Made by a program: the position numbers and the translations under genes. A stretch of 64,000 nucleotides of DNA from Rubellimicrobium arenae (lineage in GTDB: Bacteria > Pseudomonadota > Alphaproteobacteria > Rhodobacterales > Rhodobacteraceae), in the NCBI RefSeq assembly GCF_017916275.1, contig NZ_JAFMST010000007.1, positions 186,001 to 250,000 of the forward strand. The letters run 5' to 3'. How positions within the stretch are numbered: the stretch's first letter is position 1; the number at the start of each line of letters is the position of its first letter. The notes beneath the pieces were generated by a model. It was not told where the DNA came from and ran no database searches. It saw only the letters and a program-made list of their open reading frames with translations. Shown in pieces: positions 1-64,000 of this stretch.

Positions 1-246
1 GGCGCCCAGCTCGAGGCGCGGCTGGGCCTGACCGAAAGCTTCGGCGCGGTGGCCTTCGCGGATGCGGGCGTGGTGGACGAGGACTCCCTGCCCGACGCCG
101 ACAGCCCCTACCAGGCCGGCGTGGGCCTCGGGGTTCGCTACAACAGCTTCGTGGGGCCGATCCGGCTCGACGTGGCCACCCCGGCGACGGGCGAAAGCTC
201 CTTCGAGACGGTGCAACTCTACATCGGCATAGGTCAGGCGTTTTGA
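1..246 (+). CDS. tamA: TamA C-terminal end (Omp85-family outer-membrane protein), 5' truncated
   Basis: The last 81 residues of an outer-membrane beta-barrel of the Omp85/TamA family; the gene begins before the window. The visible part alternates hydrophobic and polar residues as barrel strands do, contains FADAG and a GVGLGVRYNSFVGPIRLD stretch typical of the final strands of BamA/TamA barrels, and ends in Phe, the usual C-terminal outer-membrane insertion signal. It overlaps the start of tamB, its known partner in the translocation and assembly module, which supports TamA rather than BamA. The gene start and POTRA domains lie outside the window. Confidence 0.88.
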   Translation, partial: GAQLEARLGLTESFGAVAFADAGVVDEDSLPDADSPYQAGVGLGVRYNSFVGPIRLDVATPATGESSFETVQLYIGIGQAF

Positions 247-3200
247 GGCTCCTTCCCGTCCTGGCGCTCTGCGCCCTTCCCCTCCCCGCCCTGGCGCAGA
301 CGCCCGAGGAGCAGGAGCGCGACCGCGGCTTCCTGACCGGGCTGATCGAGGATTCCCTGTCCACGACCGCCCGGACCGTGATCATCGAAGGGTTCGAAGG
401 GGCGCTGTCCTCGCGGGCGACGGCGGCCTCGCTGACCATCTCGGACCAGGAGGGGGTCTGGCTGCGGGCCACCGACCTCGCGCTCGACTGGAACCGGTCG
501 GCGCTGCTGCGCGGCCGCATCGACGTCGAGGAGCTGACCGCCGGCAGCATCGAGATCCTGCGCGCGCCGGTCGCCGACCCCACGGCGCCCACCCCCGAAG
601 CGACGCCCTTCGCCCTGCCCGACCTGCCCGTTGCGGTGCGCATCGGCCAGCTCCGCAGCGACCGGATCGTCCTGGGCGAGCCGCTCCTGGGCGAGGAGCT
701 GGCCCTGTCCCTCGATGGATCGGTGAACCTCGAGGGCGGCGAAGGACAGGCCCAGATCGCCGCCCAGATCATCCAGGGCAGCGCCGGGCAGCTCGCGCTC
801 GCGGCCTCCTACGCCAACGACACGCGCGTGCTCGCCGTGGACCTCAGCGTCGAGGAGGAGGCGCAGGGCCTCGTGGCGCGCGCCCTGGGGCTGCCGGGGC
901 TGCCCTCGGTCGCGCTGACCGTGCAGGGCACCGCGCCCATCGACGATTATGCGGCGGACATCACGCTCGCCACCGACGACCAGCCGCGCATCGCGGGGAC
1001 CTTCGCCCTCAAGACCACGGCGACCGAGAACGGGCAGGTCACGTCGCGCGCCTTCGGGCTCGACGTCCGGGGCGACGTGACGCCGCTCCTTGCGCCCGAG
1101 GCGGGGGCCTTCTTCGGCCCCGACGTGGTGCTGCGGACCAAGGGCATCCGCCGCGCGGACGGCTCCTTCGTGCTCACCTCGCTGGGGCTGCGGGCCGAGG
1201 CCCTGACGCTGAACGGCCGGGCCGAGATCACGCCGCAGGGCTGGCCCGCGCGGATCGACCTCGACGGCTCCATCGGGCGCGAGGACGGCGGCGCGGTGCC
1301 GCTGCCCGGCGCGGCCGGGACCACCGTCACCGGCGTCACGCTGGACGTGTCCTACGACCAGGCGCAGGGCGAAGCCTGGACCGGCAACTTCGCGGTCGAG
1401 GACCTGGCCCGCCCCGGGCTCGCCATCCCGTCGCTCACGCTCGAGGGCGGCGGCACGATCCGCCCCGCGACCGACCAGGCGCCGGGCCGCTTCACCGGAG
1501 ACCTCGCCTATGCCGCCACCGGGCTGTCCTTCGCGGACGAAGGGATCGGCGAGGCGCTCGGGGCCGACATCTCGGGCCGCATCGACCTGGCCCAGCCCGA
1601 GGACGGCGGCCCGCTGCGGATCCGCCAGCTCACCGTCACCGGCCCCGGGGTCGAGGCGCAGGTCGAAGGCACGGTCGCGGGCTCGGCCTCGGGCTTCCTG
1701 ACCGAAACCTCGGTGCTGCTGCAGGCCGCCGACCTCGGCCGCTTTGCCGAGCTGTCGGGCCTCGACCTCGGCGGCTCGGCCGACGTCACCATCGTGAGCG
1801 CGGTCCGCCCGCTCGACGGGATCTTCGACGCGGCGGTGTCGGGCACCACGCGCGACCTGCGCGTGGGCATCGCCCAGCTCGATCCGCTGCTGGCCGGGGA
1901 AGGCCAGATCGCCATTGCCGCCGCCCGGGACGAGGCGGGCCTGCGGGTGGACCGGCTCGACGTCGGGACCGAGGCGCTGACCATCTCGGCCACGGCCGAC
2001 ATCACCAGCCGGGCGAGCGCGGCGCGCTTCGACCTCGACGTGGCGGACCTCGGGGCCTCCTTCCCGGACCTGTCCGGCCCCGGGACGCTTCGCGGCACCT
2101 TCGAACGGGACGCGGCCGGCCAGTCCCGCGTCGATGCCTCGGCCACGCTGCCCGGCGCGCAGGTCTCGCTTCGGGGCACCCAGCCTCCGGCGGCCACGGA
2201 CGACGCCGGCGATGCGGTCCCGGCCCCCCTGACCTTCACCGCCGAGGCCTCGATCGAGGAGCTGGCCCGCTACCAGGGCCTCCTGCGGACCTTCGCGCCC
2301 GATCTCGGGATCGAGCCCCGCGGCGCGGCCAACCTCAGCCTGTCGGGACGCACCGCGCAGGATGCATCGACCTTCGACGTGACCCTGTCGGCGCAGGCGC
2401 GCGACCTGGGCTTCGGCATCGACCCGCTGGACGCCCTCCTGGCGGGGTCGGCCACCCTGGGCGGGCGGGCCGAGCGGACTGGACCGGCCAGCTTCCGGGT
2501 CGGGAACCTCCGCATCGACGCCGACCGGATCGACGGCACCGTCTCGGCCGAGTTCACCGAAGGCGCGGGCCGCGCCGAGGTGGACCTGTCCCTGCCGGAC
2601 GTGGCCCCGGTGCTGGGCGGGCTGTCCGGCCCCGGACGGCTGAGCGGAACGGCGGTGCGGGCGCAGGACGGCGCCCTCGACCTCGACCTGGAGGCGCGGC
2701 TGCCCACGGGCCAGGCCACCGTGGACGGGACGCTCGACGCAGCCGAGGGGGCCTATGCCTTCGACGGCACCGTGGCCGCCTACTTTTCGGACATCGCGCC
2801 GCTGGGGCCGCTCGTCGGGCGCGACCTGGGCGGGGCGGTGCGGGCCAACGTCGCCGGGACGGCGCGAACCGACCTGTCCGTGCTGGACCTGTCCGTCGAG
2901 GCGACCACCCGCGACCTTCGCACCGGCCTGCCGCAGCTCGATCCCCTCCTGGCCGGTCCGGGCACCCTGACCGGCCGGGTGGAGCGCAGCCCCGAGGACG
3001 GCCTGGCGCTCGACCTCACCGCCGACACCCCGCAGCTGCGGGCCGAAGGCGCCGGCACCTTCACCGAGACCTCGGGCAACGGCCGGTTCGACCTCCGCGT
3101 GGCCGAGGTCGGCCTCGTCGCGCCGGGGCTTTCGGGCCCGGCGACGGCGACGGGCACGGCCTCGCGCGCGGCGGACGGGACCATCACGGTCCAGGCCGAC

Positions 3201-5072
3201 GCGACCGCCCCCGGCACCCGCGCGGTCATCGACGCCACCGTCGCCCCGCCGGCCCGGGGCTACGAGATCGCGGGCACGGCCGATGTCGCGGTCGCCGACC
3301 TAGGCCCCTGGTCCCGGCTGGCCGGGCGTCCGCTGGGGGGCGGGATCACGGCCACCGTGACCGGCCGCGCCCTGCCCAGCTTCGCGAGCTTCGATCTCAC
3401 GGTGGACGCCACGGCGCGCGACCTGAACCCGGGCCAGCCCGCGCTGGCGCAGCTCCTGGCCGGGACGGGCACGCTGTCCGGCCGGGCCGCCCGGACCCAG
3501 GACGGCGCCCTCCGGGTCGAGGGTCTGGACGCGCGGTTCCCGAACTTCAGCGTCACCGGCCAGGGCACGACCCAGGGCGGCGCCGCGAACCTGACCTTCG
3601 ATGCGCGTCTGGCCGACCTGGGCCTGTTCGTGCCGAACTTTCCGGGCCCGGTGACGGCGCGGGGGACGGCGGGGCTCGGCGCGGGCGGCGCCACCACGGT
3701 GGACGCCGAGGTGACCGGCCCCGGCGGCATCAACGCCCGCGTGTCGGGCAGCGTCGGCGGAGCGACGACGGACCTCCGCGCCACCGGCACGGCCCCGCTC
3801 GAGATCGCCAACGCCTTCCTCGATCCCCGGCGGCTCGAAGGACCGGCGAGCTTCGACCTCCGCCTGGCCGGAGCCCTGTCGCTCGAGGCGCTGTCGGGCT
3901 CGGTCTCGGTCCAGGGCGCGCGCCTGTCGGACCCCAACCTGGGCGAGGCGATCAGCGGCATCAGCGGGCGGGCCGACATCGCGGGCGGGACCGCCACGAT
4001 CGCGCTGACCGGGGGCTTTGCGACCGGAGGCCGCCTGACGGTCAACGGACCCGTGGGCCTCCAGCCGCCCTTCAACGCCAACCTGTCCATCGACGGGACC
4101 GGCCTCGTGATCCGCGACCCTTCGCTCTACGAGGCGCGCGGCAACGGGCGGATCTCGGTGACGGGTCCCCTCGCGGGCGGGGCGCTGATCGCGGGGGCCG
4201 TGACGCTCGACACCGTGGAGCTGCGCGTCCCCGCCTCGGGCGTGGGCGCCCTGGGCGAGCCGCTGCCCGTCTTCCACATCGACCCTTCGGTTCCCGTGCA
4301 GACCACCCTGGACCGCGCCCGCCTGTCCGTGTCGGGCGGCGACGCCCAGGCCGCCGGCGGCGGCAGCGGCGGCGGGGTGGCCTACGGGCTCGACATCCTG
4401 CTCGATGCGCCGGCCCGGGTCTTCGTGCGCGGCCGGGGGCTCGACGCCGAGCTGGGCGGCCAGCTCCGCCTGACAGGGAGCACGCGCCAGCTCATCCCCA
4501 TCGGGCAGTTCTCGCTGCTGCGCGGGCGGCTTGCCATCCTGGGGCAGCGCTTCGACCTGACCGAGGGGCAGGCCACCCTCCAGGGCGACTTCAACCCCTA
4601 CCTGCGGCTCGTGGCCCAGACCACGGCGCGGACCGGCACGGCGATCAGCATCGTGCTCGAGGGTCCCCTCGCCTCGCCCGAGGTGACCTTCACCTCCTCG
4701 CCCGAGCTGCCGCAGGACGAGGTGCTGGCCCAGCTCCTGTTCGGCGTGGACATCGCCTCGATCACGCCGTTCCAGGCCGTCCAGCTCGCCTCGGCGGTGG
4801 CCGAGCTGTCGGGCGGGGGCGGCGGGCTCGTGGACGACCTGCGCGCCGGGGCGGGGCTCGCGGACTTCGACGTGACCACCACGGCCAGCGGCAACGTCGC
4901 GCTCCGGCTTGGCCAGTACATCAGCGAGAACGTCTACACCGACGTCGTCGTCTCGCCCGAGGGCACCGAGGCCACGATCAACCTCGACCTCACCTCGGAC
5001 CTGACTGTGCGGGCGGGCGTGGACACCCGCGGCGACACCAGCGTCGGCATCTACTTCGAGCGGGATTACTGA
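243..5072 (+). CDS. tamB: Translocation/assembly module protein TamB
   Basis: A 1609-residue periplasm-spanning protein that partners TamA; TamB-family proteins are thought to form a hydrophobic groove bridging inner and outer membranes for outer-membrane biogenesis or lipid transport. The start is TTG at 243, overlapping the tamA stop; it is chosen because it gives a clean signal sequence (RLLPVLALCALPLPALAQ) at once. The body is a long series of degenerate beta repeats with recurring DLDVADLG- and LSGPG-like units. The C-terminal part, from about residue 1280, contains LRGRLAILGQRFDLTEGQA and the closing VRAGVDTRGDTSVGIYFERDY, matching the DUF490/TamB domain. Length is within the family range. 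Confidence 0.93.
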   Translation: MRLLPVLALCALPLPALAQTPEEQERDRGFLTGLIEDSLSTTARTVIIEGFEGALSSRATAASLTISDQEGVWLRATDLALDWNRSALLRGRIDVEELTAGSIEILRAPVADPTAPTPEATPFALPDLPVAVRIGQLRSDRIVLGEPLLGEELALSLDGSVNLEGGEGQAQIAAQIIQGSAGQLALAASYANDTRVLAVDLSVEEEAQGLVARALGLPGLPSVALTVQGTAPIDDYAADITLATDDQPRIAGTFALKTTATENGQVTSRAFGLDVRGDVTPLLAPEAGAFFGPDVVLRTKGIRRADGSFVLTSLGLRAEALTLNGRAEITPQGWPARIDLDGSIGREDGGAVPLPGAAGTTVTGVTLDVSYDQAQGEAWTGNFAVEDLARPGLAIPSLTLEGGGTIRPATDQAPGRFTGDLAYAATGLSFADEGIGEALGADISGRIDLAQPEDGGPLRIRQLTVTGPGVEAQVEGTVAGSASGFLTETSVLLQAADLGRFAELSGLDLGGSADVTIVSAVRPLDGIFDAAVSGTTRDLRVGIAQLDPLLAGEGQIAIAAARDEAGLRVDRLDVGTEALTISATADITSRASAARFDLDVADLGASFPDLSGPGTLRGTFERDAAGQSRVDASATLPGAQVSLRGTQPPAATDDAGDAVPAPLTFTAEASIEELARYQGLLRTFAPDLGIEPRGAANLSLSGRTAQDASTFDVTLSAQARDLGFGIDPLDALLAGSATLGGRAERTGPASFRVGNLRIDADRIDGTVSAEFTEGAGRAEVDLSLPDVAPVLGGLSGPGRLSGTAVRAQDGALDLDLEARLPTGQATVDGTLDAAEGAYAFDGTVAAYFSDIAPLGPLVGRDLGGAVRANVAGTARTDLSVLDLSVEATTRDLRTGLPQLDPLLAGPGTLTGRVERSPEDGLALDLTADTPQLRAEGAGTFTETSGNGRFDLRVAEVGLVAPGLSGPATATGTASRAADGTITVQADATAPGTRAVIDATVAPPARGYEIAGTADVAVADLGPWSRLAGRPLGGGITATVTGRALPSFASFDLTVDATARDLNPGQPALAQLLAGTGTLSGRAARTQDGALRVEGLDARFPNFSVTGQGTTQGGAANLTFDARLADLGLFVPNFPGPVTARGTAGLGAGGATTVDAEVTGPGGINARVSGSVGGATTDLRATGTAPLEIANAFLDPRRLEGPASFDLRLAGALSLEALSGSVSVQGARLSDPNLGEAISGISGRADIAGGTATIALTGGFATGGRLTVNGPVGLQPPFNANLSIDGTGLVIRDPSLYEARGNGRISVTGPLAGGALIAGAVTLDTVELRVPASGVGALGEPLPVFHIDPSVPVQTTLDRARLSVSGGDAQAAGGGSGGGVAYGLDILLDAPARVFVRGRGLDAELGGQLRLTGSTRQLIPIGQFSLLRGRLAILGQRFDLTEGQATLQGDFNPYLRLVAQTTARTGTAISIVLEGPLASPEVTFTSSPELPQDEVLAQLLFGVDIASITPFQAVQLASAVAELSGGGGGLVDDLRAGAGLADFDVTTTASGNVALRLGQYISENVYTDVVVSPEGTEATINLDLTSDLTVRAGVDTRGDTSVGIYFERDY

Positions 5073-5073
5073 G

Positions 5074-5098
5074 CCGCCGGGAGGCGCCCTCCCGGCGG
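5074..5098. terminator. Hairpin between convergent tamB and oppF
   Basis: A perfect 11-bp inverted repeat, CCGCCGGGAGG with CCTCCCGGCGG, around a 3-base loop (5085-5087). It fills the 33-base gap between two convergent stop codons, so it could end transcripts from both sides. There is no T-run after the stem on either strand, so it may act as a 3'-end stabiliser or a Rho-assisted stop rather than a textbook intrinsic terminator. Confidence 0.6.
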
Positions 5099-5105
5099 TC
5101 GGGCC

Positions 5106-6112
5106 CTACTCGGCCGCCTGCATCATGGGCGTGGGCTCGTTCCAGTAGTGGCAGGTCGCCCGCTGGCCGGGGGCCACGTCGTAGGGCGGCGGCGGCACCT
5201 CGGCGCATTTCGGCTTGGCCTTGGGGCAGCGGGTGCGGAACACGCAGCCCGAGGGGGGCGACAGCGGCGACGGCAGGTCCCCCTCCAGCACCGGGCGAGG
5301 CCGCGCCTTCTCGAGCGCCGGGTCGGGGATCGGCACCGAGGAGATCAGGAACTGCGTGTAGGGGTGGCGCGGCCGCTCGACCAGCTGGCGGGCGGGCGCG
5401 GTCTCCATCAGGCGGCCCAGGTACATGACCATGATCCGGTCCGAGATGTGGCGCACGACGGAAAGGTCGTGGGCGATGAAGACCATGGCGATGCCCATCT
5501 CGCGGCGCAGCTCGCGCAGGAGGTTCACCACCTGCGCCTGCACCGACACATCGAGCGCCGAGACCGGCTCGTCGCAGATCAGCAGCTTGGGGTTCAGGAT
5601 CAGCGCCCGCGCGATGCCGATGCGCTGGCACTGCCCGCCCGAGAACTCGTGCGGGTAGCGGTTCACGAGGTTGGGGAGGAGGCCCACCCGCTCCATCAGG
5701 TCCCGCACCCGCTGGCGGACCTCGGCGCGCGGCGTTTTGGGAAAGTGTGTCGTCAGCGGCTCGGCGATGATGTCCCCGACCGTCATGCGCGGGTTCAGCG
5801 CCGCGAGCGGGTCCTGGAAGATCATCTGCACGTCGCGCCGGTGCGCCCGCCGCTCCTCGGCCGACAGGGCGCCGATGTCGCGCCCGTCGAACAGGATGCG
5901 CCCCGTGGACGGAACGGTCCCCACGATCGCCCGGGCCAGCGTGGACTTGCCCGAGCCGCTTTCGCCCACCACGCCCAGCACCTCGCCGGGCGACAGGTCG
6001 AAGGAGATGCCCCCCACGGCCTGCAGCTTGCGGGGCGGGGTCCAGGGCCAGCCGCCCCGGACGGGAACGTCGAAGGTGACGCGGAGGTCGCTCACCTGGA
6101 GGATCGGGGCGC

Positions 6113-6116
<4 letters not shown>
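5106..6116 (-). CDS. oppF: Oligopeptide/dipeptide ABC transporter ATPase, OppF type
   Basis: A 336-residue ATPase that powers peptide uptake together with OppD. It shows Walker A GESGSGKST, ABC signature FSGGQCQR and Walker B LLICDEPVSALD. The C-terminal oligopeptide-transporter extension has a Cys cluster (GCVFRTRCPKAKPKC and a later TCHYW) like that of OppD/OppF proteins. The ATG at 6116 is chosen because its ATGA overlaps the oppD stop; a longer open frame upstream lies inside oppD and is a shadow. Last gene of the operon. Confidence 0.9.
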
Positions 6117-7105
<989 letters not shown>

Positions 7106-7106
7106 G

Positions 7107-8027
7107 TCAGCGGTCCTTCGGGTCGATGGCGTCGCGCAGCCCGTCGCCCACGAAGAAGAAGGCGAACAGCATCACGACGAAGAAGAAGAGCGGGAACCCA
7201 AGCTGCCAGGGCACCCCGTTCCCGATCTGCCCCGCCCCGCGCGAGATGAGCGCGCCCAGCGAGGTGTTGGGCTCCTGGACGCCCAGGCCCAGGAAGCTGA
7301 TGAAGGATTCGTAGATGATCATCTCGGGGATCAGCAGCGTGGCATAGACGATCACCACGCCCAGCAGGTTGGGGACGACGTGGCGCAGGATGATCGTCAG
7401 GGGCCGGACGCCGGTGGCGATGGCGGCCTCCACGAACTCCTTGTTCTTGATGGACAGCGTCTGCCCGCGGGCGATCCGGGCCATGGACAGCCAGGAGATG
7501 AGGCCGATCCCGATGAACAGCATCAGCAGCGACCGCCCGAACATCACGAGCATCAGGATCAGCACGAACATGAAGGGGATGGACAGGAGGATGTCCACGA
7601 CCCGCATCATGACGCTGTCCACCCGGCCCCCGAAGTAGCCCGAGATCGCGCCGTAGAGCGTGCCCACGATCACCGCCACCATCGAGCCCACGACTCCGAT
7701 GAGGAGCGACAGCCGCGTGCCCTGCACGGTGCGGGCGAACAGGTCCCGCCCCTCCTGGTCGGTGCCGAAGTAATGGCCGGTGGCGATCGACGGCACGCCC
7801 TTGGTGGCGTTGATGCCGATCAGGGAAAAGTCGACGTAGTCCCGCTCGTACTGGGCGATGAACCCGCCCAGGAAGGCGAAGACCGCGATCAGGACCAGCG
7901 CGACCAGGGCGACCGTCGCCGCCCTGTTGCGGAAGAAGCGCCGGCGCGCGTCGGTCCAGAGCGACCGGCCCTTGTCGGGCCGGGCCGGAGCCTGGAGGGC
8001 GTCGGCGGTGGGGTCGTGGAACGCCAT
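7107..8027 (-). CDS. oppC: Peptide ABC transporter permease, OppC type
   Basis: A 306-residue inner-membrane permease. A cytoplasmic N-terminus (about 35 residues) precedes the first membrane span (AATVALVALVLIAVFAFLGG); the BPD_transp_1 core has FGTDQEGRDLFARTVQGTR, characteristic of OppC/DppC, and the EAA coupling loop EAAIATGVRPLTIILRHVVPN. It pairs with the OppB homologue 13 bases upstream to form the channel. Confidence 0.9.
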   Translation of the reverse strand: MAFHDPTADALQAPARPDKGRSLWTDARRRFFRNRAATVALVALVLIAVFAFLGGFIAQYERDYVDFSLIGINATKGVPSIATGHYFGTDQEGRDLFARTVQGTRLSLLIGVVGSMVAVIVGTLYGAISGYFGGRVDSVMMRVVDILLSIPFMFVLILMLVMFGRSLLMLFIGIGLISWLSMARIARGQTLSIKNKEFVEAAIATGVRPLTIILRHVVPNLLGVVIVYATLLIPEMIIYESFISFLGLGVQEPNTSLGALISRGAGQIGNGVPWQLGFPLFFFVVMLFAFFFVGDGLRDAIDPKDR

Positions 8028-8040
8028 GTCGGGCCCCCCT

Positions 8041-8964
8041 TCAAAGACGGATCTTGGGGTCGATCCACGCGTAGAGGATGTCGACCACGAGGTTGAACAG
8101 GATGGTGAGCACGCCCACGAGGATCGTGACCCCCATGATGACCGAGTAGTCGCGGTTCAGCGCCGAGTTCACGAAGTACTGGCCGATCCCACCCGTGGAG
8201 AAGAACACGTCGATCACCACCGACCCGGTGATCATCGCCACGAAGGCGGGACCAAGGTAGCTCAGCACCGGCAGCATCGCGGGCTTGAGCGCGTGGCGCA
8301 GGATGATGCGCGACATCGGCAGGCCCTTGGCGCGGGCGGTGCGGATGAAGTTCGAGTTCATCACCTCCAGCATCGAGGACCGGGTGATCCGCGCGATGGC
8401 GGCCAGGTAGGTCGTGGCGAGGGCGATCACCGGCAGCACCACGTACTGCCACTGGCCGCCGTTCCAGCCGCCGCCCGGCAGCCAGCCGAGCCAGAGCGTG
8501 AACACGAGCACCAGGATCGGCGCCAGCACGAAGTTCGGCAGCACCGAGGCCCCGATGGCCGATCCGGTGGCGAGGTAGTCGAGCCAGGTGTTGTGCCGGA
8601 TCGCCGCCAGCACCCCCAGGGCCACGCCCACCACCACGGCCACCAGGAAGGCCCAGAAGCCGTAGGTCAGCGTGACCGGGAAACCCTGGGCGATCAGCCC
8701 CGTCACGGTCTGGTCGCGGTACTTGAAGGACGGCCCGAAGTCGAAATGGGCGACGATGTTCCAGACGTAGTTGAAGATCTGGACGACGTAGGGCTGGTCG
8801 AGCCCGTAGCGGGACTCGATGTTCGCCATGACGGCGGCGGGCAGCGGCTTCTCGCTGTTGAAGGGCCCGCCGGGCGCCGCGAACATCAGGATGAAGCTGA
8901 TGACGATCAGGATGAGGATCGTCGGAACGGCCACCAGGAGGCGGCGCAGGATGAAGCTGAGCAT
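8041..8964 (-). CDS. oppB: Peptide ABC transporter permease, OppB type
   Basis: A 307-residue inner-membrane permease with the usual OppB N-terminus (MLSFILRRLLVAVPTILILI) and RYGLDQPYVVQ, followed by the permease core with the coupling-loop region FIRTARAKGLPMSRIILRHA. About six membrane spans are visible. It is the second gene of the operon after the binding protein, separated from it by 95 bases containing a strong hairpin. Confidence 0.9.
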   Translation of the reverse strand: MLSFILRRLLVAVPTILILIVISFILMFAAPGGPFNSEKPLPAAVMANIESRYGLDQPYVVQIFNYVWNIVAHFDFGPSFKYRDQTVTGLIAQGFPVTLTYGFWAFLVAVVVGVALGVLAAIRHNTWLDYLATGSAIGASVLPNFVLAPILVLVFTLWLGWLPGGGWNGGQWQYVVLPVIALATTYLAAIARITRSSMLEVMNSNFIRTARAKGLPMSRIILRHALKPAMLPVLSYLGPAFVAMITGSVVIDVFFSTGGIGQYFVNSALNRDYSVIMGVTILVGVLTILFNLVVDILYAWIDPKIRL

Positions 8965-9010
8965 AGGGGAATCCTCGGCACCCGGAACGCAACACGCGCG
9001 AAATGCCTGT

Positions 9011-9040
9011 GGGTCCGCCCTCCTAAGGGAAGGCGGACCC
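9011..9040 (-). other. Intercistronic hairpin between oppA and oppB
   Basis: A perfect 9-bp inverted repeat (GGGTCCGCC at 9011-9019, GGCGGACCC at 9032-9040) with a 12-base loop, just past the oppA stop on the minus strand and before oppB. It lacks a T-run. Stable hairpins in this position are known in binding-protein transporter operons to protect the upstream message, giving more binding protein than permease; that role here is inferred. Confidence 0.6.
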
Positions 9041-9059
9041 CAAGGCCATCAGGAGCCGA

Positions 9060-10688
9060 TCACTCCTGCGCGACCCGGTACATGTCCTTGGCGTACCAGT
9101 TCTCCTGGGCGTTCTCGACGGCGTAGCCCTTGATCGAGTCGTCCATGATGAAGTCCGAGGAATAGAAGTAGATGGGCAGGAGCGGCACATCCCGCGCCAG
9201 CATCTCCTCGGCCTCTTGGTAGATGGGGAGCGGGTCCTCGGCGGTGCGGGACTGCTCCATCAGGGCGTCGTACTCGTCGCTGAAGTACTTGGAGTCGTTC
9301 GAATCCGAGTTCGACGTGAAGACGTCGAGGAAGCTCGACGCCTCGTTGTAGTCGGCGCACCATCCCGCGCGGGCAAGCTGGTAGTCCGCCTGCTTGCGGG
9401 CGTCGAGGAAGGTCTGCCACTCCTGGTTGGCCAGCGTGGTGTCGATCCCCAGCGTCTGCTTCCACATCTGGGACACGGCGACGGCGACCTGCTGGTGCGC
9501 CTGGTCGGTGTTGTAAAGGATCTCGAGCGTGAGCGGCTCGCCGTCCGTGCCGTAGCCGGCCTCGGCCATCAGCTCCTGGGCGCGGGCGTTGCGCTCCTCC
9601 TGGGTCATGGCGGCGGCGGGCACCTCGGGCACCTCCCAGCCGGCCGTGGCCTCGTGGGTCAGCGTGTAGGCCGCGGTCTGCCCGCCGGCCAGCACGTTGT
9701 TCACCAGGATGTCCCGGTCGATGGCCAGCGACAGCGCCTCGCGGACCCGCTGGTCCTTGAGCGCCTCGGGCGCGGCGTCGGTCATGTTGACGTGGTAGAA
9801 GTAGGTGCAAAGGTTCGGCACCGCGATCGCCTCGGTCGGGTACTCCTCCTTGAGGCGGGGGTATTGCCCGATCGGGATGTCGGTCTGGTCCATCTCCCCG
9901 GCGAGGTAGCGGGTCAGCGCCTGCTGCTCGTCGTTGATGATGAGAGCGGTGACCGTGTCGATGATGACGTTCTGCGCGTCCCAGTAGTTCGGGTTCTTGG
10001 TCATCACGATGCGCTCCTGCGGGACGCGCTCGCTCAGGACATAGGCCCCGTTGCCGACCATGTTGCCGGGCTGGGTCCACTGGTTGCCGAACTCCTCGAT
10101 CACCTTCTGCGGCACGGGGAAGGTGGTGGTGTGGGTCACCATCTGCGGGAAGTACGGGATGGGCGAGTCGATCCTGACCTCGAGCGTGTGGTCGTCGACG
10201 GCGCGCACGCCCAGCTGGTCGCTGGGCATCTCGCCCGCGATGACCGGCCCGGCGTTCGCCACCTTCATCAGCTCGATGTACCAGGCGTAGGGCGAGGCCA
10301 GCGCCGGATCGGCGGCGCGGCGCCAGGCGTAGACGAAGTCGTTCGCGGTGACCGGGTCGCCGTTCGACCACTTGGCCTCGGGGCGGAGCTTGAAGGTCCA
10401 GGTGGTGCCGTCCTCGCTCGCGGTCCATTCGGTGGCGACGCCGGGGACGACGTTGCCCTGCGCGTCCTGGCTCAGCAGCCCCTCGAACAGCTGCCGCGCC
10501 ACGTGCGAGCCTTCGACGTCCTCGATCAGGCCGGGGTCGATCGACGGGAACTCGTCGAGAACCCGGTAGGTGAAGGTCTGGTTGTCCGACAGCGTCTCGC
10601 CCGGCTGGGGCGTGGCGGCGTGGACGAGGGTGCCGGTCGCGACCATCGCCAGAAGCGAGGTCGCGCCGATGAGGGTACGGACTGTCAT
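9060..10688 (-). CDS. oppA: Peptide ABC transporter periplasmic substrate-binding protein (SBP_bac_5)
   Basis: A 542-residue secreted binding protein that captures peptides for OppBCDF. ATG at 10688 is chosen over a longer frame because it starts a signal peptide (TVRTLIGATSLLAMVATGTLVHA) and has GGGAG about 7 bases upstream. Family features include the DPGLIEDVEGSHVARQLFEGL segment, WTFKLRPEAKWSNGDPVTANDFVYAWRR-type text in the first lobe and a C-terminal YDALMEQSRTA region. Length matches OppA/MppA proteins. It is the first gene of the operon; a 224-base gap separates it from the divergent hemerythrin-like gene, where its promoter should lie. Confidence 0.9.
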   Translation of the reverse strand: MTVRTLIGATSLLAMVATGTLVHAATPQPGETLSDNQTFTYRVLDEFPSIDPGLIEDVEGSHVARQLFEGLLSQDAQGNVVPGVATEWTASEDGTTWTFKLRPEAKWSNGDPVTANDFVYAWRRAADPALASPYAWYIELMKVANAGPVIAGEMPSDQLGVRAVDDHTLEVRIDSPIPYFPQMVTHTTTFPVPQKVIEEFGNQWTQPGNMVGNGAYVLSERVPQERIVMTKNPNYWDAQNVIIDTVTALIINDEQQALTRYLAGEMDQTDIPIGQYPRLKEEYPTEAIAVPNLCTYFYHVNMTDAAPEALKDQRVREALSLAIDRDILVNNVLAGGQTAAYTLTHEATAGWEVPEVPAAAMTQEERNARAQELMAEAGYGTDGEPLTLEILYNTDQAHQQVAVAVSQMWKQTLGIDTTLANQEWQTFLDARKQADYQLARAGWCADYNEASSFLDVFTSNSDSNDSKYFSDEYDALMEQSRTAEDPLPIYQEAEEMLARDVPLLPIYFYSSDFIMDDSIKGYAVENAQENWYAKDMYRVAQE

Positions 10689-10912
10689 GTCGTATCTCCC
10701 TGGCATTGTGCGGGGGCCTTGGGGCTCCTTCCGCGGGTTGGGACGCGTCTGCCCCCCTGCCCGGGGGCGAAACTGCGCGAATCCTTTCGGGGGCGCCTGT
10801 CCGTTGGCAAGGGGAAAGCCCCTTCGGCCCCATGTAACCTCACGACACAATTCCGACACGATCCGTCCGTCCCGGCTGGCCTCGCGCCCCCCGGGGGCCT
10901 AGAACGCCCTCC

Positions 10913-11479
10913 ATGGACCACCCGCTCGAAACACGGACCGGCCTGCCCGACGCGCTGCGCGTCCTGCTGGCCGACCACCCCCGCGACGGCTGGGCGCGCG
11001 ACCCCAACTTCGCCGGCCTCGTGGAGATGTGGCTCGACCGGCACCTGCTGTTCCGGCGGCTGATGGCGGCCATGCGGGCCGACGCCGAATCCGTGCTGGA
11101 CGGCCGCATGGACCCCCGGGCCTGGGGCGGGCGCACCTCCCGGCTGGGCGGCCACTTCGTCGGCGACCTCCATGGGCACCACAGGGTGGAGGACGACCAC
11201 TACTTCCCCCTGCTCGTGACCCGCGACCCCCGGCTGGAGCAGGGCTTCGCGATCCTCGACCGCGACCACCACGCGCTCGACGGCCACCTGAACGCCTTCG
11301 TGGAGGAGGCGAACGGCGCGCTGCGGGTCCTCGACGCCCCGGGCTTCGCGACCGGGGCGGGACGCTTCCACGCCGGCCTGATCCGGCTGGAGCGTTTCCT
11401 CGACCGGCACCTGACCGACGAGGAGGAGCTGATCGTCCCCGTCATCCTGCGCGACGGCCCCGATGCGGTGGGCGGCTGA
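10913..11479 (+). CDS. Hemerythrin-like (HHE) domain protein
   Basis: A 188-residue cytoplasmic helical protein. Candidate di-iron ligands are visible as HGHHRVEDDHYFP (about residue 85), DRDHHALDGH (about 121) and HLTDEEELIVP near the C-terminus, in the spacing of HHE cation-binding proteins. Such proteins bind oxygen, nitric oxide or iron, or sense them; the substrate cannot be told from sequence. It is divergent from oppA and lies just upstream of the LysR regulator of the formate dehydrogenase operon with a 31-base gap. No strong Shine-Dalgarno precedes the ATG. Confidence 0.8.
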   Translation: MDHPLETRTGLPDALRVLLADHPRDGWARDPNFAGLVEMWLDRHLLFRRLMAAMRADAESVLDGRMDPRAWGGRTSRLGGHFVGDLHGHHRVEDDHYFPLLVTRDPRLEQGFAILDRDHHALDGHLNAFVEEANGALRVLDAPGFATGAGRFHAGLIRLERFLDRHLTDEEELIVPVILRDGPDAVGG

Positions 11480-11510
11480 CGCGGACGCGGCGCTGCGCTA
11501 GCCTGCCCCG

Positions 11511-12389
11511 ATGATCGACAAGCTCGAGATGTTCATCGCGCTCGCCCAGGCGCGGCACTTCGGCCGCGCGGCGGAGTCCGTGGGGGTGGCCCAGCCCTCC
11601 CTGTCCGCCGCCATCCGGCAGCTCGAGGAGCAGCTGGGCGTCATGCTGGTCCGCCGCGGCTCCCGCTTCGGCGGCCTCACGCCCGAAGGGGAGCGGGTGC
11701 TGGACTGGGCCAAGAGGATCGTGGCCGACGCCCGCGCCATGCGCGAGGAGCTGCGGGTCGGCCGCGCGGGCCTGTCGGGCAGCCTGCGCCTCGCGGTGAT
11801 CCCCACGGCGCTGGCCGCCGCCTCGCGCCTGACCGCCGCCTTTGCCGAGGCGCATCCCGAGGTCCGCATCACCATTCTCTCCGCCACCTCCATCGCCATC
11901 CTGGAGGATCTCGACGGGCTCAGGATCGACGCGGGGATCAGCTACCTCGACAACGAGCCCCTGGGCACCAAGGCCACGGTGCCGCTCTACGAGGAACGCT
12001 ACGCGCTGGTGGTGCGCGACGACCATGTCCTGGCCGGGCGGGAGTCGGCCGCCTGGGCCGAGACCGAGGGGCTGGCGCTCTGCCTGCTCACGCCCGACAT
12101 GCAGAACCGGCGCATCGTGTCCGGCCTCCTGGCCGAGGCGGGGGTCGCCGTCGCCCCCCGGATCGAGACGAATTCGACCATCGTGCTGATCGGCCATGTC
12201 CTGGCGGGCGGCTGGGCCACCATCCTGCCCCTCGTCACCGCCGAGATATTCCTCGAACATGGGCCGCTCCGCGCCGTGCCGCTCGCCGATCCCGACACCC
12301 GGCACCGGGTCGGCCTGATCGCCCCCGCGCGCGAGCCGCAGATGCCGCTGGTAGCCGCGCTGCTCGCCGAGGCGAAGAGGATGGCTTGA
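11511..12389 (+). CDS. LysR-family regulator, probable regulator of the formate dehydrogenase operon
   Basis: A 292-residue LysR regulator with an N-terminal winged helix-turn-helix (residues about 5-62, HFGRAAESVGVAQPSLSAAI) and a periplasmic-binding-like effector domain. It lies codirectionally just before fdsG, the position held by LysR-type fds regulators in other proteobacteria. A dyad with the LysR T-N11-A pattern starts two bases before the end of its coding sequence, suggesting control of the downstream operon. The inducer (formate or a related C1 compound) is inference. Confidence 0.88.
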   Translation: MIDKLEMFIALAQARHFGRAAESVGVAQPSLSAAIRQLEEQLGVMLVRRGSRFGGLTPEGERVLDWAKRIVADARAMREELRVGRAGLSGSLRLAVIPTALAAASRLTAAFAEAHPEVRITILSATSIAILEDLDGLRIDAGISYLDNEPLGTKATVPLYEERYALVVRDDHVLAGRESAAWAETEGLALCLLTPDMQNRRIVSGLLAEAGVAVAPRIETNSTIVLIGHVLAGGWATILPLVTAEIFLEHGPLRAVPLADPDTRHRVGLIAPAREPQMPLVAALLAEAKRMA

Positions 12390-12404
12390 TAGGGATATCC
12401 TATC
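12388..12404 (+). promoter_or_regulatory. Candidate LysR-type operator (T-N11-A dyad)
   Basis: GATAGG at 12388-12393 and CCTATC at 12399-12404 form a 6-bp inverted repeat around GATAT, containing TAGGGATATCCTA, a T-N11-A LysR box. It overlaps the end of the LysR gene and lies about 75 bases before the fdsG start, a normal place for activator binding. Confidence 0.55.
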
Positions 12405-12451
12405 GACCGACGGAAGCTTGATCTTGATTCCAGGGGCAAACTTGGCCAGAT

Positions 12452-12473
12452 GGCTCCCAGCCAATCGGGAGCC
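12452..12473 (+). promoter_or_regulatory. Hairpin that pairs the fdsG Shine-Dalgarno
   Basis: GGCTCCC (12452-12458) and GGGAGCC (12467-12473) form a perfect 7-bp stem with an 8-base loop. The 3' arm contains the GGGAG Shine-Dalgarno of fdsG, whose ATG is at 12477. If folded in the message it would block ribosome entry. If translation starts instead at ATG 12450, the stem lies inside the first codons. Confidence 0.5.
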
Positions 12474-12476
12474 CCC

Positions 12477-12935
12477 ATGCTCGACACAGCCGACTTCTCC
12501 TCGCGCCTGAGCGAGATCATTGCCGCTCACCAGCTCCAGGAGGGGCCGCTCCTGCCGATCCTCCACGACGTGCAGGCCGAATGGGGCCACATCCCCGAGC
12601 CTGCGATCCCCGCGATCGCCCAGGCGCTGAACCTCGGCCGGGCCGAGGTGCATGGCGTCGTCACCTTCTACCACGACTTCCGCGCCACCCCGGCCGGGAC
12701 GACCGTGATCAAGGTCTGCGCCGCCGAAGCCTGCCAGGCCCAGGGCGGCCGCGACCTCGTGCAGGCGACGCTGCGGGCCTTCGGCCTGCGCGACTACGGG
12801 ACCACGCTCGACGGCAAGGTCACGGTCGAGCCGATCTATTGCCTGGGCCTTTGCGCCTGCGGCCCCGCCGCCCTGGTCGGCGACCGCCTGATCGGCCGCG
12901 CCACGGCCCAAAGCCTCAAGGACGCCGCGCAATGA
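12477..12935 (+). CDS. fdsG: NAD-dependent formate dehydrogenase gamma subunit (NuoE-like)
   Basis: A 152-residue [2Fe-2S] thioredoxin-like subunit that passes electrons within the soluble formate dehydrogenase. Cluster ligands are KVCAAEACQAQGG (C-x4-C) and YCLGLCACGPAA (C-x3-C), as in NuoE. ATG 12477 is preferred because GGGAG precedes it and it gives the usual LxxIxxxH-type start; ATG 12450 would add nine residues. Its stop overlaps the fdsB start as ATGA. First structural gene of the fds operon. Confidence 0.92.
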   Translation: MLDTADFSSRLSEIIAAHQLQEGPLLPILHDVQAEWGHIPEPAIPAIAQALNLGRAEVHGVVTFYHDFRATPAGTTVIKVCAAEACQAQGGRDLVQATLRAFGLRDYGTTLDGKVTVEPIYCLGLCACGPAALVGDRLIGRATAQSLKDAAQ

Positions 12936-14458
12936 AGATCTACGTCCCCCGCGACGCCGCCGCCCGCGCCCTGGGCGCCGACCAGGTCGCCGAGGCCGTC
13001 CTCGTCGAGGCCAGCCGCCGTGGCATGACCATCGAGCTCGTCCGCAACGGATCGCGCGGCATGGTCTTCCTGGAGCCGCTGGTCGAGGTCGAGACGGCGC
13101 AGGGCCGCACCTCCTTCGGCCCGATGACGCCCGCCGACGTGCCCGCCCTGTTCGATGCGCCCGACACGCATCCCAAGGCGCAGGGTCCGGTCCAGCTCAT
13201 CCCGTGGTTCGCCCGGCAGACGCGCCTGACCTTTGCGCGCGTCGGCCTGATCGACCCGCTGTCGCTGGGCGACTACAAGGCCAACGGCGGCTTGGCCGGC
13301 CTGCGCCGCGCGCTGGAGATGTCCAGCGACGAACGCATGGACGAGGTCAAGGTCTCGGGCCTGCGCGGACGCGGCGGCGCGGGCTTCCCCACGGGGATCA
13401 AGTGGGACACGGTCCGGCTGGCCCAGGCGGACCAGAAGTACATCGTCTGCAACGCCGACGAGGGCGACTCGGGCACCTTCGCCGACCGGATGCTGATGGA
13501 AGGCGACCCCTTCACCCTGATCGAGGGGATGGCCATCGCGGGCCTGACCACCGGCGCGACCCGGGGCTATGTCTACATCCGCTCGGAATACCCCGACGCC
13601 ATCCACCAGATGACCGAGGCGATCCGCATCGCCCGCCTCAACGGCCTCCTCGGGCCGTCGCTCCTGGGCACCGGCCCCGCCTTCGACATGGAGGTCCGCG
13701 TCGGCGCGGGCGCCTATGTCTGCGGCGAGGAAACGTCGCTCCTCAACTCGCTCGAGGGCAAGCGCGGCACCGTCCGCGCCAAACCGCCGCTCCCCGCGCT
13801 CCAGGGTCTCTTCGGCAAGCCCACGGTCGTCAACAACGTGATCTCGCTGGCCACCGTGCCGTGGATCTTCGCCAACGGGGCGCAGCTCTACCGCGACTTC
13901 GGCCTGGGCCGGTCGCGGGGGACCATCCCGCTGCAGATCGCCGGCAACGTCCGCTTCGGCGGGCTGTTCGAGACCGATTTCGGCATGTCCCTGGGCGAGA
14001 TCGTCAACGAAGTCGGCGGCGGCACCGCCTCGGGCCGCCCGGTCAAGGCGGTGCAGGTCGGCGGCCCCTTGGGCGCCTACTTCCCGGCCTCCAAGTTCGC
14101 GACGCCCTTCGGCTACGAGGAGTTCGACGGCCAGGGCGGCCTGATCGGCCATGCCGGGATCGTGATCTTCGACGACTCCGTGGACATGCTGGCGCAGGCC
14201 CGCTTCGCCATGGAGTTCTGCGCCGTCGAATCCTGCGGCAAGTGCACGCCCTGCCGCATCGGCGCGGTGCGCGGCGTGGAGACCATCGACCGCATCGCCC
14301 AGGGCGACGCCGCAGCGATGCCGCTGCTGGTCGACCTCTGCGACACGATGCGGGATGGATCGCTTTGCGCCCTGGGCGGGTTCACCCCGTATCCGGTGAT
14401 GTCCGCGCTGACGCACTTCCCCGACGACTTCGCCCGCATGAAGGAGGCGGCCGAATGA
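12932..14458 (+). CDS. fdsB: NAD-dependent formate dehydrogenase beta subunit (NuoF-like)
   Basis: A 508-residue diaphorase subunit that binds FMN and NAD and reduces NAD+ with electrons from formate. An N-terminal thioredoxin-like stretch (about 1-110) precedes the NuoF core: GLRGRGGAGFPTGIKW (FMN/NADH loop), NADEGDSGTFADR, VGAGAYVCGEETSLLNSLEG and the [4Fe-4S] site ESCGKCTPCRIG. ATG at 12932 overlaps the fdsG stop. A DUF4287 gene follows with an ATGA overlap instead of fdsA directly. Confidence 0.95.
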   Translation: MKIYVPRDAAARALGADQVAEAVLVEASRRGMTIELVRNGSRGMVFLEPLVEVETAQGRTSFGPMTPADVPALFDAPDTHPKAQGPVQLIPWFARQTRLTFARVGLIDPLSLGDYKANGGLAGLRRALEMSSDERMDEVKVSGLRGRGGAGFPTGIKWDTVRLAQADQKYIVCNADEGDSGTFADRMLMEGDPFTLIEGMAIAGLTTGATRGYVYIRSEYPDAIHQMTEAIRIARLNGLLGPSLLGTGPAFDMEVRVGAGAYVCGEETSLLNSLEGKRGTVRAKPPLPALQGLFGKPTVVNNVISLATVPWIFANGAQLYRDFGLGRSRGTIPLQIAGNVRFGGLFETDFGMSLGEIVNEVGGGTASGRPVKAVQVGGPLGAYFPASKFATPFGYEEFDGQGGLIGHAGIVIFDDSVDMLAQARFAMEFCAVESCGKCTPCRIGAVRGVETIDRIAQGDAAAMPLLVDLCDTMRDGSLCALGGFTPYPVMSALTHFPDDFARMKEAAE

Positions 14459-14673
14459 CCGGCACGGTGAAAGGCCCCGCCTCCTACTTCCCCTCCATCG
14501 AGGCGAAGTACGGCCATCCCGTCGCCCACTGGCTGGACCTGATCGGCGGCCAGACGGACAAGCCCCACATGCAGATCGTGACCTGGCTCAAGGCCGAGCA
14601 CGGGCTTGGCCACGGCCATGCCAACGCCCTTGTCGCCCACGCCCTCGCCGCCCGTAAGGAATCCGCGTCATGA
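14455..14673 (+). CDS. DUF4287-domain small protein inside the fds operon
   Basis: A 72-residue protein matching the DUF4287 family: SYFPSIEAKYGHPVAHWLDL followed by WLKAEHGLGHGHANALVAHAL. Family function is unknown to me. It overlaps fdsB (ATGA at 14455) and fdsA (ATGA at 14670), so it must be cotranslated with the enzyme. Known fds operons run fdsG-B-A-C-D without it, so it is an insertion in the operon and may have a role in assembly or formate handling; that is inference. Confidence 0.85.
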   Translation: MTGTVKGPASYFPSIEAKYGHPVAHWLDLIGGQTDKPHMQIVTWLKAEHGLGHGHANALVAHALAARKESAS

Positions 14674-17591
14674 AGGACTTCATCATCCCCGGCCTGGACG
14701 GCGCGCCCGCCTTCTCCGACCGCGACTACGGCACGCCCGAACGCCATTCCCAGAAGATGGTGACGCTGACCATCGACGGCTTCGAGGTGTCGGTGCCCGA
14801 GGGGACGTCGGTCATGCGCGCGTCGAACACGCTCGGCATCACGATCCCCAAGCTTTGCGCCACCGACAACATGGAGGCCTGGGGCTCCTGCCGCCTTTGC
14901 GCCGTGGAGATCGAGGGGCGGCGCGGCACGCCCGCCTCCTGCACCACGCCGGTCACGCCGGGCATGGTGGTCCACACCCAGACGGCCAAGCTGCAGAAGC
15001 TCCGCAAGGGGGTGATGGAGCTCTACATCTCGGACCACCCGCTCGACTGCCTGACCTGCGCGGCCAATGGCGACTGCGAGCTTCAGGACATGGCGGGCGC
15101 CGTGGGCCTGCGCGACGTCCGCTACGAGGCGCCGGCCGATGGCGGCTTCCAGAACCACTTCCTGCGCAAGGACGCCTCGGGCGCGCCGAACCCGGAATGG
15201 CTGCCCAAGGACGATTCCAACCCGTACTTCACCTATGACCCGGCCAAGTGCATCGTCTGCTCGCGCTGCGTACGGGCCTGCGAGGAGGTGCAGGGCACCT
15301 TCGCGCTGACCATCGAAGGGCGCGGCTTCGACTCCCGCGTCTCGGCGGGCATGGCGGGCGACACCTTCCTGTCCTCGGACTGCGTCTCCTGCGGCGCCTG
15401 CGTGCAGGCCTGCCCGACCGCGACGCTTCAGGAAAAGTCGGTCATCGAACTGGGCACCCCCGACCGCAAGGTGGTCACCACCTGCGCCTATTGCGGCGTC
15501 GGCTGCTCCTTCGAGGCCGAGATGAAGGGCGACACCGTCGTCCGCATGACCCCCTGGAAGCACGGCAAGGCCAACCGCGGCCACTCCTGCGTCAAGGGCC
15601 GCTTCGCCTGGGGCTACGCCACCCACAAGGACCGCATCCTCGACCCGATGATCCGCGAATCCATCAACGACCCCTGGGAGGTCGTGACCTGGGACGAGGC
15701 GATCACCTTCGCCGCGACCAAGCTGCGCGGCATCCAGGCCAAGTACGGCGTCCGCGCCATCGGCGGCATCACCTCGTCGCGCTGCACCAACGAGGAAACC
15801 TTCCTCGTCCAGAAGATGATCCGCTCGGTCTTCGGCAACAACAACACCGACACCTGCGCGCGGGTCTGCCATTCGCCCACCGGCTACGGCCTGGGCCGCG
15901 CCTTCGGGACCTCGGCGGGCACGCAGGACTTCGACTCGGTCGAGCACACGGACGTCGTCATCGTCATCGGGGCCAACCCCACCGACGGGCACCCGGTCTT
16001 CGCGAGCCGCCTCAAGAAGCGGCTGCGCCAGGGCGCCAAGCTCATCGTCATCGACCCGCGCCGCATCGACCTCGTGCGGTCGGCGCATATCGAGGCGTCG
16101 CATCACCTGCCGCTGCGCCCTGGCACCAACGTCGCCGTGGTCACCGCGCTGGCGCATGTGATCGTGACCGAGGGCCTCTACAATGAGGCCTTCATCCGCG
16201 AGCGCTGCGACTGGGACGAGTTCCTGCACTACGCCGAGTTCGTGTCGCAGGGCCGCCATTCGCCCGAGGCCATCGCCCTCCTCACCGGCGTGGACCCGCA
16301 GGAGCTGCGCGCCGCCGCGCGCCTGTTCGCCCGGGGCGGCAACGGCGCGATCTACTACGGGCTGGGCGTGACCGAGCACAGCCAGGGCTCCACCACCGTC
16401 ATGGGCATCGCCAACCTCGCCATGCTGACGGGGAACATCGGGCGTCCGGGCGTGGGCGTGAACCCGCTGCGCGGCCAGAACAACGTGCAGGGCTCCTGCG
16501 ACATGGGGTCCTTCCCCCATGAACTGCCGGGCTACCGCCACGTCTCCCAGGACACCACGCGCGAGATCTTCGAAAAGCTCTGGGGCGCGGTGCTGGACAA
16601 GGAGCCGGGCCTGCGCATCCCGAACATGCTGGACGCCGCCGTCGAGGGGACGTTCAAGGGCCTCTACGTGCAGGGCGAGGACATCCTCCAGTCCGACCCC
16701 GACACCAAGCACGTCTCGGCGGGCCTCGCGGCGATGGAGTGCGTGATCGTGCAGGACCTGTTCCTGAACGAGACGGCGAACTACGCCCACGTCTTCCTGC
16801 CGGGCTCCACCTTCCTGGAAAAGGACGGGACCTTCACCAACGCCGAACGCCGGATCAACCGCGTCCGCCGGGTGATGATGCCCAAGAACGGCTACGCCGA
16901 CTGGGAGGTGACCATGCTCCTGGCCAACGCCATGGGCGCGGGCTGGACCTACACGCACCCATCCCAGGTCATGGACGAGATCGCGGCGACCACGCCGACC
17001 TTCGCGGGCGTCTCCTACGAGTTCCTCGAGGAGAAGGGCTCGGTCCAGTGGCCCTGCAACGAGCTGCACCCGGAAGGCACGCCGATCATGCACGTGGACG
17101 GCTTCGTGCGCGGCAAGGGTCGCTTCATCGTCACCGAATACGTCGCGACCGAGGAACGGACCGGGCCCCGGTTCCCGCTGCTGCTGACGACGGGGCGCAT
17201 CCTGTCGCAGTACAACGTCGGCGCGCAGACCCGCCGCACCGACAACGTCGCCTGGCACGCCGAGGATCGGCTGGAGATCCACCCCCACGACGCCGAGGTG
17301 CGGGGCATCAAGGAGGGCGACTGGGTTCGCCTCGCCTCCCGCGCCGGGGAAACCTCGCTGCGCGCGCTCATCACCGACCGCGTATCACCTGGGGTTGTGT
17401 ATACCACCTTCCACCATCCCGATACGCAGGCTAACGTCATCACCACGGACTTCTCGGACTGGGCGACCAATTGCCCGGAGTACAAAGTGACGGCGGTGCA
17501 GGTGGCTCTGACGAACGGACCCTCGGACTGGCAGGTGGACTATGGCCGGCAGGCGGACCTTTCCCGCCGAATCCTTCCTGCGGCGGAGTGA
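14670..17591 (+). CDS. fdsA: Formate dehydrogenase catalytic alpha subunit (molybdenum, bis-MGD)
   Basis: A 973-residue catalytic subunit oxidising formate to CO2. The N-terminal NuoG-like part has a [2Fe-2S] site (Cys63, 74, 77, 91), a His-ligated cluster (H123, C127, C130, C136), two ferredoxin-type [4Fe-4S] sites (C194/197/200/204 and C238/241/244/248) and the molybdopterin-proximal cluster (CAYCGVGC, 272-279, and C307). The molybdenum ligand is C400 followed by H401 (VCHSPT); it is Cys, not selenocysteine. Molybdopterin dinucleotide-binding domains fill the rest. ATG 14670 overlaps the DUF4287 stop; the 3' end overlaps the fdhD frame. Confidence 0.96.
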   Translation: MKDFIIPGLDGAPAFSDRDYGTPERHSQKMVTLTIDGFEVSVPEGTSVMRASNTLGITIPKLCATDNMEAWGSCRLCAVEIEGRRGTPASCTTPVTPGMVVHTQTAKLQKLRKGVMELYISDHPLDCLTCAANGDCELQDMAGAVGLRDVRYEAPADGGFQNHFLRKDASGAPNPEWLPKDDSNPYFTYDPAKCIVCSRCVRACEEVQGTFALTIEGRGFDSRVSAGMAGDTFLSSDCVSCGACVQACPTATLQEKSVIELGTPDRKVVTTCAYCGVGCSFEAEMKGDTVVRMTPWKHGKANRGHSCVKGRFAWGYATHKDRILDPMIRESINDPWEVVTWDEAITFAATKLRGIQAKYGVRAIGGITSSRCTNEETFLVQKMIRSVFGNNNTDTCARVCHSPTGYGLGRAFGTSAGTQDFDSVEHTDVVIVIGANPTDGHPVFASRLKKRLRQGAKLIVIDPRRIDLVRSAHIEASHHLPLRPGTNVAVVTALAHVIVTEGLYNEAFIRERCDWDEFLHYAEFVSQGRHSPEAIALLTGVDPQELRAAARLFARGGNGAIYYGLGVTEHSQGSTTVMGIANLAMLTGNIGRPGVGVNPLRGQNNVQGSCDMGSFPHELPGYRHVSQDTTREIFEKLWGAVLDKEPGLRIPNMLDAAVEGTFKGLYVQGEDILQSDPDTKHVSAGLAAMECVIVQDLFLNETANYAHVFLPGSTFLEKDGTFTNAERRINRVRRVMMPKNGYADWEVTMLLANAMGAGWTYTHPSQVMDEIAATTPTFAGVSYEFLEEKGSVQWPCNELHPEGTPIMHVDGFVRGKGRFIVTEYVATEERTGPRFPLLLTTGRILSQYNVGAQTRRTDNVAWHAEDRLEIHPHDAEVRGIKEGDWVRLASRAGETSLRALITDRVSPGVVYTTFHHPDTQANVITTDFSDWATNCPEYKVTAVQVALTNGPSDWQVDYGRQADLSRRILPAAE

Positions 17592-18450
17592 CGGGGACGT
17601 GATCTCCGGCATGATCCCGGCCTCGGCCCCCACGGCCCGCGTCCGCGCGGTCTCGCCCGAGGGGGTCCAGGTCGCGCGTTCCCTGCCCGAGGAAACGCCC
17701 GTCGCCTTCGTGTACAACGGGGGCACGCAGGCGGTCATGATGGCGACGCCCGCGGATATCGTGGACTTCGCCCTGGGCTTCACCCTGTCCGAAGGGATCG
17801 CGCCCCGCCACGCCCTCCCCGAGGTCGAGGTGATGGCCCACGACACGCCCTCGGGCCCGGGGATCGAGGCGCGGATGTGGCTCCCGCCCGAGGCCGAGCA
17901 GGCTCTTCGCGCCCGCCGCCGCGCGTCGGTCGGCCCGGTGGGCTGCGGCCTGTGCGGCATCGATTCGCTGGGCCAGGCGCTCCGTCCCCTGCCCGTCCTG
18001 CCCGAGGCCTATGCCGGCCTCACCACCGTCGACACCAAGTTCGCCCTGGGCGAGCTGCGCGACTGGCAGCCCCTCCACGACGAGACGCGGGCCGTCCATG
18101 CGGCCGGCTTCTGGCAGCCGGGGAACGGCATCCTCATGGCGCGCGAGGATGTGGGACGGCACAACGCGCTCGACAAGCTGATCGGGGCCATGGCGCGGGC
18201 GGGCATCGACCCCTCGATGGGCGCCATCGCCCTGACCTCGCGCCTGTCGGTCGAGATGATCCAGAAGACGGTCATGGCCGGCTGCCCCATCCTTCTCGCC
18301 GTGTCGGCCCCCACCGCCCGCGCGGTGCGGATCGCCGAGGCCGCGAACCTCACCATCGCGTCCACCTCGCGCGGCGAGGTGCAGGTCTTCACGCACCACC
18401 GCCGCATCATGACACGCCGCCGCAGGGAGGGGCCCCGCTTTGCCCGCTGA
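17542..18450 (+). CDS. fdhD: Formate dehydrogenase accessory sulfurtransferase FdhD (FdsC)
   Basis: A 302-residue sulfur carrier needed to sulfurate the molybdenum cofactor of FdsA. FdhD marks include the N-terminal ETPVAFVYNG substrate loop, FALGFTLSEG, the CGLCGIDSL motif holding the active-site cysteines, and AGFWQPGNGILMAREDVGRHNALDKLIG. Start is uncertain: ATG 17542 overlaps fdsA by 50 bases; ATG 17611 (residue 24), with GGGGA about 13 bases upstream, would avoid most of that overlap and keeps all conserved motifs. Confidence 0.93.
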   Translation: MAGRRTFPAESFLRRSDGDVISGMIPASAPTARVRAVSPEGVQVARSLPEETPVAFVYNGGTQAVMMATPADIVDFALGFTLSEGIAPRHALPEVEVMAHDTPSGPGIEARMWLPPEAEQALRARRRASVGPVGCGLCGIDSLGQALRPLPVLPEAYAGLTTVDTKFALGELRDWQPLHDETRAVHAAGFWQPGNGILMAREDVGRHNALDKLIGAMARAGIDPSMGAIALTSRLSVEMIQKTVMAGCPILLAVSAPTARAVRIAEAANLTIASTSRGEVQVFTHHRRIMTRRRREGPRFAR

Positions 18451-18661
18451 CGTCCAGAAGCTCGTTCGCATGGCGAACCAGATCGCCACCTTCTTCGACA
18501 CCCAGCCCGGCGACACGCAGGCGGCCGAGGTCGCGGCCCACCTCAAGTCCTTCTGGGAGCCGCGGATGCTCCAGGCCCTTTACGCCCATGTCGATGCGGG
18601 CGGCGCGGGCCTGTCGCCGCTGGTGCTCCAGGCGGTCGGGCGCCTGCGGGAGCCGGTCTAG
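18440..18661 (+). CDS. fdsD: Formate dehydrogenase delta subunit
   Basis: A 73-residue accessory protein of soluble formate dehydrogenase; family members help mature or protect the enzyme. The pattern KLVRMANQIATFF, VAAHLKSFWEPRM and a helical C-terminus match FdsD. The start is TTG at 18440, chosen because GGGAGG lies about nine bases upstream and the frame overlaps the fdhD stop. Its TAG stop shares CTAG with the stop of the convergent PAP2 gene. Confidence 0.9.
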   Translation: MPADVQKLVRMANQIATFFDTQPGDTQAAEVAAHLKSFWEPRMLQALYAHVDAGGAGLSPLVLQAVGRLREPV

Positions 18662-19269
18662 GCCCTCTGCCGTCGCAGCGCGTCCAGCGCCGCGTCCAGC
18701 ACGGGCGCGACCTGCGGCCAGGCAAGGTCGGTGATCGCCTCGGCGGCGACGCCCACCAGGGCCCCGGCCCCGACATCCGACGGGTAATGGGTGCAGCGAG
18801 GGATCTGGATCGCCGCGACCGCCGCGGCCGCGCCATAGGCCGGGATCGCCGCCTCGGGATAGACCCGGGCGACCGCGCGCGCCGCCGCGACCGCATCCGC
18901 CGTGTGCCCCGAGGGGAAGGAGTTGTAGTGCTTCCCCACCGGCCCCTGGAGGCCGCTTTCATAGCGCCCTTCCTCGGCCAGGACGTAGGGCCGCGTGCGC
19001 GTCACGATGTTCTTCACCGTGGACTTGAGCGCGGTGGCCAGCGCCACCGAGGCCAGGAGCCGCCCTCCGGCCTCGGCCACCCGCCGCTCGCCGGCGACAA
19101 GGCCCGCCGCCAGGGTCAGGGCGCCCAGCGCAAACATCGGGGGCTGGTCGGCCACCTCGCTCAACTGCCCGAGGGCATGGGTGACAGGATGCTGCCGGAC
19201 CCGGGCCGCATCCTCGGCCACGGCGCGATCGGCGTTCTCGACGGTTTCGATGAGGTCAGGGAGTGTCAT
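18658..19269 (-). CDS. PAP2-family membrane phosphatase
   Basis: A 203-residue protein of the phosphatidic acid phosphatase type 2/haloperoxidase fold. All three phosphatase motifs are present: KNIVTRTRPY, SFPSGHTA and PRCTHYPSDVGAG. Hydrophobic segments between them fit a multi-span inner-membrane lipid phosphatase (for example undecaprenyl-diphosphate or phosphatidate). ATG 19269 is preferred to an upstream extension of Arg/Gly-rich sequence with no domain. Convergent with fdsD; the two TAG stops share CTAG at 18658-18661. Confidence 0.85.
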   Translation of the reverse strand: MTLPDLIETVENADRAVAEDAARVRQHPVTHALGQLSEVADQPPMFALGALTLAAGLVAGERRVAEAGGRLLASVALATALKSTVKNIVTRTRPYVLAEEGRYESGLQGPVGKHYNSFPSGHTADAVAAARAVARVYPEAAIPAYGAAAAVAAIQIPRCTHYPSDVGAGALVGVAAEAITDLAWPQVAPVLDAALDALRRQRA

Positions 19270-19357
19270 GCCCCCCGAACGCGCGGGCCATCCGAAAGTT
19301 GCGGCGCCCCGGCCCGGGTTCCCCCGGGGCAAGACGCCCCCGGTCAGAGCGCCCCCG

Positions 19358-20170
19358 TCAGAGTGCCCGGTCCGCCACCCAGCGCGCCCAGGCTTCGCGC
19401 GATCCGGCAAAGGCGTTCACGTCCACCGGACCCTGCACGCCGGGCACGAGTCCCGTCCCCGAATACTGCCAGAACGACCAGTCCGTGCCCGGATAGGCTT
19501 CGGACGGATGCCGGGTCACCGCGCGGAGCCACTTCTCCATGCCGCGCAGCTTCCAAAGCTCGTTATGCTCCCAGAAGTCGGGCGTGGTGTAGATGATCGG
19601 CGTCTGGTCGAAATGCCGCCCGACCATGTTCAGCCAGGTCTGCACCTCGGCCCGGACCACCTCGGGCGCGGGGCGCGTGCGGCAGGTCGGCGAGGCCGAG
19701 TTCCATTCGAGATCGAGCACCGGCGGCAGCGCGCCGCGTTCGCGCGGGACGTTGGCGATGAACCAGGCGGCCTGGGTCGAGGCCGGGCTGCACCAGTAGT
19801 AGAAATGGTAGGCCCCGCGCGGCACGCCCGCAGCCGCGGCCCCGGTCCAGTGGCCGGCAAAGCCCGGGTCCACCCGGTCGCCGCCCTCGGTCGCCTTGAT
19901 GAAGGCAAAGCTCACGCCGTTGGCGCGGGCGGTCCGCCAGTCCACCGCGCCCTGCCAGCGCGACAGGTCGATGCCGTGGACGGGATAGGCCCCCGGGCCT
20001 TGTCCGGTCCAGGCGACCGGATGCGCGTCGCCGAAGGACGGGGCCCGCGCCAGGGCGGCCGAGCTTCCGGCCTGCTTGTGGACGCCCACCGAGCCTCCGC
20101 CGCAGGCCGCAAGCCCCAGCAGCGCCACGAGTCCCACGGCCTTCATCAGTCCCGACATGATCGGCGTCAT
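19358..20170 (-). CDS. GH25-family lysozyme-like lipoprotein
   Basis: A 270-residue predicted lipoprotein: signal sequence ending in the lipobox LAAC at about residues 23-26, then a glycoside hydrolase family 25 (Chalaropsis lysozyme) domain. Visible GH25 marks are YPVHGIDLSRWQGAVDW (catalytic Asp in GIDLS), FAFIKATEGGDRVDP, GAYHFYYW, PPVLDLEWN (second acidic pair) and IIYTTPDFW. It should cleave peptidoglycan at the outer membrane or periplasm. ATG 20170 has AGGAG five bases upstream; a much longer upstream frame has no support. Confidence 0.9.
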   Translation of the reverse strand: MTPIMSGLMKAVGLVALLGLAACGGGSVGVHKQAGSSAALARAPSFGDAHPVAWTGQGPGAYPVHGIDLSRWQGAVDWRTARANGVSFAFIKATEGGDRVDPGFAGHWTGAAAAGVPRGAYHFYYWCSPASTQAAWFIANVPRERGALPPVLDLEWNSASPTCRTRPAPEVVRAEVQTWLNMVGRHFDQTPIIYTTPDFWEHNELWKLRGMEKWLRAVTRHPSEAYPGTDWSFWQYSGTGLVPGVQGPVDVNAFAGSREAWARWVADRAL

Positions 20171-20692
20171 GGATGCTCCTGTCCCCACAATCTCCGGTTG
20201 CGCCCGGCTGTCGTATTTGCGCGACTCTGAGCCAAGATCCCCGTCCATGCAAGGCAACATTCCGCCGACCTGACCGCCCCGACCTTCGGAATGGCGGCTC
20301 CCCGCCGCCGGGATCGTTTTTCGCTTCGCTGGGGACATCCGGTCGCCGGTTCCCCCGCGCCGGATGATCCGCGCAAAGTCATGCACTTGGCCGTTGCGTG
20401 CCGCCGGTGGCGGCGCACGGTGCCGAAACGGAATGTTAACCACCTTGGGCCATCCTGCCCAGACATCCAGCAACCGGCACGGAACCCCCGGCCAGGAGGA
20501 CCATGAGCAGGCACCGCGCGGCCCCCCGGGCCACGCCCTTCGGCGCGCCACGTTGAGCCGCCCACATACCGGGGCCCTGCCCCTCCATAGACTCAAGCCC
20601 GTCCGTTGGGACGGTCCGGACAGGCATGGCCCCGCCACGAACGGGCCGCGCAACCCGGAGGCCTCGCGGGATCTCGTTCGTGTCCGGAGGCT
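20171..20692. other. Gene-free stretch between GH25 lipoprotein and rhamnose mutarotase
   Basis: About 520 bases without a convincing long gene. It must hold the GH25 promoter (minus strand) and the end of the sugar operon. On the plus strand two tandem inverted repeats (CATTCCG/CGGAATG at 20258-20293 and GGCGGC/GCCGCC at 20293-20309) are followed by TTTTT at 20317-20321. A TTAACC half-site lies at 20436-20441, and a 17-codon open frame with a perfect AGGAGG occurs at 20503-20556. None is confirmed as a gene. Confidence 0.5.
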
Positions 20693-21007
20693 TCAATCCA
20701 TGTGGAACTGCTGCGGCAGCAGATAGGGAAAGGAGGTGGCCGGGTCGGTCTCGACCTTCATGATCGGCGCCATCCATTCGCCCCAGCGGGCGTTGACCGG
20801 GTCCGCCGCGATCGCCTTCTGCAGCGCGGGCAGGTCGTCGCATTCGAAATAGCCGAACAGCGTCAGCCCATGGCGGAAGATGTTGTAGTTCCGGAACCCC
20901 GCCGTCCGCAGCGCCTCGGTCATCTCGGGCCAGATCTCGTCATGACGCTTCTTGTACTCCTCCTCGTAGCCCGGCCGGACCTCGAGCACCCAGGCATAGC
21001 TGGCCAT
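20693..21007 (-). CDS. rhaM: L-rhamnose mutarotase
   Basis: A 104-residue enzyme interconverting sugar anomers. It matches RhaM/RhaU in length and motifs: VRPGYEEEYKKRHDEIWPEM (with the catalytic-type His), YNIFRHGLTLFGYFECDD, RWGEWMAPIM and the C-terminal QQFHMD. The ATG at 21007 overlaps the stop of the upstream TIM-barrel gene by one base (TGATG). Last gene of an eleven-gene operon. Mutarotases of this family also occur with other 6-deoxy sugars, so rhamnose specificity is likely but not certain. Confidence 0.88.
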   Translation of the reverse strand: MASYAWVLEVRPGYEEEYKKRHDEIWPEMTEALRTAGFRNYNIFRHGLTLFGYFECDDLPALQKAIAADPVNARWGEWMAPIMKVETDPATSFPYLLPQQFHMD

Positions 21008-21819
21008 CACGCCCCTCCCTTCCAGTCGTTGAAGCAGTCGCGCAGCGCGACCGTCTCGGTCAGCACGTCGTCCTGAAGCGTGCCCATGTAGTCCTGGTGC
21101 ACCACCTCGAGAGCGAGCGCGCCCGCATAGCCCGCCGCCCGCAGGGTCCCGAACATCGCCGGAAAATTCAGCGTCCCTTGCGCGAACTTGGCCTGCAGCA
21201 CCCCGGGCCGGGCCTGCCGCAGATGCACGTGCGCGGCATGGGGAGCCAGCGGGTCCACCTCCTCCTGCCGGTAGCCCAGGCAAGCGAAATGCGCGTAATC
21301 GAGCGCGAGCCGCACCCCGGTCGCGTCGATCAGCCCCCGCACCAGGGCCGGGCTTTCGGCCCAGGAATGGACATGGGGCTCGATGCAGACCCGCTCCCGC
21401 GCGCCGGGGACCTCCAGCAGCGCCCGCAGGCTTTCGGCCGCGACGCGCGCCGCCGCCTCGCGCGACTGGCCCGGATTGACCACGCCGGGCAGGAGGAACA
21501 CCGTCGGGATGCCCGCCGCCGCCGCAAACTCCAGCACCCGCTCCAGGTCCCGCGCGTTGGCCTCCACGGTCCCGGGCCGCGCCAGGTTCCGGTCGGCCAG
21601 CCCGTCGCCGAACAGGTGGTAGTAGTTGGCGATCCCGACGCCCAGGTCCCGCAGCCGCTCCGCCGCCGCGCGGGGGTCGGCCAGGATCTCTCCCCTGTCG
21701 AGGGCGGAGCGGTAGAACAGCCCGACATCGAGCGCCGGCACCCCCAGCGCCCGCGCCACGCCCGCCACCTCCGGCAGGGTCAGCGCCGGAAAGGACCAGG
21801 AGGCGACCGACAGGTGCAT
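21007..21819 (-). CDS. Sugar phosphate isomerase/epimerase-family TIM-barrel protein
   Basis: A 270-residue xylose isomerase-like TIM barrel (AP endonuclease 2 superfamily). Candidate metal-site residues are in VCIEPHVHSW, LALDYAHFACLG, HAAHVHLRQARPG and GALALEVVHQDYMG. Such enzymes isomerise or epimerise sugars, keto-sugars or inositol intermediates. It is coupled by one-base overlaps to the Gfo/Idh gene upstream and rhaM downstream, so all three likely act on the imported sugar. Exact substrate unknown. Confidence 0.83.
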   Translation of the reverse strand: MHLSVASWSFPALTLPEVAGVARALGVPALDVGLFYRSALDRGEILADPRAAAERLRDLGVGIANYYHLFGDGLADRNLARPGTVEANARDLERVLEFAAAAGIPTVFLLPGVVNPGQSREAAARVAAESLRALLEVPGARERVCIEPHVHSWAESPALVRGLIDATGVRLALDYAHFACLGYRQEEVDPLAPHAAHVHLRQARPGVLQAKFAQGTLNFPAMFGTLRAAGYAGALALEVVHQDYMGTLQDDVLTETVALRDCFNDWKGGA

Positions 21820-22865
21820 CAGGCCAGCCCCGTCGCCTCGATCCGGCCCGAGGCCGCCGACCGATAGAGCGCGTCGAGCGCCGCCGTGACCCGCAGCCCG
21901 TTCCGCGCGTCCGAGGCGTTCACCACGGCCTCGCCCGCGCAGAGCCGCGCAAAGGCCCGGACCGGCAGCGCCCCGTCGTAGACGCCTTCGATGTCCGTCA
22001 TCGGCAGCGCCTCGTCGTGGCCATCGTGGCGGCGCAGCTCCAGCCGGGCGGGAAGGTTCGAGAAGGTCACCATCCCCTCGGACCCGTAGATCCGCACGTC
22101 GGTGTGCATCCCCACATGCTTGGGCACCGTGGAGGCGCCGGACAGCGACAGCGTCGCCCCGCCCGCGAACCGGCCCATGGCGGCGTCATAGTAGTCCACG
22201 CCCGTGGGCGACTTCACGTCCAGGCAGGCCAGGGACTCGAGCCCCAGGTCCGTGACATAGCCGACCCAGGCCAGCGCATGGGACAGCTGCCCCCAGCCAT
22301 AGCCCCCTGCCCGCTTGGGGTCGGCCCAGGTGGAGGGCGGCGGGCGGAAGATGTGGTCGGCGGTCTCGGCCATGGGCTTGCCCGCGAACAGGTCGTCCAG
22401 CGGCGAGCCCATCTGGCAGACGACGTGCCGCAACTGGCCGATGCGCCCGCCGCGCACCCACTCGGCCGCCTTGGCGGAAAAGCGGGTGAAGTTCAGCCCC
22501 GTGGGCACCATGACCTCGCGCCCTGCCCGCTCGGCGGCGGCGGCGATGGCCCGGGCGTCCTGCGTGGCGGTCGCCATCGGCTTCTCCACGAGCACATGGC
22601 AGCCGGCCTCCAGCCCGGCCACCGCCGGCCCGGCATGGGCGACATGGGGCGTGGCCACGACCAGCCCCGTCAGCCGCTCCTCCGCGAGCATCCGGTCCAG
22701 GTCCGCATAGCGCCCCCGGATGCCGAACCGGTCGCCCGCGACCCGCAAACGCTCTTGGTCGAGGTCGCAGATCGCGGCGACCTCCGCCCCTTCCTCCAGG
22801 AGCGTGGGGATATGGGTGGTCACGGCCCACCAGCCGATCCCGACGACGCCGATCCGCGCGGTCAT
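21819..22865 (-). CDS. Gfo/Idh/MocA-family oxidoreductase
   Basis: A 348-residue NAD(P)-dependent sugar dehydrogenase-like protein. An N-terminal Rossmann fold (RIGVVGIGWWAVTTHIPTL, GLVVATPHVAHAG) precedes HVLVEKPMATATQDARAI, the EKP motif with the catalytic-type lysine, then the alpha/beta C-terminal domain. The start ATG at 22865 overlaps the GntR stop (ATGA), and its stop overlaps the next start. Likely oxidises or epimerises the transported sugar; substrate not recognisable. Confidence 0.87.
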   Translation of the reverse strand: MTARIGVVGIGWWAVTTHIPTLLEEGAEVAAICDLDQERLRVAGDRFGIRGRYADLDRMLAEERLTGLVVATPHVAHAGPAVAGLEAGCHVLVEKPMATATQDARAIAAAAERAGREVMVPTGLNFTRFSAKAAEWVRGGRIGQLRHVVCQMGSPLDDLFAGKPMAETADHIFRPPPSTWADPKRAGGYGWGQLSHALAWVGYVTDLGLESLACLDVKSPTGVDYYDAAMGRFAGGATLSLSGASTVPKHVGMHTDVRIYGSEGMVTFSNLPARLELRRHDGHDEALPMTDIEGVYDGALPVRAFARLCAGEAVVNASDARNGLRVTAALDALYRSAASGRIEATGLA

Positions 22866-23575
22866 TGCTGCCTCTCCTGCCCGATGGTGGACTGATAGAC
22901 GTTCTGCATATGCGCCTCCGCCGCCCGCGCCGCGGCCTCGGGGTCGCGCGCCCTCAGCGCGTCCAGAAGGCGGCGATGGTCGCGGTAGCTTTGCTGGAGG
23001 ACCCCGGCCGTCTCCGAGGCCCGCTTTCGGAACTCCAGGCCCAGGACGTTCAGGCTCTCGCCGATGCGGCGGAGGAACGGGTTGCCCGAGCCCTGCCAGA
23101 TCGCCTCGTGGAAGGCGAAGTCCGAGGCGCGGAAGGCGGTCGCGTCGGTCAGCGTCCCTTCCTGGCGACGGAGGATCGCCTCCAGCGCGTCCAGAGCCGC
23201 GTCGTCCATGGTCACCGCCGCGCGCCGCGCCACGTCGCTCTCGATCAGGCTCCGCGCGTCATAAAGCGCCCGGATGTTCCCTTCCTCCAGGGCCAGGAAG
23301 AACTGGATGGGCGACAGGAGCGCCTGCGCGTCGAGCGCCGAGATGGTGGAGCCGCCGCCCTGCCGCGACCGCACGACCCCCAGGATCGACAGGCCGCGGA
23401 TCGCCTCGCGCACCGACGGACGCGATACCCCCAGCGACTCGGCGAGGTCGCGCTCGGGCGGAAGCTGGTCGCCGGGGCGAAGCTGCCGGGCCACCACGAG
23501 GTCGAGGATCCGCCGCGCGACCTGCTCGGCCACGGATTCGCGCTGGATGGGGGTGTCGAGCGACGGGAGGCTCAT
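22862..23575 (-). CDS. GntR-family (FadR/FCD) transcriptional regulator
   Basis: A 237-residue regulator: winged helix-turn-helix at about residues 10-75 (GDQLPPERDLAESLGVSRPS, VREAIRGLSILGVV) and an all-helical FCD effector domain with the metal-binding-type His in FHEAIW and later HRRLLDAL and HMQNVYQ. It lies inside the sugar operon between the second permease and the Gfo/Idh gene with ATGA overlaps on both sides, so it is cotranscribed and probably responds to the sugar or its acid. The inverted repeat at 31162-31178 is a candidate target. Confidence 0.88.
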   Translation of the reverse strand: MSLPSLDTPIQRESVAEQVARRILDLVVARQLRPGDQLPPERDLAESLGVSRPSVREAIRGLSILGVVRSRQGGGSTISALDAQALLSPIQFFLALEEGNIRALYDARSLIESDVARRAAVTMDDAALDALEAILRRQEGTLTDATAFRASDFAFHEAIWQGSGNPFLRRIGESLNVLGLEFRKRASETAGVLQQSYRDHRRLLDALRARDPEAAARAAEAHMQNVYQSTIGQERQQ

Positions 23576-24525
23576 GCCGGCACCCGCCCCGCCAGGCGCG
23601 CGCCCAGGCGCGGGACAAGGACCGAGGCGATCAGCAGGAGGCCCACCACCCCGGTCTGGATATGGCCGGTGACGTTCATCAGTGACATGCCATTGCGTAG
23701 GGACAGCACGATCAGGATGGCAAGCCCCACGCCGGTCAGCGTGCCCGATCCGCCGAAGATGCTGACCCCGCCCAGGAGCACCATGGTGATGATGTCGAGC
23801 TCGAACCCCTGCCCCACGTCGCCCCGCACCGCCCCCACCCGCGCGGCGAACAGCAGGCCCGCATAGGCCGCGACCAGCCCCGAGGCCATGAAGATCAGGA
23901 TCTTGTGCCGCGCGGTGTTCAGCCCCGCGAACTCGGCCACCTCGCGGCTCACGCCGATGACGTAGGTCTTGCGCCCGAAGCCCCCGCGCTCCAGCACGAC
24001 ATAGAGCAGCACGAACAGCAGGACGAAGGACAGGAGGCCCAGGGGAACCGGCCCGATCAGGCCGCGCTGCCCCAGCGCGTTGAACCAGTCGGGAAACCGG
24101 CCGATGCTGCGGTCCTCCAGAAGGATGCGGGCCACGCCGCGGAAGCCGATCAGCGTGGACAGCGTCACCACCAGCGACGGCAGGCCCATCCGCGCCACGA
24201 ACCAGCCGTTGAGCACCCCCCCGGCCAGCCCGATCCCCAGGCACAGGAGGCAGGCCAGCGCCGCGGGCAGCCCGGCCTCGCCCACCATCGCCGCAAAGGC
24301 GCAGGCGGACAGGCCCATCATGGAGCCGACGCTCAGGTCGATCTCGGCGTTGATGATGACGAAGGCCATCACGAGGGCGATGATGATCTTCTCGATGGAG
24401 AGCTGGAACAGGTTGACCTGGTTCTGCAGCGTCAGGAATTCCGGGCTGAGCCAGGCGTTCGCGGCATAGACCAGGACAAGGACCGCCAGCAGGAAGGTTT
24501 CCCAGGGTCCCAGGGCGCGGGTCAT
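23572..24525 (-). CDS. Sugar ABC transporter permease (RbsC/RhaP-Q family)
   Basis: A 317-residue permease of the BPD_transp_2 family with eight to ten membrane spans. Family marks are INAEIDLSVGSMMGLSA, GLPSLVVTLSTLIGFRGVA and the C-terminal GGVSIFGGSGTLTGVGLAI. Second of two permeases of a heterodimeric rhamnose-type importer; ATG 24525 overlaps the first permease's stop. Confidence 0.9.
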   Translation of the reverse strand: MTRALGPWETFLLAVLVLVYAANAWLSPEFLTLQNQVNLFQLSIEKIIIALVMAFVIINAEIDLSVGSMMGLSACAFAAMVGEAGLPAALACLLCLGIGLAGGVLNGWFVARMGLPSLVVTLSTLIGFRGVARILLEDRSIGRFPDWFNALGQRGLIGPVPLGLLSFVLLFVLLYVVLERGGFGRKTYVIGVSREVAEFAGLNTARHKILIFMASGLVAAYAGLLFAARVGAVRGDVGQGFELDIITMVLLGGVSIFGGSGTLTGVGLAILIVLSLRNGMSLMNVTGHIQTGVVGLLLIASVLVPRLGARLAGRVPA

Positions 24526-25553
24526 GACGTGGCCTCCTTGGGCGTGGGGGCGGGCGCGGCCTTTTCCCGCCGGATGCGGAGCCGGGTGAGCCGCCGCATC
24601 AGCAGCGCGTCGGCGGACACGGCGGACAGGATGAGGAAGCCCAGAACGGCCTCGCGCCAGAACTCGGAGACCAGCTCCCAGCGGACAAGCGAGTTCTCGA
24701 TCAGGTCCACGAGGACCGCGCCGATCAGCGCCCCGATGACGGAGCCCGAGCCGCCGTTGATGCTGACGCCGCCCAGCACGGCGGCGGCGATGGACTTCAG
24801 TTCGAAGCCCAGGCCCGCGACCACGGTGATGTTGCCGAACCGCGCGAGGAAGAAGAGCCCGGCCAGCCCCGCCAGCGCCCCCGCCGCCACAAAGGCCGCC
24901 AGCACCGTGCGCCGCGCGTCGATGCCCGCCATCTCGGCCGCCTCGGGGTTGGAGCCCACCGCATAGAGCGCGCGGGCGGGCCGCAGCCGCAGGAGAGCGA
25001 GGTGGACGAGGATCACGATGACCACGGCCGCGACGAAGGCCGCGCGGAACTGCACCCCGGCCAGCGTGAACAGCTGCGTGTTCGGGAAGTCCACGAGCCA
25101 CTGCGGCAGGTCCTCGGTCGTGATGCTCTGCGCGCCCGAGAACTCCACGAGGGCGCTGCGATAGATCGCCATCGCCGCCAGCGTCGTGATGATCGAGGGG
25201 ATGCCCGCATAGGCCACGAGCAGCCCGTTCAGCAGCCCGAACCCGGCCCCGATCGCCAGCGCCGCCAGGGCGAGGAGGACGGGATGGATCTCGGGCGCGG
25301 CGCTGACGATGGCGCCGGTCGCGTAGGCCACGAAGCCCACGACCGAGCCCAGCGACAGGTCGATGTTCCGCGTCAGGATCACCAGCGTCTGCCCCGTCGC
25401 GATCAGCGCCACGATGGCCACCGAGGAGGAGATGCGGTTGAACAGCCGTGCGTTCAGGTAGTTGTCGATCTGCGTGGCGAAGAACGCGGCCACCAGCACC
25501 AGCACCAGAAGCAGCGCCAGGATGCGCAGCGCGCCGGGAGAGAGCCTGGTCAT
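24522..25553 (-). CDS. Sugar ABC transporter permease (RbsC/RhaP-Q family)
   Basis: A 343-residue BPD_transp_2 permease. It shows [37 protein letters not shown] and [20 protein letters not shown], the three conserved regions of ribose/rhamnose permeases. ATG 25553 overlaps the ATPase stop, and its stop overlaps the next permease start. Two non-identical permeases after a tandem ATPase is the rhaSTPQ arrangement of rhizobial rhamnose uptake systems. Confidence 0.9.
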
Positions 25554-27052
25554 GCGGCGGCCCTTTCCTGCCCGGTGGCGAGGCGCATGATCGCCTCCTG
25601 CGAGGCGTCCTCGTGCGGGACGATGCCCATCTGCCGCCCTTCGCGCATGACAAGGATGCGGTCGCCCAGCGCCAGCACCTCGGGCAGGTCCGATGAGATC
25701 ACGAGCGCCGCGCCCCCCGCCCGCACGAACTGACGGATGAGGTCGTGGACCTCGGCCTTGGCGCCCACGTCGATGCCGCGCGTCGGCTCGTCGAAGATGA
25801 GGAGCGCAGGGTTCGTTTCCAGCCACTTGGCCAGCATGACCTTCTGCTGGTTGCCGCCCGACAGCTTGCCTACCGGCGTGTCGGCGTCGGCCATGCGGAT
25901 GTTGAGCCGCTCGCGGTAGCCCTGTGTCACCGCCCGTTCCCGCCCCTCGCGCAGGAGGCCCCAGCGCGTCAGCACCTTGCCCAGCGTGGCGAGCGTGACG
26001 TTCGACCGGATCGACAGCGGCATGGCGAGGCCGAGCTTGCGCCGGTCCTCGGACACGTAGGCGAGGCCCAGCGCCATCGCCTCGCGCGGGGAGGCGATCC
26101 GCACCTCCTGCCCCTTCCAGTGGATCGTGCCGCCGGTCGCCGGGTGGATGCCGAACAGCGACAGCGCGACGTCGGTGCGCCGCGCGCCGATCAGGCCCGC
26201 CATGCACAGGACCTCGCCCCGGTGGATGTCGAAGGAGACGCCCTCGTAGACGTCCTCCTGGGACAGGCCGCGCACCGACAGCAGCACCTCGGGCGTGGCG
26301 TGGCTTTCGTCCTTGCGGAAGTAATTGCCGACCTCGCGGCCCACCATCTCGGCGATCATGCCGTCGGGCGTGACCTCGGCGATGGGCCGGGTGGAGATGT
26401 GCCGGCCGTCGCGGATCACCGTCACCCGGTGCGCGATATCGAAGATCTCCTCCAGCCGGTGCGAGATGTAGACGACCGCCACGCCTTCGGCGGCCAGGCC
26501 CTTCGCGATCCGGCGCAGCTCCCCCGCCTCGTGCGCCGACAGCGAGGCCGTCGGCTCGTCCATGATGAGGACGCGGACATCCTGGCTCAGCGCGCGGGCG
26601 ATCTCCACGGCCTGCTGCTCGGCCAGCGTCAGGCCGCTTGCCACCCGGTCGGGGTCGAGCCCCATGCCGATCCGGGCGATCAGCTGCGACGCCTTTTCGC
26701 GCAGGAGCCCCTTGCGCTGCACGAGGCCCAGGTCGGTCGCGGAGATGAAGATGTTCTCGGCGACGTCGAGGTCGGGAAAGACCATCGGCTCCTGGTAGAT
26801 GGCGCTGATGCCCCGGGTCCTCGCCCCGCGCGGGCCGGAGAGAGTCACGGGCTGGCCGTCCACCTCCACGGTGCCGGAGGTGGGCTCGTGCACGCCGGTC
26901 ATGATCTTGATCATGGTGGACTTGCCCGCGCCGTTCTCGCCCACCACGGCGTGCACCTCGCCCGGGAACAGCTCCAGCGTCATGCCGGACAGGGCCTGGG
27001 TCGCGCCGAAGGACTTGGACACGTCGCGCAAGGCGAGAACGGGAACGGCCAT
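25550..27052 (-). CDS. Sugar ABC transporter tandem ATPase (RbsA/RhaT family)
   Basis: A 500-residue protein with two ABC domains. Domain 1 has a full Walker A (GENGAGKST), signature-region [15 protein letters not shown] and Walker [12 protein letters not shown]. Domain 2 has the degenerate Walker A normal in this family ([17 protein letters not shown]) and [15 protein letters not shown] with [16 protein letters not shown]. Powers uptake with the two downstream permeases and the upstream binding protein. Confidence 0.93.
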
Positions 27053-27076
27053 GGGATGGCTCCGGCAAGGAAAGGG

Positions 27077-27094
27077 ACGGCCCAGGGGTGGGCC
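27077..27094 (-). other. Hairpin after the rhamnose-type binding-protein gene
   Basis: CGGCCCA and TGGGCCG form a perfect 7-bp stem with a GGGG loop (plus-strand reading) immediately downstream of the binding-protein stop and before the ATPase start. No T-run follows on the minus strand, so partial termination or message protection is more likely than a complete stop. Confidence 0.55.
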
Positions 27095-27107
27095 GCCCGG
27101 GGCCGCG

Positions 27108-28145
27108 TCACTTCGCGGCGGCCTCGACGTTGTCCTTGTTGTAGACGGTGAATGGTCCCATCAGGACGCGCCTGGCCCCCTCGCGGCCCGGATCGGCCTC
27201 GATGGTGTAGTCGCCCATGCGCCCGGCGGTGAACTGCTCGCCGACCTCGCCGGTCAGCTGCCCGGTGGCGAGCCCGTAGGCCACGTAGGTCGTCAGATAC
27301 CCAAGGTCCCGGAAGTCCCAGAGCGCGAACTGCGGCGCGCAGCCGTTCAGGGTGTAGCTGACCATCTCGGCCGGCAGCCCCAGGCCCGAGACCTTGACCT
27401 GCTCGCAAAGCCCTTCGTCCTGCATGGCCTTGGCCGCCGCCTGGATGCCGACGGTGGTCGGCGCCATGATGAGCTTCAGGTCGGGATGGCTGTCCACCAG
27501 GGCGAGGGCGCGGTTGTAGCTCTCCTCGGACTGGTCGTTGCCGTAGACGGTCTCGACCATCTCTAGGTTCGCGTATTTCTCGTCCTCGCCCAGCACCTTC
27601 TCCAGTGAGGCGATCCAGGCGTTCTGGTTGGCCGCGTCCGGCGAGGCGGACAGGATCGCGAACTGCCCTTCGCCGCCCATGATGTCGTAGGCCATGTCGG
27701 CCATGACGCGGCCGGTCTGCTCGAAGTCCACCTGGGCCACGAAGACGCTCTCGCCCTCGCCGTTCGGGATCGGGCTGTCCCAGGTCACGACCTTGGTGCC
27801 CGCCTGCGCGGCGGCCTGCGCGGCCGGGACGATCTGGTCGCCCGCGTTGTTGGACAGCATCACGGCGCCGACCCCCTGCGTGCCGGCGGTGGTCATGATC
27901 TCGATCTGGCCCGCGACGGAATTCTCGGGCGTCGGGCCCAGGAACTGCAGCTCGCCCTTGTCCTGAAGCTCGTCATGGGCCTCCTGCGCGCCTTCGTGCG
28001 CCTGTTCGAACACCAGGATGCCCAGGAACTTGGGCAGGAGCACCATGCCGCCGGAGTCCTGGCCGGGCTCGATGGTCTTGGCCTGGGCCAGCGCCAGCGT
28101 CGCGCAGCTTGCCAGGAGGGCCGCGAGGCCCAGCGTCTTGAACAT
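27108..28145 (-). CDS. Periplasmic sugar-binding protein, rhamnose (RhaS)-like
   Basis: A 345-residue secreted binding protein of the Peripla_BP_4 class. The signal peptide ([20 protein letters not shown]) is followed by [48 protein letters not shown] and [33 protein letters not shown]-type text, all like the rhamnose-binding RhaS group. A mutarotase in the same operon supports a 6-deoxyhexose ligand. A 77-base gap with a hairpin separates it from the dehydrogenase gene upstream. Confidence 0.88.
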
Positions 28146-28177
28146 GTCATTCCTCCCGGAGGGGTTCTTGATCTGAA

Positions 28178-28214
28178 CCGGGCGGCGGGGTCTCCCTCCC
28201 TGCCCCGCGCCCGG
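28178..28214 (-). other. Intercistronic GC-rich hairpin before the binding-protein gene
   Basis: CCGGGC-GCGGGG (28178-28190, one bulged G) pairs with CCCCGCGCCCGG (28203-28214), a 12-bp stem around a 12-base loop. It sits between the D-2-hydroxyacid dehydrogenase stop and the binding-protein start on the minus strand. It may process or attenuate the operon message, so a second internal promoter for the transporter is possible. Confidence 0.5.
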
Positions 28215-28222
28215 AAACCCAC

Positions 28223-29176
28223 TCAGCCGGGGACCGGCTTGCGCGGCCCCTCTCCGTTCAGCGCGCGGGTGACGTCCTCGGCCACGAGGCCCTGCAGCCG
28301 CCCGATCGCGGCGTCCGAGTACCAGGCGGCGTGCGGGGTCAGCAGGCAGTTCGGCGCGCTCCGCAGGGGGGAGTCGGGGGGCAGCGGCTCGGTCCCGAAG
28401 ACATCGAGCGCAGCGCCCCCGACCGTTCCGTCCCGCAGCGCCGCGGCGAGGTCGTTCTCGTCGATCAGTTGCCCGCGGGCCGAGTTGATGAGGATGGCAT
28501 GCGGCTGCATGGTCCGCAGCCGCTCCGTGTTGAAGTAGCCGCGCGTCTGCGCCGTCGCGGGCGCATGGAGCGAGATGACGTCGGCCCGCCGCAGCAGGTC
28601 CTCGGCGCTCATCAGCTCCACGCCCAGCGATCCGGCGTCCGCCGCCGACAGGCCGGGGTCCGACGCGGCAAAGCGGAAGCCGAAGCCCCGCAGCCGTCCC
28701 AGCACCGCCCGCCCAATCTGGCCCAAGCCAAAGAAGCCGAACACCGTCTCAGCAAAGGGCTTGAGCGGCCGGGACACCTTGACCGCCGCCCATTCCCCGG
28801 TGCGCACCGACGCATCGAGCTGCGGCAGCTTGCGCAGCATCGCCAGAGCCATGGCTGTCGTATGCTCGGCCACCTCGTCGGCGCAGTAGTCGGGGACGTA
28901 GCCCACGCGCAGCCCCGCCGCCCTGGTCGCCCCAAGGTCGATGTTGTCGTAGCCCACGCCATAGCGAATGACCGTGCCGCCGGGGGCCATCGCCCGCGCC
29001 GCCGCCTCGGTGAAGGGCGCGAACTGGACGAGCGCGACGTGCGCGCCCGCGACGACCTCCGCCACCTCCTCGGCGGTCTTGGCCTGATGGGCGGCGAACT
29101 CCGCCCCGCCCTCGCGGGCGGCCCGTTCCTCCTGGTCGAGAGTGGGAAAGGTGCGGTCGGTGACGACGACCTTCAT
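28223..29176 (-). CDS. D-2-hydroxyacid dehydrogenase (CtBP-like)
   Basis: A 317-residue NAD-dependent dehydrogenase reducing 2-keto acids or oxidising D-2-hydroxy acids. The Rossmann motif is [20 protein letters not shown]; catalytic residues are suggested by [18 protein letters not shown] (Arg), FGTEPLP (Glu) and [13 protein letters not shown] (His). ATG 29176 overlaps the ADC-like gene's stop. In an operon with an enolase-superfamily dehydratase it could handle a keto-deoxy acid or its aldolase product. Confidence 0.88.
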
Positions 29177-29949
29177 GCGGCCTCCGCAAGATAATCGTGG
29201 ATGATCTCGCCCGGGACGAGGGTGAAGTCCGCGCGCCAGAAGAACCCCAGGAGCGGCTCCACGACCGGCAGGCGGAACACGGGCAGCTGCGCGTTGGGCC
29301 GAAGCTCCACGGTGCAGGGGCCAGTCCAGGCTTCATGGACCGTGACCTCGGACAGACGGCGCGAGGTGATCTGGCGGATGGCGGGCCGTCCGTCGATGTG
29401 GTCCACCGCCTTGAGGTTCAGGTTCGTGGCGAAATCGAAGAAGGGCTTCAGCGCCTCGGCCCCCACGGCCCGCTGCTTGTAGGGCAGCGTCCCGGTCAGC
29501 ACGTCGATGCCGTTCCGCTCGATCCGGCCGACCAGGAGGTCGCCGCGCATGTCCAGCGTCGGGTTCGCCAGCTTCTTGGGCTGACCATGGATCTCGCGCC
29601 CATGCGCGACACCCACCTCAGAGGAGAGCGCGAGATAGGGCGAGTAGGCCCCCTCGCGGTCGCCGAGCCGGGCGCCGAACATCACGTTGGCCTCGCCATA
29701 GGGGCCCAGCCAGTCGGTGTCGGTCATGCGGTAGATGTGGACGCAGGCCACGTCGCCCATGGGCTCGAGGGGCGGCGGCAACAGGAAGGCCAGCGCCTCG
29801 GGGTCGGTGCGCCAGTAGAGCGTCAGGATCTCGGCGTTGCGGAAGCGGAAGGGGAACGGCGGGATTGTCGGCGCGTCCCAAGGGGTCGAGAAGCCGCCTT
29901 GGCGGATGTCCGCCTCGGTCGGCCGCGTCAGGCCCCAGCGCGTGCTCAC
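29173..29949 (-). CDS. Acetoacetate decarboxylase-family protein
   Basis: A 258-residue member of the acetoacetate decarboxylase-like superfamily. The Schiff-base lysine region is kept: HGREIHGQPKKLANPTLDMRGD (Lys-Lys as in true ADC). RYNAE-like FRFRNAEILTLYWRTD and PEALAFLLPPPLEP are also typical. Members act on beta-keto acids or do aldolase/dehydratase chemistry, so decarboxylation is probable but not proved. The GTG start at 29949 has AGGAGA about seven bases upstream. Confidence 0.85.
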   Translation of the reverse strand: MSTRWGLTRPTEADIRQGGFSTPWDAPTIPPFPFRFRNAEILTLYWRTDPEALAFLLPPPLEPMGDVACVHIYRMTDTDWLGPYGEANVMFGARLGDREGAYSPYLALSSEVGVAHGREIHGQPKKLANPTLDMRGDLLVGRIERNGIDVLTGTLPYKQRAVGAEALKPFFDFATNLNLKAVDHIDGRPAIRQITSRRLSEVTVHEAWTGPCTVELRPNAQLPVFRLPVVEPLLGFFWRADFTLVPGEIIHDYLAEAA

Positions 29950-29980
29950 GCCGCTCTCCTCGCGATGGGGGTGGCGGGCC

Positions 29981-31108
29981 TCACGCCGCGATCCTCCTCA
30001 CCACGTCCTCGCGCACCTCGATGCCGAGGCCGGGGCCGGTCAGCGGATAGGCCCAGCCGTCGCGGTGCCAGATCTTCTCGGTCACGATCTCGTCCTGCAC
30101 GACGACCGGGAAGGGCTTGAACTCGAAGATCTCGGCGTTGGGCGAGGCGAGCGACAGGTGCAGGGACGCCGCCGTCGTGATGGCCGTCGACCAGGCATGG
30201 GCGTTGATGGTCTTGCCGTACTGCGTGCAGAGCGCGTCCACCTTGCGGAAGCCGGTGATCCCCTCCACCCGCGCCGGGTCCACGCCATAGACGTCGATGG
30301 CCTGGATGAACTCCATCTGACGCCGGTAGCCGGCCTCGGTGAACTCCCGCTCCCCGGAGGCGAGCCGGAGCGAGGTCGAGGCGCGCAGCTTGCGGTAGCC
30401 CGCGTCGTCCGTCGGATAGAGCGGCTCCTCGTACCAGCCGATGCCGGATTCGGCCATGCGGTTCGCCACGCTGATGGCGGTGTCCGCGTCCCAGCGCACG
30501 CCGTTGCCGATGTCGATCAGGATGCCCGCGTCTGGGCCGAGCCGTTCGCGCAGGCGCCGCACGAATTCCACGTCCGTGTCCGGATCGCCGCCGATGTTGG
30601 ATTCGCCCTTCTTGGCAAAGCCCAGCTTGGTCGATCGGAACCCGGCGGCGAAGAAGCCCGCCACCTCCTCCACGCAGGCGTCCATGCCCTTCTTGTTGAC
30701 GTGGGCGGACGCATTGGCGAGCAGCCGGTCCTGCCGGAGGCCGCCGAAGAGTTCGTAGAGCGGCTTGCCCGCGACCTTGCCGCGGATGTCCCAGAGCGCC
30801 ATGTCGATGCCCGAGATGGCGAGCGAGGCGATGCCCCCTTCGCCATACCAGAAGACGTGGCGCCGCATCATGGTCCAGGCGCCGTCGATGTCCTCGGCCT
30901 CGTGGTCCCGCAGCAGCGGCAGGAATCCTTCGGTGATGACGGTGCAGACGGCGTTGCAGGCCTCGGGCCACATGGCGATGCACTCGCCCCAGCCGACCAC
31001 GCCGTCCGAGGTCTCGACCCTGACGAGCACGGTGCGCCGCGTCGTGTTGAAGTCGTTCGGATCCGGATAGGCGATGTGAATGGGCTCGATCCGCGCGATG
31101 CGGGTCAT
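29981..31108 (-). CDS. Mandelate racemase/muconate lactonizing enzyme family (sugar-acid dehydratase-like)
   Basis: A 375-residue enolase-superfamily enzyme; many members in such operons dehydrate sugar acids. N-terminal capping domain (1-125) precedes the barrel with STKLGFAKKG (base Lys), LIDIGNGVRW (metal Asp), WYEEPLYP (Glu), LASGERE (Glu), DPARVEGITGFRK and NAHAWSTAI (catalytic-type His). First gene of the long sugar operon; its promoter lies in the 101-base gap shared with the divergent SDR. The exact sugar acid cannot be read off. Confidence 0.87.
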   Translation of the reverse strand: MTRIARIEPIHIAYPDPNDFNTTRRTVLVRVETSDGVVGWGECIAMWPEACNAVCTVITEGFLPLLRDHEAEDIDGAWTMMRRHVFWYGEGGIASLAISGIDMALWDIRGKVAGKPLYELFGGLRQDRLLANASAHVNKKGMDACVEEVAGFFAAGFRSTKLGFAKKGESNIGGDPDTDVEFVRRLRERLGPDAGILIDIGNGVRWDADTAISVANRMAESGIGWYEEPLYPTDDAGYRKLRASTSLRLASGEREFTEAGYRRQMEFIQAIDVYGVDPARVEGITGFRKVDALCTQYGKTINAHAWSTAITTAASLHLSLASPNAEIFEFKPFPVVVQDEIVTEKIWHRDGWAYPLTGPGLGIEVREDVVRRIAA

Positions 31109-31133
31109 ATGATCCTCCCCTGACGCGATCCCT

Positions 31134-31178
31134 TTGACAGGGCTCCTCCCGCGTCGTATCGAATTGGTCAGGCCAATT
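31134..31178 (+). promoter_or_regulatory. SDR promoter and divergent-operon operator
   Basis: TTGACA (31134-31139), a 17-base spacer and TATCGA (31157-31162) look like a promoter for the SDR gene. Directly after it, AATTGG-TCAGG-CCAATT (31162-31178) is a perfect 6-bp inverted repeat of the TTGGTC/CCAA type expected for FCD-class GntR regulators. It sits in the only gap between the SDR and the eleven-gene operon, so one regulator could control both. Confidence 0.5.
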
Positions 31179-31209
31179 AGCGTTCCCTAGCCAGCCGGGG
31201 TCAAGAGAA

Positions 31210-31965
31210 ATGTTCGATCTGCATCCCATTCCCGTTCCCGACCTGTCCGGACGGCGCGTGTTCGTGACCGGCGCCGGGCGCGGCATCGGCGCCGCCCTGG
31301 TCCGCGTGCTGGTGGAACGCGGCGCCCGCGTCGTGGCCGGCGTGCATGACGGGAGCGAACCGCTGCCCCAAGGGGCGCAGGCCGTGCCCCTGGACGTGAC
31401 CGACGACGCCTCGGTGGGGGAGGCGGCGGCCCGGGTGCGCGAGGCGCTGGGCGGGCTCGACGTGCTGGTGAACAACGCCGGCCTGATCTCGACGATCCGG
31501 CCGCTGTCGGAACTCACCGCGGACGAGCTGCGCCCCGCCTTCGAGGTCAACGCCATCGGGCTCCACCGCGTGACGATGGCCTGCCTGCCCTTCCTTGAAG
31601 AATCAAAGGGCCTCATCCTAAACGCCGGGACCGGCGCGGCGACCAAGGCCATGGAGGGCTGGACCGCCTACTGCACCTCCAAGGCCGCGGCGCGGATGCT
31701 GACCCTGATGCAGGACCTGGAGCTGTCGCCGCGCGGCGTCCACGCCCGTTTCGTCGGCATCCCGCCCACCGACACCGCCATGCAGGCCGAGATCCGGGAG
31801 GCGGGCCTGAACCCCATCTCCAGGATCCCGCAGGCCGACCTCGTGCATCCCGAGGTGCCCGCCTCGGTCCTGGCCTGGCTGTGCGCCGCCGGGAACCGCG
31901 GGCGCGAGGAGGTGCTGCTCGACGTGCGGGACGACCTGTTCAAGGGCATGATGCGGGCCGCCTAG
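31210..31965 (+). CDS. Short-chain dehydrogenase/reductase
   Basis: A 251-residue SDR. Cofactor loop TGAGRGIG, NNAG, and active-site YCTSK (YxxxK) are present. The usual catalytic Ser 13 residues before the Tyr is Thr (NAGTGAAT region), a conservative change. It is divergent from the sugar operon across a 101-base shared control region, suggesting it oxidises the same sugar or reduces a pathway aldehyde. Its TAG stop shares CTAG with the convergent DUF2585 gene. Confidence 0.87.
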   Translation: MFDLHPIPVPDLSGRRVFVTGAGRGIGAALVRVLVERGARVVAGVHDGSEPLPQGAQAVPLDVTDDASVGEAAARVREALGGLDVLVNNAGLISTIRPLSELTADELRPAFEVNAIGLHRVTMACLPFLEESKGLILNAGTGAATKAMEGWTAYCTSKAAARMLTLMQDLELSPRGVHARFVGIPPTDTAMQAEIREAGLNPISRIPQADLVHPEVPASVLAWLCAAGNRGREEVLLDVRDDLFKGMMRAA

Positions 31966-32528
31966 CCGGCGACCGCCGCCTGCCAGTCGCGCACGGCCCC
32001 CAGGGGCCAGAGCAGCATCAGCACATTGAGCGCGAGCCCGTCGCGGATCATCCAGACGGTGAAGGCCTCGAGGCCCAACGCGAGGAGGACGGACGCCCAG
32101 ACAGGAAGCCTCCGCGCGAGCCAGAAGCCGAATCCCATGCAGGCCACGTCCATGACCGAGTTGAGGACCGTGTCCCCGAGATAGTCCCTGGACACGGTCG
32201 CCGTCCGGTAGCGTTCGATCACCGCGTCGGAGTTCTCGGCCAGTTCCCAGGCGCATTCGACCAGGGTGGCGAGGGCGAACCGCCACCCGACCCCAAGCCG
32301 CCGCGCCCCGAGGGCGAGCACGGCGTAGAAGATGAGCCCGTGGATCAGGTGGCTGGGCGAGTACCAGTCGAACAGGTGCTGCGACCCTTCCGGTCCCCAA
32401 GGGTCGTCGTACCACAGGAGGATCCGGCCCGAGGGCGCGATCGGCGCGCGCCCGTCCGCCAGGAGCCAGGCAGCCGAGGCCGCCACGATCAGAAGGGAAA
32501 CGAACCAGGGGCGTGCGTCGCGGGTCAT
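31962..32528 (-). CDS. DUF2585/UPF0314-family membrane protein
   Basis: A 188-residue inner-membrane protein with about five hydrophobic segments. It matches the alphaproteobacterial DUF2585 family: WYSPSHLIHGLIFYAVL, ATLVECAWELAENSDAVIER, YLGDTVLNSVMDVACMGFGF. Function is unknown. It is convergent with the SDR and shares CTAG with it. Confidence 0.85.
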   Translation of the reverse strand: MTRDARPWFVSLLIVAASAAWLLADGRAPIAPSGRILLWYDDPWGPEGSQHLFDWYSPSHLIHGLIFYAVLALGARRLGVGWRFALATLVECAWELAENSDAVIERYRTATVSRDYLGDTVLNSVMDVACMGFGFWLARRLPVWASVLLALGLEAFTVWMIRDGLALNVLMLLWPLGAVRDWQAAVAG

Positions 32529-32606
32529 GACGACCAGCGATGCACACCCCTGGGCCTCAGCGCAACGGACAGCTCGGGGCTGGGATGGCGGTGCCCCCCG
32601 GGCGTG

Positions 32607-32831
32607 TCAGATGCACTTCACGATCACGGGCTTCATCATGTCGCCCCAGCAGCCGCCGCCGCAGTGGTAACGCTCGGAGCGGTGCAATTCGACCGAAAGG
32701 CCGGCGTCCACCGCCTCGCGGATGGCCGCGTTCAGGCGGCCCAGCTGCTCGGCCACGGCCTCGATCCCGGCCATCTGGCGCTCGGTCAGGGACATCGTGC
32801 CTTCCATCGCTTCGGGGGTCATGTCGTACAT
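32607..32831 (-). CDS. Small Cys-containing protein downstream of isocitrate lyase
   Basis: A 74-residue soluble protein I do not recognise. It has a helical first half (LTERQMAGIEAVAEQLGRLN) and a C-terminal RYHCGGGCWGDMMKPV segment with a C-x3-C pair and a terminal Cys-Ile, so metal or cofactor binding is possible. AAGGAGGG precedes ATG 32831 with eight-base spacing, a strong ribosome site, and the gene begins 17 bases after aceA, so it is probably cotranscribed. Confidence 0.7.
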   Translation of the reverse strand: MYDMTPEAMEGTMSLTERQMAGIEAVAEQLGRLNAAIREAVDAGLSVELHRSERYHCGGGCWGDMMKPVIVKCI

Positions 32832-32848
32832 CTCGTGCCCTCCTTAAG

Positions 32849-34135
32849 TCAGGCGTGGGTGAACTGGGCGGTTTCGGTGGATTCGCCCATGGCGGTCGTG
32901 GACGACTTGCCCTGGGTGATGGTGGTCGAGACGAGGTCGAAGTAGCCGGTCCCGACCTCGCGCTGGTGCCGCACGGCGGTGAAGCCCTGCTTGGTCGCGG
33001 CGAACTCGCGCTGCTGCAGCTCCGAATAGGCGTCCATGCCGCGGTCGCGGTAGCCGTCGGCCAGCTCGAACATCGACAGGTTCAAGGAGTGGAAGCCCGC
33101 CAGCGTCACGAACTGGAACTTGTAGCCCATGGCGCCCAGCTCGCGCTGGAACTTCTTGATGGTCTCGTCGTCGAGCTTGGCCTTCCAGTTGAAGCTCGGC
33201 GAGCAGTTGTAGGCGAGGAGCTTGCCCGGATACTTCGCGTGCACGGCTTCTGCGAACTTGCGGGCGTCGTCGAGGTCGGGGTGCGAGGTCTCCCACCACA
33301 GGAGGTCCGCGATCTCGGCATAGGCCAGCCCACGGGCGATGCAGTGGTCGAGGCCGGTGCCGGGCTTGAGGCGGAAGAAGCCCTCGGTCGTGCGGTTCTC
33401 GCGGTCGATGAAGGGGTGGTCGCGCTCGTCCACGTCCGAGGTGATGAGCTGCGCGGATTCGGCGTCCGTCCGGGCGACCGTGATCGTGGGCACGCCCATC
33501 ACGTCGGCGGCGAGACGGGCCGCCACGAGGTTCCGCTCGTGCGCCGCCGTGGGGATCAGGACCTTGCCGCCCAGGTGGCCGCACTTCTTCTCGCTCGCGA
33601 GCTGGTCCTCGAAGTGGACGCCCGCCGCGCCGGCCTCGATGAAGGCCTTCATGATCTCGAAGGAGTTGAGCGGCCCGCCGAAGCCCGCCTCGGCGTCGGC
33701 GACGATGGGGACGTACCAGTCGCGGGTGACGTTGCCTTCGGAGGCCTCGATCTCGTCGGCGCGGCGCAGGGTGCGGTTGATGCGGCGGCAGAGCTCGGGG
33801 GCGGCGTTGGCCGGATAGAGCGACTGGTCCGGATACATCGCGCCCGCCGTGTTGGCGTCGGCCGCGACCTGCCAGCCCGACAGGTAGATGGCCTTCAGCC
33901 CCGCGCGGACCTGCTGCATCGCCTGGTTGCCGGTGACGGCGCCGAGGGCGTTGATGAAGGGCTCCTCGTGGAGCTGCTTCCACAGGCGGTTCGCGCCCCG
34001 CTCGGCCAGCGTGTGCTGGATGGTCAGCGAGCCGCGCAGTTTGGCGACGTCTTCCGGCGTGTAGGGGCGGTTGATCCCGTCAAAGCGGCCCTCGGGCGCA
34101 TGGGGGACGAGGTCCTGGAAGGTGAGTTGCGTCAT
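32849..34135 (-). CDS. aceA: Isocitrate lyase
   Basis: A 428-residue enzyme splitting isocitrate to glyoxylate and succinate, the first step of the glyoxylate shunt for growth on acetate. The active-site loop KKCGHLGGK is present with [31 protein letters not shown] context and [12 protein letters not shown]. Length is standard for bacterial AceA. Divergent across 148 bases from a RamB/ScfR-type regulator, which likely controls it. Malate synthase is not in the window. Confidence 0.96.
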
Positions 34136-34223
34136 CGGGGGTCATTCCTTGCGATCGGTATGGTCCTGATCTTGCGGCAGCGCAGCGTCGGAACAAGACG
34201 GACAGCTCAGCCGAAAGGATGAC

Positions 34224-34273
34224 TTGTCAAACCTGTACAGCTTGTCATTTGTAAATCTGTATCTGATTTGACA
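34224..34273. promoter_or_regulatory. Divergent aceA/regulator control region
   Basis: This AT-rich part of the 148-base gap contains TGTCAAA (34225-34231) and its inverse TTTGACA (34267-34273), a dyad ATTTGTAAAT (34247-34256) and a further TTGTCA (34243-34248). On the minus strand 34225-34230 reads TTGACA, a possible -35 for aceA. The last TTTGACA abuts the regulator's AGGAG, suggesting autoregulation. Protein binding is inferred. Confidence 0.5.
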
Positions 34274-34283
34274 GGAGTCCGGC

Positions 34284-35711
34284 ATGGATGGGAGCGGACG
34301 GCGCAAGATCATGGCCGGGGCGCAGCTGCGTCGCCTGCGCGCCACCCTGGGCCTGTCGCAAAGCGCGATGGCGGCGGAACTGGGCATCTCGGTCAGCTAT
34401 CTCAACCTCGTCGAGCGCAACCAAAGGCCGCTGACCGCGCAGCTCCTCATCCGGCTCTCGGAAACCTATGCCATCGACGCCCGCGACTTTGCCGGGGCGG
34501 AGGACTCGCAGGGGGCCTCCGAGATCGAGGAAGTGCTGGCCGACCCTCTGCTGGCGCCGCTCCAGGTGCCGCGGGCCGAGGTGCGGGCCGCCCTGGAGCA
34601 GGCCCCCACCCTTCTTGCGGCCTTCAAGCGGCTCCACGCCGCCTATGCCGGGGCGGCGGAGCTGGGATCGGGCCTCGCGGGCGAACGCTCGGAGGCGGAG
34701 CGCGGAGCGTCGGCCTCCCAGGGCAGCGACGCGGTCGAGCAGGTCCGCGCCCTCCTGCAGCAGGGCAACAACCATTTTCCGGCCCTGGAGGACGCGGCCG
34801 AGAGCCTCAGCGCGGAGCTGGTCCAGGTGGACGGCGACCTCCTCCATGCGCTCACCCTCCGGTTGCGGGCGCGGCACGGCATCCGGGTGCAGGTCATGTC
34901 CCACAAGGAGATGGGTGTCACCCTGCGCCACTATGACCGCCATCGGCGCAAGCTGATGATCTCCGAACTCATGGAGCCCGCCGGGCGGGCCTTCCAGGCG
35001 GCCTACCAGGTCGGCCTGCTCGAGGCGGGCGACGTCGTGGACGCGCTCCTGGCGTCCTCTGACCTTCGCGACGCCCAGGCGCGCAAGCTCGGGCGGATCA
35101 CCCTGTCGAACTACTTCGCCGCGGCGCTCATGATGCCCTACGGGCGCTTCCTCGCGGCGGCGCAGGACCTGGGCTACGACGTGGACATGCTGGGGGCACG
35201 CTTCGGCGCGAGCTTCGAACAGGTGGCGCACCGGCTCACGACCCTGTCCCGCCCCTCGGCGCGGGGCGTGCCGTTCTTCATGGTGCGGGTGGACAACGCC
35301 GGGAACGTGTCCAAGCGGTTCTCGTCCGGCGCGTTCCCCTTTTCGCGCTTCGGAGGGACCTGCCCCCGCTGGAACCTGCACGACGTGTTCCGCCATCCGG
35401 GGCGGACGCTGACGCAACTGGTCGAGATGCCGGATGGAAAGCGCTGGTTCTCGGTCGCGCGGATGGTGCGCCGGCTGGCGGTGCCCTGGGGCGAGCCCGA
35501 GCCCGCCTTCGCCGTGGGCCTGGGCTGCGAGGAGCGGTTCGCGCCGCAGCTGGTCTATGCGCGAGGCCTGCGGGAGATGGCGGCGACGGGGATCGGAGTG
35601 AACTGCCGCCTTTGCGAGCGCCCCAACTGCCCCAGCCGGGCGGCGCCGCCGCTCCTGGGCGGGCTCGACCTCAGCGAGGCCACGCGGGGGCTGTCGCCCT
35701 TCGGGCGCTAG
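34284..35711 (+). CDS. RamB/ScfR-type XRE regulator of acetate or propionate metabolism
   Basis: A 475-residue regulator with an N-terminal XRE helix-turn-helix (AQLRRLRATLGLSQSAMAAE, then GISVSYLNLVERNQRPLT), a central IrrE-like M78 region, and a C-terminal DUF2083 short-chain fatty acyl regulator domain with GGTCPRWNLHDVFRHPG and CRLCERPNCPSRAAPP. Its divergent position next to aceA is the arrangement expected of RamB-type control of isocitrate lyase. AGGAG lies six bases before ATG. Its TAG stop shares CTAG with the gene at 35708. Confidence 0.9.
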   Translation: MDGSGRRKIMAGAQLRRLRATLGLSQSAMAAELGISVSYLNLVERNQRPLTAQLLIRLSETYAIDARDFAGAEDSQGASEIEEVLADPLLAPLQVPRAEVRAALEQAPTLLAAFKRLHAAYAGAAELGSGLAGERSEAERGASASQGSDAVEQVRALLQQGNNHFPALEDAAESLSAELVQVDGDLLHALTLRLRARHGIRVQVMSHKEMGVTLRHYDRHRRKLMISELMEPAGRAFQAAYQVGLLEAGDVVDALLASSDLRDAQARKLGRITLSNYFAAALMMPYGRFLAAAQDLGYDVDMLGARFGASFEQVAHRLTTLSRPSARGVPFFMVRVDNAGNVSKRFSSGAFPFSRFGGTCPRWNLHDVFRHPGRTLTQLVEMPDGKRWFSVARMVRRLAVPWGEPEPAFAVGLGCEERFAPQLVYARGLREMAATGIGVNCRLCERPNCPSRAAPPLLGGLDLSEATRGLSPFGR

Positions 35712-35872
35712 CCGTTCGGGGTTCCCCCGCTCCGCTCGGCGACGGCCTTGGCCAGGCGGATCACATAGTCCGCCCAGTCGAAGCGCGGCGGCGGCGTTCC
35801 GTTGCCGGGGAGCCGCAGCCCGCGCAGGAGCGGCAGCTCGGGCAAGGCCGGGTCGTAGGTCATAAGATCCAT
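35708..35872 (-). CDS. Small hypothetical protein
   Basis: A 54-residue protein from ATG 35872 (a longer start at 35938 would add 22 Ala/Gly-rich residues). Visible text is TYDPALPELPLLRGLRLP and PPPRFDWADYVIRLAKAVAE, the second part probably one amphipathic helix. No family recognised. Its stop shares CTAG at 35708-35711 with the convergent regulator, the same arrangement as two other real gene pairs here, which mildly supports it. Confidence 0.5.
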   Translation of the reverse strand: MDLMTYDPALPELPLLRGLRLPGNGTPPPRFDWADYVIRLAKAVAERSGGTPNG

Positions 35873-35963
35873 GCGCGCGTTCCCGATCGCTGTCCGGGCG
35901 CCTGTTAGCCCCGCGGCGCCGTTGCGCCAAGGGGCCATGGGCCCGGGCGTCAGCGGCCTTCCG

Positions 35964-36338
35964 TCACTCCTCCATCGGGCCGCCGGCGTTCTTCCAGTCG
36001 CCGATGCCGCCGATGTTGCTGACGTTGGTGAATCCCATCTCCTTCAGGGTCTTGCCCGCCAGAGCCGCCTGCCCGCCCGCGCCGCAGACCAGGTAGATCT
36101 CCGCATCCTTCTTCAGGACCGGGTTGTGGTACTGCGATGAATCGTCGGCGGCGAACTCCATGAAGCCACGGGGCACGCGGGCGGCGCCGGCGATGGTCCC
36201 GGTCTTGGCGATGGCGCCCGAATCGCGCACGTCGATGAACAGCGCGTTGCCCTCGGCGTGCTTCTTCATGGCGTCCTCGACCGGCACGCGGGGCACCTGA
36301 TTGTTGGCCTCGTCGAGATAATCCTTGGCCGTCTTCAT
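35964..36338 (-). CDS. Rhodanese-like sulfurtransferase
   Basis: A 124-residue single-domain rhodanese. ALFIDVRDSGAIAKTGTIAGA and the active-site loop YLVCGAGGQAALAG, with the persulfide-forming Cys, are present, followed by IGGIGDWKNAGGP. Probably cytoplasmic sulfur transfer; no signal peptide. AGGAGGAG precedes the start. Monocistronic. Confidence 0.87.
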   Translation of the reverse strand: MKTAKDYLDEANNQVPRVPVEDAMKKHAEGNALFIDVRDSGAIAKTGTIAGAARVPRGFMEFAADDSSQYHNPVLKKDAEIYLVCGAGGQAALAGKTLKEMGFTNVSNIGGIGDWKNAGGPMEE

Positions 36339-36753
36339 GACGCAGCTCCTCCTGTTGATCGCGGCGGACCATTGATGTCCGCTCCGTTATGACAGGAGCT
36401 AGCGCCGGACACCAAGCGTCAATCGGCACAGCCGGCCCTGCCCGGGCGCACGGAACCGCCTTGGCGGCCCTCACGTCGGGTTGACAGAACGTCAGCCGCG
36501 TTCGACACCAATGAGGCCGGATCCGTGGCTCACGCCGCCCGGCCGGTTCCCGGGACCTCGCCGTCCGACGGACGCGGCCCCCGACCTTCTCCGCGGCGCC
36601 CAACCGGCGTCGCGCTGCGGACCGCGCGGGCCCCCCGGGGCGCCCAGCCCGCGCCGGCGACGATCCAGGCGGCCACGCCGCCCGGAGACCAGGCGCCCGT
36701 TTTCCGCGCAGGGGCCGCCAGAGCCCCGCGCGACCAACCGGAGGACGACGACC
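36339..36753. other. Divergent intergenic region, rhodanese / sugar-binding protein
   Basis: About 415 bases without a supported gene. TTGACA at 36481-36486 may be a -35 for the transporter operon, but no good -10 follows at 17 bases. The remaining 240 bases to the binding-protein ATG would be a long leader; the frame that extends through it is Arg/Pro-rich shadow sequence without a domain. Confidence 0.45.
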
Positions 36754-37701
36754 ATGCTGAGACGCACGTTCCTGGCCACGGCAGCCGCCCTGGCCATCGG
36801 GCCGACCCTGGCCCTGGCGCAGGAGCAGGAGGCCAAGACCTTCTACTGGGTGTCCCACGGGTCGCCGGCCGACCCCGTCTGGACCTACTTCCTGCAAGGG
36901 GCCGAGCAATGGGCCGCCGACACCGGCCAGACGGTGAACACCTCGTTCCATTCGGGGGACGTGCCCTCGCAGCAGGAGGCGGTGCGCGCCGCGATCGCCG
37001 CCGGAGCCGACGGGATCTGCTCCACGAGCCCCGACCCGGGCAGCATGGTCGACGTGGTGGCCGAGGCCCGTGCGGCCGGCATCCCGATCATCAACTTCAA
37101 CACCTCGGACGACGCGCCCGACTGGAACGCCTATGTGGGCGGCGATCTCCACGAGGTCGGCCGCCAGTGGGCGCAGTACCTGGTGGACAACCAGCTCGTG
37201 AAGGAGGGCGATTTCGTCTGGATGCCCGTCGAGGTGCCCGGCGCCTCCTACGGCGTCGAGGAGGAGAAGGCCATCGCCGAGGTCTTCGAGCCCTTGGGCA
37301 TCACCTGGGAGGTGACGGACGCGACGCTCGACCAGGCCGAGATCATCACCCGGATGACGGACTACATGACCGCCAACCAGGGCAAGGTGACGGCCATCAT
37401 CGGGCTGGGCGACCTGGTCACGGGCTCGATCAAGCGGGTCTTCGACCAGGCGGGGATCGCGCCCGGCTCGATCCCGGTCGTGGGCTGGGGCAACAGCCTC
37501 GACACCACGCAGGAGGTGCTGGACGGCTACGTCAACGCCGCCATGTGGCAGGACCCGCAGGCGACCTCCTATCTCTGCCTGTCCTCCCTCCTGATGGAGT
37601 CGGGCGGCGTGCCGATCGGCTTCGACATCATCACTGGCGCGCTCTACGAAAAGGACACCGCGCAGGTGTACCACGACATCATGTCGGGCGGCGGCAACTG
37701 A
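36754..37701 (+). CDS. Periplasmic sugar-binding protein (RbsB/FrcB-like)
   Basis: A 315-residue secreted Peripla_BP_4 protein. ATG 36754 starts a signal peptide (LRRTFLATAAALAIGPTLALA) and has GGAGG about eight bases upstream. Binding-fold marks are FYWVSHGSPADPVW, QQEAVRAAIAAGADGI, GIPIINFNTSD and TAIIGLGDLVTGSIKRVF. First gene of a four-gene operon with one permease and one single-domain ATPase, the FrcBCA layout. Ligand not certain. Confidence 0.88.
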   Translation: MLRRTFLATAAALAIGPTLALAQEQEAKTFYWVSHGSPADPVWTYFLQGAEQWAADTGQTVNTSFHSGDVPSQQEAVRAAIAAGADGICSTSPDPGSMVDVVAEARAAGIPIINFNTSDDAPDWNAYVGGDLHEVGRQWAQYLVDNQLVKEGDFVWMPVEVPGASYGVEEEKAIAEVFEPLGITWEVTDATLDQAEIITRMTDYMTANQGKVTAIIGLGDLVTGSIKRVFDQAGIAPGSIPVVGWGNSLDTTQEVLDGYVNAAMWQDPQATSYLCLSSLLMESGGVPIGFDIITGALYEKDTAQVYHDIMSGGGN

Positions 37702-37711
37702 CCTCCCCCCT

Positions 37712-37738
37712 GCCGCCCGTCCCTGCCGAACGGGCGGC
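37712..37738 (+). other. Hairpin after the FrcB-like binding-protein gene
   Basis: GCCGCCCGT (37712-37720) and ACGGGCGGC (37730-37738) form a perfect 9-bp stem with a 9-base loop, ten bases past the binding-protein stop and before the permease. No T-run. Position matches the other binding-protein hairpins in this window. Confidence 0.58.
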
Positions 37739-37765
37739 CCCGACCCTTCCCACCAGGGGACCTCC

Positions 37766-38791
37766 ATGTCCGACCGAACCACCGCCCTCCCGCCGGGAGC
37801 CCCCGCCCGCGGGCCGGGCCTGCTCCGCGCCTTCATCGCCCAGCCCGAGTTCGGCCCGCTCGTGCTCCTCGTGGTCATGCTCGTGGTGTTCACGGCGATC
37901 AACCCGGCGTTCCTGTCGCTCACCAACATCGGGAACGCGCTGACCTTCACGGTGGAACTGGGCTTCATCGCGCTGGCGATGACGATGCTGATGACAGCGG
38001 GCGAGTTCGACCTGTCCGTGGGATCGGTCTTCGGCTTCGCGCCGGTGGTCATGTGGACCCTGTTCAACACCGAAATCCTGCCGTTGCCGCTGGCCTTCCT
38101 GGCGGCGCTCCTCGTGGCGCTGGTCATCGGGCTCGCCAACGGCCTCTTCGTCACGCGGCTCGGGATCCCGAGCTTCCTGGTGACCCTGGGGATGCTCCTT
38201 GTCGTGCGGGGCTCGGCGCTGTGGCTGACCGACGGCTTTCCGCAGCGGACCTGGAACGCGGGCGAGCAGTGGCTCGCCACCGTGCTCGTCGGCGACTTCT
38301 ACATCGGCGGCCTCCGGATCTACATGAGCCTGATCTGGTTCATCCTCCTCGCCGTCATGTTCCACTATGCCCTGACCCGGACGCGCTTCGGGAACTGGAT
38401 CCAGGCCACCGGGGGCAACCCCGGGGCCGCCCGGAACCGGGGCGTGAAGATCAGCCGCGTCAAGGTCGCGCTCTTCATGGTGTCGGCGCTGATGGCCGCC
38501 TTTGCCGGGATCATCTCCTCGATCCGCGTCTCGGCGGCGAACCCCAACTCCGGCACGGGCTACGAGCTCGAGGTCATCGCCATGGTGGTGATCGGCGGCA
38601 CGGTCCTGACCGGCGGGCGCGGGACCATCCTGGGCACGGTGCTGGGCGTGCTGATCCTGCGGCTCATGCGGAACGGGATCGTCATGATCGGCGTGCCGGG
38701 CCTGGCCTACAACATCTTCATCGGCGCGATCATCCTGGGAATGATGGCTCTCCATTCCGGCCTCGAGCGCCGGCACAACGCGGGGGTGTGA
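37766..38791 (+). CDS. Sugar ABC transporter permease (FrcC-like)
   Basis: A 341-residue BPD_transp_2 permease with about eight to ten spans. TAGEFDLSVGSVFGFAP, LGIPSFLVTLGMLLVVRG, RNRGVKISRVKVALFMVSAL and GGTVLTGGRGTILGTVLG match ribose/fructose permeases. A single permease gene suggests a homodimer, unlike the heterodimeric system at 23572-25553. Confidence 0.9.
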   Translation: MSDRTTALPPGAPARGPGLLRAFIAQPEFGPLVLLVVMLVVFTAINPAFLSLTNIGNALTFTVELGFIALAMTMLMTAGEFDLSVGSVFGFAPVVMWTLFNTEILPLPLAFLAALLVALVIGLANGLFVTRLGIPSFLVTLGMLLVVRGSALWLTDGFPQRTWNAGEQWLATVLVGDFYIGGLRIYMSLIWFILLAVMFHYALTRTRFGNWIQATGGNPGAARNRGVKISRVKVALFMVSALMAAFAGIISSIRVSAANPNSGTGYELEVIAMVVIGGTVLTGGRGTILGTVLGVLILRLMRNGIVMIGVPGLAYNIFIGAIILGMMALHSGLERRHNAGV

Positions 38792-38793
38792 CC

Positions 38794-39549
38794 ATGGCCG
38801 AAACCCTGGTCGAGATGCGGCAGATCGAGAAGTTCTACGGCCGCGTCCACGCCCTGCGCAGCGTCAACCTCAGGATCGAGCGCGGCGAGATCGTGGGGCT
38901 CCTGGGCGACAACGGCGCGGGCAAGTCCACGCTGATCAAGGTGCTCTCGGGCGCGGTGGCCTACACGAGCGGCGAGATCCGCATCAAGGGCCGGCCGGTC
39001 CAGATGCGCTCGACGCTGGACGCGATCGCCAACGGGATCGAGACGATCTACCAGGATTCGGCGCTGGTGCCACAGCTGTCCATCGCGCGGAACCTGTTCC
39101 TGGGGCGGGAGCTTCGGAAGGGCGCCGGGATCCTCGACCGGCTGGACCTCGACCGGATGAACGCCGTCGCGGCCGACCTGCTGAAGCGGGTCGGCATCTC
39201 CAAGAACATCCCGCCCACCACGCCCATCGGCTCTCTGTCGGGCGGGGAGCGGCAGGCCGTCGCCATCGCCCGCGCGATGTACTTCGACAGCGACCTCATC
39301 ATCCTCGACGAACCCACGAACAACCTGGGCGTGGCCGAAACGCAGGGCGTGCTCCGCTTCGTGCGCGAGGCGCGGGACACCGGGCATTCCTGCGTGTTCA
39401 TCGCCCACAACATCCACCACGTCTTCCAGGTCGTGGACCGGATCGTGGTCATGCGGCGGGGGACCGTGGTGGCCGACGACCTGAGCCCCCGCACCTCCTC
39501 GATCCAGCAGGTCGAGGACATCATCACCGGCGAGCACATGGCTGCATGA
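38794..39549 (+). CDS. Sugar ABC transporter single-domain ATPase (FrcA-like)
   Basis: A 251-residue ATPase with one domain: Walker A GDNGAGKST, signature LSGGERQAVAIARAM, Walker B LIILDEPTNNLGV and switch His in FIAHNIHH. Single-domain ATPases with an LGV after Walker B are typical of FrcA-type importers. Starts two bases after the permease stop; its stop overlaps the next gene as ATGA. Confidence 0.9.
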   Translation: MAETLVEMRQIEKFYGRVHALRSVNLRIERGEIVGLLGDNGAGKSTLIKVLSGAVAYTSGEIRIKGRPVQMRSTLDAIANGIETIYQDSALVPQLSIARNLFLGRELRKGAGILDRLDLDRMNAVAADLLKRVGISKNIPPTTPIGSLSGGERQAVAIARAMYFDSDLIILDEPTNNLGVAETQGVLRFVREARDTGHSCVFIAHNIHHVFQVVDRIVVMRRGTVVADDLSPRTSSIQQVEDIITGEHMAA

Positions 39550-40607
39550 CCGCCGGCACGGAGCGGCTGGAGGCGGCCGGGATCACGCTGGGCTTCGATC
39601 CCGAGGGGGGCGTGGTGACGGACCTCGCCGTGACGGACGGCGGGCAAACGGTCGCGCCGCTGCACCGGGCGCCCTGGGTCGGGACCGAGCCCATGCCCGA
39701 GGGGACGGCGCCGCTCATGGCCAAGCTGCAGGGCGATTTCTTCTGCGCGCCCTTCGGGGCCACCGAGGACGGCTCGCCGCTGCATGGCTGGACCGCCGGC
39801 GCGCGCTGGGAGGTGGTGCACCGGACCGGACGGGTGCTGCGGGCGGCCCTGACCCGGGCGGCGTTCGGAGCGACCGTGGTCAAGGAGCTGCGGGTCGAGG
39901 ACGGCCATCCCTTCCTCTACCAGCGCCACGTCTTCGTGGGCGGGACGGGCCGGGTGGCGGTCGCCAACCACGCGAACGTCTCGCTGCTGCGGGGCGGGAT
40001 CATCCGCACCTCGGCCAAGGCGGCTTGGGAAACGCCCAGGACCCCGCTGGAAGGCGACCCGGCCCGCGGCCGCTCAGCCCTGACCTATCCGGCGCGGTCG
40101 CGGGACCCCCACGCCTTCCCGGGACAGGACGGGCCCGTGGACCTGACGCGCTATCCCTGGGGGCCCCGGCACGAGGACTTCGTCACCGCCCTCGAGGCCA
40201 GGGGCCATCGGCTCGGCTGGACCGCCGTGACCCGCCCCGGCGACGGAGACCTCTACCTGTCGCTCCGGGATGCGCGGGTGCTGCCGATGACCATGTTCTG
40301 GCATTCGAACGGCGGGCGGGACTATGCCCCCTGGTCGGGGCGCCATGTCGGCTGCCTGGGGGTCGAGGAAGGCGCGGCCGCCGACAAGCTGGGCGTGTCG
40401 GCCGAATCCGACCTGGCCGGTCCCGGGGCCCTGGACCTGGCCGCGGACGGGCTGGCCGAGGTGCGGCACGTCATCGGCGCCATCGCCTGGCCATCGGGGG
40501 AGCCGGTCGCCGCCATCCGCGAGGACGGCGACGCCGTGGAGATCACCGGGGAGCATGGCGCGCACCGCCGCCTGCCCTTCCGGGCGGGGTTCCTGGGGCG
40601 GGACTGA
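39546..40607 (+). CDS. Aldose 1-epimerase-like (galactose mutarotase superfamily) protein
   Basis: A 353-residue beta-sandwich protein with the galactose-mutarotase-like pattern: FCAPFGATEDGSPLHGWTAG near the N-terminus, HGW with a catalytic-type His, and FWHSNGGRDYAPWSGRHVGCLGVEEG later. It probably interconverts anomers of the sugar brought in by the FrcBCA-like importer, to which it is coupled by a four-base overlap. Motifs are diverged from classic GalM, so other sugar chemistry is possible. Confidence 0.75.
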   Translation: MTAGTERLEAAGITLGFDPEGGVVTDLAVTDGGQTVAPLHRAPWVGTEPMPEGTAPLMAKLQGDFFCAPFGATEDGSPLHGWTAGARWEVVHRTGRVLRAALTRAAFGATVVKELRVEDGHPFLYQRHVFVGGTGRVAVANHANVSLLRGGIIRTSAKAAWETPRTPLEGDPARGRSALTYPARSRDPHAFPGQDGPVDLTRYPWGPRHEDFVTALEARGHRLGWTAVTRPGDGDLYLSLRDARVLPMTMFWHSNGGRDYAPWSGRHVGCLGVEEGAAADKLGVSAESDLAGPGALDLAADGLAEVRHVIGAIAWPSGEPVAAIREDGDAVEITGEHGAHRRLPFRAGFLGRD

Positions 40608-40614
40608 GCGCGGC

Positions 40615-41667
40615 CTAGCGGATCCGCCGCCCCTCAGGGTCGAAGAGCCGCAGGTCGCGGGGGTGGAACCGAAGCGGCACCCGCTCCCCCACCGAGGGCC
40701 GCCCGGCGCGCCATTCCGCCACGACCGGAGCCTCGGGGGCCAGGGAGCCATGGACATAGGCCATCGCGCCAAGCTGCTCGACCACCTCGATGGCGAGGGG
40801 CAGCTCCACGCCTTCGGGCGCGGTCAGGTGCTCGGGCCGGAGTCCGACCTGGACCGCCTGCTCGCGCGCGAGGCGCGTGCCGAGCCCCGGCACCTGGACG
40901 TCCACCCCCGCGACGCGGATGCTGGCGGGGCCGGTCGCGACGCCCGGCAGGAAATTCATCCGGGGGCTGCCGATGAAGCCCGCGACGAAGATGTTGTCGG
41001 GATCGTCGTAAAGGTCCGTGGGACGCCCGACCTGCTCGATCCGGCCCGCGCGCAGGACCACGATGCGGTCGGCCAGCGTCATCGCCTCGGTCTGGTCGTG
41101 GGTCACGTAGACCATGGTGTTCGAAAGGCTCTGGTGCAGGCGCGCGATCTCGATCCGCATCTGCACGCGCAGCTCGGCGTCGAGGTTCGAGAGCGGCTCG
41201 TCGAACAGGAACACCTTGGGATCGCGCACGATGGCCCGCCCGATGGCGACGCGCTGGCGCTGCCCGCCCGAGAGCGCCGCGGGCTTGCGGTCGAGCAGGT
41301 GGTCGAGGTGCAGCTTGGTGGCCGCCGCCTCGACCATGCGCCGCCGCTCGGCCGCGCCGACGCCCTGGATGCGGAGCGCGAAGCCCATGTTCTCGGCCAC
41401 CGTCATGTGGGGGTAGAGCGCATAGCTCTGGAACACCATCGCCACGCCCCGGTCGTAGGGCTCGGCGTCGGTCATCCGCTCGCCCCCGATCCAGAGATCG
41501 CCCGAGGAGATGTCCTCGAGCCCCGCGATCATGCGGAGCAGCGTGGACTTGCCGCAGCCCGAGGGGCCGACGAAGACGATGAACTCGCCTTCCTCGACCG
41601 ACAGGTTCACCCGGTCGATGACGGTCATCCCGCCAAAGCGCTTGGAGACGTTGCGAAGGTCGATCAT
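40615..41667 (-). CDS. Sugar ABC transporter ATPase (MalK/UgpC family)
   Basis: A 350-residue CUT1-type ATPase. Walker [10 protein letters not shown], signature [15 protein letters not shown], Walker [12 protein letters not shown], and a C-terminal OB/TOBE domain ([12 protein letters not shown]). ATG 41667 is chosen over an upstream extension that lies within the permease gene. Last gene of the third sugar-uptake operon. Convergent with the epimerase-like gene, seven bases apart. Confidence 0.92.
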
Positions 41668-41669
41668 GG

Positions 41670-42503
41670 TCAGCCTTTCACCGCGCCCACGCTGATGCCG
41701 CCGACGATCCGGCGCTGGAAGACGAGGTACACGAGGACGATGGGGGCGGCGGCCAGCACGATCCCGGCGGCCAGCAGCGGCACGTTGGTGGTGTATTCCC
41801 CCCGCAGCGCGGCGATGCCGACCATCAGCGTGCGCCGGTCCTGCAGCACGAGCAGCGAGATCAGCACGTCGTTCCAGCAGTAGAGGGTGTTGAGGATGCC
41901 GAGCGTCAGCAGCGCCGGCCGCCCGAGAGGGAGCATGACGTGCCACCAGACCTCGAGGAAGCGCGCCCCATCCATCCGGGCCGCTTCCAGCAGCTCGCGC
42001 GGGAGGCCCCGGTAGAAGGCGGTCATCAGGTAGATGGAGAAGGGCAGGAAGAAGGCCGTGTAGGCCAGCACCAGCCCGACCCGGGTGTTGAGCAGCCCGA
42101 GCCCCTCGACCGTCCGGTAGAAGGGCACCAGCACCACCTGGATGGGGATCATCAGCGCGCCCAGGATCGCGACGAACACCAGCCGCCGGAACGGAAACCG
42201 CAGCATGGCAAGCGCGAAGCCCACGAGCGAGGACAGGAGCAGCAGGAGCCCCACCGCCCCGGCGGTGACCAGCACCGAGTTCACGAAATACTCCGAGAAC
42301 CGCGCCCGCCCCCAGGCGTCGGCAAAGTTCTGCACTGTGGGATCGGTCACCATCCCGAAGCGGTCGAGGATGTAGCCCTTGGAGGTCTTCAGCGCGTTGT
42401 TGATCGCGAAGACGATCGGGTAGATGCACGACAGCGCCAGGAGCGCCATCGGGATCGCGGCAATCCAGAGCCACCGGCGTTCGCGTTTTCCGACGGCGGC
42501 CAT
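41670..42503 (-). CDS. Sugar ABC transporter permease (MalG family)
   Basis: A 277-residue CUT1 permease with six spans. The EAA loop is [27 protein letters not shown], and the C-terminus ends in [14 protein letters not shown], both hallmarks of MalG-like proteins. ATG 42503 is three bases past the MalF-like stop. Confidence 0.92.
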
Positions 42504-42505
42504 GG

Positions 42506-43384
42506 CTACAGCTCCGCGTTGCGCGACATGATGCGGACCTGCGCCCAGGCCACCCCCGCCATCAGGGCGAAGAGCACCGCCGAGATGGCGGCGGCGTAGC
42601 CCGGGCGGTTCAGCTTGCCCTGCTCCAGCCAGATCAGGAACTCGGGCAGCGTGGTCGAGGTGCCGGGGCCGCCGGCCGTCAGCACGTAGATCAGGCCGAA
42701 CATGCCCGTCAGGAGGCCGATGGTGGTGACCACGGCCACGAACTCGATGATCGGCCGCAGGGTCGGGATGACGATGAAGCGCAGCCGTGCCCAGAACTTC
42801 GCGCCGTCGAGCTTGGCGGCTTCCAGCATCTCCTGGTTGATGGTGGACAGCCCCGCGAGGAAGATCAGCACGCTCATGCCGAAGGTGGACCACAGGTGGA
42901 CGGCCACCAGGGAGGCCAGCGCCGTCCCCCCGTTCCCGAGCCAGTCCACCGGACTGAGCCCAATCGCCTTGAGCGCGGCGTTGAGGCTTCCGTCAAAGCG
43001 CAGGACCACGTTAAAGATCGACCCGACGATGACCGAGGACAGCACGGCGGGCAGGAAATAGACGGCGCGGAAGAACCGGCCGCCCGGCACGCCCTGGTGG
43101 ATCAGCAGCGCCAGCAGCATGGGCAGCAGGATCCAGATCGGCAGGGTCGCCAGCACCAGCACCGTGTTGACCAGGGAGTCCCGGAACGCCTGGTCCGTGA
43201 CGACGCCCCGGTAGTTCGCCAGCCCCACCCAGTCGGCTTGGCCCAGCCCGTCCGAGTTGGTGAAGGACAGGACAAAGCCCCAGATCAGCGGCACGATCCG
43301 GAACACCAGCAGCAGGCCCGCGGCGGGCAGAAGGACAAGGGCGGCGAACCGCCGCTCTGCCTGGCCTATGACCCGCCGCGCCAT
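42506..43384 (-). CDS. Sugar ABC transporter permease (MalF family)
   Basis: A 292-residue CUT1 permease. [25 protein letters not shown] near the N-terminus and the EAA loop [27 protein letters not shown] identify it. It pairs with the MalG-like gene directly downstream; the binding-protein gene ends 19 bases upstream. Confidence 0.92.
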
Positions 43385-43403
43385 GTCCCCGCCCTTCCCC
43401 GGC

Positions 43404-44633
43404 TCAGTTCGACTTGGCCTGCTGGCGGATCTCTTCCATCCGGGCCAGCGCGTCGTCGACCGTCGTCTCGCCGTTCAGCAGGAGCTGGCTCTGCCGGTGC
43501 CATTCCTCCATCACGGTGGGCGCCATGACGGCATGGGCCAGCGGCGCGGTCGGGCCGTCGAGCATCCCCAGGATCGTCGTCAGCGTCGGGCTGGACAGCG
43601 CCGAGGTGTCGACGGCGGTGTTCGCCGGCAGGGCCCCGGTGTCCACGGCGAAGATCGCGGCCTGCTCCGGCGCGCTCAGCACCTTCACGAGCTCGGCGGC
43701 AAGGTCGGCGTTGGCGCTGTTCGCGTTCACCGCGTAGCCGATGCCGCCCGAGACCGGCAGCCGCGGCTCGCCTCCGGGGGCGGGGTGGAGATAGACGCCC
43801 AGGGCGTCGGGCCCCAGGAACTCCTCGAACTGCTTCCAGTGGGCGACGTCGGACAGGAGGCCGATGGTGTTCGCGGCCTCGCCCCGCATGAAAGTCTCGT
43901 ATTCGTCCATGAACTTGGCCATGGCGTTCGCGCCTTCGGGGTACCAGCCGTCCTGCGAGGTCTGGACCCAGGTCTCGACGATGGTCCGCAGCGCGGGGTC
44001 GGTCCAGGGCAGGTCGCCGGCGGCCATCTGGGCCTGCTGCTCGGGCGTGAACATATCGGCGGCCAGCACGGACAGGAAGAAGTCGCCCCCGAAGCCCTCC
44101 TTATTGCCCATGGCAAAGCAGGGGACCTCCCCCTGGGTCTTGAACGCCTCGCAGACGGACTTGAGCTCGTCCCAGGTCCGGGGCGGCGCGTCGGGATCGA
44201 GGCCCGCGGCCTCGTAGAGCGCCTTGTTATAATAGACGACGAAGCCCTGGATGGTCAGCGGCAGGGCAATGGCGTTGCCGTCGGCGGTGAAGTCCGCGAC
44301 CCCCGCCAGGCCCTCGGTCATGTCGTTCAGAGGCTTCAGCGCGGCGGCCCGGCTGGTGGCCTGTGCCCCGCCATGGAGCAGCATCACGTCCGGCCCGCTC
44401 TCGGATCCCAGCGCGGTGCCCAGAAGCGTGTAGTACTGGTCATGCGGCTGCATGACGAAGTTGACGGTGACGCCCGGATGCGCGGCCTCGAAGGCCGTCT
44501 TGGCGGCGGCGAAGTAGTTGGCGGCGACGGGGTCGCCCGACTTCCAGTCCCAGACCGTCAGCTCCTGGGCCTGGGCCAGGGTGGGCCCGGCTACCAGGGC
44601 CGTGCCGATCAGCCAGCGTGCGATGCGTCCCAT
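43404..44633 (-). CDS. Extracellular sugar-binding protein, family 1
   Basis: A 409-residue secreted binding protein. Signal peptide GRIARWLIGTALVAGPTLAQAQ is followed by ELTVWDWKSGDPVAANYF and FEAAHPGVTVNFV, as in CUT1 oligosaccharide or sugar-acid binding proteins. It follows the enolase-superfamily gene by three bases. Unlike the other three binding-protein genes here it has no hairpin before the permease. Confidence 0.9.
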   Translation of the reverse strand: MGRIARWLIGTALVAGPTLAQAQELTVWDWKSGDPVAANYFAAAKTAFEAAHPGVTVNFVMQPHDQYYTLLGTALGSESGPDVMLLHGGAQATSRAAALKPLNDMTEGLAGVADFTADGNAIALPLTIQGFVVYYNKALYEAAGLDPDAPPRTWDELKSVCEAFKTQGEVPCFAMGNKEGFGGDFFLSVLAADMFTPEQQAQMAAGDLPWTDPALRTIVETWVQTSQDGWYPEGANAMAKFMDEYETFMRGEAANTIGLLSDVAHWKQFEEFLGPDALGVYLHPAPGGEPRLPVSGGIGYAVNANSANADLAAELVKVLSAPEQAAIFAVDTGALPANTAVDTSALSSPTLTTILGMLDGPTAPLAHAVMAPTVMEEWHRQSQLLLNGETTVDDALARMEEIRQQAKSN

Positions 44634-44636
44634 TCG

Positions 44637-45833
44637 TCAGCTCCTCCCTGCATGTGCCGCTATGTTCTGCGTGTGGTGCGATTGCCCGAGGCCGGGCCCC
44701 AGCCGGTCGCAGGGCGGTCCCGGGGGCAGGTCCGCGTCGGGCCGGCGCCGGGGGCAGGCCAGGTCGCGCCGGGCCGCGCCGCTCAGGCGCAGGCCGTGGC
44801 CGGGACGGTCGGGGGCGTGGATCCAGCCGTCGCGGATCTCGATCGGCTCCTCGGCCAGGATGTCGTAGTTCTGGAAGGAGTACTCCATCCACTGCACCTC
44901 GGGCAGCGCCACGGCGACGTGGACGCCCATCTCCAGGAAGGTGTTGCCCACCGTGACCGGGATGCCGATGTCGGCCGCCAGCCATCCGGCCTGCATCACC
45001 TCGCCCACCCGGCCATGGACGTTGAGCATGTCCGTCGCCCGCGCCTCGAGGAGCGCGCGGCGGCCCGACAGGTCCAGGTACTCGCCCGAGTTGAGCTGCG
45101 TGCCCTTCATTTCGTGGCGCAGCATCTTCAGCCCGTCGAAGTCGTCCCGCAGGATCGGGTCCTCGACCCACAGGAGGCGGTGCCCGGCGGCCTGCATGGC
45201 CTCTACGCGCATCAGCGCCTCCTTGGGGCTCCAGGCCTCGTTGGCGTCCACCATGACAAGGCGGCCCCGGCCCACGGCGCGGGCCAGCAGATCGAGCCGA
45301 TGCAGGTCCCGCTCCGGGTCCGGGTGGCCGACCTTGATCTTGAAGGCGGTGTAGCCCTGCGCGGCCGCCCGGCCGAACAGGTCCGAGAACTCCGCGTCCG
45401 ACAGGTGGTAATCCAGCCCGCTGGCATAGCCCCGCACCCGGTCCCGCCGCGCGCCCAGCATCTTCCAGAGCGGCAGCCCCGCCTGCCGCGCCGCGAGGTC
45501 CCAGAGCGCGACCTGCACGGCCTCGCCATAAGGAAGGGTCGGCCCGCGCCGGTTGCCGCCACGGGGGCGGTCGACGCGGTGGACCAGGGCCAGGGCATCC
45601 TGTCCTTCAAGGCCGGGGAACACCTCGGCGGCAAAGACGGCCTCGCATTCCTCGAGATCCGGGAAGGGCGTGAACAGGAACTGGGCGAAGCCCAGTCCCG
45701 ACTCGCCATCCTTGGCATGAAGCTCCACGGCGACGGCATGGACATGCTCGGCCCGCACCTGGCTGTCGCCGATCACCCGGTCCCGGGCGAACTGGAACCG
45801 CGTAAGGGTGAAGCCGCTGATCCGTCTCGCCAC
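44637..45833 (-). CDS. Mandelate racemase/muconate lactonizing enzyme family protein
   Basis: A 398-residue enolase-superfamily enzyme with base lysines in FKIKVGH, metal ligands in MVDANEAW, WVEDPIL and LNSGEYLD, and a NVHGRVGEVMQAG segment. Such enzymes racemise, cycloisomerise or dehydrate sugar acids. It starts with GTG at 45833 behind GGAGGAG and is the first gene of the third sugar operon, so its substrate is probably the imported compound. After about residue 350 it carries a Pro/Arg-rich tail unusual for the family. Confidence 0.85.
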   Translation of the reverse strand: MARRISGFTLTRFQFARDRVIGDSQVRAEHVHAVAVELHAKDGESGLGFAQFLFTPFPDLEECEAVFAAEVFPGLEGQDALALVHRVDRPRGGNRRGPTLPYGEAVQVALWDLAARQAGLPLWKMLGARRDRVRGYASGLDYHLSDAEFSDLFGRAAAQGYTAFKIKVGHPDPERDLHRLDLLARAVGRGRLVMVDANEAWSPKEALMRVEAMQAAGHRLLWVEDPILRDDFDGLKMLRHEMKGTQLNSGEYLDLSGRRALLEARATDMLNVHGRVGEVMQAGWLAADIGIPVTVGNTFLEMGVHVAVALPEVQWMEYSFQNYDILAEEPIEIRDGWIHAPDRPGHGLRLSGAARRDLACPRRRPDADLPPGPPCDRLGPGLGQSHHTQNIAAHAGRS

Positions 45834-45857
45834 GCTGATCTCCTCCGCCGCCTGCCC

Positions 45858-45897
45858 TGATATATCAGCTTAGGCCAACTGCTCTGTCAACTGGCCT
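45858..45897 (-). promoter_or_regulatory. Promoter with overlapping palindrome for the enolase-family/MalEFGK operon
   Basis: On the minus strand TTGACA (45885-45890), a 17-base spacer and TGATAT (45862-45867) form a near-consensus sigma-70 promoter. The -10 is part of a perfect palindrome TGATATATCA (45858-45867), and AGGCCA/TGGCCT (45872-45877 and 45892-45897) form a second inverted repeat flanking the -35. The divergent GntR gene starts 29 bases away, so it is the likely repressor. Confidence 0.65.
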
Positions 45898-45926
45898 TGA
45901 ACCCCGATCAGTGCTAGGGTGGCGGA

Positions 45927-46604
45927 ATGAAGCCGCTCGTCGCTCCTCCCTCCCCGTCCGCCGACCGCCTCAGCGACGCCGCGTATCGCGCGGTGCTGGA
46001 GGCGCTGTTCGACCGTCGCGTGCCCGCCGGGGCCTTCGTCTCGCAGGGGGATCTGGTCCGCATCACCGGCTCGCCGGTCGGACCCCTGCGCGATGCCCTC
46101 AAGGTCCTCGAGGCCGACGGCGTGCTGGAGATCCATCCGCGATCCGGCATCCAGTTCGTCCGCCCGGGCGTGGAGCTCACGCGGTCCACCTACCAGTTCC
46201 GTGGCATCCTCGAACGCGCGGCGGTGCGCGTCTTCGCCGAGTCCGCCCCCATGCCGGACATCGCACGCATCGCCGAGGCGCATCACGACATGCTCGGGGA
46301 CCTCGCCCGCGCCCCTGACGCAGACAGCCTGCCCGACCGTGCCGCCACGCTCGAGACCATGTTCCATCGCGGGGTGATCGGCGCGCTCGACAACCGGCAG
46401 ATCGATGCGGCCTACCGGAGGCTCGCCACGCTTCTGCGCATCATCCGTCTCGACTCGGCCTGGAGCCCCCGGACGCTGGAGACCACGATGCGCGAGCACC
46501 TGAACGTGCTGGACCGCTGCCGCGCCCGCGACCCCGACGGCGCCGAGGACGCGATGCGCCAGCATCTGAACGGCGCCCTGCAACGGCACCTGAAGGTGCT
46601 CTGA
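45927..46604 (+). CDS. GntR-family (FCD) transcriptional regulator
   Basis: A 225-residue regulator: winged helix at about 15-80 (PAGAFVSQGDLVRITGSPVG, PLRDALKVLEADGVLEIHPR) and an FCD ligand domain. It faces the enolase-family/MalEFGK operon across 93 bases carrying a strong promoter and palindromes, so it most likely represses that operon until a sugar acid binds. Confidence 0.88.
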   Translation: MKPLVAPPSPSADRLSDAAYRAVLEALFDRRVPAGAFVSQGDLVRITGSPVGPLRDALKVLEADGVLEIHPRSGIQFVRPGVELTRSTYQFRGILERAAVRVFAESAPMPDIARIAEAHHDMLGDLARAPDADSLPDRAATLETMFHRGVIGALDNRQIDAAYRRLATLLRIIRLDSAWSPRTLETTMREHLNVLDRCRARDPDGAEDAMRQHLNGALQRHLKVL

Positions 46605-46622
46605 GCCGCCCGGGGCCGACGC

Positions 46623-47897
46623 TCAGGGCAGGCCGCGCCGGCGCAGGATCGCACGTCCGGCGCGAAGAGGCCCGGTCAGCCGCCAGGACATGCTGCCGGT
46701 GACGGCACGCAGGCGCCGGCGCAGGACGGTTACGTCCGAGCCCAGCCGCCCCGCCTCGGCCCGAAGCGCCGCCTGCGCGTCGGCCAGCGCGGCCCGTTCC
46801 GCCGCCAGGGCCTCCTTGTCCCGGCGGAGCGCGGCCACGCGCCGCCTGGCCTTGTCCCGCTCCTCCTGCAGAGCGTCGCGCTCGGCCCGAAGCCGGGCGA
46901 GTTCGGCCGCGGCCTCCTCGGCCCTGGCCTGCTCGGCCCGCGCCCGCCGCTCGGCCGACCGCCGCAAGGGCACGAGGCGCGCCCCGTCCGGAAGCCGGAC
47001 CATCCCCTTGGCGTCGGGCGTGTCGATGGCCCCGAGCATCTCGGCGAACCGTTCGTGCGAATGGCGCATCGTGGCCCTGCGGGTGGCCGACGGATGGTCG
47101 TGCAACTCTCCCAAGCTGGGGTTGGTGTTGATCTCGTAGATCTGCGGCCGTCCATCCACGAGCCCGAAGTCGGCCCGTCCATAGTCGATCCCGGCCACCT
47201 CGAAGGCCCGCGCCAGCACGTCGGCGTGATCGTTTCCGCGCACGGCGGCGTCGTCGGCCCGGTAGGTGTCCTCCCCCACGAGCCCGGCCTTGCCCCATTT
47301 CACGTTCCAGCTGTCCTCGGTGACGATGTGGTCGAGCTGGACCGCCGCCCCGATCCGGAAGGTCCCGTACCGGCGGAAGATGCCCGGGGCGACCGGCTGG
47401 GCGCAGTACTCGATGACGACCAGCCCCCGGAGCGGCCGCCCCCGGCGCGCCAGGTCCTCCAGCGCGGATTCGAGGGCGGCCTGGTCCGGCAACAGGTCGG
47501 TCAGGGCGGGCAGATGCTCGGCCTCGGAGCGGACGAAGACGGGAAAGCGGCGCGGGCGCGGCCATCCATGGGCTGGATAGGCATCGAAGCCGTTGATCCC
47601 CGCCTCGTGCAGGCCGCGAAGCAGGGCATAGCGGGTGCGGACCCGGGCGGGGTCGTTGAGCACGCGGCAACGTCCGGTGGCGGCAAGGGCGCGGTGCAGC
47701 TCGGCCGCCGTCACGAGATCGATGTCCGACAGGCGTTCGAGGTCGCAGAACACGTAGGTCCCGGCCGGCACGCGCCGGGCGGCGAAAAGGTCGGGATAGG
47801 TCACCGCCCGGCAGGGCGGAGTCGGCACCCCGAACTTTGCCTCCGTCAACGACCTGACCGTCCGGTTGAACCCCGGAGTCACGATGAATCGGATCAA
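46623..47897 (-). CDS. ATP-grasp protein with coiled coil and glycosyltransferase-like C-terminal tail
   Basis: A 424-residue protein I cannot assign to a named family. Residues about 75-110 read RVLNDPARVRTRYALLRGLH and EAGINGFDAYP; residues 240-260 carry the ATP-grasp signature RADFGLVDGRPQIYEINTNP, with D243, E255 and N257 as metal ligands. Residues about 313-396 are an Arg/Ala/Glu-rich coiled coil, and 404-412 read SWRLTGPLR, a tail common on bacterial surface-polysaccharide glycosyltransferases. Start is TTG 47897 with GGGAG six bases upstream. It is divergent from the peptide and HExxH genes across 83 bases. It may ligate or modify a peptide or glycan; the substrate is unknown. Confidence 0.75.
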   Translation of the reverse strand: MIRFIVTPGFNRTVRSLTEAKFGVPTPPCRAVTYPDLFAARRVPAGTYVFCDLERLSDIDLVTAAELHRALAATGRCRVLNDPARVRTRYALLRGLHEAGINGFDAYPAHGWPRPRRFPVFVRSEAEHLPALTDLLPDQAALESALEDLARRGRPLRGLVVIEYCAQPVAPGIFRRYGTFRIGAAVQLDHIVTEDSWNVKWGKAGLVGEDTYRADDAAVRGNDHADVLARAFEVAGIDYGRADFGLVDGRPQIYEINTNPSLGELHDHPSATRRATMRHSHERFAEMLGAIDTPDAKGMVRLPDGARLVPLRRSAERRARAEQARAEEAAAELARLRAERDALQEERDKARRRVAALRRDKEALAAERAALADAQAALRAEAGRLGSDVTVLRRRLRAVTGSMSWRLTGPLRAGRAILRRRGLP

Positions 47898-47980
47898 TGC
47901 CTGCTCCCGCCTTGAGGGGCCCCAAGGTCCTGTGTAGCGTCGGTCGGGCAGGCCAACGCAAGCCGTTTCAGGGAGACATC

Positions 47981-48130
47981 ATGACAAAGTCCGGAACCAG
48001 CGCCCCCACCCAGGCACGCCGCCTCGTCGTGGATGCCAGCCGTCTCGTCGGCATCGAATCCGTCGGCGCGGACGGGGGACCGACGCCCGTCGCCGTCGGC
48101 GTGAAGCCCCCGCCGCCGCCGGTCCGCTGA
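47981..48130 (+). CDS. Candidate RiPP precursor peptide, 49 residues
   Basis: A short gene with GGGAGA seven bases before ATG. The N-terminal half (QARRLVVDASRLVGIESVGA) resembles a helical leader; then come ADGG and the C-terminal PTPVAVGVKPPPPPVR. A Gly-Gly followed by a short hydrophobic or proline-rich tail is the layout of leader and core in modified peptides. It lies 44 bases before a gene of the HExxH peptide-modifying family, the best evidence for its role. No acidic residue follows the Gly-Gly. Identity of the core and the modified residues is inference. Confidence 0.65.
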   Translation: MTKSGTSAPTQARRLVVDASRLVGIESVGADGGPTPVAVGVKPPPPPVR

Positions 48131-48174
48131 TCGCGGCCCCCCGGGCGGACATGAACAGGAAGGCGGAGGGCTTC

Positions 48175-49224
48175 ATGGAAACGATCCTGACGGTCGCGGG
48201 CACCGCGCCGATGCTGGAGGACCTTCCCTGGCTCACCGCCTTCCGTCCGGACGGCCAGCGCGGCCGCGAGGTGCAGCGGCGCGTGGCGGAAGCCCTTGCC
48301 GGCAGCCTGGACGAGGTCGTGGCGGGCGTCGCCCCCCACCGCAGCCTCCCCGCTCGGGTGACGGAGCTGGGCGACCGGCTCCGCAGCGCCGGGTCGGTCG
48401 ATCCGGTCGTCTCGGCCAGCTATTTCGCGCTCCTCGCCGCCGTGAAGGCCGATGACGTGGAGCAGGCGGCCGACCGGCTCCTAGCCCTGCCCGATCTTCT
48501 CGACGCGGGCCGGCCCGAGTTCCTTTCGGACTGGGGCGCCCTGGACCCCTCGGTCCGGCGGCTCTTTGCGGGCGCGCTGTCGCTCGACCCGACCACGGTG
48601 CTCGACCTCGCGGCGCCGGACGAGGACGCGGTGCAGGCCGCCCGGAGCAGCGCCCAAACGGCCCTCGCCGCCCTGGACATCGCCCTGCCGGCGCTCGCCG
48701 CCGAGGTGAAGGAGCTGCTGTCCCAGATCGTTCTGGTGGCGGGAACGGTGAACGGCGGCGGCCGCTTCGACGGCGCGACCAGCTTCCATGCCTGGGGCGC
48801 CCTTTTCCTCAACGCCGAGGAGCATGGGAGCCGGATCGACATGCTCGACGGGCTTGCCCACGAAAGCGGCCATGCCCTCCTTTACGGCCTGTCGCTGGGG
48901 CGGCCCTTCGTGCGCAATCCTCCCAGCGAACGTCACGCGTCGCCGTTGCGGCAGGATGCGCGACCGCTCGATGGCATCTTTCATGCCACCTACGTCTCGG
49001 CGCGGATGCATCTGGCGCACGCCCGGCTGCTGGCGGCCGGAGCCGAAGGACGACTGGACCTCCGCCCCGAGGAAGCCGATCAGGCGCGGGAGCACCTGAA
49101 CCAGAGCCGGACGGCCTTCTGGAACGGCTTGGGCGTCCTGGAACAGCACGCCCGACTGACCCCACTGGGCGCACGGCTGCTGGCCGGGACCCGGACCTAC
49201 ATGAAGGCCGCGACGGCCGGCTGA
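48175..49224 (+). CDS. HExxH-type peptide-modifying enzyme (mod_HExxH / aKG-HExxH peptide hydroxylase family)
   Basis: A 349-residue cytoplasmic protein. The second half has SFHAWGALFLN, then LAHESGHALLYGLSLG (HExxH at residues 229-233) and DARPLDGIFHATYVSARMHLAHARLL, matching the HExxH motif domain found in RiPP clusters, where DPRPLxGLLxGTY follows the HExxH. Members are described as iron and 2-oxoglutarate dependent peptide beta-hydroxylases, not proteases. ATG 48175 has GGAGGG six bases upstream; ATG 48151 would add eight residues but lacks a ribosome site. It follows the candidate precursor in the same direction. Confidence 0.82.
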   Translation: METILTVAGTAPMLEDLPWLTAFRPDGQRGREVQRRVAEALAGSLDEVVAGVAPHRSLPARVTELGDRLRSAGSVDPVVSASYFALLAAVKADDVEQAADRLLALPDLLDAGRPEFLSDWGALDPSVRRLFAGALSLDPTTVLDLAAPDEDAVQAARSSAQTALAALDIALPALAAEVKELLSQIVLVAGTVNGGGRFDGATSFHAWGALFLNAEEHGSRIDMLDGLAHESGHALLYGLSLGRPFVRNPPSERHASPLRQDARPLDGIFHATYVSARMHLAHARLLAAGAEGRLDLRPEEADQAREHLNQSRTAFWNGLGVLEQHARLTPLGARLLAGTRTYMKAATAG

Positions 49225-49289
49225 CCGCATAGGACCCGTCAAGGCCAGCGCCGCGCCTGGAACTCCTCCCGGCCCCGACCGGTCCGGGA

Positions 49290-49556
49290 TCAGGACAGGA
49301 ACGGAGCCAGCAGGGCGTTGACCATCAGGACCCAGGTGGCCAGGCAAGCCAGCAGGACCGTCCCAAGCAGCAGCATCGGCGCCAGACCCGCCTCACAGCG
49401 CCCGAGAAGGTCGGCCTCGCTGATCGAGGGTGGCCCGGCCACCCGCTCCACCACCTGCACGGGTTCGAGATCAGGCTCGGCGACCAGCAGATCCTGAACC
49501 GGCCACATGCGCCGTTCGATGCGATCGCTCGCGATAGGGCTATACAATTGGTTCAT
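49290..49556 (-). CDS. Small single-span membrane protein, paralogue A
   Basis: An 88-residue protein with a soluble N-terminal half and one hydrophobic helix at about residues 58-86 ending in the C-terminal FLS. The segment SEADLLGRCEAGLAPMLLLG is nearly repeated in the protein at 50700-50951. Likely an inner-membrane protein with N-terminus in the cytoplasm. AAAGGA lies four bases before the start. Function unknown; convergent with the HExxH gene. Confidence 0.72.
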   Translation of the reverse strand: MNQLYSPIASDRIERRMWPVQDLLVAEPDLEPVQVVERVAGPPSISEADLLGRCEAGLAPMLLLGTVLLACLATWVLMVNALLAPFLS

Positions 49557-50699
49557 GGCGTCCTTTGCAGTCCAACGCGGTCCAATTCGCCCCAGCCCGG
49601 AACTAGGGCCGTGCCCCGGGTGGTCGAGGCGGCAACGGCTTTACCTTCATGCACAGAGGAGAAAGCTGATATGATAAATGTGCATAACTACTTGGCCAAA
49701 TTCACTGAACATTCGCTGCTCCTGCCGACCTGACCCTGTTCGCACAACTTCAGCGGTCTTAACTGCACATCTTCGAGCTGAACGGACCGACGGGCCAGGG
49801 ATCTCCGATCAGCCGCTTTGAACGCGTTCGCGCGGCGAATCTCCATGGATCCGGTTCGCGCCCCGGGATCGACCACGGGAGTCACGTTCCGCCAGGCCAG
49901 TTTGCCACAATCTCCTACGGAGCCCCGAGCCCCGCTTGCCCGTGCGGCCAGGTCATTCGGGCCGTCCAGCCGCCGGGCGACACCGCTGCATCGAAACATC
50001 GCAGCGGGCTGGCCGACACTTCCAGGGCCAATGGAATAGGAGGCTCCCACCCAAGACGATGAGGCATTCGGCTCCGGCAGAGTCGAAGACATTCTTCTCG
50101 TAATCCTGCCGGAGGGACGGCGCCTCATCGGGTCCTCGAATTGCACGCAGGCCTGACCACCTACGCGATTAGACATAATGCAACTTCATTATCGCCGCAA
50201 TACTGCCACTTTCTAGCCATCTTTCATGTCAACAGTAATTGCTCTTGGAGATAATTGTTAACGGATTGTGCACGAGCAGTGAAACAGGATGATGAAGGTT
50301 GAAATCAGCCTTCATCCCAGTCGATCAGCCGATCAACCGCCAGTCATTACGACCTGTCTGAAAAATCAATTTCCAGTTGATCCGGCGCATTGCCCGATTT
50401 GGCGTCGCATTGACCTGCGCTGCCTGCCAGACCTGCACAGTTCGAACCGGTCAGGGGCCAGCCGCTCCGAATCGGGTGCGCCCCCACCTGACGCGCGGCG
50501 GGGCGGCCGCACGCCTTGGGACGGACAGGCGACGCAGCCCCACGACCCTGGCCGGAACCGGGTCGCCCTGACGCCAGGGACGCCGGCGACGATCTTCAGG
50601 CGAGCCGCAACATCCGTCAGATTGCAGGCCGGCGCCGGTCCTTGCCCGAACGCGACCCGAGCTGCCCTGCCCGGGAGATGGTCATAGCCTGAAAGGACA
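49557..50699. other. Long gene-poor stretch with an AT-rich core
   Basis: About 1140 bases between the two paralogous membrane-protein genes with no convincing long gene. The part 50160-50380 is clearly richer in A+T than anything nearby (for example AATTGTTAACGG and ATAATGCAACTTC). A 20-codon frame with AGAGGAGA upstream lies at 49671-49733 on the plus strand. Other open frames are Arg/Pro-rich shadows. It may hold promoters, a small RNA or decayed genes. Confidence 0.5.
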
Positions 50700-50951
50700 T
50701 CAGGAGAGGAAGAGGTTCACCACGGCCCTGACCAGGACGACCCACATGGCCAAGGCAGACAACATCGCCGCCCCCAGCAACAAAGCCGGCATCAGCCCGG
50801 CGTCGCAGGCGGCCAGGAGATCGGCCTCCGTCTGTTCGTCCGGTTCCGCATCCGCGTGATCGGCCGTGGATGCATGGTCCGGCCGCCTCCGGGACGACCA
50901 TGGGAACAGGTTCAACGGATTGCTCCCAAAGGCGCTCGATAGTTCGGTCAT
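50700..50951 (-). CDS. Small single-span membrane protein, paralogue B
   Basis: An 83-residue protein: a charged N-terminal half (SSRRRPDHASTADHADAEPD) and the C-terminal TEADLLAACDAGLMPALLLG followed by a hydrophobic helix ending FLS. Aligned with the protein at 49290-49556 it keeps EADLL, the Cys-acidic-AGL-x-P-x-LLLG core, A-x-WV and the final FLS. ATG 50951 follows AGAGGA, similar to paralogue A's upstream. A duplication of one gene around the AT-rich stretch is likely. Function unknown. Confidence 0.72.
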   Translation of the reverse strand: MTELSSAFGSNPLNLFPWSSRRRPDHASTADHADAEPDEQTEADLLAACDAGLMPALLLGAAMLSALAMWVVLVRAVVNLFLS

Positions 50952-51432
50952 GGTGTCCTCTGCGTCCTGACGGCCCAAGACGGGACCGCGTGCGGGCTCT
51001 GCAGTTCTTTGCAGGAATGTTGGGTCAAAATGGTTAATCCGAGGCAGTGGAAAGGCGTCTTGCAGCCATTGCCGCGACGGTTTTCCGCCGAACCGATCCA
51101 CACCGGGCGACCAAGGCCCGACGGATCCGGATGCCGAGGCCCCAGTCCGCCAAACTTATCCACCGCACCTGCCCACCAGGGGAATCAATCACATCGCACC
51201 ATGCACAAGGGCGGATTGCCGAACTTCGTCTGCGAGACTGATAAATCGAATGCGATTTAGTCGCAAGCGCTTGACGCAGGGCCGCGAATCTGGAAAAGGA
51301 CTCACGCGATTGCATCGAGAGCGATTGATATCTCGTGCAGCGCCCCGGCGGTGGTCCATCAAGACGAACCTGTTCGGGTGATCGGCCAAGCCGCTGCAGG
51401 GCGGCGCCGTGGGCACGTACAGGAGCAGATGA
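50952..51432. other. Intergenic control region upstream of the VPLPA-CTERM gene
   Basis: About 480 bases without a supported gene. It contains the divergent promoters of paralogue B and the VPLPA-CTERM gene, the palindrome at 51242-51259 and TTGACG at 51271-51276, a possible -35. Frames running through it have no domain. Confidence 0.45.
51242..51259 (+). promoter_or_regulatory. Operator-like palindrome (lux-box-like dyad)
   Basis: TAAATCG-AATG-CGATTTA is a perfect 7-bp dyad, with outer GAC/GTC adding partial symmetry. It lies 12 bases before a candidate -35 (TTGACG) and about 180 bases upstream of the VPLPA-CTERM start. Size and symmetry fit LuxR-type or similar dimeric activators; the regulator is not identified. 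Confidence 0.45.
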
Positions 51433-52347
51433 ATGGGACGCCTCGCAGTCACCGCCGCCGCCGCAGTCACCCTCGTCCTGGGGCTGGGCTCCGATCCGGC
51501 TGGCGCCGCGACCTGCGCCGCCGTCGGCCAGAGCTTCACGCTGACCACGTCCGCAGAAGCCACATGCTTTGCTGCGGCCGTGCCAGGGGTCGATGCGAAC
51601 ACCTCGGGCAACCCTGGTGGAGCGAGCCCGGACCCGATCTTTGCCCGTTACGGCGCGGGCCTGCAGCTTCTTGACAAGAGCGATGACGCCAGCAGCGGCC
51701 TGCGGCCCACCGCGCTGTCGGTCGCGAACGGAACGCTGGGTGGAACCTGGTCGATCGCCTCGCTCCTGCCCCCGGCCGGCAAGGTGTTCACGGACCTGAT
51801 CCTGGCCTTCAAGACCGGCGGCAACAGCAACACGATCTCGACCTGGGCGGCCTTCCTGCTGCCGCAAGGCGTGTCCTCGGGACGCTGGGCCACCACCGGC
51901 AAGAACGCCTTGTCGCACGTGACCCTCTACGCCCGACTGGCGGATGCGCCGGTCACGTTGAATGGCGGGCTGGCCTCGGCCGCCTCGGCTGGCTCCGCCG
52001 TTCCCGCCGGATCGACCACGACCAACCCGGGCCCGGTGGCCTCTCCGGCCAAGACCACGATCACGGCCGAGGCCCTGCCGACCAGCTCGGGCGCGCTGGT
52101 GGTCGAGGCCGCCCCGAGCCAGCCCCTTCCGTCGATGGGCTTTGGAACGTCGGGAAGCCTTGTGACCCCTGTCCTCTCGGATCTCTCGGGCAGCCCCATG
52201 GCAACGAGCGCGCCGATCCTGACTGCCGGCTCCGAGGCCGCGACCATTGCGCAGCCCTCGCCGGTCCCGCTTCCGGCCGGGAGCGTCCTGCTCCTTAGCG
52301 CCCTGGGCGGCTTGGGCCTGATGCGCCGGCGCAAGCCGGCCGCCTGA
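51433..52347 (+). CDS. VPLPA-CTERM sorting-domain surface protein
   Basis: A 304-residue exported protein. An N-terminal signal sequence (GRLAVTAAAAVTLVLGLG, SDPAGAA) is followed by a beta-rich ectodomain (CAAVGQSFTLTTSAEATC, VTLYARLADAPV), a Ser/Pro/Ala-rich linker and the C-terminal tripartite tail PSPVPLPAGSVLLLSALGGL with a basic RRRKPAA end. This is the VPLPA-CTERM signal, handled by exosortase-type enzymes in bacteria making exopolysaccharide. AGGAG seven bases before ATG. No exosortase is in the window. Confidence 0.87.
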   Translation: MGRLAVTAAAAVTLVLGLGSDPAGAATCAAVGQSFTLTTSAEATCFAAAVPGVDANTSGNPGGASPDPIFARYGAGLQLLDKSDDASSGLRPTALSVANGTLGGTWSIASLLPPAGKVFTDLILAFKTGGNSNTISTWAAFLLPQGVSSGRWATTGKNALSHVTLYARLADAPVTLNGGLASAASAGSAVPAGSTTTNPGPVASPAKTTITAEALPTSSGALVVEAAPSQPLPSMGFGTSGSLVTPVLSDLSGSPMATSAPILTAGSEAATIAQPSPVPLPAGSVLLLSALGGLGLMRRRKPAA

Positions 52348-52375
52348 CGCAGGGCCGACGGGGCCGCCCGGCGTC
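52346..52375 (+). terminator. Stem-loop at the end of the VPLPA-CTERM gene
   Basis: GACGC-a-GGGC pairs with GCCC-g-GCGTC, nine pairs with one internal mismatch and a 10-base loop. It begins within the TGA stop codon. No T-run follows. Confidence 0.45.
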
Positions 52376-52702
52376 TGCCGAGCCATCCGGCCCTGGATCA
52401 GGACGGGTCCAGGACGACATTGCGGGACTTACGAGCTCCCGCCAGCCGACAGGCGAAGCCCCTTGATCCACGGGATCAGCCGAAGGCCAGACCCGCGTCT
52501 GAAGCCCAAGCTGCCGCCTGGCAGGACCACTCCACAGGTGAACACCAGGCCTCTGCCAAACGCCCGCAGGAGCAGGCCACGGCGGACGGCGCCTCAGGAC
52601 ATGTCTTGCGAAGTGAGCAGATCCGGCGCGAGTCGGTCAGCCTTGCACAAGGCAACAACCCTCATCACCGCGACTCGTCAAAATTCTCAAGATTGGTTTG
52701 TT
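52348..52702. other. Gene-free stretch before tRNA-Ala
   Basis: About 355 bases between the VPLPA-CTERM stop and the 3' end of the minus-strand tRNA. Apart from the stem-loop at its left edge I see no gene, repeat of the tRNA end, or integrase, so there is no sign of an attachment site. Confidence 0.5.
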
Positions 52703-52778
<76 letters not shown>

Positions 52779-52839
52779 ATCCGGTTGCAGGCTTGGGTGT
52801 CTGCTGCCTGCCCGACGCTCTCTAGTGGGCGTCGAGGAG

Positions 52840-52873
52840 GAGCGCAAGGGTTCTTTTTCGTCCCCCTGCGCTC
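52840..52873 (-). terminator. Stem-loop downstream of the TIGR02300-type gene
   Basis: GAGCGCA at 52840-52846 pairs with TGCGCTC at 52867-52873, extended by GGG/CCC with one bulge. It lies 13 bases past the stop of the acidic protein gene on the minus strand and before tRNA-Ala. The loop, not the tail, carries the A/T run, so intrinsic termination is uncertain. Confidence 0.4.
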
Positions 52874-52885
52874 CCCCTGCGTCAA

Positions 52886-53206
52886 TCACTCGTCGTCGCC
52901 GGCGACGTCGCCCAGATCCTCGAAGGACACTTCCTCGTCCTCGTCGTCCTCCAGGACTTCGTCCCCGAGATCGGCGTCGTCGTCGACCGCGTCGTCGTCG
53001 TCGAGCAGCAGATCGTCCTCGTCTCCGATCTTGAGGCGCTTGGTCTGCGCATCCTCGGCGTCAGCGACCATGGTCCGCGAACGGCCCACGTCGATGCTGA
53101 CGATCTGGCCCGTGTAGGGGCTTACCACGGGGGTGCGGTTCAGGTCGTAGAAGCGCTTGCCCGTGGTCGGACAGACTCGCTTCTTGCCCCATTCTTCCTT
53201 GGGCAT
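52886..53206 (-). CDS. TIGR02300-family acidic-tail protein
   Basis: A 106-residue alphaproteobacterial protein. The N-terminal half is conserved and zinc-ribbon-like in feel (EEWGKKRVCPTTGKRFYDLN, TPVVSPYTGQ); the C-terminal half is a run of Asp and Glu (LLLDDDDAVDDDADLG and similar). The family is widespread in alphaproteobacteria with no assigned function. Its position next to a tRNA is common for housekeeping genes. Confidence 0.9.
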   Translation of the reverse strand: MPKEEWGKKRVCPTTGKRFYDLNRTPVVSPYTGQIVSIDVGRSRTMVADAEDAQTKRLKIGDEDDLLLDDDDAVDDDADLGDEVLEDDEDEEVSFEDLGDVAGDDE

Positions 53207-53336
53207 CGGATGATCCTTTCCGGTTCAGCGGATCGCGCGGATGCGAGTCCAGAGAACCTCGCACTTGCAGCGCATCGGGGTCCCCTGCCATAACGGCAAA
53301 CGCGTGGCAAGTGCTTTGGGTTCGGGGGGACATCGG

Positions 53337-54026
53337 GTGCAGGACCATATCTTACCGGGGGACCCCCCGGTGGCCGTCTCGCTGCGGCGATCGGCCCGGG
53401 CGCGACGACTTTCCCTGCGAATCTCCGGGACCGACGGACGGGTCACCCTGACGCTGCCGCTGCGGGCGCGCCTGGGGGACGGACTGGCCTTCCTGCGCGA
53501 GCGGGAGGGCTGGCTTCGGGACCATCTCGCCCAGGCGCCGACGCTGATCCTGCCCGCCTTCGGCCGGACGATTCCCTTCGAAGGGCGCGACCTGCTGCTC
53601 TGCCCCGGCGAAGGCAACCGCATCGCGATCGACGGGGACCGCCTTCTCGTGCCGTCCGGGGGCGACCGGCTGGCGGCCCGGCTCTCGGCCTTCCTTCGGG
53701 CGGCGGCCCGGGACCGGCTGGCGGCGGCCTGCGACCGCCACGCCCGCAGCATCGGCCGGAGCTACACCCGCCTGACCCTGCGCGACACGCGCTCGCGCTG
53801 GGGGTCCTGCACGGCGGATGGGCATCTGATGTTCTCCTGGCGGCTCGTGCTCGCCCCGCCCGAGGTGCTCGACTACGTCGCGGCCCACGAGGTCGCGCAT
53901 CTCGCCCGCATGGATCATTCGCCCGCCTTCTGGACCCTCGTCGAGGGGATCTGCCCCGACTTCGAGCGTCATCGCGACTGGCTGCGGGTCGAAGGGATCG
54001 GACTGCACCGGCTGAGGCTCGGTTGA
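53337..54026 (+). CDS. YgjP/DUF45-family metallopeptidase-like protein
   Basis: A 229-residue protein of the YgjP/SprT-like group (M48-related). The zinc site is AAHEVAHLARMDHSPAFW (HExxH with downstream His), preceded by RDTRSRWGSCTADGHLMFSWRL, the family's signature. GTG 53337 is preferred, with GGGGGA about seven bases upstream; an ATG at 53241 would add 32 residues lacking similarity to the family start. Cytoplasmic; natural substrate unknown. Confidence 0.85.
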   Translation: MQDHILPGDPPVAVSLRRSARARRLSLRISGTDGRVTLTLPLRARLGDGLAFLREREGWLRDHLAQAPTLILPAFGRTIPFEGRDLLLCPGEGNRIAIDGDRLLVPSGGDRLAARLSAFLRAAARDRLAAACDRHARSIGRSYTRLTLRDTRSRWGSCTADGHLMFSWRLVLAPPEVLDYVAAHEVAHLARMDHSPAFWTLVEGICPDFERHRDWLRVEGIGLHRLRLG

Positions 54027-54057
54027 CCCCGGGGGGCGGAGGCGCCCACAAAAGGCC

Positions 54058-54726
54058 ATGACGCCCGAACCCCGCCCCGCCCTGTCCGAAAAGCCCACCG
54101 ATTCGGGCGCGCGCATCCACGACCGGATCTACCGCGCCCTGCGCGCCCGGATCATGCATGGCGAGATCGCGCCCGGCGCGGCGCTGACCCTGCGCGGCAT
54201 CGGCAAGGAGTTCGGCGTTTCCATGACGCCCGCGCGCGAGGCCGTGCAACGGCTCGCGGCCGAGGGGGCGCTGACCATGTCGCTGTCGGGGCGCATCTCG
54301 ACCCCGGCGCTGTCCAACGAACGCATCGAGGAGCTGGCGACCCTCCGCGCCCTCCTCGAGCCCGAGCTGGCCAGCCGCGCCCTGCCCCGGGCGCACTTCG
54401 CGCTGATCGACCGGCTCGAGGCGATCAACGAGGGCGTGAGCCGCATGGTCGCCCGCCATGACGCCACCGGCTACATCCGCCTGAACCTTGAATTCCACCG
54501 GACGCTGTATCTGCGCGCCCAGTCGCCGGCGATCCTCGCGCTCACGGAAACCGTCTGGCTGCAGCTCGGCCCGACGATGCGGGCGCTTTATGGCCGCCTC
54601 CAGCGGACCGAGCCGCCCCGGAACCACCGCCTGATCCTGGCCGCGCTCAAGGCCGGGGACGAGCCGGGGCTGCGGCTCGCGGTGCGAACCGACGTGACGC
54701 AGGGGCTTCGGATGCTCAAGGGATGA
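54058..54726 (+). CDS. GntR-family (FCD) transcriptional regulator
   Basis: A 222-residue regulator with a winged helix at about 20-85 (IHDRIYRALRARIMHGEIAP, GKEFGVSMTPAREAVQRLAA) and an FCD domain (YIRLNLEFHRTLYLRAQSPA). The nearest following genes are hemP and its partner, then catabolic genes from 55520 on; which it controls is not clear. Confidence 0.87.
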   Translation: MTPEPRPALSEKPTDSGARIHDRIYRALRARIMHGEIAPGAALTLRGIGKEFGVSMTPAREAVQRLAAEGALTMSLSGRISTPALSNERIEELATLRALLEPELASRALPRAHFALIDRLEAINEGVSRMVARHDATGYIRLNLEFHRTLYLRAQSPAILALTETVWLQLGPTMRALYGRLQRTEPPRNHRLILAALKAGDEPGLRLAVRTDVTQGLRMLKG

Positions 54727-54732
54727 CGGGCG

Positions 54733-54761
54733 TTGACATGCCCTACTGTTTCACTCAACTA
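54733..54761 (+). promoter_or_regulatory. Candidate hemP promoter
   Basis: TTGACA (54733-54738), a 17-base spacer and CAACTA (54756-54761, running into CAACTATAG) resemble a sigma-70 promoter about 70 bases before the hemP ATG. No clear iron-box could be assigned by eye. Confidence 0.45.
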
Positions 54762-54827
54762 TAGCCGCAGCCATCCCGCTCCGGCGGGACAGCCATCGTC
54801 CGTCCCGCGTCCCCAGGAGGCTCCCCG

Positions 54828-54995
54828 ATGGCCACGCTTTCGTTCGTGCCAGCGCCGAACCCGCGCATCCCCGTTCCCCCGGTCCACGACGCCCGCGACC
54901 TCGTGGGGTCGTCCGGGCAGGCGCAGATCGTCCTCGACGGCCAGACCTACACCCTGCGCATCACCCGCGCGGGCAAGCTGATCCTCACGAAATGA
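54828..54995 (+). CDS. hemP: Hemin uptake protein HemP
   Basis: A 55-residue protein. The C-terminal half HDARDLVGSSGQAQIVLDGQ then TYTLRITRAGKLILTK matches HemP, a small protein found with heme-uptake genes and needed for their expression or function in some bacteria. CAGGAGG lies about eight bases before ATG 54828. Its TGA overlaps the next ATG. No TonB-dependent heme receptor or hmu genes are in the window. Confidence 0.88.
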   Translation: MATLSFVPAPNPRIPVPPVHDARDLVGSSGQAQIVLDGQTYTLRITRAGKLILTK

Positions 54996-55438
54996 GCGCG
55001 CCCGTTCCCGTGGGGGGCGCCCCGGTCGGGCATATCGACACGCTCCAGCCGCTCGAGGGGCTGTCGGTCCGGGCGCTCCGGCGCTGGTGCGACGGCGGGC
55101 GCGAGGCGCTGGCCGAGGATCTCGGCTGCGCGCTGGGCGAGGGACATGGCGAACGGGCGGCGCGCGCCTTCGACGCGCTGTGCCGGCATTGCCTGGGCGG
55201 CTGCCGCCGGCCGCTGATGCGCCATGGGGGCGGCTGCCCCTGCCTGGGCGCGGACGAGGCGGCCTTCGCCCAGCTCGTCCAGACCGCCACCGAAGGCGAG
55301 CGCGAGGACGCGCTGATGCTGGCCTGCCTGATGGTGCGGCCCGATCTCGCCCCCTCGCTCGTGCAGCTTGCCCAGGAGGCCGGCCTGGCCCTGCGCTGCG
55401 CGCTCGTGTCCTGGCAGCGGCCTTCCGCCCTGCACTGA
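54992..55438 (+). CDS. Cys-rich hypothetical protein coupled to hemP
   Basis: A 148-residue soluble protein with no name known to me. It has a Cys-rich centre, CRHCLGGCRRP then HGGGCPCLGADEA (Cys64, 67, 71, 82, 84), plus Cys33 and Cys46, in a mostly helical protein. The spacing suggests a metal, iron-sulfur or heme site. It overlaps hemP by four bases (ATGA), so a role with heme or iron is likely. Probably a conserved Rhodobacteraceae neighbour of hemP. Confidence 0.75.
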   Translation: MSAPVPVGGAPVGHIDTLQPLEGLSVRALRRWCDGGREALAEDLGCALGEGHGERAARAFDALCRHCLGGCRRPLMRHGGGCPCLGADEAAFAQLVQTATEGEREDALMLACLMVRPDLAPSLVQLAQEAGLALRCALVSWQRPSALH

Positions 55439-55519
55439 TTTCGGGCCAAGGTTCCGCCTAGCGGGGCGAACCGATCCACGGTAAGGCCACGCTGCGGTGC
55501 AGCAAGCGGAGCGGGCAGA

Positions 55520-57169
55520 ATGCGCGAATGGTGGCGGGACGCGGTGATCTACCAGATCTATCCCCGGTCGTTCCAGGATTCGAACGGGGATGGCGTCGGG
55601 GACCTGCCCGGGATCACGCGGCGGCTCGCCCATGTGGCGGCCCTGGGCGCCGACGCGATCTGGCTGTCGCCCTTCTTCGCCTCGCCGGACCGCGACATGG
55701 GCTACGACGTCAGCGACTACAAGGCGGTGAACCCGCTCTTCGGCACGATCGAGGATTTCGACGCCCTGGTCGAGGAAGCGCACCGGCTCGGGCTTCGGGT
55801 CATCATCGACCAGGTGCTCTCGCACACCTCGGACCAGCACCCCTGGTTCAAGGAAAGCCGCCAGGACCGCATCAACCCCAGGGCCGACTGGTACGTCTGG
55901 GCCGACCCCAAGGCGGACGGCACGCCGCCCAACAACTGGCTGTCGGTCTTCGGCGGCTCGGCCTGGCAGTTCGAGGCGCGGCGGCGGCAGTACTACCTCC
56001 ACAACTTCCTGACCGAGCAGCCCGACCTCAACTTTCACAACCCCGAGGTGGTGGACGCGCTTCTGGACGCCATGCGCTTCTGGCTCGACCGGGGCGTGGA
56101 CGGGTTCCGGCTCGATACCGTGAACTTCTTCGTCCACGACAGGCAGCTGCGCGACAACCCGCCCTCGGAATGGACCGAGTTCCCGACCAACCCCTACGAG
56201 GCGCAGGACCACCGCTTCTCCAAGACGCGGCCGCAGAACATCGACGTGCTGCGGCGGATGCGCCGGCTCACCGACGAATACCAGGACATCATGATGGTGG
56301 GGGAGGTCGGCGAAGCCGGGCGCCAGATCGACATCATGGCCGAATACACCTCGGGCGGCGACAAGCTGCACATGGCCTATTCCTTCGAGTTCCTGGGCCC
56401 CGACCACACGGCCCGCCATTTCCGGAGCCGCGTCCAGGCCTTCATGGACAAGGCCCCGAACGGCTGGCCCTGCTGGTCCTTCTCGAACCACGACGTGACG
56501 CGCCACGCCACGCGCTGGACCAAGCCCGGCGGCGACGTGGACGCGGTGGCCCGGCAGTCCGTCGCCATGCTCTGCAGCTTTCCCGGCACGCTCGGCCTCT
56601 ATCAGGGCGAGGAACTGGGCCAGACCGAGACCGACATCCTCTTCGAGGAATTGCGCGACCTCGGCTACATTTCCTTCTGGCCCGAGATCAAGGGCCGCGA
56701 CGGCTGCCGCACCCCCATGGTCTGGGAGCACGCGCAGACCAACGCGGGCTTCTCGACCGGCCTTCCCTGGCTTCCCGTCAAGGAACCGCAGGCCGCCCGG
56801 TCCGTGGACCTGCAGGAGGCGAAGAACGACTCCGTCCTTCATGCCTACCGGGCCAGCCTCGCCTTCCGGAAGTCGCATGACGCGCTGCGGCTGGGCACCA
56901 CGGGCTTCCTCGACCTTCCCGAACCGATCCTGGGCGTCGTGCGTTCGCACGGGGGCAAGGTCCTGACCTGCCTGTTCAACCTGAGCGAACGGCCGCTCGG
57001 CCTGACCCTGTCGGACGAGGCGCAACCCGTCGGCCCCCAGCAGGCCGAGGTGGCGGGCCGGACGGTGACCCTTCCCGCGCACGGCTACGTTTATCTCGAG
57101 TCGGCCGCTGCGCTGGACGTTTCGACCGAGACCTCGGGGGCAGCCGCGGCAGTCGGGGCCGGGGCCTGA
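55520..57169 (+). CDS. Alpha-glucosidase, GH13 family
   Basis: A 549-residue cytoplasmic glycoside hydrolase family 13 enzyme. Conserved regions: AVIYQIYPRSFQDSNGDGVG, IIDQVLSHTSDQHPWF, GVDGFRLDTVNFF (nucleophile Asp), MMVGEVGEAG (acid/base Glu) and FSNHDVTR. It should release glucose from alpha-glucosides such as maltose, sucrose or isomaltose. No signal peptide. No sugar importer is adjacent; the MalEFGK-type system lies 10 kb away. Confidence 0.93.
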   Translation: MREWWRDAVIYQIYPRSFQDSNGDGVGDLPGITRRLAHVAALGADAIWLSPFFASPDRDMGYDVSDYKAVNPLFGTIEDFDALVEEAHRLGLRVIIDQVLSHTSDQHPWFKESRQDRINPRADWYVWADPKADGTPPNNWLSVFGGSAWQFEARRRQYYLHNFLTEQPDLNFHNPEVVDALLDAMRFWLDRGVDGFRLDTVNFFVHDRQLRDNPPSEWTEFPTNPYEAQDHRFSKTRPQNIDVLRRMRRLTDEYQDIMMVGEVGEAGRQIDIMAEYTSGGDKLHMAYSFEFLGPDHTARHFRSRVQAFMDKAPNGWPCWSFSNHDVTRHATRWTKPGGDVDAVARQSVAMLCSFPGTLGLYQGEELGQTETDILFEELRDLGYISFWPEIKGRDGCRTPMVWEHAQTNAGFSTGLPWLPVKEPQAARSVDLQEAKNDSVLHAYRASLAFRKSHDALRLGTTGFLDLPEPILGVVRSHGGKVLTCLFNLSERPLGLTLSDEAQPVGPQQAEVAGRTVTLPAHGYVYLESAAALDVSTETSGAAAAVGAGA

Positions 57170-57228
57170 CGAACCGGATTTGGGCGGGGGTTCCCTTCCC
57201 GGGGTGGCGCGGCTAGCGTCGCGCCACC

Positions 57229-59295
57229 ATGACGGATGAAGCAAACCTGGGCGTCGATATCGGCGGCACGTTCACGGACGTTGTGCTCGAAACGGGCGGG
57301 CGTCTCCACTCCACCAAGGTCCTGACCACCTACGCCGCGCCCGAGGACGCGATCCTCGACGGCCTGCGCCAGGTCTGCGCCAAGGCGGGCCTGCCGCCCT
57401 CCGCGCTCACCCGCATCATCCACGGCACCACGCTCGCCACCAACGCCCTGATCGAGCGGCGCGGCGCGCGCACCGCCCTCATCACCACCGAGGGCTTCCG
57501 CGACGTGATCGAGATGCGGACCGAAAGCCGCTTCGAGCAGTACGACCTCAACCTCGTCCTGCCCCTCCCCCTTATCCCGCGCGACGCCCGCTTCACCCTG
57601 CGCGAACGCGTGGACGCCGGGGGGAATGTCCTCCACCCCCTCGCCCGCGCCGACATCGAGGCGCTGGTCCCGGAGCTTGAGGGGTTCGACAGCGTCGCCG
57701 TCGGCTTCCTCCACAGCTACCTGCGCCCGGATCATGAGCGCCTCGTGCGCGAGGTGCTGGCCGACCGCCTGCCGCACCTGTCCGTGTCGCTCTCCTCCGA
57801 CGTCTCGCCGCAGATGCGGGAATACGAACGCTTCAACACCACCTGCGCCAACGCCTACGTCAAGCCGATGATGGAGTCGTATCTCGGCCGCCTCCGCGAC
57901 CGCCTCGCCGCCGATGGCGCGGCCTGCCCCATCTTCCTGATGCACTCGGGGGGCGGCATCGTCTCCATCGAGACGGCGGCCCAATATCCCGTCCGCCTCG
58001 TCGAATCCGGCCCCGCGGGCGGCGCGATCTTCGCCGCCGACGTGGCCCGCCGCCACGGCCTCGACCGCGTGCTCAGCTTCGACATGGGCGGCACCACCGC
58101 CAAGATCTGCCTGATCCGAGACTTCGCCCCCAAGACCGCCCGCGTCTTCGAGGTCGCGCGAAGCTACCGCTTCAAGAAGGGCTCCGGGATGCCGATCAGC
58201 ATCCCCGTCATCGACATGGTGGAGATCGGGGCCGGCGGCGGCTCCCTCGCGCATGTGGACTCCATGCGCCAGATCCGCGTCGGCCCGGAATCGGCGGGCA
58301 GCGAACCGGGCCCCGCCGCCTACGGGCGCGGCGGCACACGCCCGGCCGTCTCGGACGCCGACCTGATCCTCGGCCGCCTCGACCCCGACAACTTCGCCGG
58401 CGGCTCCATCCCCCTCCACCCCGACCGCTCCGAGGCCGCGCTGCGCGCCGAGGTCGGGCAGCACCTCGACATGGACCCCGTGCAGGCCGCCTTCGGCGTC
58501 TCCGAGGTGGTGGACGAGAACATGGCCAACGCCGCCCGCGTCCACGCGGTCGAGAATGGCGAGGACCTGAGCGACTACACCATGATCGCCTTCGGCGGCG
58601 CGGCCCCCCTCCACGCCGGGCGGCTCTGCGAGAAGCTCGGCATCACGCGCCTGCTCGTCCCGCCGGGGGCCGGGGTCGGCTCCGCCATCGGCTTCCTGCG
58701 CGCCCCCTACGCCTTTGAGGCCACGCGCTCGGTCTACATGCGCCTCGACGCCTTCGACGGCGACACCGCCCGCACGATCCTCCACGACCTCGCCGAGGAG
58801 GCCAGCGCCTTCGTCCGCTCCTGCGATCCGCAGGCGACGATCCTGACCGACGTGAAGCTCTACATGCGCTACAAGGGCCAGGGCTGGGAGATCCCCGTCC
58901 CCCTCGCCCCCGACCTCGCCGCCGCCCCCACCACCGAGGCGCTGCGCGACCGCTTCACCGCCGACTACGCCGCCCTGTTCGGCCGCGCGGTCCAGGGTCT
59001 GCCGATCGAGATCACCGTCTGGGCCGTCAACGCTTCCACGCCCCTCGCCGCCACCCAGCCCACCCCCGATGCGACGGCCTCCGGCGAGGCCGAGGGCACC
59101 CACCGCCGCCTCTTCGACCCCGTCGCGGGCGAATGGGCCGACGGACGCACCCTCCCCCGCGAACGCCTGACCGACGGCATGACCGCCCCGGGCCCCCTCG
59201 CCGTCACCGAGGCCGAGACGACCGTCATCGTCCCTCGCGGCTTCACCGTCACCGGCCGCGCCGACGGCTGCCTTGACATCCGGAGGACCGCATGA
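57229..59295 (+). CDS. hyuA: Hydantoinase/oxoprolinase family protein, HyuA (N-methylhydantoinase A) type
   Basis: A 688-residue ATP-dependent amidohydrolase subunit with an actin/hexokinase-like fold. Marks: GVDIGGTFTDVVL at the N-terminus, IHGTTLATNALIERRGARTA, LMHSGGGIVSIETA, and SFDMGGTTAKICLI. It works with the HyuB subunit, whose gene starts 73 bases downstream, on hydantoins, oxoproline or related cyclic amides (or as an acetone/acetophenone carboxylase-type subunit in some relatives). Confidence 0.9.
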   Translation: MTDEANLGVDIGGTFTDVVLETGGRLHSTKVLTTYAAPEDAILDGLRQVCAKAGLPPSALTRIIHGTTLATNALIERRGARTALITTEGFRDVIEMRTESRFEQYDLNLVLPLPLIPRDARFTLRERVDAGGNVLHPLARADIEALVPELEGFDSVAVGFLHSYLRPDHERLVREVLADRLPHLSVSLSSDVSPQMREYERFNTTCANAYVKPMMESYLGRLRDRLAADGAACPIFLMHSGGGIVSIETAAQYPVRLVESGPAGGAIFAADVARRHGLDRVLSFDMGGTTAKICLIRDFAPKTARVFEVARSYRFKKGSGMPISIPVIDMVEIGAGGGSLAHVDSMRQIRVGPESAGSEPGPAAYGRGGTRPAVSDADLILGRLDPDNFAGGSIPLHPDRSEAALRAEVGQHLDMDPVQAAFGVSEVVDENMANAARVHAVENGEDLSDYTMIAFGGAAPLHAGRLCEKLGITRLLVPPGAGVGSAIGFLRAPYAFEATRSVYMRLDAFDGDTARTILHDLAEEASAFVRSCDPQATILTDVKLYMRYKGQGWEIPVPLAPDLAAAPTTEALRDRFTADYAALFGRAVQGLPIEITVWAVNASTPLAATQPTPDATASGEAEGTHRRLFDPVAGEWADGRTLPRERLTDGMTAPGPLAVTEAETTVIVPRGFTVTGRADGCLDIRRTA

Positions 59296-59368
59296 CGCAA
59301 CGCGCGGTGCCCCAAGCCTCCGTCAACCCATCCCTGCGACACTCTCCCCACGCCCCGAGGAGGACCGC

Positions 59369-60994
59369 ATGAGCGTCCAAAGCCAGATCATGTGGAACCG
59401 CCTGATCTCCATCGTGGAGGAGCAGGCGCAGGCCCTCATCCGCACGGCGTTCTCCACCTCCGTCCGCGAGGCCGGGGACCTGTCGGCGGGCATCTACGAC
59501 CAGCGGGGCCGGATGCTGGCGCAGGCCGTCACCGGCACGCCGGGCCACGTGAACGCCATGGCCGCCGCCGTCGCCCACGTCATGCGCGAGATCGGCACGG
59601 ACACGATGCACGACGGCGACGTCTACATCACCAACGACCCCTGGATGGGCACCGGCCACCTCCACGACATCACCGTGGTGACGCCCGTGTTCCAGGGCGG
59701 GCAGCTGGTGGCCTACTTCGCCTGCACGGCGCACGTCGTGGACATCGGCGGGCGCGGCTTCGGCGCCGACGGGGAATCGGTCTACGAGGAAGGCCTCCAG
59801 ATCCCCATCATGCGCTTCGCCGCCCAAGGCGAGGTCGACCGCACCCTGATCGCCATGCTCCGGGTCAACACCCGCGAGCCCGATCAGGTCATCGGCGACA
59901 TCTACGCCCTCGCCGCCTGCAACGAGGTCGGGCTCCGCCGCCTGCGCGCCATGCTGGGCGAATACGGGCTCGCGGACATCGAGTCCCTCGCCGATTTCAT
60001 CGTGGACGCCTCGCACGCGGCCACGGTCGCCGCCATCGCCCGCCTGCCCCGCGCGACGGCCTGCAACACGATGACCACCGACGGCTATGCGACGCCCATC
60101 ACGCTGGCCTGCACCGTCGCGACCCACCCGGATCACGTCCTCGTGGATTTCGCGGGCACCTCGCCGCCCGATCCCAAGGGGATCAACGTCCCGTTCATCT
60201 ACACGGTCGCCTACGCGGCCTACGCGCTCAAGATCGTGCTGGCGCCCGAGGTGCCGAACAACGCCGGATCGCTCGCCCCCTTCCGCGTCACCGCGCCCGA
60301 AAACACCATCGTCAACGCCCGCCGCCCGCACCCGGTGGCGCTGCGCCACGTCATCGGCCACCTGATCCCCGACACCGTCTTCGGCGCGCTGGACCAGATC
60401 CTGCCCGGCACCGTCCCCGCCGAAGGCGCGGGCGCGCTCTGCAACTTCCAGGTCTCCCTGCGCGGCCCGAACGGCGCGCGAAGCGAGGTGCTGTGCTTCA
60501 ACTCCGGCGGCACCGGCGCGCGGCCCGGCCTCGACGGCCTGAACGCCACCGCCTTCCCCTCCGGCGTGATGACCATGCCCGTCGAGGCGACGGAGCACGC
60601 GGGCCCCATCGTCATCCACCGCAAGGAGCTTCGCCCCGATTCGGGCGGCGCGGGCCAGACCCGCGGCGGGCTCGGCCAATACATGGAGGTCGGCCCGCGC
60701 GACGGCTTCGCCATGGAGTTCCGCGCCCAGTTCGACCGCAAGAGATACCCCGCCCGCGGACGCGACGGCGGCCAGACCGGCGGCCCGACCGTGGTGCAAC
60801 TGTCGGACGGCACCGACTTCCCGGCCAAGGCCCGTTTCCAGGTGCCGCCCGGCCAGACCGTGCGCCTCGCCTTCCCCGGCGGCGGCGGCATGGGGTCCCC
60901 CGCCGCCCGCGACCCGGAGGCCGTCGCCCGCGACGTCCGCCTCGGCTACATTACCGAGGAGGCCGCGCGGCGCGACTACGGATGGACGCCATGA
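59369..60994 (+). CDS. hyuB: Hydantoinase B/oxoprolinase family protein, HyuB
   Basis: A 541-residue subunit partnering HyuA. Family text includes MWNRLISIVEEQAQALIRTA, TNDPWMGTGHLHD and GGTGARPGLDGLNATAFPSG. ATG 59369 follows GAGGAGG and is preferred over an upstream in-frame start with no ribosome site. Its stop overlaps the DAO oxidoreductase start as ATGA. Confidence 0.92.
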   Translation: MSVQSQIMWNRLISIVEEQAQALIRTAFSTSVREAGDLSAGIYDQRGRMLAQAVTGTPGHVNAMAAAVAHVMREIGTDTMHDGDVYITNDPWMGTGHLHDITVVTPVFQGGQLVAYFACTAHVVDIGGRGFGADGESVYEEGLQIPIMRFAAQGEVDRTLIAMLRVNTREPDQVIGDIYALAACNEVGLRRLRAMLGEYGLADIESLADFIVDASHAATVAAIARLPRATACNTMTTDGYATPITLACTVATHPDHVLVDFAGTSPPDPKGINVPFIYTVAYAAYALKIVLAPEVPNNAGSLAPFRVTAPENTIVNARRPHPVALRHVIGHLIPDTVFGALDQILPGTVPAEGAGALCNFQVSLRGPNGARSEVLCFNSGGTGARPGLDGLNATAFPSGVMTMPVEATEHAGPIVIHRKELRPDSGGAGQTRGGLGQYMEVGPRDGFAMEFRAQFDRKRYPARGRDGGQTGGPTVVQLSDGTDFPAKARFQVPPGQTVRLAFPGGGGMGSPAARDPEAVARDVRLGYITEEAARRDYGWTP

Positions 60995-62187
60995 CCCAGT
61001 CGCCCCAGCACGCCTCCTATGATGTCGTCATCGTCGGCGGGGCCATGATCGGCTCTTCGGTCGCGTGGTGGCTGTCGCGCGACCCGGCCTTCCGGGGCCG
61101 CGTCCTCGTGGTCGAACGCGACCCGACCTACGCCCAGGCGGCCTCTTCGCTGTCCCATTCCTCGATCCGCCAGCAGTTCGGGTCGGAGGTGAACGTCCGC
61201 ATCTCCCGCTTCGCGGCCGAGTTCATCCACAATTTCCGCGACTGGATGCAGGACCTGGAGGCGCCCGAGATCCGGCTCCAGAGCTTCGGCTACCTTTACC
61301 TCGCCGACAACGAACCCTTCGCCGAGGTGCTGCGCGACAACGCGGCCATGCAGAACGCGCTGGGCGCCGCGACCCGCATCCTCACCCCCGAGGAGATCAA
61401 GGCCGAATGGCCCTGGTTCGAGGTCGACGACCTCGTCTGCGGCTCGCACAACCCGGTGGACGAAGGCTACTTCGACGGCGCGACCATCTTCGACTGGTTC
61501 CGCCGCAAGGCCCGCCAGCAGGGCGTCGAGTACATCCGCAACGAGGTCGCGGACCTCGACCTTTTGAACGGCCGCGTGACGGGCGTGCGGCTCGCCTCAG
61601 GCGAGGCCGTGGCCTGCGACTGGGTCGTGAACGCCGCCGGAACCCGCGCCTCGCGCATCGCCGCCCTCGCGGGGCTGCCCCTGCCCGTGGAGCCGCGCAA
61701 GCGCTACTCCGTCCTGTTCTCCGCCGCCGAGCCGCTGCCCAAGGACATCCCGCTGACCATCGACCCGGCCGGGGTCCATGTCCTGCCGAACGGGGCCAAC
61801 TACCTCGCGGGCTGCGTGCCGGACCCCGACCTAGGCGCCGACCCCGACGACTTCGTCATGGACCACGCCCTGTGGGAGGAGTTCATGTGGCCGGCGCTGG
61901 CCACCCGCATCCCCGCCTTCGAGCGGTTGCGCGTGGTCTCCACCTGGGTCGGCCAGTACGATTACAACACGCTCGACCAGAACGCGGTGCTGGGGCCGTC
62001 GCCGGACCTGCCCAACCTCCTGTTCGCCAACGGCTTCTCGGGCCACGGCTTCCAGCAGGCCCCTGCCGTCGGGCGCGGCCTCGCCGAATGGATCATCCAC
62101 GGCGGCTGGCGCAGCCTGGACCTGTCGCCGCTGGGCTACGACCGCGTCCTCCGGGGCGAGCCGCTGCGCGAACGCGCCATCATCTGA
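60991..62187 (+). CDS. FAD-dependent oxidoreductase of the DAO family
   Basis: A 398-residue flavoprotein. Dinucleotide-binding start YDVVIVGGAMIGSSVAWWLS, then LSHSSIRQQFGSEVNVRISR, and a C-terminal FANGFSGHGFQQAPAVGRGL region match sarcosine/glycine oxidase-like and L-2-hydroxyglutarate-type DAO proteins. It likely oxidises an N-methyl amino acid or hydroxy acid made by the HyuAB step. ATG 60991 overlaps hyuB; ATG 60982 would add three residues. Confidence 0.87.
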   Translation: MTQSPQHASYDVVIVGGAMIGSSVAWWLSRDPAFRGRVLVVERDPTYAQAASSLSHSSIRQQFGSEVNVRISRFAAEFIHNFRDWMQDLEAPEIRLQSFGYLYLADNEPFAEVLRDNAAMQNALGAATRILTPEEIKAEWPWFEVDDLVCGSHNPVDEGYFDGATIFDWFRRKARQQGVEYIRNEVADLDLLNGRVTGVRLASGEAVACDWVVNAAGTRASRIAALAGLPLPVEPRKRYSVLFSAAEPLPKDIPLTIDPAGVHVLPNGANYLAGCVPDPDLGADPDDFVMDHALWEEFMWPALATRIPAFERLRVVSTWVGQYDYNTLDQNAVLGPSPDLPNLLFANGFSGHGFQQAPAVGRGLAEWIIHGGWRSLDLSPLGYDRVLRGEPLRERAII

Positions 62188-62196
62188 GGGATCGCC

Positions 62197-63033
62197 ATGC
62201 TGAAAAAGATCGTCCTGACCGGAGCCGCAGGCTCCCTCGGCTCCGCCCTCCGGGAGCGGCTGTCGCGGATGTGCGACCAACTCACCTCCGTGGACATCAA
62301 GGATGCGCCCGGACCCCTCGCCTCCAACGAGACCTGGGCCGTGGCCGACTGTGCCGAGATGGAGGAGGTCGCGCCGCTGATGGAGGGCGCCGAGATGGTC
62401 GTGCATTTCGCCGCCATCCCCGACGAACGCTCCTTCGAGGAGCTGCTCCGCCCCAACTTCATCTCCTCCTACGTCGTCTGGGAGGCCGCCCATCGCGCCG
62501 GCGCCCGCCGCGTGGTCTACGCCTCCTCGGTCCATGCCGTCGGGATGCATGAAACCAACGCCGGCATCGACACCGACGCGCCCCACCGCCCCGACACCTT
62601 CTACGGCCTGTCCAAATGCTTCACCGAGGACCTCGCCCGCCTCTACTGGGAAAAGCGGGGCCTCGAGGCCGTGTGCCTGCGCATCTTCTCGGCCACCGAG
62701 ACGCCGCAGAACACCCGCGCGCTCGGCACCTGGCTGTCGCGTCCCGATCTGGTCCGCATGGTCGAGCGGGCCGTGGATTCGCCCACGACCGGCTTCTGCG
62801 TCGTCTACGGCGTCTCGGCCAACGACCGTGCGCCGGTGTCGAACGCCAAGGTCGCGTTCCTGGGCTACCGGCCCCAGGACAACGCCGAGGCTTATGCCGC
62901 CGAGATCCTCGCCAAGGCGGGAACGCCCGATCCGCAGAACCCGGCGCAGATGCGGCTCGGCGGGCCGTTCGCGTCCGTCCCGCTGGGCGAAAGCGGGGTC
63001 GCGGGCATCCAGCAGATGACCAAGGGGGCCTGA
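62197..63033 (+). CDS. NAD-dependent epimerase/dehydratase, uronate dehydrogenase-like
   Basis: A 278-residue extended SDR. KIVLTGAAGSLGSALRERL is the cofactor loop, RVVYASSVHAVGMHE and FYGLSKCFTEDLARLYW hold the Ser and YxxxK active site, and LGTWLSRPDLVRMVERAVDS follows the uronate dehydrogenase pattern. It might oxidise a hexuronate to an aldarolactone, but its place in a hydantoinase/DAO operon makes a different substrate possible. Confidence 0.83.
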   Translation: MLKKIVLTGAAGSLGSALRERLSRMCDQLTSVDIKDAPGPLASNETWAVADCAEMEEVAPLMEGAEMVVHFAAIPDERSFEELLRPNFISSYVVWEAAHRAGARRVVYASSVHAVGMHETNAGIDTDAPHRPDTFYGLSKCFTEDLARLYWEKRGLEAVCLRIFSATETPQNTRALGTWLSRPDLVRMVERAVDSPTTGFCVVYGVSANDRAPVSNAKVAFLGYRPQDNAEAYAAEILAKAGTPDPQNPAQMRLGGPFASVPLGESGVAGIQQMTKGA

Positions 63034-63137
63034 CCGCGCCGCGCGGGCCGTCGTTCAGCCGGGCGCCTTCCGGAGGCTGACCCCGGACAGCCGGCGGAGC
63101 GCCCGCGCCTCCGGGCCGATCGGGACCAGGGACCAGC

Positions 63138-64000
63138 ATGGCCGAGATCCTCCGCACGCTCCGCTACGCCGAGATCCTGGGCCGTGACGCCATCGGCCTG
63201 AGCCGCGCCACCCTGTCGCCCGCGCGCCCGCCCGGCCTTCACGACCACGACTTCCACGAAATCCTCTGGGTTCAGAACGGCACCCTGCGGCATCACACGG
63301 CGGCTGGTCGGCGCGACCTGCCCGAAGGGACCCTGCTCTTCCTGCGCCCCGAGCACGCCCATGCGCTCCAGGGCCGGGGCGACGACACGCTGGTCGTGTC
63401 GGTCACCCTGCGGCCGGACCTGGTCGAGGAGTTGGCCCAGCGCCATCCCTCCCTGGCCGGCCGGCTGCTCTGGGGAACGGCGCCGTCCCTCCTGTCGCGC
63501 GACAGCCGCCAGCTGGCCGAGCTGAACCAGGCCGCCCTGCGGCTGGAGCGGAGCGCGCGCGACCCCCTGGCCGCCGAGGCCTTCCTCCTCCCCCTGGTCG
63601 CCGGCCTCCTGGCCGAGGATGTGGCGCTGCCTGCGGGCGCGCCGGACTGGCTGCGGACGGCCTGCCTTGCGGCGCAGACGCCCCGGGTGTTCCGCGACGG
63701 CGCGGCGGGCTTCGTCCGGGCCGCCGGGCGCGCCCACCCCCATGTGAGCCGGACCGCCCAGCGCTACCTCGGCCAGACGCCGACCGACTACGTCAACGCC
63801 CGGCGCATGGCCCATGCGGCGCGGCGGCTGTCCGGGTCGGCGGACCCGCTGCCCGAAATCGCCGCCGAATGCGGGATCGAGAACCTGAGCCACTTCCACC
63901 GCCTCTTCCGCGCGGCGCATGGCATGACCCCGGGCGCCTGGCGGCGCCTGCACCAGCGCGAGGTCACGCAGCCGGGCCTCGCGGCCAAGGACGCCAACGA
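63138..64000 (+). CDS. AraC-family regulator, 3' truncated by the window edge
   Basis: At least 287 residues with no stop before the window ends. An N-terminal cupin sensor domain (GLHDHDFHEILWVQNGTLRH, LLFLRPEHAHAL) is followed by the AraC double helix-turn-helix (VSRTAQRYLGQTPTDYVNAR, IENLSHFHRLFRAAHGMTPG), so only a short tail is missing. AGGGA lies about six bases before ATG 63138. It may control the hyu operon just upstream or genes beyond the edge. Confidence 0.85.
   Translation, partial: MAEILRTLRYAEILGRDAIGLSRATLSPARPPGLHDHDFHEILWVQNGTLRHHTAAGRRDLPEGTLLFLRPEHAHALQGRGDDTLVVSVTLRPDLVEELAQRHPSLAGRLLWGTAPSLLSRDSRQLAELNQAALRLERSARDPLAAEAFLLPLVAGLLAEDVALPAGAPDWLRTACLAAQTPRVFRDGAAGFVRAAGRAHPHVSRTAQRYLGQTPTDYVNARRMAHAARRLSGSADPLPEIAAECGIENLSHFHRLFRAAHGMTPGAWRRLHQREVTQPGLAAKDAN

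Follow-up and report, generated by a model that had tools for sequence, protein, structure and literature searches.

Enzymes of the aKG-HExxH type that act in RiPP biosynthesis (ChlB, PflC/PosC, BpmH, PesO) are encoded next to a small precursor gene. According to the available parts of PMC12636437 and PMC13060819, they act as hydroxylases of Asp, His, Gln, Phe or Pro; the partners named there comprise radical SAM, MNIO, nitroreductase, GNAT and asparagine-synthetase-like proteins. Members of the family also perform oxidative backbone cleavage, an additional activity of PflC/PosC (PMC12636437, available part). Graspetides with 2OG oxygenases, as described in the available part of PMC13097080, combine an ATP-grasp ligase, a small precursor and an oxygenase; the term HExxH is absent from the main text of that paper.

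In the 64,000-nucleotide stretch of Rubellimicrobium arenae DNA analysed here (the window), a gene for an HExxH protein (P0002) likewise adjoins a small precursor-like gene, but, compared with the aKG-HExxH enzymes as far as the cited sources are available, the locus differs in its ATP-grasp ligase partner (P0003) and in its leader family. We propose that the 49-aa peptide, the HExxH oxygenase and the ATP-grasp ligase probably form a RiPP locus of three parts (Table 1). Since this arrangement recurs in related bacteria, it is probably a machine for a modified peptide of an undescribed kind. The initial annotation had also proposed a RiPP locus here, as a reduced or new class of cluster with none of the usual partners visible; the enzyme and, with some likelihood, the peptide stand, while the supposed lack of a partner is contradicted by the divergent ATP-grasp gene 83 bp away, a recurrent neighbour. 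No description of an HExxH enzyme and an ATP-grasp ligase in one RiPP locus was found in the literature searched, a search based largely on listed matches and including few subscription papers; the two listed papers in which ATP-grasp, HEXXH and RiPP occur together concern a microviridin protease and cyanophycin synthetase.

Table 1. Features of the locus. Positions refer to the window, except those of L007, which refer to its own stretch.
Feature	Position	Strand	Basis or remark
ATP-grasp ligase by predicted fold (P0003), 424 aa	46623..47897	-	Foldseek, invariant residues, linkage to HExxH
Divergent intergenic region, 83 bp	47898..47980	.	between ATP-grasp and peptide genes
Precursor-like peptide, 49 aa	47981..48130	+	position, ribosome site, alignment to L007 precursor
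Putative aKG-HExxH-type peptide beta-hydroxylase (P0002), 349 aa	48175..49224	+	TIGR04267; model match 8s5f
L007 system	9233-10467 and 10497-12618	- and +	richest set for experiments

P0002 carries HESGH at residues 229-233 plus DARPLDGIFHATY, the pattern from which its family had been guessed, and its membership is borne out by the HMM comparison that the initial annotation had suggested, with 91.8 bits for the NCBIfam model TIGR04267 (mod_HExxH) against a cut-off of 40; Pfam yielded no family at E up to 1. GGAGG lies upstream of its start; the ATG found in frame at 48151 lacks a site of this kind. A profile of P0002 and 16 homologues finds the HExxH domain of ChlB (8s5f) in the PDB at E 4.9e-12, and the AlphaFold model of P0002 (mean pLDDT 90.9) has the same entry as its best structure match (E 2.3e-10, TM 0.67 by query length). 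P0002 has the NCBIfam domain in common with ChlB, PflC/PosC, BpmH and PesO and the fold in common with 8s5f, and both the HExxH and the downstream SPxR..RP..H stretch of 8s5f align with P0002. All 20 invariant columns of a 17-sequence alignment are kept in P0002, the HExxH histidines and glutamate included. Judged by its family, P0002 would be an iron/2-oxoglutarate peptide oxygenase, presumably a beta-hydroxylase. It is the sole HExxH protein that a TIGR04267 model scan finds in its own genome of 4.55 Mb.

The ATP-grasp gene starts with TTG and has GGGAG upstream. Its product has no match above a cut-off in Pfam or NCBIfam, and it is by predicted fold and by its Asp/Glu/Asn metal site a member of the ATP-grasp superfamily. 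A Foldseek search with the predicted model (pLDDT 86.1) gave the D-Ala-D-Ala ligase 3r5x as the best match (E 5.7e-11), together with RimK, LysX/ArgX and PruB, with identities of 11-17% in the fold matches listed; D243, E255, N257 and K200 are invariant in an alignment of 18 sequences. RimK and LysX/ArgX, which have the predicted fold and the metal/ATP residues in common with P0003, are ligases that attach amino acids to the carboxyl group of a protein. Position 176 is Arg in P0003 and Lys in all 17 others aligned; by eye, Arg also stands at the equivalent position of the relative L119. The ATP-grasp part occupies approximately residues 1-300 and is followed by a long predicted helix (312-400). 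Residues 312-424, which comprise this helix and a C-terminal SMSWRLTGPLR, are missing from the aligned HExxH-linked relatives.

The fold match PruB (9bou) is a graspetide-type ligase. Together with the pairing of an ATP-grasp ligase with a 2-oxoglutarate oxygenase known from graspetides (PMC13097080, available part), this match would fit a locus in which the ATP-grasp enzyme forms side-chain lactones or lactams, with the HExxH enzyme serving as a tailoring oxygenase. We regard this as highly unlikely, because neither Pfam nor NCBIfam gave the ligase a match to a graspetide-ligase model at E up to 1, and a conserved Asp/Glu acceptor is absent: the core in the window has a single acidic residue, and the cores of its relatives are Lys/Gly-rich, with Lys conserved and acidic residues not. 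The oxygenase, moreover, is of the HExxH type.

Of 390 order-level genomes searched, 18, its own among them, contain homologues of P0002, with 20 matches in all. With the matches in G136 and G417 omitted (short, with an internal stop) and a locus from a Rhodobacteraceae MAG (L005) added, there were 19 full-length HExxH loci including the window, counts that describe genome samples rather than all sequenced members of the order. An ATP-grasp gene is adjacent in nine of the 19 (the window, L005, L007 with two copies, and L027-L032) and is divergent in every case. These nine loci span four genera and one MAG of unknown genus, five of them coming from one genus. Another nine (L009 and L033-L040) carry the gene of an AMP-forming ligase together with a thioesterase-like gene, and none of the 19 has both ligase types within the stretches fetched (7-19 kb). 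The remaining locus, L008, has neither type adjacent, and the same genome holds the L007 cluster.

Several of these loci have peculiarities of their own. A fused adenylation/carrier/thioesterase protein (6767-9292, minus strand), whose ligase part was assigned by Pfam, is encoded beside the HExxH gene and the leader peptide in L034, and the separate thioesterase-like gene of L038 scores just below the Pfam cut-off. In L007, six precursors and two tandem ATP-grasp genes lie next to one HExxH gene. Directly 3' of the HExxH gene of L008 is an RTX-type calcium-binding repeat protein (10029-11819, plus strand; PF00353).

The divergent adjacency in nine of 19 loci, as well as the presence of duplicated ligase and precursor genes in L007, argues against the ATP-grasp enzyme being a neighbour with another role, e.g. 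in surface polysaccharide, with the HExxH enzyme alone modifying the peptide. Such a separation would agree with the C-terminal extension of P0003 that the linked relatives do not have, and with ATP-grasp relatives that stand apart from HExxH genes, next to methyltransferase, flippase-like (by eye) or adenylation-type genes; we consider it scarcely probable. P0003 clusters with the HExxH-linked ATP-grasps in a tree of 18 rows (support 95/93); when five rows from other families were added, the unlinked ATP-grasp L119 (genome G620) was also found near P0003. The ATP-grasp profile matched seven of 318 genomes of the class-wide sample, its own included, at E 1e-6. Around the non-HExxH ATP-grasp genes (L069-L077, L119-L123), no small leader-peptide ORF exceeded the matrix threshold, which was 13 in one scan and 11 in the other.

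Class-wide, P0002 was matched in six of 336 other genomes sampled, all from other families. The HExxH protein L085 of G620 came out as its sister (97/96), but L085 is a long branch and its place in the tree is therefore unsure. L085, the closest HExxH homologue found, is without this ATP-grasp next to it and adjoins a cyanophycin-synthetase-like ATP-grasp (263.5 bits, below the model cut-off of 877). A small ORF upstream of L085 with SDLIGFRS and AKVGK repeats was not counted, its alignment to the window peptide being at shuffle level. In L086, also from another family, a repetitive small ORF (9193-9486, plus strand) with LDTT(D/G)A(R/T)PQTGK repeats lies just 5' of the HExxH gene. A search of viral contigs found no relative, and one of plasmids found a single distant match, in Pantoea, at 28% coverage.

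The small ORFs beside the HExxH genes share a leader, (I/L)DxSKLLGF(R/K)(L/I), followed by Lys-Gly motifs such as LKMGGK and AKVGDP. Such precursor genes were detected at 15 of the other 18 full-length loci (the exceptions are L009, L035 and L037). A conserved small peptide beside the enzyme's homologues had been named in advance as a check, and, with this result and the HExxH model match, neither of the two outcomes that would have spoken against the initial annotation occurred. A leader matrix built without them picked up six precursors: three further ones in L007 and one each in L038, L039 and L040, of which the last two closely resemble each other. The L039 and L040 precursors were counted at 17.8 bits; matrix hits of 13-19 bits in L009, L027, L030, L031, L035, L039-L041, L071, L073 and L076 were not, since they lie in large frames, have no fitting start or stand in an unexpected place.

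When 380 genomes were searched at E 0.001 with a profile of 20 peptides, the window peptide among them, and the candidates scored were limited to 18 per genome, 20 hits were obtained in 14 genomes. All were located no more than 2.5 kb from an HExxH match, and each was a profile member or identical to one, so that no new members appeared, which speaks for the absence of such precursors elsewhere. A scan of ten genomes at E up to 1 gave two weak hits elsewhere (E 0.27 and 0.65). NCBIfam holds no model for the family as judged by a scan of 20 members, one of which matched FliH weakly (E 0.004); the Pfam comparison covered the window peptide alone.

The peptide gene of the window is well formed, as had been reported, with 49 codons, an ATG start and AGGGAG five bases upstream. 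Its putative leader ends in VVDASRLVGIES and is followed by the putative core VGADGGPTPVAVGVKPPPPPVR. The Gly-Gly pointed out earlier is present at residues 32-33, although it is not conserved there in the aligned relatives. The gap that separates the peptide gene from the ligase gene is presumably their shared promoter region; the corresponding gap measures 62-82 bp in five relatives, and a sigma-70-type consensus was sought in it (47898-47980) and not found.

We next consider how closely the window peptide resembles the precursor family. The alignment of RLVVDASRLVGIES...VAVGVKP with RLALDYSRLLGFRI...VKIGNKP of an L007 precursor, the most significant among 21 peptides tried, has a score of 44, which was reached by none of 1,000 and by seven of 40,000 shuffles; summed over the 21 peptides, the similarity exceeds that of all 1,000 shuffles. 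The window and the fetched stretches together yielded 4,660 ORFs of 35-120 aa, of which the best non-precursor scored 41 against the same L007 precursor. The score does not divide precursors from other ORFs cleanly, since the L039 and L040 precursors fall below 41 and the best 25 rows contain none of those from L033, L034, L036 and L038. In an alignment control with the 197 window ORFs of 40-110 aa, the peptide ORF ranked second. We take the top-ranked ORF (5425-5658) for a chance match, since it has only LGFRI in common with a precursor and lies, by eye, antisense to an ABC-ATPase-type ORF.

The window peptide was missed by a profile built from the 19 other precursors (E 23, rank 30) and also by an earlier one of 12 sequences (E 3.7, rank 3). 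With leave-one-out profiles, all but one of the 19 others reached E 3e-4 or better, often with near relatives of the tested peptide in the profile, and the window peptide is the one member entirely missed by a profile of the others. KxGxK, present in all 12 other ATP-grasp-linked peptides, is replaced by VAVGVK. The leader of the window peptide is matched weakly, at 5.1 bits (rank 45 among 68,496 window 12-mers), a value reached by 144 of 20,000 shuffles. As far as sequence comparison goes, the peptide would at best be a very divergent member of the family.

These misses, and the missing KxGxK, are what one would expect if the 49-codon ORF were a chance or decayed frame or the locus a remnant, with the HExxH protein acting on another peptide or on none. 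The same may be said of the absence of the enzyme from all seven other genomes of its genus and of a peptide exporter from the ten neighbouring ORFs scanned with Pfam (39.5-59.3 kb). The G+C by codon position of the peptide gene (0.74/0.64/0.84) is similar to that of neighbouring genes; an antisense ORF over it is patterned likewise (0.79/0.61/0.80), so this is weak evidence for coding. A chance ORF is nonetheless hard to reconcile with a ribosome site, spacing and gene order that match those in relatives, or with a pairwise similarity above shuffles and background ORFs, and a remnant with an enzyme that retains HExxH and the other family-wide residues. We consider this explanation unlikely.

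The three-part RiPP locus remains the preferred reading. Beyond gene order, families and predicted folds, the recurrence of the three parts and the replacement of the ATP-grasp by an AMP-forming ligase, all observed here, we infer the peptide as substrate, its leader as recognition part, the step order and all site chemistry. The 49-aa peptide would be translated and bound by the modifying enzymes at its N-terminal VVDASRLVGIES, the putative counterpart of the relatives' (I/L)DxSKLLGF(R/K) recognition leader. The HExxH protein would hydroxylate one or more residues of the Gly/Pro/Lys core, and the ATP-grasp enzyme would activate a carboxylate and join it to the peptide. The simplest ligation would place an amino acid or other acid on a core lysine (Lys42 here), and an alternative would attach an amine to the peptide C-terminus; that lysine in particular is the acceptor seems rather doubtful.

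The ATP-grasp and the AMP-forming ligase both come from families that activate a carboxylate with ATP, and the simplest common reading is thus oxidation plus acylation or aminoacylation of the core. Tentatively, and as something short of an even prospect, we suggest a new alphaproteobacterial RiPP class with an (I/L)DxSKLLGF(R/K) leader and Lys-Gly cores, in which an HExxH oxygenase and an interchangeable carboxylate-activating enzyme may hydroxylate and acylate or aminoacylate core lysines. The interchangeable partners in this tentative class would be the unclassified ATP-grasp family, the AMP-ligase with thioesterase, or the cyanophycin-synthetase-like ATP-grasp near L085. If true, the few known partners of HExxH oxygenases would be joined by a ligation enzyme, and a precursor family without an NCBIfam model would be gained as well. 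The interchange of two unrelated ATP-using enzymes beside the same kind of peptide and oxygenase is a natural experiment, which allows the chemistry to be tested directly using three-gene sets.

Nine of the ten neighbouring ORFs had a Pfam match, and the families include a sugar-type uptake ABC transporter, an enolase-like enzyme, a YgjP-like metallopeptidase, a GntR regulator, an alpha-amylase and a hydantoinase. Two small membrane-type proteins (49290-49556 and 50700-50954, both on the minus strand), for which Pfam gave no match, have similar C-termini by eye (EADLL..C.AGL.P.LLLG...) and are separated by approximately 1.1 kb without a clear gene (G+C 0.608). Further downstream, the product of 51433-52347 (plus strand) has a VPLPA-CTERM sorting domain, scoring 37.4 bits for TIGR03370, where the cut-off is 25.35.
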